Source: Geobacteraceae bacterium (GTDB lineage: Bacteria > Desulfobacterota > Desulfuromonadia > Geobacterales > Geobacteraceae). From it: 36,599 bases of DNA. Within the stretch, counting starts at the first letter, position 1, and the number at the start of each line of letters is the position of its first letter. The stretch spans positions 1-36,599 of the forward strand of contig JANXYN010000050.1 of NCBI GenBank assembly GCA_025356035.1, written 5' to 3'. The notes beneath the pieces were generated by a model, which was not told the DNA's origin, ran no database searches, and saw only the letters and a list, made by a program, of their open reading frames with translations. The position numbers and the translations under genes were made by a program. Below are positions 1 through 36,599 of the stretch, piece by piece.

Positions 1-53
1 CGGCCCCATGTGGCCGCCCAAGTTCAGGGCACCCACATAGGGGTGCCCCTACG
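1..53. repeat. Two adjacent hairpins of the GTAGGGGC type
   Basis: The window opens inside a palindromic element. CGGCC and GGCCG pair at 1-17, then GGGCACCC (27-34) pairs with GGGTGCCC (41-48) around a 6-base loop and is followed by CTACG. Read on the minus strand the second hairpin begins CGTAGGGGC, the same lead-in as elements at 19870-19917 and 34779-34801. The first hairpin may be cut by the window edge. Confidence 0.6.
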
Positions 54-71
54 CGAGTTTTGGAGGTGCTT

Positions 72-572
72 TTGAAGGTACTCATCATCAGTGCGGATAA
101 TTTTGAGGATAGCGAGCTGCTGGTTCCCTATTACCGGCTTCTCGAAGAGGGGTACCACGTGGATGTGGCCTCTCTGAAGAAAGGGAAGATCACCGGCAAG
201 CACGGCTACGAAGTGGAGGTGACCAAGACCCTGCAGGAGCTTGACCCCGCTGAGTACGATCTGCTTGTGCTCCCAGGGGGGAAGGCGCCGGAGACGGTTC
301 GGCAAGACGAGAAGGCGCTGGAGGTTGCCAGATATTTCTTCCGCAAAAGACTGCCGGTAGCCGCCATCTGTCATGGTCCCCAGATCTTGATCTCAGCGGA
401 CCTACTGGAGGGCCGGCACGCCACCTGCTACCGCTCAGTGGCCGACGAAATGAAGAGTGCCGGCGCCTTATACGAGGATCGGGAGGTGGTGGTGGACGGC
501 AATCTCGTCACCTCTCGCCAGCCATCCGATCTTCCGGCTTTCATGCGGGAGACGCTGAAACAGCTTGATTAA
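72..572 (+). CDS. DJ-1/PfpI family protein
   Basis: This encodes a 166-residue protein of the DJ-1/PfpI (class I glutamine amidotransferase-like) superfamily, whose members act as deglycases, chaperones or peptidases on damaged proteins. The nucleophile elbow is visible as AAICHGPQ with Cys100-His101, and a glutamate lies near residue 12 in FEDSELL, matching the usual Cys-His-Glu arrangement. The length matches single-domain PfpI proteins. I chose the TTG at 72 because GGAGGTG ends a few bases before it and the protein then begins MKVLIIS, the normal first beta strand. An in-frame TTG at 60 and GTG at 66 are also open. The next gene starts 22 bases after the stop, so the two probably form an operon. 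The substrate cannot be told from sequence. Confidence 0.9.
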   Translation: MKVLIISADNFEDSELLVPYYRLLEEGYHVDVASLKKGKITGKHGYEVEVTKTLQELDPAEYDLLVLPGGKAPETVRQDEKALEVARYFFRKRLPVAAICHGPQILISADLLEGRHATCYRSVADEMKSAGALYEDREVVVDGNLVTSRQPSDLPAFMRETLKQLD

Positions 573-594
573 ACGGGCAAAGGAGGCGATCGTC

Positions 595-1023
595 ATGAGA
601 AAGTTTGGTGTGGCGCTGGTACTGGCGCTGGTGTGGGCGTTACCGGTGCTGGCAGTGGCGGTGGAGAAAACAGAGAAATCGGAGAAGGTCGTCTACACCG
701 CCACCACCGACAGTGACGGGGTCCAACGCGTAGAGATCACCGGTGGCGGCTATTTTTTTCGGCCTAATTATCTCATCGTCCGGGTCAACGTGCCGGTGGA
801 ACTGAAGGTGAAGAAGGAGTCTGGCTTCGTTCCGCATAATATCGTCATGAACGAGCCGGCGGCGGGGATGGTGTTTGATCAGTCGCTCAGCAGCAACCCG
901 ACCGTAATCAAATTCACCCCGACCAAGGTCGGCAAATATCAGTTCTCCTGCAGCAAACGGCTCCTTTTCTTTGAGAGTCACCGAGAGAAGGGGATGGAAG
1001 GGACCATCGAGGTGGTGGAATAA
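595..1023 (+). CDS. Exported cupredoxin-domain protein
   Basis: This is a 142-residue protein with an N-terminal signal peptide (hydrophobic stretch about residues 4-22) followed by a single cupredoxin-like domain. The residues expected for a type 1 copper site are present in the right order: His81 (VPHN), Cys119 (FSCS), His129 and Met134, so Cys-x9-His-x4-Met closes the domain. It should therefore be a periplasmic or surface-bound mononuclear copper protein, probably an electron carrier or copper-binding factor. The ATG at 595 has AGGAGG 8 bases upstream. A strong intrinsic terminator follows directly, which closes a two-gene unit with the PfpI gene. The redox partner is unknown. Confidence 0.85.
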   Translation: MRKFGVALVLALVWALPVLAVAVEKTEKSEKVVYTATTDSDGVQRVEITGGGYFFRPNYLIVRVNVPVELKVKKESGFVPHNIVMNEPAAGMVFDQSLSSNPTVIKFTPTKVGKYQFSCSKRLLFFESHREKGMEGTIEVVE

Positions 1024-1046
1024 GGAATTGCGCGATTGGGTGAGAG

Positions 1047-1078
1047 ACAGGCGGGGCGAAAGCTCCGCCTGTTTTTTT
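1047..1078 (+). terminator. Intrinsic terminator after cupredoxin gene
   Basis: An 11-bp stem (1047-1057 with 1062-1072, one G-U pair) with a GAAA tetraloop is followed directly by seven T. It is a textbook rho-independent terminator. Confidence 0.93.
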
Positions 1079-1096
1079 GCAAGGTGCCATTCGCCC

Positions 1097-1125
1097 TTGA
1101 TTTTAGCCGGCTAACATGGTATAAG
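1097..1125 (+). promoter_or_regulatory. Probable sigma70 promoter of the aldolase gene, with palindromic spacer
   Basis: TTGATT (1097-1102) and TATAAG (1120-1125) are separated by exactly 17 bases. The spacer begins with the perfect 12-base palindrome TTAGCCGGCTAA (1103-1114), a possible repressor site. The expected start is near 1132, giving a roughly 50-base leader before the ATG at 1182. Confidence 0.6.
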
Positions 1126-1181
1126 ATGCTGCCAATTTTTTGTATACTGAAAATTTTTAATAATAGTAAAGGAGATCCACT

Positions 1182-2468
1182 ATGGCAGCAACCTATTCCG
1201 CAGATTTTGAAAAGGCGCTGGTAGTCGGCCGCCCCACCACCATCAAGACGCTTTTCCCGCACTCCAAAGCGCTCATTGTCAGTGGCAAGGCGATCGACCG
1301 TGCCATGCTCGCCAAGGGGAAAGCCATAGCCCTGGCGGCCAACGGCCGGAGCTACTTTGTCATCCGTGGTGTACTGCAGGCAGCACAGAAGGCCAATGCG
1401 GCGGTGATCATCGAGATCGCCAAGTCCGAGGGAGGGCAGAAGTCGTACTGCGCCGTCAACTACTGGAACATGGCGCGGATTGTGGATGCGCTTTGCAATG
1501 AACTCGGCATCACCGTGCCGGTCGCCATCCACGCCGACCACTACGGGATCAAGAGCGACAAAGATCTGGCCGCAGCCAAGCTGGAGATTCCGACCATGTT
1601 CGAGGCCGGGGTAACTTCCATTGCCATTGACGCGTCACACCTTCCCGACGATCAGAACCTGCTCGCCAACCTTGCCATCAACCCTTTCATTCCGAAGTGG
1701 GCGGGGCTCGAGACCGAGGTTGGGGAAATCAAGGGTTCCCAGGGGCTCTCCACCGTCCCCGAGGCGCTATTCCTCATCCAGGGGTTGAATGCCCACGGCA
1801 TCTTCCCCGACTGGATCGCCCTCAACAACGGTACCACCCACGGTCTGGAAGCGAGTGACGCGGGGATTCAGGTTGGCCTGACCGCTGATATCCATAATGC
1901 CCTGACCAAATACAAAGTGAACGGAGCCCAACACGGCACCTCGGGGAACAGCTCCGAACGGCTGCGGGAGATTGCCACCAAGACCGCCACCACCAAGGCC
2001 AACGTTGCTACCGCGCTGCAGATGATCTCCTGGGGGCTGGAGGTGAACGACTACGGCAACGCTCAGTTAGATGCTAACGGCAACTTCATCAAGAAACAGG
2101 GTGAGGGGATGACCGAGGAGCTCTGGGCCGAGATCGTCGCCTATGCCGACTCCAAGGGGTGGAAGAAGGGGGACTACAAAAGCCTCAATCTCCCCTTCGA
2201 GAACAAGCTCCTCGCCCAACCAAAAGAGATCCGCGAGCGGATGGCAAAACGGGTGGAGGAATTCGCCTACAAGCTGATCACCACCGTTTTCAACTCCAGG
2301 GACACTGCTCCCTTGGCAATCGAGGCGCTTCTCAAGGCAGGCTCCTACGACCTCGGCCCCAAGGGGAGTCGGATCGATGAACCTGCCCAATGGACCGACG
2401 CGAAGATTGTGGAAAAGGCCAAGGCCATCAACAGCGACAAGGGGCCGGCGGGGAATTTCGAGGATTGA
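1182..2468 (+). CDS. fba: Class II fructose-bisphosphate aldolase
   Basis: This 428-residue protein is a zinc-dependent class II aldolase that interconverts fructose 1,6-bisphosphate with dihydroxyacetone phosphate and glyceraldehyde 3-phosphate in cytosolic glycolysis and gluconeogenesis. The metal-site motif AIHADHYG holds His117, Asp119 and His120. His221 (TTHGLEAS) and His252 (GAQHGTSG) are the other likely zinc ligands. It is longer than the ~350-residue E. coli type and belongs to the longer class II group, with a C-terminal helical extension. The ATG at 1182 follows AAAGGAG by 7 bases. The gene has its own promoter and its own terminator, so it is probably monocistronic. In an acetate-oxidising organism it would serve mainly gluconeogenesis, which is inference. 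Confidence 0.95.
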   Translation: MAATYSADFEKALVVGRPTTIKTLFPHSKALIVSGKAIDRAMLAKGKAIALAANGRSYFVIRGVLQAAQKANAAVIIEIAKSEGGQKSYCAVNYWNMARIVDALCNELGITVPVAIHADHYGIKSDKDLAAAKLEIPTMFEAGVTSIAIDASHLPDDQNLLANLAINPFIPKWAGLETEVGEIKGSQGLSTVPEALFLIQGLNAHGIFPDWIALNNGTTHGLEASDAGIQVGLTADIHNALTKYKVNGAQHGTSGNSSERLREIATKTATTKANVATALQMISWGLEVNDYGNAQLDANGNFIKKQGEGMTEELWAEIVAYADSKGWKKGDYKSLNLPFENKLLAQPKEIRERMAKRVEEFAYKLITTVFNSRDTAPLAIEALLKAGSYDLGPKGSRIDEPAQWTDAKIVEKAKAINSDKGPAGNFED

Positions 2469-2474
2469 CAGAGC

Positions 2475-2502
2475 AGAGGGGGCGCTAAGCCCCCTTTCTT
2501 TT
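2475..2502 (+). terminator. Intrinsic terminator after aldolase gene
   Basis: GGGGGC (2478-2483) pairs with GCCCCC (2489-2494) around a 5-base loop, extended by A-T and G-U pairs, and is followed by a T-rich run. Confidence 0.85.
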
Positions 2503-2579
2503 AGGGAGAGTATTCTCCCACAAAGCCGCAAAGAAAGGGTTGGCAAACACGCTTAAGCAAAGGAGCATAAGGAATTTCC

Positions 2580-2840
2580 ATGCGATTGCGAATGTCAGAC
2601 CAGTCACGGCTGAAAAAGCCCTTCATGGTAGCGGGTGTCGTTACTGGCGCAGTGGGGAGTGCATGGTACCTCTGCCGCAACCAGCAGCACGGTAAGGTTC
2701 CCATGAGTCAGACAATACCCGATCCGGTCTGGGCGCAGTTTGTTAATGTGGCACTGATCCTGTTCGTGGCCATCTATCAGGCCAATCTGGTGCGACGGAT
2801 CGTCGAATGGTTGCAGCGGAAAGAGAAGCAGGGGAAGTAA
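2580..2840 (+). CDS. Small membrane protein, unknown function
   Basis: This is an 86-residue protein that I do not recognise. It has two hydrophobic segments, about residues 15-31 (FMVAGVVTGAVGSAWYLC) and 48-67 (FVNVALILFVAIY), with a basic C-terminal tail, so it should be an inner-membrane protein. The ATG at 2580 lies after AAGGAATTTCC. An internal ATG at 2704 preceded by AAGG would give a 45-residue one-helix protein that keeps the better-looking membrane segment, and it is a credible alternative. The alpha/beta hydrolase gene starts 25 bases downstream, which suggests co-transcription. Confidence 0.5.
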   Translation: MRLRMSDQSRLKKPFMVAGVVTGAVGSAWYLCRNQQHGKVPMSQTIPDPVWAQFVNVALILFVAIYQANLVRRIVEWLQRKEKQGK

Positions 2841-2865
2841 AATTGAGCAAAGGGGTGACCGTTAC

Positions 2866-3681
2866 ATGCGTGCAGTCATAAATGGCATAAATCTGGCGTT
2901 CGACGATACCGGTGGATCTGGCCCGGCTTTGCTCCTTATCCATGGTTTCCCTCTCTGCCGGCGGATGTGGCACCCCCAGCTGTCGAAGCTCACTGCTGCC
3001 GGCTACCGGGTCATCACTCCCGACCTGCGCGGTTTCGGCGAGAGCGATGCCCCTGATGGCCCCTATTCCATGGAGCTCTTTGCCGACGATCTCGTCGAGC
3101 TCCTCGACCATCTCGGGATCGGTCGGGCGGTTATCGGCGGGATGTCGATGGGGGGGTATGTGCTGTTCAATTTGCTGGAGCGCTACCCGGAGCGGCTCAG
3201 CGGCGCCTGCTTCATCGTCACCCGCGCCAATGCCGATGACGACCCGGCCAAGGCGCGGCGGCTCAAACTTGCCCAGGATGTCGCGAAGTTCGGTCCCCAG
3301 GTTGTTGCGGACGCCTTCGAGCCGCTGCTGTTTGCCGAGGCCTCCTTGACCCAGCGTCCAAAGCTCGTCGCTGAAGTTTACGGCTGGATGATGGCCAACG
3401 ATTCGCGCGGACTGGCGGGCGGGCTTCTTGCCATGCGCGAGAGGAAGGATTACACTCCGCTCCTCGGTACGTTCCGCGTCCCGGCCGTGGCAATCGGCGC
3501 CGAGGGGGACAAGGTGGCGCCGCCGGAGATCGCCCGCGCCATTGCCGCAGGTGTGCCTGGCTGTAAGCTCTGTATCGTTTCTGAGGCTGGACACATGGCC
3601 AATCTGGAGCACCCGGCGGCCTTCAACGTCTGCATCCTGGACTTCCTGCGCGGAGCGGGGAGTAGTGGAGGCACGCGTTGA
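2866..3681 (+). CDS. Alpha/beta hydrolase
   Basis: This 271-residue cytosolic protein has a complete alpha/beta-hydrolase fold. The oxyanion region is LLLIHGFP (residues 23-30), the nucleophile elbow is GMSMGG with Ser94, the acid is probably Asp215 (AEGDKV), and the catalytic base is His243 (EAGHMANLEHP). No signal peptide is seen. It resembles the esterase / haloperoxidase-like branch, and the true substrate is not apparent. The ATG at 2866 follows AAAGGGGTGA. The following HD-domain gene begins 22 bases after the stop, so both are probably made from one message. Confidence 0.9.
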   Translation: MRAVINGINLAFDDTGGSGPALLLIHGFPLCRRMWHPQLSKLTAAGYRVITPDLRGFGESDAPDGPYSMELFADDLVELLDHLGIGRAVIGGMSMGGYVLFNLLERYPERLSGACFIVTRANADDDPAKARRLKLAQDVAKFGPQVVADAFEPLLFAEASLTQRPKLVAEVYGWMMANDSRGLAGGLLAMRERKDYTPLLGTFRVPAVAIGAEGDKVAPPEIARAIAAGVPGCKLCIVSEAGHMANLEHPAAFNVCILDFLRGAGSSGGTR

Positions 3682-3703
3682 ACAGGCGGAGATCAGGGAA
3701 TTG

Positions 3704-4495
3704 ATGAATGACAGCACTTTTGACCGAATGAAGAGCTGGTTTGCCGGTTACTGTAGCTCCTTTTATACGGGAAATGCTGCGGATAACCGCAACATCCGCC
3801 TCAAGGAGGAGCATACCCAGGGAGTGCTCACCAATATGAACCTCCTGACCGAGAGCCTGGCCCTAACTGATCACGAGCGGCTGCTGGCGGAGGCGGTTGC
3901 CCTGTTCCATGACGTTGGAAGGTTCCAGCAGTACCAACAGTATAAAACCTTCAGGGACGCAGATTCGGTGAATCACGCAGCGCTCGGCGCAAAAATCCTG
4001 GCCGAAGAGGAATTGCTGGTGGAACTCCCTGCTGAAGAGCGGCAGACCATTATCCGGGCGGTGGCACAGCACAACGTGTTCAAGATCCCGACCGGTTTGG
4101 CGGAACGGGACCTCCTCTTCCTCAGGCTGATCCGCGACGCGGACAAGCTTGACATCTGGCGGGTGTTCATTGAATTTTATGCCCAGCCCGATGAAGAACG
4201 GGCCTCGGCGGTGGGCCTTGGCTTTCCAGATCTCCCCGTCTGCTCGAAGGAAGTGCTGGCCTGCCTGCTCCGACATGAGATGGTTGATCTGACAATGCTG
4301 AAAACTCTCAGCGACTTCAAGCTGCTGCAGTTATCGTGGGTCCATGACCTCAATTTCCCCGCGTCATTCCGGCTGATGGAGGAGCGGGATTATATCAACA
4401 AGCTGGCGGCAACGCTGCCGGCGACCAGGGAAGTTGCCGCTGCGCTGGAGAGTGTGCTTGCCTTTGTGGAGCAGAGAATGGCTCTATCAAGGTGA
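3704..4495 (+). CDS. HD-domain phosphohydrolase
   Basis: This encodes a 263-residue HD-superfamily protein, a metal-dependent phosphohydrolase fold. The signature is His37 (EEHTQG), the His69-Asp70 doublet (LFHDVGRF), a following His91 and His in AQHNVF, and a late Asp in LIRDADKLD. The spacing is like HD proteins that act on nucleotides, but the substrate cannot be assigned. The reading frame stays open far upstream, but that stretch lies inside the hydrolase gene, so I place the start at the ATG at 3704 with AGGGA just upstream. A TTG directly before it is an alternative. It is the last + gene before a convergent minus-strand cluster. Confidence 0.85.
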   Translation: MNDSTFDRMKSWFAGYCSSFYTGNAADNRNIRLKEEHTQGVLTNMNLLTESLALTDHERLLAEAVALFHDVGRFQQYQQYKTFRDADSVNHAALGAKILAEEELLVELPAEERQTIIRAVAQHNVFKIPTGLAERDLLFLRLIRDADKLDIWRVFIEFYAQPDEERASAVGLGFPDLPVCSKEVLACLLRHEMVDLTMLKTLSDFKLLQLSWVHDLNFPASFRLMEERDYINKLAATLPATREVAAALESVLAFVEQRMALSR

Positions 4496-4609
4496 TGGAA
4501 CTGCTGGGGGCGTACCAGCCCACAATGAAAGGCGCGGTGATGAGGTAGTGAGGGAAAGGTTTCAGCAGGGTAAGGATCTTGCCGGGAGGTGTGTGGCTGC
4601 AGGAACGGG

Positions 4610-4951
4610 CTACTTTCCTCCAACCTTCAGGTCCTTACTCTCCAGGACAAAGGCGTAAAGGTTACGGCAGCTCCGGATTCTCTTGAGATATACCTTGCGG
4701 GTGCTCTCGTCAAGTTTGTCGACGACCGGCAGCAGCCTGTCGAGTCTTGCCAGAAAGCCCTTCAGCTCTTCGGTTGAGAGGGACATGGGGTCGTCGGTCT
4801 TGGCACAGACCGCTTCGAATTCCTGCTGCCAGTTTTCCCCAGCGACTGCCGCAGCCACATTCCAACCGTGCAGCCAGGGGAGGGGAGAGATCCCGCCAGC
4901 CAGGGTGAGTGCCACGGTTGCGGTCAGGATGGTTTTCTTCGCCGGTATCAC
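4610..4951 (-). CDS. Small exported protein downstream of cytochromes
   Basis: This is a 113-residue protein with an N-terminal signal peptide (basic start, hydrophobic core about residues 8-20). The mature part is mainly helical and charged, with two cysteines (VCAKTDD and RSCRNLY) that could form a disulfide in the periplasm. I do not recognise the family. It begins 21 bases after the stop of a hexaheme cytochrome gene on the same strand, so it is probably the last gene of a three-gene operon and may serve cytochrome function or assembly. That link rests on position only. Confidence 0.7.
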   Translation of the reverse strand: MIPAKKTILTATVALTLAGGISPLPWLHGWNVAAAVAGENWQQEFEAVCAKTDDPMSLSTEELKGFLARLDRLLPVVDKLDESTRKVYLKRIRSCRNLYAFVLESKDLKVGGK

Positions 4952-4972
4952 AAGAGGTCCCTTTCTTCCCGG

Positions 4973-5764
4973 TTACAGCCCCGGCATCTTCTTGTCGTCC
5001 TTCATTCCTGGGTGACAGCGCTTGCAGTCATTCATCGGGAAGGCGACATTGAGATGGCATTCTCCGCAGAACTCGCCCCGCAGGATGGCGGACATGGAAA
5101 AGTGCTGGGTGGTTTTCCGTTTGATGTTGAAGGGGTCCGGGTGGCAACCGTCGCAGTCGATCCAGGCCGTGTGCTCTTTGTGCGGGAAGATGACCGGCGG
5201 GATAATGCTCCATTCTGCTTCGAGAAGCAGGGTCTTGTCGAAGGGGATGCTTGTGGACTTGACCTTCAGGTGGTTTAAGGGGGTGATTTTCCCCTGCGTT
5301 ACCGCCTCCACCCAGTTGATTCCGTCACCGTAAAAAGTCCGGGGGAATGGCAGCTTTTCCAGCTCTGCGAACTTATCCCCTCCCGCCTCCATGTCGCCGT
5401 TGTGGCAACGGTCACAGTTGCCATTGTGCTTGAACGATATTTTGCCGTTGTGGCAGGCGCCGCAGAACCGTCCGGAGCGGCTCGAAGACTCGGAGATCTC
5501 CGTGGAGTTGGTCTTCATGTTGAACTCAAGCTCGGCATGACAGACCCGGCAGGTGTAGCGCATACGGTGGATCCGGTGCGAGAACGAGACCGGCTTCACC
5601 CCGTTCTTTGTCGAGATCCGATTGATGACGATATTCCCGTACTGATCCGGCGGGAGAGGCGCGGGAAGATTGAAGAAATCAGTCCCCCCCGCGGTCCCCG
5701 CCAGGATAAGCACCGCCAGCAACAGGATGGCGCTGGTTAAAGCTGAACCGGTTTGATATGGCAT
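4973..5764 (-). CDS. Periplasmic hexaheme c-type cytochrome (tandem c7-like)
   Basis: This 263-residue protein has a signal peptide (hydrophobic residues about 9-26) and six CxxCH haem-attachment motifs: CRVCH, CGACH, CDRCH, CDGCH, CGECH and CKRCH. The motifs fall into two groups of three. Each group is preceded by a histidine pair (FSHRIH and FPHKEH) of the kind that supplies distal haem ligands in triheme c7 proteins, so the protein looks like two c7-like modules in tandem. It should carry electrons in the periplasm. Its ATG lies 28 bases inside the upstream cytochrome gene in another frame and has a weak ribosome site, so translational coupling is likely. It is clearly a paralogue of that neighbour. 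Confidence 0.92.
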   Translation of the reverse strand: MPYQTGSALTSAILLLAVLILAGTAGGTDFFNLPAPLPPDQYGNIVINRISTKNGVKPVSFSHRIHRMRYTCRVCHAELEFNMKTNSTEISESSSRSGRFCGACHNGKISFKHNGNCDRCHNGDMEAGGDKFAELEKLPFPRTFYGDGINWVEAVTQGKITPLNHLKVKSTSIPFDKTLLLEAEWSIIPPVIFPHKEHTAWIDCDGCHPDPFNIKRKTTQHFSMSAILRGEFCGECHLNVAFPMNDCKRCHPGMKDDKKMPGL

Positions 5765-6543
5765 CTTTGGCAGTCCATGAGCGGGAAGGCCACGCTGGTG
5801 TGGCAGACCCCGCAGTATTTACCCTCGAAGATTTCTGGCATGGAATATTTGGTCAGTCCTCTTTTCACGCCGATAAAAATGTCGGGGTGGCAGACTTCGC
5901 AACCGTTCCAGACCGTGTGTTTCTTGTGGGAAAAGATGATGTTCGGCAACCCTTCCACCTTGGGGTTCAAGCTGAAGTCCTTCTGGATTGCCATGGTTGA
6001 ACGCTTGATGGAGACCCCCGCCAGGAAGTCCACCGGCTTTATCAGGCCCTTCTCCTCTGCGCTCTCCCAGTTGATGCCGTTGCCAAACCGTTCCTTCGGC
6101 AGGTTTTCGGCAAACTTGTAGAATTCCGCTTCGCGGTTGGGATTCTTCTGGCTGGCGTGGCAGCGCTCGCAGCGCTTGGCATCGTCGTTAGTGAATTGTC
6201 GGGAACAGGACTCGAAAACCTTCCTGCCGCCATATTCCAGCCGGCCGTTGTGGCAGGTGCCGCAGAAATACCCCTTCATGTTCTCGGCGGCCTTGATCTC
6301 GGTCCCGCCCACCTTCATGGCAAAGCCGATATCCACATGGCAAAGCCGGCAGGTGAACTTGGCCCGGTGGGACCAGTGTTCAAAGACCACCGGCGGAAGC
6401 TTGGCATTGGCGGAAAAGTTGTTGATCAGTACATTGCCGTACTCGTGCGGCATGGTGCGGCGTTTCTTGCCGGCCCCTTCGCTCTGAAAGGCGCCGAAAC
6501 AGACAATTAGCAGACAGGTCACGACAAAGAGGATCTTTCTCAT
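5737..6543 (-). CDS. Periplasmic hexaheme c-type cytochrome (tandem c7-like)
   Basis: This 268-residue exported cytochrome has six CxxCH motifs: CRLCH, CGTCH, CERCH, CEVCH, CGVCH and CQRCH. As in its downstream neighbour they form two triplets, each opened by a histidine-containing lead (HWSHRAKFTC and FSHKKHTVWNGC). Both proteins share the start of the mature part (YGN(V/I)xIN) and the GDGINW/GNGINW segment between modules, so they arose by gene duplication. The ATG at 6543 is preferred because AGGGAG lies 6 bases upstream. A TTG two codons earlier overlaps that ribosome site. It is the first gene of the cytochrome operon. A role in periplasmic electron transfer is likely and the partners are unknown. 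Confidence 0.92.
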   Translation of the reverse strand: MRKILFVVTCLLIVCFGAFQSEGAGKKRRTMPHEYGNVLINNFSANAKLPPVVFEHWSHRAKFTCRLCHVDIGFAMKVGGTEIKAAENMKGYFCGTCHNGRLEYGGRKVFESCSRQFTNDDAKRCERCHASQKNPNREAEFYKFAENLPKERFGNGINWESAEEKGLIKPVDFLAGVSIKRSTMAIQKDFSLNPKVEGLPNIIFSHKKHTVWNGCEVCHPDIFIGVKRGLTKYSMPEIFEGKYCGVCHTSVAFPLMDCQRCHIKPVQL

Positions 6544-6575
6544 GGTCAACTCCCTCTGGGGTCAAATGGTGCCCT

Positions 6576-6604
6576 AACTTACGTCACAACTGCTGGTTTG
6601 TCAA
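6576..6604 (-). promoter_or_regulatory. Possible sigma70 promoter of the cytochrome operon
   Basis: Read on the minus strand, TTGACA (6604-6599) is followed after 17 bases by TAAGTT (6581-6576). Very AT-rich DNA lies upstream of the -35 box (6605-6620) and could act as an UP element. The -10 box is poor. Confidence 0.4.
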
Positions 6605-6633
6605 TATATTATAATTAAGCGATGCTGTGCCGT

Positions 6634-7023
6634 TCAGTGGGGATAATGGCTGGCCTTGAGCATGCCGGAGACGGCTCCGCTGGCAAAGGCGCCGCACCAG
6701 AGCATGTAGATGGTGAGACTGACCCGGTGGAAGGTGCGGTTGACGCAGTCGGCCCGCCGCATCAGGGTGGCGGTGAGGGCCAACAGGAAATGGAACGCCA
6801 TCCCTGCCAGGGAGAGGATGCCGGTAAGGTTGTGCCATTCGGGGGCCTTGCCGTAAATCATTGCGTAGCTGCTCATCTGCATGGTTCCCAGGTAGTCGAA
6901 GAACAGGCCAGTGCCGAAGACAGGCAGCTGCTTGGCGTGGAGCCCCTCGCGCCTGCCACTGAAAACTGCATAGGTATAGAATATGAGGGCGAGGTTCATC
7001 CAGATGACGGCTTTCAGGAGCAT
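6634..7023 (-). CDS. Four-helix membrane protein (HsmA/TIGR03987-like)
   Basis: This 129-residue integral membrane protein has about four hydrophobic segments: residues 5-20, 38-55, 65-86 and 103-122. From its overall pattern, including conserved tryptophan and histidine positions such as EWHNLTG and a closing GM(L)K..H, I think it belongs to the TIGR03987/HsmA group of small membrane proteins, but this is recall and not a search result. The ATG at 7023 is the only reasonable start. It stands upstream of the cytochrome operon on the same strand, separated by about 90 bases that contain a possible promoter. Confidence 0.7.
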   Translation of the reverse strand: MLLKAVIWMNLALIFYTYAVFSGRREGLHAKQLPVFGTGLFFDYLGTMQMSSYAMIYGKAPEWHNLTGILSLAGMAFHFLLALTATLMRRADCVNRTFHRVSLTIYMLWCGAFASGAVSGMLKASHYPH

Positions 7024-7032
7024 GGGTACCTC

Positions 7033-7062
7033 GTGCGACGTGCTGCGTGCGACGTGCGACGT
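7033..7062. repeat. Heptanucleotide tandem repeat, unit GTGCGAC, 4 copies
   Basis: Units start at 7033, 7040, 7047 and 7054. The second unit is GTGCTGC and the other three are GTGCGAC. The array sits directly upstream of the ATG of the membrane protein gene at 6634-7023. Confidence 0.85.
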
Positions 7063-7127
7063 AAGAATCTACTGTTTAACCGGTCCACGGTCCCGCCTCT
7101 AAACGAGAGGGGTTAATGAATGCAGAA

Positions 7128-7230
7128 AAGCTCCAGATGCAAGGCTTGCGAATCCTGAGGAATGAGGCGTACGAAAAGTACGCCGCAGTGACGAAGGATG
7201 AGCATAACGCAGCAGCTGGACTTTTTATGC
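7128..7230. repeat. Palindromic intergenic element, TGCAAGGC family, copy 1
   Basis: A ~100-base imperfect palindrome. The outer arms are AAAAGCTCCAG and CTGGACTTTTT. The words ATGCAAGGC and AACGCAGCAG lie further in, and a central 7-bp hairpin is made by GGCGTAC and GTACGCC around GAAAA. The right arm runs into the TAA stop of trmL, so the element forms the trmL 3' end and may act as its terminator. Confidence 0.8.
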
Positions 7231-7701
7231 ATTCATCAGTCTGCCCGTCTGGCGGAGCGCCTCGTACAGGACAATCCCGGCTGCGGTGGAGAGATTGAGG
7301 CTGCGGACCTTGCCGAGGATAGGGATGCGCACGCTATGCTCCAGGTTGGCCGCGATCAACTCCTCGGGAAGGCCTTTGGTCTCCTTGCCGAAGACGATGA
7401 AGTCTCCCTCCTGGAACGCGAGAGCCGTATAGCTCAGCTGGACCTTCTTGCTGGTGTAAATGAAGCGGCCAGACGGATAGGTAGCCTGGAGCTGAGCGAG
7501 ATCCTGCCAGTAGCGGACTTCCACTTCGCTCCAGTAGTCGAGGCCGGCCCGTTTCAGGGTTTTGTCGTCGGTGGCAAAGCCGAGCTTCCCCACCAGATGC
7601 AAGACACTACCGGTGGCCCCGCAGAGGCGGGCGATGTTGCCGGTGTTGGGGGGGATCTCCGGCTCCACCAGCACGATGTGAAACGGTTTGAACTGCAGCA
7701 T
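7225..7701 (-). CDS. trmL: tRNA (cytidine/uridine-2'-O-)-methyltransferase TrmL
   Basis: This 158-residue SPOUT-fold methyltransferase uses S-adenosylmethionine to 2'-O-methylate the wobble base 34 of tRNA-Leu isoacceptors. The three SPOUT motifs are visible: NTGNIARLCGATG (motif 1), FGKETKGLP (motif 2) and IPILGKVRSLNLSTAAG (motif 3, knot). The length is normal for TrmL, which lacks the extra N-terminal domain of TrmH. The ATG at 7701 has AGGAG 8 bases upstream. The frame is open further upstream, but that region holds no conserved sequence. It is divergent from serA, and its stop codon lies in the arm of a palindromic repeat. Confidence 0.93.
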   Translation of the reverse strand: MLQFKPFHIVLVEPEIPPNTGNIARLCGATGSVLHLVGKLGFATDDKTLKRAGLDYWSEVEVRYWQDLAQLQATYPSGRFIYTSKKVQLSYTALAFQEGDFIVFGKETKGLPEELIAANLEHSVRIPILGKVRSLNLSTAAGIVLYEALRQTGRLMNA

Positions 7702-7758
7702 GGTTGCTACTCCTGCCAGATATTTTCCCATATATACCACGAGATCGCGCAGCCGGTC

Positions 7759-7787
7759 TTGCATTTTTTTGCCAGCGGGGATAAGAT
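7759..7787 (+). promoter_or_regulatory. Possible sigma70 promoter of serA
   Basis: TTGCAT (7759-7764) and TAAGAT (7782-7787) are spaced by 17 bases, each matching four of six consensus positions. The predicted start near 7794 gives a 45-base leader to the ATG at 7841. Confidence 0.45.
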
Positions 7788-7840
7788 GCGGGTTCATTTT
7801 GATCGTAAAAAGGCAAACTTTATTTAGAGAGGGAGCGGCA

Positions 7841-9466
7841 ATGAAGGTTATCGTAACCGACGAAGTGGCCAGGGAAGGTCTGGCGTTATTGGAGCAAGAC
7901 CCGCGGGTGGAGATAGACATCCGCCTCGGGCTTTCCAAGGAAGAGCTGCTGAAGATCATCGGTGACTACGAGGTGATCATTACCCGCAGCGGCACCACCG
8001 TCGACAAGGCGCTCCTCGATGCTGCCACGAAACTGAAGCTGGTGGCCAGGGCCGGGGTCGGTATCGATAACGTGGATGTCGATTATGCAAGCTCCCGTGG
8101 GGTCATCGTCGTCAACGCCCCCTTGGGCAACACCAATAGCGCCGCCGAGCACGCCATGGCGCTGCTTCTCGCCTTCTGCCGCAACATCACCAAGGCCAAT
8201 GCGAGCCTCAAAAGCGGCGAATGGAAGCGGGCTCCCTTCACCGGCCACGAGCTGAAGGGGAAAACGGCCGGAGTGATCGGCCTTGGCAAGGTGGGGGGGC
8301 GCGTCGCCACCAGACTGAAGGCGTTCGAGTGCGAGGTGCTTGCCTGCGACCCTTATATCGCCGTCAAGCGCGCCCACGACCTGGGGGTAAAGCTCGTTTC
8401 CCACGAAGAGATCTACAAGAACTGCGACATCATCACCGTCCACACCCCCTTAACCGATGAGACCAAGGATATGATTGGGGCGCGGGAGATCGCCATGATG
8501 AAGCAAGGAGTGATTGTCATCAATGCGGCACGCGGCGGCATCATCAACGAGAAGGCGCTCCTTGACGCCTTGAATAGTGGCAAGGTCACCGGCGCGGCCC
8601 TTGACGTCTGGAGCGAGGAACCGCCGAAGACCGAGATCTTAAAGGAGCTCATCGCCAGCGAAAAGCTGGTGGTGACGCCGCACCTGGGCGCCAATACCTT
8701 CGAGGCGCAGGTGAATGTGGCGGTCGACGTCTCCCGGGAGATCCTCAACTACCTGGATGAGAAGCCCCTGGAGAACGCCGTCAACATCCCACGCTTCGAC
8801 CTGGCACTGATGGACCAGATGCGGCCGTTCCTCACCCTGATGAACGTCCTCTCAGAGTTCGTCATTCAGCTGATCGACAAGAACCCCAACCGGGTGACCT
8901 TTTCCTATTCAGGCAACATTGCCCATTACGACTGTACCCCGCTCACCGTCTGCGGACTCGCCACGCTGCTCCGGCCGATGGTTGACCAGGACGTGAACAT
9001 GGTGAATGCCAGTTTGGTGGCGGAGGGCATGGGGATCGTGGTGGAGGAGGCGAAATCGACCCAGTCGGAGGCCTTCTCCAATATGCTGACCATCACCATC
9101 GAGAGTTCCGGCAAAAAACGGACCATCTCCGGTACCCTTTTCGAGGGAGAGCCGCGTATCGTCCGGCTGCGCGATTACGCGATGGAATTTTTTCCCGCCG
9201 AGCACATGCTGCTCCTGGTCTACAACGACCGCCCCGGTATGATCGGCAAGATCGGCACCATCTTAGGCGCTCGCGACATCAACATCGCCGCCATGAACCT
9301 GGGACGGCGGGAGAAGCTGGGCGAGGCGATGGTCATCCTCTCGGTAGACTCGGCGGTGCCGCCGGAGGTGATCGAGGAGGTGCGGAAGGGGACCGACGCC
9401 AGCTTCGTCAAGCCGCTGTACATGAAGACCACCGGCTGCAGCAGAGGTTGCGGCTGCGGGATCTGA
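7841..9466 (+). CDS. serA: D-3-phosphoglycerate dehydrogenase
   Basis: This 541-residue enzyme oxidises 3-phosphoglycerate with NAD to 3-phosphohydroxypyruvate, the first step of serine synthesis. The NAD-binding motif is GLGKVG (147-152), and the catalytic trio is Arg231 (NAARGG), a Glu at 259-260 (SEEPP) and His281 (TPHLGAN). After the catalytic domain come the allosteric substrate-binding domain (about 320-450) and a C-terminal ACT domain (about 455-527, NDRPGMIG), as in long-type SerA that senses serine. The ATG at 7841 follows GAGGGAG. The odd point is a short tail after the ACT domain with Cys533, Cys537 and Cys539, which might bind a metal. It is followed by its own terminator. Confidence 0.95.
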   Translation: MKVIVTDEVAREGLALLEQDPRVEIDIRLGLSKEELLKIIGDYEVIITRSGTTVDKALLDAATKLKLVARAGVGIDNVDVDYASSRGVIVVNAPLGNTNSAAEHAMALLLAFCRNITKANASLKSGEWKRAPFTGHELKGKTAGVIGLGKVGGRVATRLKAFECEVLACDPYIAVKRAHDLGVKLVSHEEIYKNCDIITVHTPLTDETKDMIGAREIAMMKQGVIVINAARGGIINEKALLDALNSGKVTGAALDVWSEEPPKTEILKELIASEKLVVTPHLGANTFEAQVNVAVDVSREILNYLDEKPLENAVNIPRFDLALMDQMRPFLTLMNVLSEFVIQLIDKNPNRVTFSYSGNIAHYDCTPLTVCGLATLLRPMVDQDVNMVNASLVAEGMGIVVEEAKSTQSEAFSNMLTITIESSGKKRTISGTLFEGEPRIVRLRDYAMEFFPAEHMLLLVYNDRPGMIGKIGTILGARDINIAAMNLGRREKLGEAMVILSVDSAVPPEVIEEVRKGTDASFVKPLYMKTTGCSRGCGCGI

Positions 9467-9477
9467 ATTTAACAACA

Positions 9478-9505
9478 AAGCCCCGGCAGAGATGCTGGGG
9501 CTTTT
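9478..9505 (+). terminator. Intrinsic terminator after serA
   Basis: An 11-bp stem (9478-9488 with 9493-9503, one G-U pair) with loop GAGA is followed by TTTT. Confidence 0.9.
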
Positions 9506-9574
9506 CGTTTCTTGTTCTTCTCCTTCAAATATAAACCAATAGGTATTTATGTTCTCAAAATTACTGCTAAATAA

Positions 9575-9904
9575 GTGTATATTTTTTTGATTCTTATTGT
9601 ACTAGGAACTATTATAGGAATAATTATAGGGGGCTTTGCATATTTTGTCTCTTCTATTACGATGTGTTGGTTGAGTAAAAAGAAGTTAAAAATTATATTC
9701 ATTGGCTTTATTGTAATAGGTTTTATTATGGGGGTAATCGCGGCTATTAGGGTGAATTCATTGATAATAGAAAGAATGTCTGGAATGAATCACTCTGCGA
9801 CCCCTGACGGGGTCGGGATTTTTGTCGTTACCGTTCCGGGGATGTCGGCCTGCGGCCTCTATCCCCGGCTAATGGCTGGCATCCCTCCGGGATGCGGGCT
9901 GTGA
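9575..9904 (+). CDS. AT-rich membrane ORF, probably truncated
   Basis: The open frame encodes 109 residues. The first ~73 are strongly hydrophobic with two membrane segments (about 2-28 and 38-60) and a basic loop (SKKKLK), written in DNA far richer in A and T than its surroundings. The last ~36 residues are read through a GC-rich three-hairpin element (9797-9898) and do not look like protein. No ribosome site precedes the GTG at 9575. I read this as a remnant of a foreign or decayed membrane gene whose 3' end has been replaced by the repeat. The function is unknown and expression is doubtful. Confidence 0.35.
   Translation: MYIFLILIVLGTIIGIIIGGFAYFVSSITMCWLSKKKLKIIFIGFIVIGFIMGVIAAIRVNSLIIERMSGMNHSATPDGVGIFVVTVPGMSACGLYPRLMAGIPPGCGL
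9797..9898. repeat. Compact element of three consecutive hairpins
   Basis: Three perfect stems lie in a row. CGACCCC and GGGGTCG enclose TGAC. CCGGGGAT and ATCCCCGG enclose an inner GGCC-TGC-GGCC hairpin. GCATCCC and GGGATGC enclose TCC. The change from AT-rich to GC-rich DNA is abrupt at the left edge. Confidence 0.75.
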
Positions 9905-9920
9905 AAAAGCCGGAGAGAAG

Positions 9921-10307
9921 ATGCAGTGGCCTAATCTGGTTGCGCTAAAAGGGCTGAAGTGGTGGGGGTGGCTGGCCGTTCGTTTTGGCTTTTATTCGCT
10001 CCTCTTCACCCTGCTGCGGGTTGGCAATCAGAGCCAAAATCAGTCCCTGATCGGTTTGAGCAGCGGCATCCTGTATGCCGATTACCTTACCTGGCTGATG
10101 CGGAAGCTGTTTAAACTGGCGTTTAGCGCGGAATTTGTTTTGGAAGGGGCCCTGAACGTAATGCTGGCCATTGTCATAATGAAATTCACCGGGATCGCAA
10201 TGCCAACCGACGGCGACGGCCTGGCGTTCGGCTTCATCGCTTTTTTATTCACGGCCGGGATAAAGCTGGCCGCGTACATGTTTGAAGCAGTCGAGCAAAC
10301 ACTTTGA
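9921..10307 (+). CDS. Membrane protein, unknown function
   Basis: This is a 128-residue protein with hydrophobic segments at about 19-35, 73-92 and 102-122 and a tryptophan-rich, basic N-terminus (LKGLKWWGWLAVR), so it should sit in the inner membrane. I do not recognise the family. The ATG at 9921 follows GGAGAG closely. Base composition is normal for the window, unlike the preceding AT-rich frame. It ends before a bidirectional terminator that it shares with the convergent DAHP synthase gene. There is no contextual clue to its role. Confidence 0.65.
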   Translation: MQWPNLVALKGLKWWGWLAVRFGFYSLLFTLLRVGNQSQNQSLIGLSSGILYADYLTWLMRKLFKLAFSAEFVLEGALNVMLAIVIMKFTGIAMPTDGDGLAFGFIAFLFTAGIKLAAYMFEAVEQTL

Positions 10308-10340
10308 GGTGCAGGCGAGGATTTGATCTCAACATAAGAA

Positions 10341-10375
10341 CCAGGTTAGGCGGAAGAGTGGTAGCGCCAACCTGG
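10341..10375. other. Hairpin downstream of membrane gene
   Basis: CCAGGTT and GGCG pair with CGCC and AACCTGG, leaving one bulged A. The loop holds GCGGAAGAGTGG, which is exactly complementary to 10443-10454 on the far side of the terminator. Confidence 0.55.
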
Positions 10376-10388
10376 CCCAATCCCCATG

Positions 10389-10415
10389 AAAAAAGGCCCT
10401 TTCGGGGCCTTTTTT
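10389..10415. terminator. Bidirectional intrinsic terminator
   Basis: AAAAAAGGCCC (10389-10399) pairs with GGGCCTTTTTT (10405-10415). The A and T tracts on either side let it stop transcription both from the membrane gene (+) and from the DAHP synthase gene (-). Confidence 0.9.
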
Positions 10416-10461
10416 GCTTCTATCTAGGGCAGAGATATGCTTCCACTCTTCCGCGCGCGAT

Positions 10462-11529
10462 CTATGCCTGCAGCTTTCTGCCGCCGCACTTCTTCAGTTT
10501 TTGGTGCGCCTCCCGCAGGATCTTTTCCGTGGTGGCCCAGTCGATGCATTTGTCGGTGATCGAGACGCCGTATTTGAGCTTGGTGAGGTCATCGGAGAGG
10601 TTCTGACTCCCCGCCTCCAGGAAGCTCTCGATCATCACCCCTGAGATGGAGCGATTCCCCGCGCCGATCTGCTCGATGACGCTTGCCAGAACCGCCGGCT
10701 GTTTTTCGTGGTCCTTCTCCGAGTTGCCGTGGCTGCAGTCGACCATCATGGTCGGGAAGAGGCCTGCCTTGCCGAGCATCTCCTCGGTCCTGGCGATATC
10801 TTCCGGCGCGTAGTTCGGTTTTTTCCCGCCGCGCAGCACCATGTGGACGTCGGGGTTGCCGGTGGTCTGGATGATGGAGGTCTGTCCCTCCCGGTTGATG
10901 CCGAGGAAGCTGTGCGAGTGTAGGGCGGCCTTCATGGCGTCGATGGCCACCTGCAGGTTACCGTCGGTGCCGTTTTTGAAGCCGATCGGGAAAGATAGAC
11001 CACTCGCCATTTCTCGGTGGGTCTGGGATTCGGTGGTGCGGGCGCCGATCGCCCCCCAGGAGAGATGGTCTGCCAGGTATTCCGGGGTGATTGGGTCGAG
11101 CATCTCGGTCGCCACCGGCAGTTTCATGCTGGTGATGTCACAGAGAAGCCGCCGGGCAATGCCGAGTCCCTTGGAGATCTGGTGGCTGCCGTTCATGTCC
11201 GGGTCGTTGATCACGCCCTTCCAGCCGATGGTGGTACGGGGCTTCTCGAAGTAGACGCGCATGATCAGGAACAGCTGGTCGGAGAGTTCCTCCCCCAGCC
11301 GGGCCAGCCGTCCCGCGTAGTCGAGGGCCGCTTTTGGATCGTGAATGGAACAGGGCCCCACCACCACCATCAGCCGTGGGTCGAGTCCCCTCAGGATATT
11401 CTTGATGTGGACACGACTGGCGGCCACAAATTCGCTCGACTCTTCGGATTGGGGGAACACCTGGCGCAGGTCGGCGGGGGCGATGATCGGGGTGATGCTT
11501 TTTATCTTAAGGTTGTTGGTCTTGATCAT
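10462..11529 (-). CDS. aroG: 3-deoxy-7-phosphoheptulonate (DAHP) synthase, class I
   Basis: This 355-residue enzyme condenses phosphoenolpyruvate with erythrose 4-phosphate, the entry step of the shikimate pathway to aromatic amino acids. It is of the AroF/AroG/AroH type, with VVVGPCSIHDP carrying the metal-ligand Cys60, followed by the conserved MRVYFEKPRTTIGWKG, GARTTESQTHRE and MVDCSHGNSEKDH blocks. Length and residue numbering nearly match E. coli AroG. The symbol is by similarity, since which aromatic amino acid inhibits it cannot be told here. The ATG at 11529 has AAGGA about 9 bases upstream. A promoter with an operator-like palindrome precedes it, so repression by an aromatic-responsive factor is a reasonable guess. 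Confidence 0.93.
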   Translation of the reverse strand: MIKTNNLKIKSITPIIAPADLRQVFPQSEESSEFVAASRVHIKNILRGLDPRLMVVVGPCSIHDPKAALDYAGRLARLGEELSDQLFLIMRVYFEKPRTTIGWKGVINDPDMNGSHQISKGLGIARRLLCDITSMKLPVATEMLDPITPEYLADHLSWGAIGARTTESQTHREMASGLSFPIGFKNGTDGNLQVAIDAMKAALHSHSFLGINREGQTSIIQTTGNPDVHMVLRGGKKPNYAPEDIARTEEMLGKAGLFPTMMVDCSHGNSEKDHEKQPAVLASVIEQIGAGNRSISGVMIESFLEAGSQNLSDDLTKLKYGVSITDKCIDWATTEKILREAHQKLKKCGGRKLQA

Positions 11530-11567
11530 GGGTGGTTATCCTTCTGCTTTGGCTGGGTGGAATGTGC

Positions 11568-11605
11568 AACCGTTATAATGTAACGGTTTTCCCGAATAAA
11601 GTCAA
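11568..11605 (-). promoter_or_regulatory. Probable DAHP synthase promoter overlapped by an inverted repeat
   Basis: On the minus strand TTGACT (11605-11600) is followed after 17 bases by TACATT (11582-11577). A perfect inverted repeat, AACCGTTA-TAATG-TAACGGTT (11568-11588), covers the -10 box and the likely start. A repressor bound there would block transcription, but the cognate regulator is unknown. Confidence 0.55.
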
Positions 11606-11639
11606 AACAGAAAGAAGCTGGATTGTTGGTCAGCTGGTC

Positions 11640-12299
11640 TCATTTCCCCAGGGTCTTCTGCCCCGGCTTCCAGCCAAGCGGGCAGAGTTCACCGGTCTGG
11701 AGTGCCTCCAGCACCCGCAGCACCTCGTCGACATTTCTCCCAACCGATAGATTGTGGACCACTTGGTACTGCAGATTACCGTTCGGGTCGATGATGAACA
11801 GGGCGCGCAGCGCTACCCCCTGTTCTTCGTCAAGGCAGCCGTAGCTTCGCGACACCTCCTTGGTGATATCTGACAGGAGCGGAAAGCGGAGCGTGCCGAG
11901 GTCGCCCCGTTCGATCCAGGCCAGGTGCGAGTATTTGCTGTCCACCGAAGCACCCAGCACGATAGCATTGAGCTTTTTGAACGCATCGAACGCCTTGTCG
12001 AAGCCGGTGATCTCGGTGGGGCAGACATAGGTGAAGTCGAGAGGGTAAAAGAACAGCACCACCCATTTCCCACGGTAGTCCACCAGCCGCACGTTTTTGA
12101 ATTCGCGGTTGAGCACGGCATCCATGGCAAAGCTCGGGGCGGGCTTGCCCACCTTCGCCTGGCTCTGGAATGTGTTTGCCCCCGCTTGCGGCGTGCTCTG
12201 GAATAAGCCGGGGTCTGCCTGTGCCAGGTGTGTAACCATTGCAGTCGGGATGAGGAGCGCTGCCACTGCTGCCATTGTCTTCCATCGGAAACTGATCAC
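11640..12299 (-). CDS. Exported typical 2-Cys peroxiredoxin
   Basis: This 219-residue peroxiredoxin of the AhpC/Prx1 type reduces hydrogen peroxide and organic peroxides with a cysteine thiol. The peroxidatic Cys93 sits in FTYVCPTEI and the resolving Cys206 in ELCPLGWKPGQ, so it forms the usual intersubunit disulfide. Unlike most family members it has an N-terminal hydrophobic signal (about residues 8-26) and a short linker before the catalytic domain, which points to a periplasmic location. The GTG at 12299 is chosen because AAGGAAAGG lies 8 bases before it. An ATG eight codons in is possible. The gene is divergent from the cyclophilin gene. Its reductant in the periplasm is not evident. Confidence 0.92.
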   Translation of the reverse strand: MISFRWKTMAAVAALLIPTAMVTHLAQADPGLFQSTPQAGANTFQSQAKVGKPAPSFAMDAVLNREFKNVRLVDYRGKWVVLFFYPLDFTYVCPTEITGFDKAFDAFKKLNAIVLGASVDSKYSHLAWIERGDLGTLRFPLLSDITKEVSRSYGCLDEEQGVALRALFIIDPNGNLQYQVVHNLSVGRNVDEVLRVLEALQTGELCPLGWKPGQKTLGK

Positions 12300-12488
12300 G
12301 TGGGTTTCCTTTCCTTAGCCGGATGGTAATTTGCCTTAAGCATACCCGAAGCGCGGGACTTTGCAACTGTGGGTCAATGGGGCCGAAAAAAATTTCACTT
12401 CCAGGGAAATTGTGATAAAAAGGAAGAGTCAGATTTTCACGCCGGCGCTTTTGGCACCGAAGGCGCACGACATTCAAAGGAGATGCTT

Positions 12489-13004
12489 ATGGCAGAAGAG
12501 AAAAACCCCCAGGTTCTGATGGAAACCTCCATGGGGAACATCACGATTGAACTATTCAAAGACAAGGCCCCCATTTCCGTGCGCAACTTTCTTACCTATG
12601 TGAAAGAAGGCTACTATGACGGGTTGATTTTCCACCGGGTCATCAAGAATTTCATGGTGCAGGGGGGCGGGCTGGACACCGAGATGCAGCCGAAAAAAAC
12701 CAAGTTCGCCATCAAAAACGAGGCGACCAACGGCCTGGCCAACAAGCGCGGCACGCTGGCCATGGCGAGGACCAGCGTTGTGGATAGCGCCACCTCCCAG
12801 TTCTTCATCAACGTGGTAGACAACGGCTTTCTTGATCATTCGGGGAAAAGTCCCGATCAGTTCGGCTACGCGGTGTTCGCTCAGGTCACTGAAGGGATGG
12901 AGGTAGTGGATGCCATTCGCGAGGTGAAGACCGGCTCCAAGGGAGGCCACTCGGATGTGCCGCTGGAACCGGTATACATCAAGTCGCTGAAGGTCATCGA
13001 GTAG
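12489..13004 (+). CDS. ppiB: Cyclophilin-type peptidyl-prolyl cis-trans isomerase
   Basis: This 171-residue cyclophilin catalyses cis-trans isomerisation of Xaa-Pro bonds during protein folding. The active-site blocks are [13 protein letters not shown] (with the catalytic Arg), the LAMAR segment and [10 protein letters not shown]. It lacks a signal peptide, so it is cytosolic and closest to the PpiB type. The tryptophan important for cyclosporin binding in eukaryotic forms is absent, as is usual in bacteria. The ATG at 12489 has GGAG 6 bases upstream. An earlier in-frame ATG at 12483 overlaps that ribosome site. It is followed by a strong terminator. Confidence 0.93.
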
Positions 13005-13034
13005 GGCGTAGCGTCAGTCTATGTTGGAGAATGC

Positions 13035-13071
13035 AACAAGGCCGCCGGAAATATTCCAGCGGCCTTGTTTG
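13035..13071 (+). terminator. Intrinsic terminator after cyclophilin gene
   Basis: ACAAGGCCGC (13036-13045) pairs with GCGGCCTTGT (13059-13068), with a further GG-CC pair inside, followed by TTT. Confidence 0.85.
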
Positions 13072-13111
13072 TGTCACGGAAAGTGCCATGGCAGCTTTTA
13101 ATCCTAAAAAA

Positions 13112-13236
13112 TTATCCACGAAGGACACAAAGATACACGAAGGAAATCAGATCGCCAATAAACCGTGTTTACCATTACGGAGCTAATCAACAAAGATTGT
13201 TATTCTTTGGTGGAACTTCGTGTCCTTCGTGGATAA
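13112..13236. repeat. Inverted-end intergenic element, CCACGAAGGACAC type
   Basis: The left end TTATCCACGAAGGACAC and the right end GTGTCCTTCGTGGATAA are exact inverted copies (13112-13128 and 13220-13236). The left arm continues quasi-periodically (CACAAAGATA, CACGAAGG). The 125-base unit has no gene. It shares its architecture with elements at 18742, 29254 and 31679. Confidence 0.8.
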
Positions 13237-13250
13237 ATGCCTTTTCCAGA

Positions 13251-13823
13251 TTAATAGTTTTCGCCGAGAATCTCGAAATGAGCCTTCGCATGGGCGCAGG
13301 CCGGGCAGGCGTCCGGGGCCTCGTTGCCGGAATGGAGGTAGCCGCAGTTCCGGCAGCGCCAGACCTCTGGCTGCTCGCGCTTGAATACCCGGTTCAGTTC
13401 GATGTTGCGGAGCAGATCGAGGTAGCGTTTTTCATGCTGTTTTTCTGCCACCGCAATCGCCAGGAAGATTTTGGCAGTACCCTCAAAACCTTCCTGCCGG
13501 GCAACCGCGGCAAATTCGGGGTACATCTGGGTATGCTCATAGTGCTCGCCGCCAGCCGATTCCTTCAGGTTTTCGGCGGTGGTGCCGATTTTGCCGGCCG
13601 GGAACGTGGCGGTGATCTCTGCCTCGCCGCCTTCCAGCAGCTTGAAGAGGCGCTTGGCGTGCTCGCGCTCCTGGTTGGCAGTTTCCTCGAAAATATCGGC
13701 AATCTGGACATATCCGTCATTGCGCGCCTTGGCGGCGAAATAGGTGTAGCGGTTGCGTGCCTGGCTTTCCCCGGCAAATGCAGTAAGGATGTTTTTTTCC
13801 GTTTTAGAACCCTTCAGATCCAT
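13251..13823 (-). CDS. rbr: Rubrerythrin
   Basis: This 190-residue non-haem iron protein reduces hydrogen peroxide to water in the cytoplasm of anaerobes. The N-terminal ferritin-like diiron domain carries Glu19 and the ExxH pair Glu52/His55 (NQEREHAKR), then the second ExxH in VAEKQHEKRY. The C-terminal rubredoxin domain has two Cys-x2-Cys pairs, CRNC and CPAC, 12 residues apart, for the Fe(SCys)4 centre. Length and order are normal for classical rubrerythrin. The ATG at 13823 has AAGGAG 7 bases upstream. It would complement the exported peroxiredoxin nearby in handling peroxide in a different compartment. Confidence 0.96.
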   Translation of the reverse strand: MDLKGSKTEKNILTAFAGESQARNRYTYFAAKARNDGYVQIADIFEETANQEREHAKRLFKLLEGGEAEITATFPAGKIGTTAENLKESAGGEHYEHTQMYPEFAAVARQEGFEGTAKIFLAIAVAEKQHEKRYLDLLRNIELNRVFKREQPEVWRCRNCGYLHSGNEAPDACPACAHAKAHFEILGENY

Positions 13824-13933
13824 CGCTTATCTCCTTTTCGGTTTCGCTGCGCCTGGTACAAGTTCGAGACAGTTTAACGCAACAGTGTCTGCTGTGCAAG
13901 CGGTTTGCATGATAAAGCTGGTCCGGCCGGTTT

Positions 13934-15316
13934 TCAGGCGGCGCCACCCACCGTGATTGCCGAGATGAGAAGGGTTGGCTGGGCATCCGATACCGGTACC
14001 CCTTGGCCGTCTTTGCCGCAGGTGCCGATGCCGAAGCCGAGATCACTGCCGACCTTTTCTACCCGCTGAAGGATCTCCGGGCCATTGCCGGTTAGAGTGG
14101 CGCCCCGCACCGGTTCGCCGATGGCCCCGTTTTCGATGAGATATCCTTCGGAGACCTCGAAGACAAAATCGCCATTGACGGTGTTGACCTGACCTCCCCC
14201 CATTTTTTTGACGAAGAGGCCGCGCTGCACCCCTTTCAGGATCGACTCGGGGGGGGTGGAGCCCGGCGCGATCAGGGTGTTGGTCATGCGGACGATGGGC
14301 TTGGCGTGGTATGACTCGCGCCGGCCGTTGCCCGTTGAACGACAGCCGTCTTTCATGGCGGACAGGCGGTCATACATGTACCCCTTCAGGATGCCGTTTT
14401 CCACCAGCACGGTCCGTTGGGCCGGTGTTCCTTCATCATCAAAGGAAAACGAGCCACGAGCATGGGGGATGGTAGAGTCGTCAATGACGGTCACCAGCGG
14501 TGAGGCCACCTGCATGCCGAGCTTCCCACTATAGACCGAGACGCCGGACTGTGCCAGATCGGCCTCCAGGCCATGGCCAATTGCCTCGTGGACCATGGTG
14601 CCACCAGCCTCTGAAGAGAAGACTACCGGCATCATGCCGCCCGGGGCCTTGCGCGCAGTAAGCATTAGCAGTGCCCTGCGGCAGGCGGTCAGTGCGATCT
14701 GCTCGACCGCATTGCCGTCCAGCAATTCCAGCCCTCGAAAGCCGCCGATCGGTTCGTAGCCGGTCTGGATCAGCTCTCCCTCGCCAGCCACCACCTGGGC
14801 CATGAACACCATGCCGGTGCGACTGTTTTCGATGAATTCACCAGCGGAATTGGCAATCTGGGTAGTGACCTTGCTGTCCCGGTAGACCACCATCACCTGC
14901 CGGATTCTGGGGTCCGCGCCCCTGGCAGCAAGATTGGCACGATTGACCAGCGCCACCTTATCCAGGAGTGGCACCTGTGCCGGCGGCATTGTAATCGGAA
15001 AGCCGCTGCCGACCCTTTTGGGGCGCATATCGATGGCGCTGCCGAAGGAGTTCCCCTTGACTGCCCGGCTCACGGTTTCCGCCAGCGCAACGAGGGCGCT
15101 TTCCGTCACCTCGTTTGTGTAGGCATAGGCGGTCCGCAGGTCGGAGATGACGCGGATGCCTACGCCCCGGTCGGTCCCGGCGATCACTTTCTCGATCTTG
15201 CCGTCCTCACAGGCGATGGCCGTGGCGGAGCCTTCCTCAAAGTAGATGTCAGCAAACTCACCGCCACCGTTCAAGGCCTTGCGCAATACCCTGGAAATAT
15301 CGATTTGGTCGAGCAC
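13934..15316 (-). CDS. tldD: Metalloprotease TldD
   Basis: This 460-residue protein is TldD, the metal-carrying subunit of the TldD/TldE protease that degrades unfolded peptides and matures some modified peptides. The zinc motif HEAIGH is at residues 243-248 in the context GGTMVHEAIGHGLEAD, typical of TldD and absent from the TldE partner. The conserved C-terminal GNGRRESYHAKPIVRMTNT block is also present. Translation probably begins at a GTG at 15316, with GGAGGG upstream inside the end of the preceding small gene, whose stop is only 3 bases away. No tldE is present in the window. Confidence 0.94.
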   Translation of the reverse strand: MLDQIDISRVLRKALNGGGEFADIYFEEGSATAIACEDGKIEKVIAGTDRGVGIRVISDLRTAYAYTNEVTESALVALAETVSRAVKGNSFGSAIDMRPKRVGSGFPITMPPAQVPLLDKVALVNRANLAARGADPRIRQVMVVYRDSKVTTQIANSAGEFIENSRTGMVFMAQVVAGEGELIQTGYEPIGGFRGLELLDGNAVEQIALTACRRALLMLTARKAPGGMMPVVFSSEAGGTMVHEAIGHGLEADLAQSGVSVYSGKLGMQVASPLVTVIDDSTIPHARGSFSFDDEGTPAQRTVLVENGILKGYMYDRLSAMKDGCRSTGNGRRESYHAKPIVRMTNTLIAPGSTPPESILKGVQRGLFVKKMGGGQVNTVNGDFVFEVSEGYLIENGAIGEPVRGATLTGNGPEILQRVEKVGSDLGFGIGTCGKDGQGVPVSDAQPTLLISAITVGGAA

Positions 15317-15319
15317 TGG

Positions 15320-15541
15320 TCAGCATCCCTCCATCACGGCAGATTTTGCATGGAGCCGGCTATCGTCCGGCTGCGGCAGCTCGGTTAAAGGTATCTCGGT
15401 AGCGATGGCCAGAAGCAGGGCGTTTGTCTCTGCTGCAACGCCGGCCGGGCTGGTAATGCTGACAGTCCCGCTGCCCCCATCGACGGTGGTCATGGTGGCA
15501 AGACCGTCGTACGCCTCGATGGTGAATTTCAGGTAAGCCAT
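15320..15541 (-). CDS. Small DUF4911-like protein
   Basis: This is a 73-residue acidic protein without signal or membrane segment. From its pattern (a beta strand with aromatic residues at the start, MTTVDGGSGTV in the middle and a short leucine-rich helix) I think it is the DUF4911 family, recalled from gene neighbourhoods with tldD and not checked. The ATG at 15541 follows AAGG. An in-frame alternative further upstream gives an unlikely basic N-terminus. Its stop is 3 bases from the tldD start, so the two are translationally linked. Confidence 0.65.
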   Translation of the reverse strand: MAYLKFTIEAYDGLATMTTVDGGSGTVSITSPAGVAAETNALLLAIATEIPLTELPQPDDSRLHAKSAVMEGC

Positions 15542-15625
15542 GTCATGACGCCTTAGCTGGAAATATCTGGTTACCTGGATGGCCAAAACGAACTCCGTCT
15601 GAGGATGCCTCTCGATAACTAACGT

Positions 15626-16546
15626 TCAGGCAGGGGAGTGTGGCTGGTTGGGTGCGCCCTGCAGTGCCACTGTGCCGGCACGGCCTGCAATCTCCCCCAT
15701 GTTGAGAGCGCAGTGGGGCGGGTTGGTAGCCTTGGCGGTCGCTGCTGCTTCAGCGAGCGTAATAAAGCGCGCCTCCTTGGCCTGCAGGCGCTGCAATAGA
15801 TCGATGAAGACCGGCGCCAGCTTTCCTCCCTCCAGTTCTGCGTGAATGGTATGGACGTTGAGGCCGGGCGTGAGCAGCGAAAGGTAGCGGTCGTTGATGG
15901 TTTCAGCGGTGATGCCGTCCTGGCCGAGAAGTTCGTCCATGGTCGGGAGCGTGGTGGGAACCTGCAGGGTGTTGAAACGCTTGCCGCCGAGCACCGGTAG
16001 AAATGGCATACTCCCTCGCGCGTCGCTGCAGTAATCGAGGGCGAGGGCGTCCTGAATTTCCAGCGAGTCGGCCGATACTGTCCACCCTGGAGCTGCGGTG
16101 GTTCTGGCCCGGAAGCCCATGATCTCCTCGAACAGCGAGGCGGCCCGGCCCAGTTCCATGACTGTCACCTGTTTTGGCAGGTAGGGGAGGAGGTCATGCC
16201 ACTTCACGTGATCCCAGCAGTGAATGCCAACCTCATGCCCCATGGCCTTGGTCCGGCGCAGGATGTCGGGAAAGGAGCCGGCAATCTTCGGCGGAGGGAG
16301 TAGGGTGCCGTAGAGCATGGTTTTGATACCGTAAAGGGACGGCGCGCCGGTGCGCAACATCTTGCGCAGAAAGCCGGGACGGGTGAAGATGCGGCGGATG
16401 GCCTTTCCCGAGTTGTCCGGGCCCATGGAAAAATAGAAGGTGGCCCGGATGCCAAAGCCTTCCAGGATCTCCAGCAGGCGAGGAACTCCGTCCCGGGTGC
16501 CGGCATAGGTGTCCACATCTACTTTGAGAGCGATAGTGGGGGGCAT
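15626..16546 (-). CDS. arnD: 4-deoxy-4-formamido-L-arabinose-phosphoundecaprenol deformylase ArnD
   Basis: This 306-residue polysaccharide-deacetylase-family enzyme removes the formyl group from undecaprenyl-phosphate L-Ara4FN, giving the lipid-linked L-Ara4N donor. ArnD hallmarks are clear: KVDVDTYAGTRDGVP at the start (Asp9, Asp11), FYFSMGPDNSG, KMLRTGAPSLYG, and the metal-site block HEVGIHCWDHVKWHD. No signal peptide is seen, so it probably acts at the cytoplasmic membrane surface. The ATG at 16546 follows AGGA. It lies at the end of the arn string, separated from the decarboxylase gene by a 72-base gap with a hairpin. It is followed by the DUF4911-like gene and tldD. Confidence 0.95.
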   Translation of the reverse strand: MPPTIALKVDVDTYAGTRDGVPRLLEILEGFGIRATFYFSMGPDNSGKAIRRIFTRPGFLRKMLRTGAPSLYGIKTMLYGTLLPPPKIAGSFPDILRRTKAMGHEVGIHCWDHVKWHDLLPYLPKQVTVMELGRAASLFEEIMGFRARTTAAPGWTVSADSLEIQDALALDYCSDARGSMPFLPVLGGKRFNTLQVPTTLPTMDELLGQDGITAETINDRYLSLLTPGLNVHTIHAELEGGKLAPVFIDLLQRLQAKEARFITLAEAAATAKATNPPHCALNMGEIAGRAGTVALQGAPNQPHSPA

Positions 16547-16560
16547 AGAGGTTTTCCTAA

Positions 16561-16609
16561 GCGGAAGGCTGAAGAACGGAAGAAAAGTCTATCCTTTCCC
16601 GCCTTCCGC
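16561..16609. repeat. Intercistronic inverted repeat between ArnA-decarboxylase and arnD genes
   Basis: GCGGAAGGC (16561-16569) is the exact reverse complement of GCCTTCCGC (16601-16609), and flanking AA and TT add pairs beyond a two-base bulge. The 31-base loop also contains GGAA and TTCC words. No T tract follows on either strand, so it could act in mRNA processing rather than termination. Confidence 0.6.
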
Positions 16610-16618
16610 GCTTATGTG

Positions 16619-17659
16619 CTACAGCAGATGCTCAATCTTTTCCCGCTCTTCCACCAGGTAGAAGTCGAGGGTTTTCCTGAGTGCTTCGTCGATACCGGTC
16701 AGCGGCTGCCAGCCAAGTTTGTCCTTGGCCATTTTCACCGACGGGACACGGGTCAGCATGTCTTGATACCCCTTGCCATAGAAGCTGTCGGAACTCACTT
16801 CGATGATCTGGCACTTTTCTGCCTTGTCCCGGTACTGGGGATATTCCTTGACCAGGTCCCGCAGCTTGTGGGCCAGCTCTTTCACTGATAGGTCGTTGAC
16901 GGGGTTGCCGATGTTGAAGATGCCACTGGTGGCGTTGCCGTTTTTGTTCTCGATGATCCGCATCAGGCAGTCAATGCCGTCCTCTACATAAGTGAAGGAA
17001 CGGCGCTGGTTGCCGCCGTCCACGAGCTGAATCGGCTCGCCCGCCAGGATGTTGTAGAGGAACTGGGTAAGGACCCGCGAGCTCCCTTCCTTGGCGGTGG
17101 AGATGGAGTCAAGTTTCGGCCCGATCCAGTTGAACGGGCGGAACAGGGTGTACTGCAGTCCTTCATGTTCGCCGTATGCGTAGATGACCCGGTCGAGCAT
17201 CTGCTTGGCGCAGGAATAGATCCAGCGTTCCTTGTTGATGGGGCCGAGCATGAGGGGTGAGTTTTCTTCGTCGAACTCCCGGTCCGGGCTCATCCCGTAC
17301 ACTTCGGAGGTGGAGGGGAAGATGACCCGCTTCTTGTATTTGACACACTGGCGGATGATCTTCAGGTTCTCCTCGAAATCTAGCTCGAAGACCCGGAGCG
17401 GGTCCTTGACATAGGTGACCGGGGTGGCAATCGCCACCAGCGGCAGGACCACATCGCACTTCTTGATGTTGTACTCGATCCACTCCTTGTTGATGGTGAT
17501 GTCCCCTTCAAGGAAGTGGAAACGTGGATTGCCCATCGAGTGCTCCAGCTTGTCGGTGCTCATGTCGAGGCCGTAGACCTCCCATTCGGTGGTATCGAGG
17601 ATCCGCCTGGTGAGGGCATTGCCGATGAAGCCGTTGACGCCTAGTATAAGTACTTTCAT
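16619..17659 (-). CDS. arnA: UDP-glucuronic acid decarboxylase (ArnA C-terminal half as a separate gene)
   Basis: This 346-residue short-chain dehydrogenase oxidatively decarboxylates UDP-glucuronate to UDP-4-keto-pentose, the first committed L-Ara4N step. It matches the C-terminal half of E. coli ArnA along its length: GVNGFIG (7-13) for [22 protein letters not shown] (Ser118, Glu119), the catalytic Tyr148/Lys152 pair in YSCAK, and [13 protein letters not shown] with the arginine needed for decarboxylation. It is a free-standing gene, with the formyltransferase encoded separately upstream. I chose the ATG at 17659, preceded by AAGGAG. The frame stays open to 17854 only because it runs through a palindromic repeat. 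Confidence 0.93.
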
Positions 17660-17679
17660 GTTCGAGTTTCTCCTTGGGG

Positions 17680-17801
17680 ACGGCTTCGATAATGGGCCGT
17701 CTGCGGCGTTGCGCTCCGGGCCGTGACGCTCAACGTACTGATCGTACGCCTCGCATCCCGGTCCTCGCGCGCCTTGCATAGGTTGCCATTCTCGAAGCCG
17801 G
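17680..17801. repeat. Palindromic intergenic element, TGCAAGGC family, copy 2
   Basis: The ends CGGCTTCGATAATGG and CCATTCTCGAAGCCG are near-perfect inverted repeats. The minus strand contains TATGCAAGGCGCGCG and GCGCAACGCCGCAG, and the centre is the palindrome CGTAC-TGATC-GTACG. It fills the gap between the formyltransferase and decarboxylase genes. Confidence 0.8.
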
Positions 17802-17810
17802 TTGGTTTTT

Positions 17811-18725
17811 TTATAAATTCTGGAATTGGGATGCCGGAATATCCCGTTCTGCAACGAAAGCGGCAGTAGAAACTTCGTTATTCCCTTCTATCTGCAGTGA
17901 GCGGATCTCCAGGAGTCCTTGTCCAGTCCCTACCAGCAGCGGGCTCTGCGAGATTATGCGACCCGGCTCGCCGTTACCCTCCACCGGCCAGGCTTGCCAG
18001 ATGATGACTTTTTCCCCCTCTAGCCAGGTGAAGGCGCCGGGGTAGGGGTGGGTCACGCCACGGATCAGGTTGTAGATCTCTGTGGCGGATTTTGTCCAGT
18101 CGATGAGGCCGTCGGCCGGCTTTCTGCCGCCGAAGTAGCTCCCTGCCTTCAAGTCCATCGGGATGCGCGGGGCCTTGCCATCACGCAGCATCGGCCAGGA
18201 GCGGGCGATTACCGTGACCGCTGCCTCGGTGACCTTGTTGAACACGTCAAAGGCAGTATCGGTAAAGGCGATGGCCACCTTTTCCCGGTCGACGATCTCG
18301 CCGGCGTCCGGCTTTTCCACCATATAGTGGAGGGTGGCGCCGGTCTCGGTTTCGCCGTTGATGACTGCCCAGTTGACCGGCACCCGCCCCCGATATTTGG
18401 GGAGATAGGAGCCGTGCAGGTTGAGGGCACCTCTCTCGGGGATAGCGAGGACCGCCGGTTTGATCATGTTCCGGTAGTAGAAGGAGAGGATGAAACCCGG
18501 GGCGATCTCCCGGAGCAGCTCCATATTCTCCGGCAGGTTGATGTCGCTGGTCAGGACCTTTATGCCGTGTCGCTCGGCCAGCTGCCGGACCGAGCTGAAC
18601 CAGATCTCCTCAGTGGGGGAGTCCTCGTGAGTGAAGACCAGCTTAACATCGGCCCCCTGGCGCAGCAGTTCCTCCAGACAGCGGTAGCCCACATTGTGGT
18701 AGGCGCAGACGACTATTTTGCCCAT
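17811..18725 (-). CDS. arnA: UDP-L-Ara4N formyltransferase (ArnA N-terminal half as a separate gene)
   Basis: This 304-residue enzyme uses 10-formyltetrahydrofolate to N-formylate UDP-L-Ara4N. It corresponds to the N-terminal half of E. coli ArnA, and the catalytic residues fall at the same numbers: Asn102 and His104 in [13 protein letters not shown], and Asp140 in [12 protein letters not shown]-terminal Fmt-like domain follows (about 205-300, [14 protein letters not shown]). The ATG at 18725 has AAAGGG just upstream. Because the decarboxylase is encoded by another gene, the hexameric fused ArnA of enterobacteria is replaced by two proteins here. Repeat elements occupy both flanking gaps. Confidence 0.93.
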
Positions 18726-18741
18726 GAAACCCTTTCAATTC

Positions 18742-18905
18742 TGCCACAGAGACACAGAGGCACGGAGAAAACCTTTGAAAAAAATGAAGAACGAAGCATC
18801 AAGACAAAAAAACAACCGCTGTATAGTTAAAACCAAATTCGTTTCGTTTACCTTCGGCCTCTCTAGTATCCAGTTTTTTCTCTGTGTCTCAGTGTCTCTG
18901 TGGCA
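18742..18905. repeat. Inverted-end intergenic element, CCACAGAGACACAGAGG type
   Basis: The left end TGCCACAGAGACACAGAGG and the right end (reverse complement) TGCCACAGAGACACTGAGA are inverted copies, both running on into CACNGAGAAAA. Each arm is itself built from repeats of about 8-9 bases (CACAGAGA, CACAGAGG, CACGGAGA). The 164-base unit fills the gap between arnC and the formyltransferase gene and holds no ORF worth calling. Confidence 0.85.
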
Positions 18906-18916
18906 GGTGTTGACGG

Positions 18917-19855
18917 TTATTCCCCAAAGCCATGCACCCTACGAATCACGTAGCGCGGCCTTCTCCGCACTTCCTGGTAGACCCGGCCTACGTATTCTCC
19001 CACCAGGCCGATGCCGAAGATGACGATGCCGATCAGAAAGAAGAGGATGGCGAACAGGGTGAAGACCCCCTCCACCTCGGCTCCCACGACGAAGCGCCGG
19101 ACCAGCAGGAACAGGGCGAACAGCACGGAAAAGCAGGAAGTGACGATCCCCATCAGGGCAAAGAGCTGCAGCGGCACCACCGAAAAGCCGGTCATCAGGT
19201 CGAAGTTGAGCCGGATCAGCTTGTAGAGCGAGTATTTGCTCTCCCCTTCGGCCCGTTCGGCATGGGCCACCAGCACTTCGCTCGGGTTGGAGGCGAAGGT
19301 CTGGGCCAGGGCGGGGATGAAGGTGGTGGTCTCCTGGCAGCGGTTGATGTTGTCGACGATGTTGCGGTGATAGGCGCGCAGCATGCAGCCGTAGTCGCTC
19401 ATCCGCATGCCGGTCATCTTGTTGGTGGAGATATTGACGATGCGCGAGGCAAGCCTGCGGAACAGGGTGTCCTGCCGGCTTTGCCGGACGCTCCCCACCA
19501 CGTCGTGCCCTTTTTCCACCTCGGCCACCAGCTTCGGGATTTCTTCCGGCGGGTTTTGCAGGTCGGCATCGAGGGTGACGACAATCTCGCCGGTGCTCTT
19601 TTCAAAGGCGGCGAGAATGGCCATGTGCTGGCCGAAGTTGCCATTGAACTCCACTACCTTCACTTCCTGGTGCGCGTTGGCCAGTCCCTTGAGGATCTCC
19701 ATGGAGCGGTCGCGGGAGCCGTCGTCGGTGAAGATGATCTCGAATGGCTTGCCGGTCCCCTGCATGACCGGGTAAAGCCGCTCGAACAAAGGCCGGATGT
19801 TCAGCTCTTCGTTGTAGACCGGGATGACGATGGAGATATAAGGTTTTTGTGACAT
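18917..19855 (-). CDS. arnC: Undecaprenyl-phosphate 4-deoxy-4-formamido-L-arabinose transferase ArnC
   Basis: This 312-residue family 2 glycosyltransferase moves L-Ara4FN from UDP to undecaprenyl phosphate. The GT-A domain shows IVIPVYNEE (9-17), TDDGSRD (43-49) and the metal-binding Asp96-Ala-Asp98 (LDADLQNPPEE), and the acceptor-site RAEGESKYS lies near residue 205. Two membrane segments follow (about 231-252 and 266-287), giving the usual ArnC topology at the inner membrane. The ATG at 19855 is preceded by AAGGA. It follows arnB and precedes the formyltransferase gene, as expected for the pathway. Dpm-type mannosyl or glucosyl transferases look similar, but context favours ArnC. Confidence 0.9.
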   Translation of the reverse strand: MSQKPYISIVIPVYNEELNIRPLFERLYPVMQGTGKPFEIIFTDDGSRDRSMEILKGLANAHQEVKVVEFNGNFGQHMAILAAFEKSTGEIVVTLDADLQNPPEEIPKLVAEVEKGHDVVGSVRQSRQDTLFRRLASRIVNISTNKMTGMRMSDYGCMLRAYHRNIVDNINRCQETTTFIPALAQTFASNPSEVLVAHAERAEGESKYSLYKLIRLNFDLMTGFSVVPLQLFALMGIVTSCFSVLFALFLLVRRFVVGAEVEGVFTLFAILFFLIGIVIFGIGLVGEYVGRVYQEVRRRPRYVIRRVHGFGE

Positions 19856-19869
19856 GTGGTTATATCCTT

Positions 19870-19917
19870 GTAGGGGCGGACGGCGTCCGCCCTGGGCGCA
19901 TGCAATGCGCCTCTACG
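19870..19917. repeat. Double hairpin of the GTAGGGGC type
   Basis: GGGCGGAC pairs with GTCCGCCC around GGC, then GGCGCAT pairs with ATGCGCC around GCA. GTAGGGGC on the left faces GCCTCTAC on the right, so two copies stand head to head. It fills the 64-base gap between arnB and arnC and touches the arnC ribosome site. Confidence 0.8.
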
Positions 19918-19919
19918 TA

Positions 19920-21083
19920 TTATTTCCGGTTCCGCGCGATCACGTCCTTTACCGCCTCCACCACGTCGCTGGCGTCGTCCATGGTCATCTTCGGGAAAAG
20001 CGGCAGTGACAGGATCCGGTCCGAGGCGTAATCGGCGTTGGGGAGGTCGCCTGTCTTGATGCTCAAGGCTTCCCGATAATATGGGTGATGGTGGATCGCC
20101 TTATAGTGGAGCCCGCTGCCGATGTTCAGCTTCTTCAGCTCCGCCATGAACTGGTCCCGGTCGATGCTAAGCTGTTCGACACGAACCAGGGGCGTATAGA
20201 GGTGCCAGGCATGACGCTGCTCGTAGCCAGCGTAGGCAGGCCTGGCCAGTTCAGCCACGTCGGCGAAGGCGGCGTTGTAAAACTCGGCGATTTCGGTCCG
20301 TTTGGCGATAAAGCCGTCCAGCTTCGGGAGCTGATGGATGCCAAGGGCGGCCTGGATGTCCATCATGTTGTACTTGAAGCCGGGGAGGAGGATCTCGTAG
20401 TTGGGGTTGCCGGTGGCGGAGAAGCGCTTCCAGGCTTCCCTGCTCATGCCGTGGAACTTGAGGAGAGAGATCTCTTCCGCCAGGGTCTCGTCTGGCGTGC
20501 AGACCATCCCCCCTTCGCCGGTGGTGATGTTTTTGTTGGGGTGGAAGGAGAATATGGAGATGGAGTCGAGGGAGCCGATCTTCTCCCCCTTGTATTCGGT
20601 GCCGGCGGCATGGGCCGCATCTTCGATGACAGTCAGGTTGAACTCTTTGGCCAGGGCGAAGATGGCATCCATGTCGCATGGCTGGCCGGCGAAATGGACC
20701 GGGATAATCGCCCTGGTGTTAGGAGTAATCTTGGCGCGGATCGCCGCGGCATCGATGTTGAGCGTTCCCGGCTCGATGTCGACCAGGACCGGCGTGGCGC
20801 CGCAGAGGATGACCATGCTGACCGTGGAGGCAAAGGTCATGGGGGTGGTAATCACCTCGTCCCCTTCCTTGAGGCGCAAGGCAAGGAGGGTGAGGTGCAG
20901 CCCGGCAGTGGCCGAACTGAGGGGGACCGCGTACTTGGCACCGACGTAGGCCTTGAAATCGTCTTCGAAGCGTTTCACCTTCGGTCCGGTGGTGATCCAC
21001 CCGGATTTCAGGGAATCGACCACCTCGTTGATCTCGTCATCCCCGATGGTGGGGGTGGAAAACGGCAGAAACTCCTTGCGCAA
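19920..21083 (-). CDS. arnB: UDP-4-keto-pentose aminotransferase ArnB
   Basis: This 387-residue pyridoxal-phosphate enzyme of the DegT/DnrJ/EryC1 family transfers an amino group from glutamate to UDP-4-keto-pentose, making UDP-L-Ara4N. The cofactor lysine is Lys184 in SFHPNKNITTGEGG, and the upstream ED-AAHA-GT motif (154-162) binds the ring. The start MRKEFLPFSTPTIGDDEI resembles ArnB closely. Family members for other sugars look alike, so the specific call leans on the surrounding arn genes. Translation begins at a TTG at 21083 with a strong AGGAGGAGG ribosome site 6 bases upstream. arnT lies 90 bases upstream on the same strand. Confidence 0.9.
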   Translation of the reverse strand: MRKEFLPFSTPTIGDDEINEVVDSLKSGWITTGPKVKRFEDDFKAYVGAKYAVPLSSATAGLHLTLLALRLKEGDEVITTPMTFASTVSMVILCGATPVLVDIEPGTLNIDAAAIRAKITPNTRAIIPVHFAGQPCDMDAIFALAKEFNLTVIEDAAHAAGTEYKGEKIGSLDSISIFSFHPNKNITTGEGGMVCTPDETLAEEISLLKFHGMSREAWKRFSATGNPNYEILLPGFKYNMMDIQAALGIHQLPKLDGFIAKRTEIAEFYNAAFADVAELARPAYAGYEQRHAWHLYTPLVRVEQLSIDRDQFMAELKKLNIGSGLHYKAIHHHPYYREALSIKTGDLPNADYASDRILSLPLFPKMTMDDASDVVEAVKDVIARNRK

Positions 21084-21173
21084 CGCGCACCTCCTCCTGT
21101 GTAAGCAACTGAACGACTGCTATATATGGCACAAAATTGCCCGGATGCCAAGCGGTTAATGCAAATTTGTTGC

Positions 21174-22838
21174 TCAGTGGTTGGTGACGAGCACTTTGTT
21201 CCCCTTCTCACCGAGGAGAGTGACCGGCGTTTTGACGGCACTGCGCATCCGGTCCAGCTCTTGCTTGTCGATCAGGACGTAGAGCGGGGTGGGGGAGTCC
21301 CAGAGCCGGTTGAATCCGGCACGGTCGATGAACCAGGCCGACTGGTCGCCCTGCTCGCTGCCGAACTTGAGCTCGCCCATGTCGCCAACCACCACCACCC
21401 GCCGCTGGGAATAAAAGGGGAGGCTTTGGTCATAGCCATTGTAACTGATGACGAGAGCCCCTTCTTCGGCTTTCTCCCGAACCAGCAGCGCCAGCTCCTT
21501 CATGCTCTTTTTTGCGGCGATTCTCTCCAGGAGGAGCGGCGGTCCGACAATGCCGAGCAGGTACGAGCAACAGCAGATCGCGATAAACATGGCAATCAGC
21601 TGGCCCTTCCTGAGGGCGATGAATGAGAACATCCCCTCCAGGAGAAATATTGTCCCCATGACTAATCCGCTAACGGGGGTGAGCTGCGGGCGGGGTGCAA
21701 GATGCGGATACACAATCAGGGCCGCACCAATAAGGGTAAAAGCTGTGGCAAGCAGGTAGCCAGAAATACGCAGTCCCCGTGACTCCCGGTCAAAGGCTCT
21801 GGAGAAGGTTTCTCCCATCAGGAGCGCCAGAGCCGGGAAGATTGGCAGGATGTAGGGAATCAGCTTGGAATTAGATTTGGAGAAAAAGATGAAGATGATG
21901 GCGGCCCAGAGGACCAGGAAGAGCCGGGCATCTGCAAGTGGCAGCTTTCTCTCCCGCCAGATCCCCAGCAAGGAAACGGGGATAAAAAAGGACCAGGGGA
22001 GCATGGTGCCGAACAGCACCGGGATGAAGAACCAGAATGGCTGGTAACGGCCATGTACCTTGGTGAGGAAGCGCTGAAAGTGCTCGTGGATGAAAAAAAA
22101 GCGGGCGAACTCCGGGTTCTGCAGTGAGACGAGGATGAACCAGGGGGCGCAGACCAACAGAAACAGCAGGGTGCCGGTCAGCAGGCGCATCTCTTTCAGC
22201 AGGCGCCAGTGCTTGCTGACCAATAGGTAACAGAAGATGATGGCGCCGGGGAGGACGATGCCGATCAGCCCCTTGGCCAGCACAGCCAGGGCGGCAAAAA
22301 GGTAAAACAGATAGTAGTACAACCGCTTGCGTGGTTCGTTATCACGGGTTGCAACCGCGTAAAAGCCGAGGCAGGCGGTCAGGCAGAAGGTGAGGGTCAT
22401 GTCGGTGAAGTTGATGCGGGCCTGGACCAGATAGCCGGTGGCTGTGCCAAGAATCAGGGCGGCGAGGAGGCCTTGCCGCCGGCCGAACAGCTTGCGGCCA
22501 AGATGGTAGGTGAGGAGCACGCCGAGCAGGCCGCACAAGGTGCCGGCAAAGCGGGCGGCGAATTCGTTCTGGCCGAAGACGCTGAACGATAAGGCATTCA
22601 GCCAGTAATGGAGTGGTGGTTTTTCAAAATACTTGACGTAATTGAGATGGGGGGTGATGAAATCGCCCAGCTCCAGCATTTCCCGGGGGATCTCCCCATA
22701 GCGGCTCTCGTCAGGATCCAGTAAGGGAAGTCGGCTAAGCAGCTGGAAAAAAGCGACGGCGAAGGTCAGAAACAGCAGGGTGAGGTCCCGCCGGGAACTC
22801 CCTTCGCGGCTGGTGAGAAACTCGGTAATTAATTTCAT
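21174..22838 (-). CDS. arnT: Lipid A L-Ara4N transferase ArnT
   Basis: This 554-residue polytopic inner-membrane glycosyltransferase (GT83/PMT fold) moves L-Ara4N from undecaprenyl phosphate to lipid A phosphates on the periplasmic face, lowering the negative charge of the outer membrane. The first periplasmic loop carries the catalytic signature LLDPDESRYGEIPREM (about residues 32-47) and FEKPPLHYWLNA. About twelve hydrophobic segments follow, and a soluble C-terminal domain begins near residue 440. The ATG at 22838 has AAGGA 9 bases upstream. The frame is open further upstream, but that stretch lies within the U32 gene. It follows the U32 gene by 62 bases. Confidence 0.92.
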   Translation of the reverse strand: MKLITEFLTSREGSSRRDLTLLFLTFAVAFFQLLSRLPLLDPDESRYGEIPREMLELGDFITPHLNYVKYFEKPPLHYWLNALSFSVFGQNEFAARFAGTLCGLLGVLLTYHLGRKLFGRRQGLLAALILGTATGYLVQARINFTDMTLTFCLTACLGFYAVATRDNEPRKRLYYYLFYLFAALAVLAKGLIGIVLPGAIIFCYLLVSKHWRLLKEMRLLTGTLLFLLVCAPWFILVSLQNPEFARFFFIHEHFQRFLTKVHGRYQPFWFFIPVLFGTMLPWSFFIPVSLLGIWRERKLPLADARLFLVLWAAIIFIFFSKSNSKLIPYILPIFPALALLMGETFSRAFDRESRGLRISGYLLATAFTLIGAALIVYPHLAPRPQLTPVSGLVMGTIFLLEGMFSFIALRKGQLIAMFIAICCCSYLLGIVGPPLLLERIAAKKSMKELALLVREKAEEGALVISYNGYDQSLPFYSQRRVVVVGDMGELKFGSEQGDQSAWFIDRAGFNRLWDSPTPLYVLIDKQELDRMRSAVKTPVTLLGEKGNKVLVTNH

Positions 22839-22900
22839 TAGAGTGGTTCCTTTCCACTTATTTTCAGCGGCGTCAAGATCGGTGCGCACGCCGTCTACTT

Positions 22901-24136
22901 CTACGGAGCTTTCTTTTCGCGCCGGAGCAGATCGTACTCGGCCACCGGGAAGGGGACTCGCACCTTGATCCTTTGGTTCGGGTGGGCAGTCGGCAGGGTG
23001 ACACCACCGGCAGCGGTAGTTCCGCCGAGCAGCTCCATCTCGCTGACCAGCCACTGGTTCGACAGCATGCCGCGGCCGATAAACTCCACCGTTTCCCCCT
23101 CCTGCAGCCGGTTCCTCACCTCCACTACCACCGTGCCGTCGGCGCAGACCTCTTCCACAATCCCGACAAAATCGTGACTTCGGATATAACTTGACTGGTA
23201 TTGGTGATCCACGTCCCGGGGGGGGCCGAGAAAAAAACCGGTGGTGTAGCCGCGATGGCTGATCTTGCAGAGCTCCGCCAGCCATTCCGGTCGGCAGCGG
23301 TAGCTATCCGGCTCGTCAAAGTAGCTATCGATGGCTTCCCGGTAGACCCTGACCACTGCCGCCACGTAGTTGATCCCCTTCATCCGCCCCTCGATCTTCA
23401 GCGAGTCGATCCCGCAGCTCACCAGTTCCGGCAGGTACTGGAGCAGGCAGAGATCCTTGGAGTTGAAGATAAAGGTGCCGTTGGCATCCTCCATGACCGG
23501 GAAATATTCACCCAGCCTGGTTTCTTCGACCAGGGCATAGCTCCAGCGGCAGGGCTGGGCGCATTCCCCCTTGTTGGCGTTCCGGCCGGCCATGACGCTG
23601 GAGAGGAGGCAACGGCCTGAATAGGAGATGCACATGGCGCCATGGACGAACGCTTCCAGCTCGATGGCGCTCCGTTCCCGGACCTCGCGCATGGCGTCAA
23701 GGGACATTTCCCTGGCCAGGTTGATGCGGGATACCCCCTGCTTCTGCCAAAACAGGGCGCTTTTCCAGTTGGTGGTGTTGGCCTGGGTTGAGAGGTGTAG
23801 CGCCCGCCCCGGAGAGATGTCGCGAACCATTTCCAGAACGCCGGGGTCCGCAATTATGTATGCGTCGAACGGGATTTGCGCCACCTCTTCCAGGTAGCGA
23901 CCGAGTCCCGGCAGATCACCATTGTCAGGGAAGCTGTTGACGGTAAGGTAGCACTTGACCCTTCGGTCGTGCGAGTACTGTACAGCCTCTGCCAGCTCAT
24001 GCAGGGTGAAGTTGTCGGCGAGGTTCCGCAGGCCATAGGCCTTGCCACCGAGATAGACCGCATCTGCGCCATAATGGATCGCGATCTTCAGTTTTTCCAT
24101 GTTTCCTGCGGGAGCAAGAAGTTCGGGCTTTTTCAC
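22901..24136 (-). CDS. U32 family peptidase / tRNA hydroxylation protein (TrhP-like)
   Basis: This protein of about 411 residues is a U32-family member. It opens with KKPELLAPAGNMEKLK and ADAVYLGG, and it contains the cysteine block YSGRCLLSS..GRNANKGECAQPCRW, which resembles E. coli TrhP (YegQ) and Bacillus TrhP1/TrhP2, factors needed for 5-hydroxyuridine formation at tRNA position 34. The shorter C-terminal domain fits TrhP rather than the rRNA-acting RlhA. I place the start at the GTG at 24136. Another GTG at 24148 is possible. The frame runs on to 24304 only by passing through a repeat element. It is the first gene of the minus-strand string that contains arn. Confidence 0.85.
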   Translation of the reverse strand: MKKPELLAPAGNMEKLKIAIHYGADAVYLGGKAYGLRNLADNFTLHELAEAVQYSHDRRVKCYLTVNSFPDNGDLPGLGRYLEEVAQIPFDAYIIADPGVLEMVRDISPGRALHLSTQANTTNWKSALFWQKQGVSRINLAREMSLDAMREVRERSAIELEAFVHGAMCISYSGRCLLSSVMAGRNANKGECAQPCRWSYALVEETRLGEYFPVMEDANGTFIFNSKDLCLLQYLPELVSCGIDSLKIEGRMKGINYVAAVVRVYREAIDSYFDEPDSYRCRPEWLAELCKISHRGYTTGFFLGPPRDVDHQYQSSYIRSHDFVGIVEEVCADGTVVVEVRNRLQEGETVEFIGRGMLSNQWLVSEMELLGGTTAAGGVTLPTAHPNQRIKVRVPFPVAEYDLLRREKKAP

Positions 24137-24167
24137 GGGGGCGTCCACATCCTGGGCGGGTCGATTA

Positions 24168-24312
24168 TCAGGCTGTTGAAAAACTACTGCGGAGGCCATC
24201 TGCTGCGTTGCGCGGTGCTCGCTAACTCGCCTATCTAAAGTGATATGTCTCGGTAGCTGCGCTACGTGCGCCTTGCATCTGGCCTTCCTCGCTACGTTTT
24301 TCAATAGTCTGA
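24168..24312. repeat. Palindromic intergenic element, TGCAAGGC family, copy 3
   Basis: The ends TCAGGCTGTTGAAAAAC and (reverse complement of the right end) TCAGACTATTGAAAAAC differ by two bases. The minus strand carries GATGCAAGGCGCACG, a short GTAGCGCAGCTAC palindrome and GCGCAACGCAGCAGATGGCC. It is the longest copy (145 bp), lies in the leader of the U32 gene, and accounts for a third of the 414-base gene-free stretch 24137-24550. Confidence 0.85.
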
Positions 24313-24336
24313 TATTGGCAAAATCGCGACGATGCT

Positions 24337-24364
24337 AGCATATCCCCGGCAGTTATGGAACCAA
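24337..24364 (-). promoter_or_regulatory. Possible weak promoter for the U32-arn gene string
   Basis: On the minus strand TTGGTT (24364-24359) and TATGCT (24342-24337) are 16 bases apart. Transcripts would start just before the repeat at 24168-24312. The match is weak. Confidence 0.25.
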
Positions 24365-24369
24365 AAAGG

Positions 24370-24409
24370 GCGTTTTCCCTTGACAACTGATGCGAAAACG
24401 CTTTAATAA
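24370..24409 (+). promoter_or_regulatory. Promoter of the LysM-protein gene with flanking inverted repeat
   Basis: A perfect TTGACA (24380-24385) is followed after 18 bases by TAATAA (24404-24409). GCGTTTTC (24370-24377) and GAAAACGC (24394-24401) form an 8-bp inverted repeat that brackets the -35 box, as a repressor site would. The leader to the ATG at 24551 is about 135 bases. Confidence 0.6.
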
Positions 24410-24550
24410 TGTTAATCTTTTGGCCGCGGGGCGCGGTCGTCCCCTCCCGAGTTTTCGGATGGACACTATTTAAAAGCCGGCATGGATGCTGCAGCAAGCT
24501 GTGCAGGTCCGGCCAACGGTAAGCCGCCAATAAACGTTTTCGAGGTGCAT

Positions 24551-25669
24551 ATGAAAAAAATGCTTTGCACGGTGCTGACGGTGGTGTTCCTCTTCCTGAC
24601 GGTCCTGGCCGGTGCCGAAGAACCGACAATTTATATCATCAAACAGGGGGATACCCTCTGGGGTTTATCTGAGCGGTTTTTGAAAGACCCATACTATTGG
24701 CCGAATCTCTGGTCGCGCAACCAGGTCATTACCAATCCACACTTCATCTATCCCGGCCAAAAAGTAAAGGTCTACCCTGACAGGATCGAGATCATGCCGC
24801 CGGAAGGCCAGGCAGCAGCTGCACCGGTACCTCCCCAGATGCCGGCAGCTGCACCAGAGGTAGCTCCTCCTCCGGCGGTAGCCGAGGAAGCAGTGCCATC
24901 CAAGCCGGCCGAAGAGGCGGCGCCACCCAAGGAAGTGGTCAAAGAAGCGCCGAAGGCGCAGCCACCTGTGCGGGAAGTTGCCCGGGAGAAAGCCTTTACC
25001 GTCACCGGCGGTGAGGGTTTCGTCATGGAAGACCGGCTGAAACCCTATGGTTACATTATCGCTACCAATCAGAACCGCTCGATTGTCGGGGAAGACGATG
25101 TGGTCTATACCGATATCGGCAGGGTGAACGGGGCGAAGGTTGGCGACCGGTTCTCCATCTTCAAGAAGATGGAGCCCGTGAGCCATCCGGTGACCAATGT
25201 GACGGTGGGCTATAAGGTTGCCCCACTCGGCTCCTTGCAGCTTTCCCAAGTGGAAGAGAAAGTCTCCAAGGCGATTATTACCAAGTCTTATCTGGAGATC
25301 GGTCCCGGCTCCTATCTGATGCCGTACCATTCCCGGCGGCAGGAAGTTGCCTTGAAGTCAGCGGACCGCGATCTGAACGGCTACATCGTCGCGACCCAGA
25401 CCGGCAATGAAGGGATTGGCGAAGGGGATATTGCCTACCTCGATCTCGGCAAGAAGCAGGGGCTGGCGGTCGGCAATTTCCTCTACGTGGTGCGGGATGT
25501 GGTTCCCGACACGAAGTATGCGGAACCGGGCATCGACAAACTGCCGGAAGAGGTGCTCGGCGCGCTGGTGGTGGTGGCGAGCGGCGAGAATACCTCGACG
25601 GTGCTGGTGGTGAAAAGCATCGAAACCCTCTATCGAGGGGATCGGGTGGAATTGAAAAAAAGCAGATAG
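24551..25669 (+). CDS. Exported LysM-domain protein with duplicated C-terminal domain
   Basis: This is a 372-residue exported protein. A signal peptide (residues 1-22) is followed by one LysM peptidoglycan-binding domain (about 27-76, IKQGDTLWGLSERFL to YPGQKVKVY), a Pro/Ala/Glu-rich linker (about 83-145) and a C-terminal region with an internal duplication. Residues 167-206 (GYIIATNQNRSIVGEDD) match residues 277-316 (GYIVATQTGNEGIGEGD), and both continue into (V/I)AY.D(I/L)G...G..VG. It probably anchors to cell-wall peptidoglycan, and no catalytic site is seen. The ATG at 24551 follows GAGG. It has its own promoter and terminator. I do not know a function for the duplicated domain. Confidence 0.88.
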   Translation: MKKMLCTVLTVVFLFLTVLAGAEEPTIYIIKQGDTLWGLSERFLKDPYYWPNLWSRNQVITNPHFIYPGQKVKVYPDRIEIMPPEGQAAAAPVPPQMPAAAPEVAPPPAVAEEAVPSKPAEEAAPPKEVVKEAPKAQPPVREVAREKAFTVTGGEGFVMEDRLKPYGYIIATNQNRSIVGEDDVVYTDIGRVNGAKVGDRFSIFKKMEPVSHPVTNVTVGYKVAPLGSLQLSQVEEKVSKAIITKSYLEIGPGSYLMPYHSRRQEVALKSADRDLNGYIVATQTGNEGIGEGDIAYLDLGKKQGLAVGNFLYVVRDVVPDTKYAEPGIDKLPEEVLGALVVVASGENTSTVLVVKSIETLYRGDRVELKKSR

Positions 25670-25677
25670 TTGAAGGC

Positions 25678-25711
25678 AAAAGGAACCAGCAGACGGCTGG
25701 TTCCTTTTTTT
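25678..25711 (+). terminator. Intrinsic terminator after LysM-protein gene
   Basis: A perfect 13-bp stem AAAAGGAACCAGC (25678-25690) with its complement (25696-25708), a 5-base loop and a T run. Confidence 0.93.
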
Positions 25712-25766
25712 GCGCCGGTTGCGGCATGGCGGTTCCCCATCAACCTGACGTCTGGCGGCTTCAGTC

Positions 25767-26846
25767 ATGGAACATTATTACTGGTTTGCTCTCAAAGCGA
25801 TCCCCCAGGTGGGGAATGTGACCTTTCGCCGCCTGCTGGAGCGATTCGCCACGCCTGAAAAGGTTTTGCAGGCCCCTGCTGAGGCGCTGGCCTCGGTTAA
25901 GGGGGTCAGTAAGGCCGCCGTGGCCTCCATCAAGAGTTATGACTACCGTGTGGAAGCGGAGCGAGAGTGTGCGGCGGTAAGGAAATGCGGGGTGACGGTC
26001 GTCGATATCCTGGCTGCGGACTATCCGCCGCTGCTCCGGGAGCTCGTCGATGCACCTCCCTACCTCTATGTGAAAGGGACGATTGCCGGTCTGGCATCGG
26101 CCGTTGCCATAGTCGGTTCGCGCCGTGCTTCCACCTACGGGCTGGTCACCACCGAGCGGCTGGCTCGGGAGCTGGCCAGCCGTGGCATCACGGTGGTATC
26201 GGGAATGGCCAGGGGGGTGGACACCGCGGCCCATCGGGGCGCCCTTAAGGGGGGCGGATGGACCATCGGCGTGCTCGGCTGTGGTATTGATGTCATCTAT
26301 CCCCCCGAAAATAAACGGCTCTTCGAAGAGATGGCGGCCCAGGGGGGCCTTGTCTCGGAATTTCCGCTTGGGACCACGCCGCTGGCAGAGAATTTTCCCC
26401 GTCGTAATCGCATTATCAGCGGAGTATGCCGGGGTGTGTTGGTGGTGGAAGCTGCCGAGAACAGCGGCTCGCTCATCACCGCCCAGTATGCCCTGGAACA
26501 GGGGCGCGAGGTGTTTGCTATCCCCGGCAACATCAATGCCAGTGGCAGTCGCGGCACCAACCGTCTGATTAAGCAGGGGGCCAAGCTGGTGGAGGGGGTG
26601 GAGGATATTCTGGAGGAGCTGCCGCTACGGACCATGGTTCCAGCAGACATCCGGCAACCCCCGCAATTCAACCTCACGGAATCCGAAGCGGGCATCTGCA
26701 CATTTTTGACCGACGTGCCGCTGCAGATCGACGAGATCATCGTAAAAAGCGCCTTGACAGTGGGGGAGGTTTCCGCTATTTTACTCCGCCTGGAGCTGAA
26801 AGGGGCAATAACGCAGCTTCCCGGCAAATATTTTGCCATCATTTAA
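25767..26846 (+). CDS. dprA: DNA-processing protein DprA
   Basis: This 359-residue protein is DprA/Smf, which binds incoming single-stranded DNA and loads RecA during natural transformation. An N-terminal helix-hairpin region (IPQVGNVTFRRLL) precedes the Rossmann-like core with VAIVGSRRAS, VVSGMARGVDTAAHRGAL, VLGCGIDVIYPPEN, FPRRNRIISG and ENSGSLITAQ. A winged-helix-like C-terminal domain (about 290-359) ends the protein. The ribosome site before the ATG at 25767 is poor. topA follows after 67 bases, the common dprA-topA order. Presence of dprA alone does not prove competence. Confidence 0.95.
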   Translation: MEHYYWFALKAIPQVGNVTFRRLLERFATPEKVLQAPAEALASVKGVSKAAVASIKSYDYRVEAERECAAVRKCGVTVVDILAADYPPLLRELVDAPPYLYVKGTIAGLASAVAIVGSRRASTYGLVTTERLARELASRGITVVSGMARGVDTAAHRGALKGGGWTIGVLGCGIDVIYPPENKRLFEEMAAQGGLVSEFPLGTTPLAENFPRRNRIISGVCRGVLVVEAAENSGSLITAQYALEQGREVFAIPGNINASGSRGTNRLIKQGAKLVEGVEDILEELPLRTMVPADIRQPPQFNLTESEAGICTFLTDVPLQIDEIIVKSALTVGEVSAILLRLELKGAITQLPGKYFAII

Positions 26847-26913
26847 CCCGTTTCAGGTTTAAAGTTTATGGTCTGAACCACGAACCTCGAACCTTCATTT
26901 ACAAGGTGAACCC

Positions 26914-29235
26914 ATGACCCAACATCTCGTCATCGTCGAATCGCCCGCCAAGGCCAAGACCATCGAAAAATTTCTGGGGAAGGATTACAAGGTCCTGGCT
27001 TCCTATGGCCATGTCCGCGCCCTGCCGAGCAAACAGGGGTCGGTGGATATCGAACAGGATTTCGAGCCGAAGTACGCCATTCTCCCCGAAAGCAAAAAGC
27101 ATATCGACGCCTTGAAAAAGGAACTGAAGAACTCCGATTCCCTCCTCCTGGCAACAGACCCCGACCGGGAAGGGGAGGCAATCGCCTGGCACCTTTTGGC
27201 GGCGCTCGGTCTCGATAAGGGGAAGGTGAAGCTGCCGTTGAAACGGGTGGTGTTCCACGAAATTACCAAAGACGCCATTATCCATGCCGTTGAAAACCCC
27301 CGTGACATCGCCATCGATCTGGTCGATGCCCAGCAGGCCCGGTCGGTGCTCGACTATCTGGTCGGCTTTAACCTTTCTCCTTTTCTTTGGCGCAAGATCC
27401 GCTACGGACTCTCCGCCGGCCGGGTCCAGTCCGTGGCGCTCCGCCTCATCTGCGAGCGGGAAAAGGAGATCGAGGCATTCAAGGAACAGGAATACTGGAC
27501 CATTGCGGCGAGTCTGAAAAGCGCTGCCGGTCAGGGGTTCAGCGCCGGTTTGGTGGAGGTCGCAGGGAAGAAGCTCGGCAAGTTCGACATTCCTGGCAAG
27601 GAAGACGCGGACAAGCTGGTGAAAGCTTTACAGAAGAACGATTATCAGGTGGAAAAGGTTACCAAGAGTGAGCGGAAGCGACTTCCTTCCCCCCCCTTCA
27701 CCACCTCCACCCTGCAGCAGGAGGCGTCGCGCAAGCTCGGTTTTTCCGCGCGCAAGACCATGGCCACCGCCCAGAAGCTCTACGAGGGAATCGATATCGG
27801 CGAGGGGACGGTGGGCCTGATCACCTATATGCGTACCGACAGCGTGGTCCTCTCCAACCAGGCCCTCGATGAGGCCCAGCAGGTGATTACCGCCCTCTAC
27901 GGCAAGGACTATGCCCTGGACAAACCCCGCCTATTCAAGAACCGGGCGAAGAACGCCCAGGAAGCCCACGAAGCGGTCCGCCCCACCTATATTGCCAAGA
28001 CGCCGGCCGAAATGAAGCAGTACCTTTCTTCTGACCAGTTCAAGCTTTACGACCTGATCTGGAAGCGCACCGTTGCCTGCCAGATGGCGGAGGCCAAGCT
28101 GGATCAGACCTCAGTGGATATAACAGCCGGCAAAGGTTATAAAATGAGGGCCGCCGGCACGGTAATCCGCTTCCCCGGCTTCATGAAGCTCTATATCGAA
28201 GGGGTTGATGACGCCGCCGAGGAGAAGGAAGGGGTGCTCCCGCCGCTTAACGAGGGGGAAGCGCTGAAACTGGTGGAACTCTTGCCGGAACAGCATTTCA
28301 CCCAGCCACCCCCCCGCTATAGCGAGGCGACCCTGGTCAAGACCTTGGAAGAGTATGGCATCGGTCGTCCTTCCACCTACGCCAGCATCATGAACACCCT
28401 GGTGGAGCGTAAATATACCCGGCTCGACAAGAAGCGCTTTTTCCCGGAAGACGTGGGGATGGTGGTGACCGATCTGCTGGTCAATCATTTTACCCGCTAT
28501 GTGGATTATAACTTTACCGCCGCCCTGGAAGAGGAACTTGATCAGGTCTCCCGGGGGGAAAAACGCTGGAAACCCCTTATGCATGAGTTCTGGGAGCCGT
28601 TCAGCGCGCTTTTGAAGCAAAAAGAGGGGGAGATCAGCAAGGCCGACATCACCACCCAGGCCACCGACGAAATCTGCCCCGACTGCGGCAAGCCGCTGGT
28701 GGTGAAGCTGGGGAAGTACGGCAAGTTCTTCGCCTGTTCCGGCTACCCGGAGTGCCGTCACATCCGTGCCATGGACAAGGAGAAGGGGGAGCCGGCCGAG
28801 CCGGTTTATTCCGAAGAGCTTTGCGCCAAGTGCGGCAGTAAGATGCAGATTAAGGATGGGCGGTTCGGCAAATATCTCGCCTGCTCCGCCTACCCAGCCT
28901 GCAAGAATATCCAGCCGTTGGTGAAGCCTAAGGGGACCGGCATCACCTGTCCGGAATGCAAGGAAGGGGAGCTGATTGAGAAGAAATCCCGCTACGGCAA
29001 GATGTTTTATTCCTGCAACCGCTATCCCCAATGCAAGTTTGCCCTCTGGGACCTGCCGGTGGAGCAGAAGTGCCCGAAATGCGGCTTCCCGCTCCTGGTG
29101 AAAAAGGTCTACAAACGGGAGGGGGAATTCCTCAAGTGCCCCAAGGAGGGGTGTGATTACAAGGAGACCACGTCTGAGGCCCCAGAGGCTGCCGCTGCAC
29201 CACAGAAAGTGGTGAAAAGGGCGAAAAAAGCTTAG
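26914..29235 (+). CDS. topA: DNA topoisomerase I
   Basis: This 773-residue type IA topoisomerase relaxes negatively supercoiled DNA. The Toprim domain holds Glu9 (VESPAKAKTIEKFLG) and the DPDREGE acids (82-88). The catalytic Tyr305 sits in GLITYMRTDS. The C-terminal third carries four zinc-ribbon modules, opening with CPDC, CAKC, CPEC and CPKC, spanning about residues 587-760, and a basic alanine-rich tail. The last module has an extra two residues before its second cysteine pair (CPKEGC). The order dprA-topA-trmFO on one strand is common in bacteria. The ATG at 26914 follows AAGGTG. Confidence 0.97.
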   Translation: MTQHLVIVESPAKAKTIEKFLGKDYKVLASYGHVRALPSKQGSVDIEQDFEPKYAILPESKKHIDALKKELKNSDSLLLATDPDREGEAIAWHLLAALGLDKGKVKLPLKRVVFHEITKDAIIHAVENPRDIAIDLVDAQQARSVLDYLVGFNLSPFLWRKIRYGLSAGRVQSVALRLICEREKEIEAFKEQEYWTIAASLKSAAGQGFSAGLVEVAGKKLGKFDIPGKEDADKLVKALQKNDYQVEKVTKSERKRLPSPPFTTSTLQQEASRKLGFSARKTMATAQKLYEGIDIGEGTVGLITYMRTDSVVLSNQALDEAQQVITALYGKDYALDKPRLFKNRAKNAQEAHEAVRPTYIAKTPAEMKQYLSSDQFKLYDLIWKRTVACQMAEAKLDQTSVDITAGKGYKMRAAGTVIRFPGFMKLYIEGVDDAAEEKEGVLPPLNEGEALKLVELLPEQHFTQPPPRYSEATLVKTLEEYGIGRPSTYASIMNTLVERKYTRLDKKRFFPEDVGMVVTDLLVNHFTRYVDYNFTAALEEELDQVSRGEKRWKPLMHEFWEPFSALLKQKEGEISKADITTQATDEICPDCGKPLVVKLGKYGKFFACSGYPECRHIRAMDKEKGEPAEPVYSEELCAKCGSKMQIKDGRFGKYLACSAYPACKNIQPLVKPKGTGITCPECKEGELIEKKSRYGKMFYSCNRYPQCKFALWDLPVEQKCPKCGFPLLVKKVYKREGEFLKCPKEGCDYKETTSEAPEAAAAPQKVVKRAKKA

Positions 29236-29253
29236 CAACCTGGTACTACTTTG

Positions 29254-29408
29254 AGCCGCTAAGGCGCAAAGAAGGCACAACCGTTGAATCCGCAGTTCGC
29301 GCAGATTAACGCAGATTTGATCCATGTAGTATGCTAATCTGTGAAAATCGGTGTAATCTGTGGATACTTTGAGGTCGAGCTTCCTTTGCGCCGTTTGCGT
29401 CTCTGCGG
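29254..29408. repeat. Inverted-end intergenic element with nested second pair
   Basis: The outer ends are CCGCTAAGGCGCAAAG and (reverse complement of the right end) CCGCAGAGACGCAAAC. Inside them TCCGCAGTTCGCGCAGATT faces TCCACAGATTACACCGATT (reverse complement), giving a second inverted pair built on GCAGATT words. The unit lies between topA and trmFO and holds no gene. Confidence 0.7.
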
Positions 29409-29453
29409 TAAAGGTGTTGTTCTGCCCGGCTACAAGATGTTTCGAAAGGGTTT

Positions 29454-30770
29454 ATGTCAACTATTCAAACACCATCAATCACTATCATCGGTGGCGGGCT
29501 TGCCGGCTGCGAGGCTGCCTGGCAGGCGGCCAGCCGCGGTGTGCGGGTCACGCTCCATGAAATGAAACCGGTTAAATATTCGCCGGCCCATAGCCTGCCG
29601 GGACTTGCTGAGCTTGTCTGCTCCAATTCCCTGCGTGGCGCAGCGCTGGAAAATGCCGTTGGCCTTCTGAAAGAGGAGCTGCGGCGGCTTGGTTCCCTCT
29701 TCATGGAGGCGGCGGATGCGACCCGGGTCCCGGCCGGCGGAGCGTTGGCGGTGGACCGCGGGCTTTTCTCCGCCTACATTACCGACAAGATCGCGGCTCA
29801 CCCCCTCATTGATCTGGTGCGCGGCGAGGTGGCCGAGCTGCCACCGACCGGCACGGTAATCATCGCCACTGGCCCCCTCACCAGCGATCTTCTGGCGCAG
29901 CAGCTCGGCGTCCTGACCGGTGCCCAGCTCTACTTCTATGACGCCATTGCCCCCATCGTCATGGCCGATTCCCTGGATCTGACCAAAATCTTCCGCGCCT
30001 CCCGCTATGGCAAGGGAGATGGGGACGATTACCTCAACTGCCCGATGGACGAGGCTGAATACCGAGCGTTTGTGGCTGCCCTGCTGGCGGCGGAGAAGGT
30101 GCCGTCCAAAGATTTCGAGAAGGTGGTACACTTTGAGGGGTGCATGCCGATCGAAGAACTGGCGGCGCGGGGTGTGGATACCCTCCGCTTTGGCCCGATG
30201 AAACCGGTGGGGCTCACTGACCCCCGCACCGGCCGGGAGCCCCATGCGGTGGTGCAGCTCCGCCTGGAAAACCGCGAGGGGACCATGTATAACCTGGTGG
30301 GGTTCCAGACTAAGCTCACCTATCCGGAACAGAAGCGGATCTTTCCGATGATTCCAGGGCTGGAACAGGCCGAGTTTGTCCGGCTCGGCTCCATGCACCG
30401 CAATACCTTTATCAATGCGCCGCGCCTCCTGGAGCCGACCCAGCAGTTGAAACAGCAGCCACGGCTGTTTTTTGCCGGTCAGATCACCGGAGTAGAGGGG
30501 TATGTGGAATCGGCGGCCAGTGGTTTTCTGGCCGGAGTGAACGCGGCGCGGGGAGAACTGGGGCTGGATTTAACCGCCCCCCCGGCAAACACCGCCCTGG
30601 GGGCGCTGGTGCGACATATCACTAATGCCGACGCTAAGCATTTCCAGCCGATGAACGTAAATTACGGCCTGTTCCCCGAACTTGCCGGTCGTGCGAAAAA
30701 GCAGGAGCGGCGGCAGAAGCTTGCCGAGCGGGCACTGGAGGAACTTGAACTGTGGATGAAGCAGGTATAG
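29454..30770 (+). CDS. trmFO: Folate-dependent tRNA-U54 methyltransferase TrmFO
   Basis: This 438-residue flavoprotein makes 5-methyluridine at tRNA position 54 using methylenetetrahydrofolate and FADH2. The FAD-binding motif [13 protein letters not shown] starts at residue 11. Catalytic cysteines are expected at Cys56 ([10 protein letters not shown]) and in the later [15 protein letters not shown]. The C-terminal [10 protein letters not shown] and [19 protein letters not shown] blocks are diagnostic. The ATG at 29454 has AAAGGG just upstream. It follows topA across a repeat element and precedes a small membrane protein gene, so the repeat lies inside a likely operon. Confidence 0.96.
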
Positions 30771-30774
30771 GTAG

Positions 30775-30807
30775 AGGTAGAGGATTTTCTTTACTGTGCC
30801 TCTACCT
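30775..30807 (+). repeat. Hexamer repeat and hairpin after trmFO
   Basis: The tail of trmFO runs into GGTATA-GGTAGA-GGTAGA, and AGGTAGAGG (30775-30783) pairs with CCTCTACCT (30799-30807) around a 15-base T-rich loop. No T tract follows, so read-through into the next gene is likely. Confidence 0.55.
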
Positions 30808-30832
30808 TAACCTGCGACTAAAAGGAGCATAT

Positions 30833-31084
30833 ATGGACAACGGCAAGGCAAAGCAGGAAATATCGGTGATCGGTCGGCTCTTTTCCCTGGAGGCCCTGCT
30901 GTTATTGATGGGGGTATTTTCGCTGGTTTCCGGTATCGTTACCGGCGAGTCAACCCAGATCTTCTATGGGTTAGTGATAGTGGTTGGGTCGGTGGTGCTC
31001 TTTTTTGTCCGGAAAAAGGACTGGAAAAAGCACTGGGAAGATATGGAAGCAGAAGGTAAAGCGCGCAGGAAGGATAAGGAATGA
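30833..31084 (+). CDS. Small two-helix membrane protein
   Basis: This is an 83-residue protein with two membrane segments (about 17-34 and 41-58) and a strongly charged, mostly basic C-terminal tail (RKKDWKKHWEDMEAEGKARRK). I do not recognise the family. The ATG at 30833 has a good AAAGGAG ribosome site. Its stop overlaps the maf start (ATGA), so the two are translationally coupled. A role linked to Maf or to cell-envelope growth is possible but is not shown by the sequence. Confidence 0.75.
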   Translation: MDNGKAKQEISVIGRLFSLEALLLLMGVFSLVSGIVTGESTQIFYGLVIVVGSVVLFFVRKKDWKKHWEDMEAEGKARRKDKE

Positions 31085-31665
31085 ACCCCTCCCGCCACAA
31101 GATTGTGCTGGCATCGGCTTCGCCGCGCAGGGTCGAACTTTTAAGTTCGGCAGGGGTCACCTTCGCGGTGATGCCGAGTGGCATCCCCGAGGAAGCACTC
31201 CCCAACGAACTCCCCGAAGACCATGTGCTGCGTCTCGCCAGGGAGAAGGCGCTGGATGTGGCGAAACGGGAGGACGGGCGCTTTTTCATCGGTGCCGACA
31301 CGGTGGTGGTCTGCGATGGTGAGATCATGGGGAAACCGAAAGACAGTGCCGATGCAGCAAGGATGTTGCGAAAGCTTTCTGGCATTGGGCACTTCGTGAT
31401 CACCGGCTTTGCCATCTACGACAAAGAGCGCAAGGACGCCATTGCCGCAGCGGTGCAGACCAGGGTTTATTTTAAACAGTTGCGCGATGAGGAGATCCAA
31501 GCCTACATTGCTACCGGCTGCCCCTTTGACAAGGCGGGGGCCTATGCCATCCAGGGAGGTGCTGGCTACATGGTGGAGAGGATCGACGGTTCCTATTCCA
31601 ATGTGGTCGGGCTACCGCTCTGCGAGGTGGTGGAGGCGCTTCGGCGTATTGGTGCAATTGACTAA
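31081..31665 (+). CDS. maf: Maf-like nucleoside triphosphate pyrophosphatase
   Basis: This 194-residue protein of the Maf/HAM1 superfamily hydrolyses dTTP, UTP or modified nucleotides to the monophosphate, a house-cleaning role. The start KIVLASASPRRVELL (residues 6-20) carries the conserved SxxR. GADTVV (about 69-74) with its aspartate, GKPKD, and AYAIQGGAGYMVERIDGSYSNVVGLPL complete the site. The C-terminal pattern fits the YhdE (dTTP/UTP) subgroup. It overlaps the preceding gene by 4 bases. A repeat element of about 220 bases separates it from yggS. Confidence 0.94.
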   Translation: MNPSRHKIVLASASPRRVELLSSAGVTFAVMPSGIPEEALPNELPEDHVLRLAREKALDVAKREDGRFFIGADTVVVCDGEIMGKPKDSADAARMLRKLSGIGHFVITGFAIYDKERKDAIAAAVQTRVYFKQLRDEEIQAYIATGCPFDKAGAYAIQGGAGYMVERIDGSYSNVVGLPLCEVVEALRRIGAID

Positions 31666-31678
31666 TCCAAAACTCTTT

Positions 31679-31900
31679 TGCCACGGAGACACAGAGGCAC
31701 AGAGAAAAACAAACCAAAAGCACTTGCCACAGAGAACACAGAGGTCACAGAGCACCCCAAGAAAATCAATGCAAAAATCGTTGAACAAGGATGGACAGGA
31801 GATACAGGTTAAAAGTAACTTGAATAAATTGATTAATCCTGATTATCCTGAATATCCCTGTTAAAATGGTTTTTTCGCCTTTCTCCGTGTCTCTGTGGCA
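31679..31900. repeat. Inverted-end intergenic element with nested second pair
   Basis: The outer left end TGCCACGGAGACACAGAGG (31679) is an inverted copy of the right end, which reads TGCCACAGAGACACGGAG on the other strand (31900-31883). A further TGCCACAGAGAACACAGAGG lies at 31724. Nested inside, AACAAGGATGGACAGGAG (31784) faces AACAGGGATATTCAGGAT (31862, other strand). The stretch lies between maf and yggS and holds no gene. Confidence 0.85.
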
Positions 31901-31915
31901 GATATTCGAGCGATT

Positions 31916-32602
31916 ATGTCCATAGCCGAGAATCTGAAAACTGTGCAGGCCCAAATTCACGCTGCCGCAGCGAAAGCCGGCCGTGCTCCGGATTCCGTGC
32001 GTCTGGTGGCGGTCTCCAAGACCAAGCCAGCTGCGGCGGTCGAAGAGGCGGCCAGGTGCAGGCAACGGCTCTTTGGTGAGAATTACGTCCAGGAGCTGGT
32101 CGCCAAGGCCGGGCAGGTAACCGAGCCGGTGGAGTGGCATTACATCGGCGGTCTGCAGAGCAACAAGGTTAAGCAGATCGCCGGGGTGGTGACGATGATC
32201 CACTCGGTGGACCGACTCTCGCTGGCCCAGGAAATCGACCGGCAGTGGGGGAATCTTGGGCGGAGCTGTGACATCCTCATCCAGGTCAACATCGCCTGTG
32301 AGGCGACCAAGTGCGGCACTTCCACCGTCGAGCTGTTTGCTCTAGTGCGGCAGGTGGCGAGCCTGCCCCATGTGCGCATCCAGGGGCTCATGACCATGCC
32401 TCCCTTTTTCGACAACCCGGAAGGGGCGCGCCCCTATTTCCGGGAGCTGAAGCGGCTCGCTGAGCTGATTGCTGCGGAACACATCCCCAATGTCTCAATG
32501 CAGGAGCTTTCCATGGGAATGTCGGGCGACTTCGCGGTGGCAATCGAGGAGGGGGCGACCCTGGTCCGGGTCGGCTCGGCGATTTTCGGAGGGCGACAGT
32601 AA
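31916..32602 (+). CDS. yggS: YggS-family pyridoxal-phosphate homeostasis protein
   Basis: This 228-residue single-domain alanine-racemase-fold protein binds pyridoxal phosphate and keeps its level and amino-acid balance. It has no known catalytic reaction. The cofactor lysine is Lys35 in VRLVAVSKTKP. GENYVQE, EWHYIGGLQSNK, IQVNIACEATKCG, GLMTMPP and LSMGMSGDF are the expected family blocks. The usual GENR/GENY and SMGMS..F phosphate-binding residues are intact. I start at the ATG at 31916. An in-frame GTG at 31895 lies in the repeat arm. yggS often neighbours proC, which here is about 2.2 kb away on the other strand. Confidence 0.95.
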   Translation: MSIAENLKTVQAQIHAAAAKAGRAPDSVRLVAVSKTKPAAAVEEAARCRQRLFGENYVQELVAKAGQVTEPVEWHYIGGLQSNKVKQIAGVVTMIHSVDRLSLAQEIDRQWGNLGRSCDILIQVNIACEATKCGTSTVELFALVRQVASLPHVRIQGLMTMPPFFDNPEGARPYFRELKRLAELIAAEHIPNVSMQELSMGMSGDFAVAIEEGATLVRVGSAIFGGRQ

Positions 32603-32662
32603 ATTGCCCCATTACAACCGTATACACCTTTCCCTTTTTCCCCGCATTTGATATACACTGAA

Positions 32663-32685
32663 ACCTCCACTACATTTTTGGAGGT
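32663..32685 (+). promoter_or_regulatory. Hairpin that pairs the Shine-Dalgarno site
   Basis: ACCTCCA (32663-32669) is the exact complement of TGGAGGT (32679-32685), which holds the GGAGG ribosome site of the deacetylase gene starting at 32695. The 9-base loop is CTACATTTT. Folding would hide the ribosome site. Confidence 0.5.
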
Positions 32686-32694
32686 CTGCTTATC

Positions 32695-33507
32695 ATGAAG
32701 TTCCGTCTGTTCACTTTCCTGCTGCTCACGTATATCCTTACGATTTCCACATCCTTTGCCACACCGCCGCTGCTGCTGCCGGTGGATGGCGGCGTCAACG
32801 TTCCGATCCTTCTCTACCACCGCTTCGGCCCCACCGTGGCCGACGGCATGACCATCACCACCCCGGTGTTCGAGGCCCATCTTAAATATTTGAAGGAGAA
32901 TGGCTACCATGTGATCCCGCTCCGGCAGCTGGTGGACTGGTACCTGAAGAAGGGGCCGGCGCCGGCGCCGAAGTCGGTGGTGATTGTGGAGGATGACGCC
33001 CATAAGACTGTCTACAGCGACATGCTGCCGCTGGCGCGGAAGTACAACGTGCCGGTGACGGTGTTCGTCTATCCGTCGGCCATTTCCAACGCCAAATACG
33101 CAATGACCTGGGACCAGCTGCGCGAGCTGAAAAAGAGCGGGCTATTCGACATCCAGTCCCACACCTACTGGCACCCCAATTTTAAGCAGGAGCGGAAAAA
33201 GCTCCCGCCGGCCGAGTTCGACAAGCTGGTCAACACCCAGCTGCAGAAGTCAAAGGCGCGTCTGGAGAAGGAACTGGGGACGAAGGTGGAGCTGCTTGCC
33301 TGGCCTTTCGGCATCTACGACGACTACCTGTTGAAGAAGGCCGCCGAGGCTGGCTACATCTCCACATTCACCATAGAGGCCCACCAGGCGGGGACTGCCG
33401 ACAGCGTCATGAAACTGCCGCGCTACCTCTTAGTCAATGCCGACCAGGGGAAGGCCTTTGCCCAGATCCTGACCGGGACCGTGATCGCCCGTCATCTGGC
33501 GTATTAG
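32695..33507 (+). CDS. Exported polysaccharide deacetylase (NodB homology)
   Basis: This 270-residue exported protein has a signal peptide (residues 1-22) and a NodB-type carbohydrate esterase 4 domain, which removes N-acetyl groups from cell-surface polysaccharides. The metal-binding Asp pair is in VEDDAHKTVY (the usual TFDDG is altered), and the metal histidines are in QSHTYWHPNF. The last conserved block is LAWPFGIYDDYL. The loss of glycine in the first motif and the lead-in ILLYHRFGP are seen in PgaB-like and YadE-like members. It follows yggS by 92 bases and has its own leader with a hairpin masking the ribosome site. Confidence 0.88.
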   Translation: MKFRLFTFLLLTYILTISTSFATPPLLLPVDGGVNVPILLYHRFGPTVADGMTITTPVFEAHLKYLKENGYHVIPLRQLVDWYLKKGPAPAPKSVVIVEDDAHKTVYSDMLPLARKYNVPVTVFVYPSAISNAKYAMTWDQLRELKKSGLFDIQSHTYWHPNFKQERKKLPPAEFDKLVNTQLQKSKARLEKELGTKVELLAWPFGIYDDYLLKKAAEAGYISTFTIEAHQAGTADSVMKLPRYLLVNADQGKAFAQILTGTVIARHLAY

Positions 33508-33512
33508 CTTCG

Positions 33513-33704
33513 ATGGGGAGAGGCGGCAACAAACATCCCTGCCCGGACTGCGCTTTCTGCCAGTGGTGCGGCGAGGAGCGCTGCCGACTCTGCAAGGCGC
33601 AGCCGCCGTGTCCCCGGCGAAAACTCTCCCAGGCAGAACAGATTGCTCTCTATGAGGCGGTGAACCGACGATCCGGGAATAATGACGGGGAGCCGTCGCC
33701 CTGA
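33513..33704 (+). CDS. Small cysteine-rich protein
   Basis: This 63-residue frame has seven cysteines in the first 35 residues, arranged CPDC-x2-C-x2-C-x4-C-x2-C-x5-C, enough for one or two metal or iron-sulfur sites. The second half is polar and helical (LSQAEQIALYEAV). I do not recognise a family. The ATG at 33513 lies 6 bases after the deacetylase stop, with no clear ribosome site of its own, so it would depend on coupled translation. The regular CxxC spacing and a following terminator argue that it is real. Confidence 0.55.
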   Translation: MGRGGNKHPCPDCAFCQWCGEERCRLCKAQPPCPRRKLSQAEQIALYEAVNRRSGNNDGEPSP

Positions 33705-33756
33705 GTCAAATGTTTGGCGGGAGTATGACAGAAATGTCCCGTCAGCGGGAAACTCC

Positions 33757-33793
33757 AAACCTGCCCGGGTTTTCATAACCGGGCAGGTTTTTG
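33757..33793 (+). terminator. Intrinsic terminator after Cys-rich gene
   Basis: A perfect 12-bp stem AAACCTGCCCGG (33757-33768) pairs with 33779-33790 and ends in a T run. It closes the yggS-deacetylase-Cys-rich unit. Confidence 0.9.
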
Positions 33794-33901
33794 CATTATA
33801 GGGAATGGTTGCGCCCCTGCTCTGGCCGTTGGCCCACATTATGCAATCACAGTCATACTTCAACGATCTGCTGGCGATTGCTCACCAGCAAGGGGTACAA
33901 C

Positions 33902-34744
33902 ATGGCACAACGCAAAAAGCTCGGTGAAATCTTTGTGGAGAACGGCATCATTACCCAGCAAACTGCGGATCGGGTGCTGGCTCGGGCCCAGTTTCTCGGC
34001 AAAAGATTCGGCACCGTGCTGGAAGACCTCGATCTGGTGACTGGCGATGAGCTGGCCAATGCCCTGGCTGTTCAGTACGGGTGCAAGGTGGTGAATAACC
34101 TTTCCAGCCACAATTACCCGGCGGAGCTGCTGGAATTCATTCCGGTGGAGGTGGCCATGCAGAACATGCTCTTCCCGCTGAAACGGGAAAAGGACCGGTT
34201 GGCCCTCGCCATGGCGGACCCGACCGAAACAAAGATCGTCGGCAACATGGCCGCCGATAACGGCTTGGTCATTGTCCCGTTCATCGCCACCAAAAAGGAG
34301 GTCTATGCCGCCATCTGCAAGCATTATCTTGGCAAGGAGGTATCCACTCGCCGTGATCGGACCGTTCTGGTGGTGGAGGACGACAAGTTGATCCGCAGCA
34401 TGCTGAGCGATACTCTGGGGAAGGTGGGATATCGTGTAGTTACAGCCCAGGACGGGATGGAGGCCTATAAGGCGGTTATCATCGAAAAGCCCCAGGTGAT
34501 CATTACCGATAAGGAGATGCCGAAGCTGGACGGCTACGGGCTGTTCGATTCGTTAAAAAATATCCCGGAAACTCGCATCATTCCGGTTATCCTCATCACC
34601 AGCAGGATGAATGCGGAGGAGGAGGCAAAGGCCTTTGACAAGGGATTCTTCGATTTCATCAACAAGCCGGTGAAGGATGCCACTTTGCTGACTCGGGTCA
34701 AACGTGCGTTTCAGTATTATGACCGCCAGTACCGGCTGAGTTAG
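33902..34744 (+). CDS. MshEN (GspE N-terminal)-receiver fusion protein
   Basis: This 280-residue cytosolic protein joins an N-terminal MshEN/type II secretion ATPase N-domain (residues 5-145) to a C-terminal CheY-like receiver (153-275). The MshEN part has the double 24-residue motif with exactly 5 residues between (6-29 and 35-58), the arrangement that binds cyclic di-GMP in MshE. Arg is replaced by Lys at the first position of motif 1. The receiver has the acidic pair Asp160/Asp161, phospho-acceptor Asp203 (ITDKEMP), Thr233 and Lys255 (NKPV), so it should be phosphorylatable. There is no ATPase or output domain. It could pass both a phosphorylation and a second-messenger signal. No kinase gene is adjacent. 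Confidence 0.9.
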   Translation: MAQRKKLGEIFVENGIITQQTADRVLARAQFLGKRFGTVLEDLDLVTGDELANALAVQYGCKVVNNLSSHNYPAELLEFIPVEVAMQNMLFPLKREKDRLALAMADPTETKIVGNMAADNGLVIVPFIATKKEVYAAICKHYLGKEVSTRRDRTVLVVEDDKLIRSMLSDTLGKVGYRVVTAQDGMEAYKAVIIEKPQVIITDKEMPKLDGYGLFDSLKNIPETRIIPVILITSRMNAEEEAKAFDKGFFDFINKPVKDATLLTRVKRAFQYYDRQYRLS

Positions 34745-34778
34745 TGGTGGTTTTCCCTCCTCATTCGCACAAGGCAAA

Positions 34779-34801
34779 GGGCGCATGCCATGCGCCCCTA
34801 C
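34779..34801. repeat. Hairpin of the GTAGGGGC type
   Basis: GGGCGCAT (34779-34786) pairs with ATGCGCCC (34790-34797) around GCC, followed by CTAC. Read on the minus strand it starts GTAGGGGC like the elements at 1-53 and 19870-19917. It lies between two convergent genes and could help end transcription, although no T run is present. Confidence 0.75.
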
Positions 34802-34812
34802 CGACCATTCTT

Positions 34813-35625
34813 CTATTTATTCCCCAATTCCTTTGACCGGAGTGTGGCCGCGTCTACCGCACTGATAATGGCGCTGCGAAATCCATGCTGCTCAAGTGCC
34901 GAGAGCCCCGCGATGGTGGTGCCGCCAGGGGAGGTCACCTTTTCCCGGAGGATGGCGGGGTGTTCCCTGGTTTCCAGGATCATGCGGGCTGAGCCGTAAA
35001 CGGTCTGGGCGGCCAGGGCAGTGGCGATGTCGCGGGGGAGGCCGTTTTTCACTCCGGCGTCGGAGAGTGCCTCGATAAAGGTGTACACATAGGCGGGGCC
35101 GCTGCCGGAAAGGCCGGTTACGGCGTCGAGCAGTTTTTCCTCCAGCACGAAGGTCTTGCCGATCAGGTCGAAGATGCGGCGGGCCAGGGAAATATCCCCG
35201 TTGCTGGCGCTGGCACCGGCGCTAATTGCGGAGGCTGCCTCCATTACCAGCGCTGGAGTGTTCGGCATGACCCGGATGACCCGGCTCTTGGCGGGGAGGA
35301 GCGCCTCAATGGTAGCGGTTTTCACCCCGGCCATGATGGAGATGAGCAGCTGGTCAGATGCAACCGTTGCAGCGACCTCGCCCAAGACCATTTCGGCTAT
35401 CTGTGGCTTGATTGACAGGACCAACACAGAGCAGCCGCTAACTACCGCCTGGTTGTCCCCAGAGACGTTAACCCCATAGCTGTCCCATAACACACCACGG
35501 CGCTCTGCAACCGGTTCTGCAACAGCAATTTCGGACGATGGTACCCCACCCGCCAGCAACCCTTTGATGATGGCTTCGGCCATGTTGCCGCCGCCTATGA
35601 AGCCGATCTTTTTGTCCTGCAGCAT
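34813..35625 (-). CDS. proC: Pyrroline-5-carboxylate reductase
   Basis: This 270-residue enzyme reduces 1-pyrroline-5-carboxylate to proline with NAD(P)H, the last step of proline synthesis. The N-terminal Rossmann motif is GFIGGGNMAEAI. Further blocks are LSIKPQ, VIRVMPNTPALV, the DAVTGLSGSGPAYV segment of the dimer interface, and TSPGGTTIAGLSALEQHGFR near the end, all standard for ProC. I prefer the ATG at 35625, with GGGGGA close upstream. An ATG four codons earlier is possible but has a poorer site. It converges with the MshEN-REC gene and is divergent from the XRE-cupin gene. Confidence 0.95.
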   Translation of the reverse strand: MLQDKKIGFIGGGNMAEAIIKGLLAGGVPSSEIAVAEPVAERRGVLWDSYGVNVSGDNQAVVSGCSVLVLSIKPQIAEMVLGEVAATVASDQLLISIMAGVKTATIEALLPAKSRVIRVMPNTPALVMEAASAISAGASASNGDISLARRIFDLIGKTFVLEEKLLDAVTGLSGSGPAYVYTFIEALSDAGVKNGLPRDIATALAAQTVYGSARMILETREHPAILREKVTSPGGTTIAGLSALEQHGFRSAIISAVDAATLRSKELGNK

Positions 35626-35637
35626 AGTTTCCCCCAT

Positions 35638-35850
35638 GGTCGGTCTCTTTAGCTATTCTTGTTGCCGAGTTGAACACGTGGTTAGTGCTCCAGGCAGTTC
35701 TTTTTTACTTGTGAAAAGTGTTGCATTCTAAGTAATAAATCCCTGCGGATAAGTCAATAGAATTCCCTCTAGTTTTGAGTCGTTGAGACGGTCAGGCCGT
35801 GCCTGGTTCGACGTATGCAAAATATTCATCCCCCCCGGGGACGAAAAAAA
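35638..35850. other. Intergenic DNA between proC and the XRE-cupin promoter
   Basis: I see no gene in this stretch. A small imperfect hairpin is built on CAGGC-CGT-GCCTG (about 35796-35808), and a run of C and G lies at about 35830-35840. No convincing promoter for proC could be read. Confidence 0.5.
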
Positions 35851-35879
35851 TTGACATCACCAGAGATTTATATTATAAA
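35851..35879 (+). promoter_or_regulatory. Near-consensus sigma70 promoter P1 of the XRE-cupin gene
   Basis: TTGACA (35851-35856) and TATAAA (35874-35879) are 17 bases apart. The start is expected near 35886, just before the first of three operators. Confidence 0.8.
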
Positions 35880-35908
35880 CCTCAACTGCTTGTGGGTTTA
35901 AACAGAAA

Positions 35909-35992
35909 GTTTAGTAACGCTAAACATCGTGCTTGACAAAAAGTTTAGAAATGCTAAACTTCTGCAAAACAAAAAGTTTAGCAGCACTAAAC
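35909..35992. promoter_or_regulatory. Array of three operators, GTTTAG-N5-CTAAAC
   Basis: Three identical 17-base palindromes with variable 5-base centres lie at 35909-35925, 35943-35959 and 35976-35992, with start-to-start distances of 34 and 33 bases. The middle one falls within a second possible promoter, TTGACA (35933-35938) with TAAACT (35955-35960). The third lies next to the GGAGG ribosome site. They are probable binding sites for the encoded XRE regulator. Confidence 0.85.
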
Positions 35993-36004
35993 TCGGAGGT
36001 CTGC

Positions 36005-36553
36005 TTGAAGATCGGGGAGAGGCTGAAACGGCTGAGAATGATCAACTCTCTTACCCAAGAAGAGCTGGCCAGTCGTGCTGACCTTACCAAGGGGTATATT
36101 TCCCAGCTGGAAAACGACGCTACTTCACCGTCAATCGCCACATTGAAGGATATTCTCGATGTCTTCGGCGTGAGGATGCAGGAGTTTTTCAGTGAACCCT
36201 CCACCGGTGAGGAGGTTGTCTTCGGTAAGGATTCCCGGGTCCAGTCCACGGACGACGACGAAGGGATCCGGGTCGAATTGCTCGTGCCCGGCGCCCAGAA
36301 GCGGGAAATGGATCCGGCTCTAGTGACCCTGGCGCCTGGGGAGGAGTTTGCCGAGCAACCATTCCATGAAGGGGAGGAGTTCGGCTTTGTGTTGCTGGGG
36401 AAGATCCAGCTGAAGCTGGACGACAAGCTGTACACGGTGAAAAAGGACGACTGTTTTTATTTCACCTCGGACAAGAAGCATTCGGTGAAAAATATCGGCA
36501 AGGGACCGGCCAGCATCCTCTGGGTGGTGACGCCGCCGACGTTTTATTATTAA
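36005..36553 (+). CDS. XRE-family regulator with C-terminal cupin domain
   Basis: This 182-residue DNA-binding protein has an N-terminal helix-turn-helix (about residues 3-60, LTQEELASRADLTKGYISQLEN) and a C-terminal cupin (about 103-178, with HEGEE at 121-125 and His159) that should bind a small ligand or metal, as in PuuR-type regulators. Translation begins at a TTG at 36005, with GGAGG 5 bases upstream. Earlier starts would read through the operators. The three palindromes directly before the gene suggest negative autoregulation. It is divergent from proC. In PuuR relatives ligands are polyamines or amino-acid derivatives, but nothing here fixes the ligand. Confidence 0.92.
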   Translation: MKIGERLKRLRMINSLTQEELASRADLTKGYISQLENDATSPSIATLKDILDVFGVRMQEFFSEPSTGEEVVFGKDSRVQSTDDDEGIRVELLVPGAQKREMDPALVTLAPGEEFAEQPFHEGEEFGFVLLGKIQLKLDDKLYTVKKDDCFYFTSDKKHSVKNIGKGPASILWVVTPPTFYY

Positions 36554-36555
36554 GA

Positions 36556-36598
<43 letters not shown>

Positions 36599-36599
36599 T

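Follow-up and report, generated by a model that had tools for sequence, protein, structure and literature searches.

The consensus of the tandem MshEN motif, and the six ligand-contacting positions within each motif, were defined from Vibrio cholerae MshE by Wang 2016 (PMC5013675). The same paper lists MshEN with a two-component receiver (REC) as an existing architecture and cites a Bdellovibrio response regulator of this kind, Bd2402, as a tight binder of cyclic di-GMP (c-di-GMP). The MshEN-REC architecture is therefore not new, and the fusion by itself adds little to that account (PMC5013675).

Published mutants indicate how far such a pocket can be damaged. In MshE, binding fell by 61% with Q32A and by 83% with R9A (PMC4624772), and mutating any single conserved hydrophobic contact caused a more than 10-fold loss (PMC5013675). 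For the GSPII-B domain of Thermus PilF, Q190E, at the equivalent of Gln32, is reported to raise the KD from 6 to 950 nM, changing both Gln residues abolished binding, and Lys or Leu at position 1 gave a higher affinity than Arg (PMC11731258). Two domains with off-consensus motifs, the XpsE N-domain (2d28) and PilF GSPII-A (9g1w), are described as not binding c-di-GMP (PMC5013675, PMC12002112) and, for a truncated GSPII-A construct, the authors concluded that measurable binding required putting back both Gln residues together with one Arg (PMC12002112).

The gene considered here lies in a window of 36,599 nt, the whole stretch of DNA analysed, from a Geobacteraceae bacterium. Its 280-residue product resembles the MshEN-receiver proteins of Wang 2016, Bd2402 included, in joining MshEN to a two-component receiver; it differs from Bd2402, compared here by its published description as a tight binder, in carrying a degraded motif I. 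It likewise resembles GSPII-A and the XpsE domain in having a MshEN fold with deviating motifs; those domains are parts of ATPases, unlike the present one, and GSPII-A lacks both Gln residues whereas our protein retains that of motif II. Its particular interest lies in an inherited loss of half the pocket, while the same cell carries a paralogue whose pocket is intact. A literature search of open-licence papers yielded no study of a Geobacter MshEN-REC protein among the matches listed.

Domain architecture and fold

The coding sequence and the parts of its product are as follows.

33902..34744, forward strand: MshEN-REC response regulator gene, 280 amino acids plus stop, start backed by homologues
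33917..33988, forward strand: MshEN motif I, degenerate (residues 6-29; 7 of 11 consensus positions, 3 of 6 ligand contacts)
33989..34003, forward strand: five-residue spacer (residues 30-34)
34004..34075, forward strand: MshEN motif II (residues 35-58; 8 of 11 consensus positions, 5 of 6 contacts)
34097..34336, forward strand: MshEN_C sub-domain (Pfam MshEN PF05157, residues 66-145)
34364..34702, forward strand: receiver domain (Pfam PF00072, residues 155-267), with the expected phosphorylation site D203 at 34508-34510

The ATG at 33902 coincides with the start of the homologue alignments, although the open frame extends up to a TTG at 33791, and the original prediction had the coordinates and frame right. 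Internal in-frame stops suspected in two close homologues proved, on extraction, to be terminal stops only and were dismissed. Pfam MshEN scores 44.4 bits over residues 66-145, the C-terminal sub-domain, above its curated cut-off of 23.1, which places the protein in the MshEN family, and Response_reg scores 87.1 bits over residues 155-267 against a cut-off of 30.2. The ATPase domain PF00437 (T2SSE) gave no match in the 280 residues up to E 1, so that the protein does not belong with the PilB/GspE-type ATPases. The NCBIfam PilB model spans residues 6-150 with 54.5 bits, far under its whole-protein cut-off, as expected because the ATPase is absent. Searched against PDB sequences, the first 145 residues matched the N-domains of PilF, PilB and MshE, with a best E of 1.2e-17.

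The AF2 model of the whole protein has a mean pLDDT of 86.6 and a pTM of 0.54, at which the placing of the domains relative to each other is unsure. MshEN was also modelled separately, the fold search with the whole model having returned receiver structures throughout, in keeping with the match of its C-terminal part to these. The MshEN model alone (mean pLDDT 89.3, pTM 0.79) superimposes on the MshE/c-di-GMP crystal structure 5htl_B with Z 17.3 and rmsd 2.1 over 136 residues, and Foldseek found 5htl_A at E 5.9e-8. The N-terminal four-helix bundle (MshEN_N, residues ~7-59) and the C-terminal alpha/beta sub-domain that together make up the MshEN fold are both present in the models. The protein thus shares with the V. 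cholerae MshE N-terminal domain (PDB 5htl) the two sub-domains, the motif lengths, the spacer and the fold, but where MshE carries an ATPase it carries a receiver.

The ligand pocket and its inheritance

With the 24-5-24 spacing kept exactly, the two motifs match 15 of the 22 positions that the consensus specifies; the best of 20,000 shuffled versions of the protein scored 12. The contact residues are K, L, G, A, L, A in motif I and R, F, G, L, L, Q in motif II. K6, A22 and A29 replace V. cholerae R9, L25 and Q32, the last two substitutions removing the stacking Leu and the ligand-contacting Gln of half-site I, and in motif II the sole contact change is F36 for L39. Consensus is missed at positions 1 (K), 6 (F), 17 (A) and 24 (A) of motif I and at 2 (F), 7 (E) and 10 (D) of motif II. 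The protein therefore lacks the full contact set, with both Gln residues, expected of a high-affinity MshEN receptor. Neither motif passes the relaxed pattern that Wang 2016 used for database searches (PMC5013675); this is a strict filter, since each motif of a Gln-keeping paralogue from the same genome, G000:C205, falls short of the relaxed pattern at one position too. A tandem MshEN motif had been claimed from the sequence; its spacing holds exactly, but the claim was overstated for motifs as lopsided as these.

By analogy with the published mutants, K6 is likely to be harmless, and A29 and A22 should each cost affinity; with motif II intact, total loss of binding is uncertain. The mutants lead us to predict c-di-GMP binding that is weakened rather than abolished: the published Gln changes, the two Ala substitutions and the intact motif II together make weak binding the expected outcome. 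Near-normal function is possible, since neither Q32A nor Q190E abolished binding. Judged from its residues, the product probably senses c-di-GMP weakly or not at all.

Homologues were sought in 58 genomes, the majority from the same family and order, and long matches spanning both domains occurred in 47 of them (row count). Matches in named relatives came from one Geobacteraceae MAG, one Geobacter MAG and eight Geomonas loci; at a further locus, the eleventh, only the receiver matched. In an even draw of 198 genomes from the phylum, 19 matched at E <= 1e-20 and only seven across both domains: the source genome, one of the same family, two of the same order, two of the same class and one of another family of the phylum, the last with 59% identity. 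A tree was built of 91 distinct proteins, with identical proteins counted once, matches of fewer than 200 aligned residues dropped and one long match, G057:C102 (residues 15-271, one internal stop), left out. It splits into 37 and 54 proteins at a 100/100 branch, our protein falling among the 54, within which two long-branch rows of unsure placement, L048 and L087, were also counted.

This split coincides with the state of Gln32 (MshE numbering). The residue is kept in 36 of 37 sister-clade proteins, the exception being a Gly in L112, whose N-terminus is gapped, and it is replaced in all 54 of the own clade, by Ala in 34 and Ser in 20. On a quick tree made without the contact columns Gln32 needs two changes, L112 being the only odd row besides the split, and its loss is inherited, and fixed, across the gene's whole clade. 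Leu25 is found in 37/37 of the sister clade against 11/54 of the own clade, where Val predominates (37) and Ala occurs only in our protein and one other. Gly47 shows a similar imbalance (37/37 against 19/54), but it is not a clean clade marker because it needs six changes on the tree. Other parts of the pocket do not vary: Gln61 and Gly40 are present in 91/91 and Gly11 in 90/91 (one gap), and no own-clade protein departs from Gly11, Gly40, Leu58 or Gln61, while all have R or K at position 38.

The own clade was counted in 30 of the 58 genomes. The source genome holds one member of each clade, the present gene and G000:C205 (L108), which has the same architecture and 41% identity over residues 3-273 but, as a sister-clade member, retains both Gln residues, Leu25 and Gly47 and has 10 of 12 ligand contacts against 8 of 12. 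As a separate observation, 16,810 bases around the MshEN-REC genes on contigs 7 and 11 of Geomonas oryzae (L012, L013) are 100% identical, which points either to a large duplication of recent date or to an error of assembly.

Receiver residues and genomic surroundings

E159, D160, D203, T233 and K255, which we take to be the catalytic positions from their equivalence to CheY residues, are all intact, so that the acidic pair, phospho-Asp, Thr/Ser and Lys of a response regulator are in place. The original prediction, MshEN fused to a full receiver and to no ATPase, is in this respect borne out. All five residues are present in 39/54 proteins of the own clade and 33/37 of the sister clade. Of the 15 own-clade proteins in which at least one is missing, 13 lack D203, as against 1 of 37 in the sister clade, and the state of the receiver, complete or incomplete, has changed at least seven times on the tree. 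Phosphorylation cannot therefore be essential clade-wide; for the protein itself, phosphorylation at D203 is likely from its residues, without being general for its clade.

Some of the altered receivers form groups. In L027, L028, L029, L031, L034, L035 and L036, from the seven genomes of genus g11, the phospho-Asp is Glu in 7/7, as it also is in L087, a divergent clade member of that genus, and upstream of the g11 group lie a hybrid kinase gene and one for an ABC substrate-binding protein (one representative of each scanned). The receivers of L092, L093, L099 and L106 lack both the phospho-Asp and the Lys, and in L092 and L099 the gene is flanked by the same three gene clusters.

The immediate surroundings of the gene are the following.

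33513..33704, forward strand: 63-aa Cys-rich small protein, upstream of the MshEN-REC gene
33757..33790, forward strand: terminator-like hairpin (12-bp stem, 10-nt loop, T run) between the gene and the upstream genes
34813..35637, reverse strand: proC (pyrroline-5-carboxylate reductase), convergent downstream neighbour

Upstream of the hairpin lie the small Cys-rich gene, a deacetylase gene and yggS. The 65-nt stretch that holds the hairpin folds at -24.7 kcal/mol; a consensus hairpin scan that allowed loops of up to 8 nt did not return 33757..33790, whose loop is 10 nt, and its counts were the same as those of shuffles. Downstream of the small gene, L040 and L041 likewise have T-run hairpins; the nine remaining loci of the 12 with this gene arrangement show other folds of -11.8 to -22.0 kcal/mol.

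Neighbourhoods were drawn for 85 of the 91 proteins, five having no large locus and one being unplaced. The small Cys-rich gene stands directly upstream of MshEN-REC in 12 loci, and proC comes next in 11 of these; in the exception, L027, its place is taken by a SPOR-domain gene and argS. Viewed from the small gene, 20 loci included three with MshEN-REC and nine with the small gene and proC but no MshEN-REC, seven of the nine leaving 57-189 nt between the alignment edges and two holding other ORFs; no proC was seen inside the remaining eight loci. In L157 and L161 other ORFs lie between the small gene and proC, one of them HicA-like by eye. The site beside proC is thus variable among relatives, being filled, empty or occupied by other ORFs, and the small gene, which has one match each in 54/58 genomes irrespective of the presence of MshEN-REC, is context only. 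In some Geomonas-type genomes the own-clade member lies by a gltX-like gene, a place held in other genera by the sister-clade gene.

Neighbours were scanned as one representative for each of 27 neighbour clusters together with the 20 ORFs of the window; no pilus or secretion gene was found among them, and no kinase among the 20 ORFs. The gene is an orphan without a conserved operon. Neighbouring genes were rejected as a clue to function, given the variable site and the independence of the small gene. Hybrid or sensor kinases do occur near three own-clade sub-groups (c36, c43 and c101), at distances of 167-461 bp in c36 and c43. Because kinases are expected to be common in such genomes, their proximity was set aside as evidence; in the c36 group, Glu stands in for the phospho-Asp in 7/7.

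Possible modes of action

The explanation that we favour, though tentatively and with somewhat less than even confidence, is that the protein is an orphan response regulator in which MshEN serves as output and contacts a partner, with c-di-GMP as a weak secondary input, half-site I being degraded. A kinase encoded elsewhere would phosphorylate D203, as the intact receiver residues suggest, and the receiver would then alter how the MshEN domain is held or how it oligomerises; this domain may act through a protein partner as MshEN does in pilus and secretion ATPases. The ancestral form of the family was probably a two-input device sensing c-di-GMP through two half-sites, a form that would survive in the Gln-keeping sister clade, and in the own clade the loss of Gln from half-site I beside an intact half-site II would leave weaker binding, micromolar or worse. 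If this is true, the lineage offers natural pairs of MshEN regulators, with complete and half pockets in the same cell, which would test directly whether MshEN can be the output of phosphorylation when c-di-GMP plays no part, and whether an uneven MshEN pocket reads an uneven dinucleotide.

A phosphorylation-controlled adaptor that has lost dinucleotide binding altogether, with MshEN as a protein-binding module only, is unlikely but deserves serious attention, given that Gln32 is lost in 54/54 of the clade and Leu25 in our protein as well, and that degenerate non-binding MshEN domains have precedents in XpsE (PMC5013675) and PilF GSPII-A (PMC12002112). A dead pocket is hard to square, however, with the invariance of Gly11, Gly40, Leu58 and Gln61 and the constant R/K at position 38, and single-Gln mutants in other systems are reported still to bind (PMC4624772, PMC11731258). 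At the other extreme stands the full c-di-GMP receptor, coupling phosphorylation to c-di-GMP, as the gene was first read. Such coupling is possible in principle, and Wang 2016 states both that Bd2402 binds tightly and that perfect conservation is unnecessary (PMC5013675), while the preference of GSPII-B for Lys or Leu over Arg at position 1 (PMC11731258) excuses K6; but three of the six motif I contacts are changed, Gln included, binding cannot be assumed when the half-site I Gln is lost in the whole clade, and the paralogue G000:C205 is, with its more complete contact set, the better candidate, so that we regard this reading as doubtful. The further proposal that the protein is a decoy of the PilB or GspE N-domain, a phosphorylation-controlled competitor for the pilus or secretion platform, found no specific support and seems improbable. 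It draws on the fold common to PilB/GspE-type N-domains, on the PilB N1 domain being thought, from T2SS homologues, to contact PilM (PMC11656802), and on the host ATPases with MshEN, one PilB-like and three other T2SSE-type among those scanned. The source genome has eight other MshEN proteins, of which seven were compared, the one on C32 being left out, and PF00437 is present in four of the seven. The nearest to the gene's MshEN domain is the other MshEN-REC protein (41.7%, 116 bits), followed by the non-ATPase protein C120 (32.1%, 72 bits), PilB (28.9%, 63 bits), the non-ATPase C76 (27.9%, 59 bits) and two further ATPases (28.9-30.8%, 51 bits each), so that there is no special closeness to any compared ATPase, and the scanned neighbours, as noted above, include no pilus or secretion genes. 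The two MshEN proteins without a T2SSE match, G000:C120 (L002:829-1947:-) and G000:C76 (L005:793-2025:-), have C-terminal parts that resemble each other on visual inspection and gave no Pfam match.

Least probable of all is that the uneven pocket is adapted to an uneven ligand, 3',3'-cGAMP, a messenger made by Geobacter; in its wider form, that the whole Gln32-less clade might be protein receptors for this dinucleotide in Geobacter-type bacteria, wired to a receiver and combining an intact guanine half-site with a re-shaped one, it is equally a long shot. V. cholerae MshEN is reported to bind cGAMP weakly (KD 3.3e-4 M), but the clash of the adenine is placed at the backbone amide of residue 12 and not at positions 25 or 32 (PMC5013675), and the Gln-keeping clade shares many of the same hosts. 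In the source genome, 19 matches to GGDEF and 14 to the GEMM-I riboswitch were counted. By the Hypr Ser rule one GGDEF protein stands out, a GacA-like protein that is the only one with Ser at the Hypr position among 15 GGDEF stretches with a readable motif. Ser at this diagnostic position marks Hypr enzymes (PMC6456294). With GGDEF proteins, GEMM-I riboswitches and a GacA-like protein of this type, the host is likely to make both c-di-GMP and cGAMP, a signalling set that permits the cGAMP reading but does not strongly support it. GacA-like matches at E <= 1e-60 occur in 50/58 genomes, one of them partial (G048). They are present in 29/30 genomes with the own clade and 21/28 without it (hand count, Fisher p 0.023), a co-occurrence that says little because kinship is ignored and GacA-like proteins are near universal in the genomes examined. 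Ser occupies the Hypr position in 30/30 of the GacA-like loci checked.
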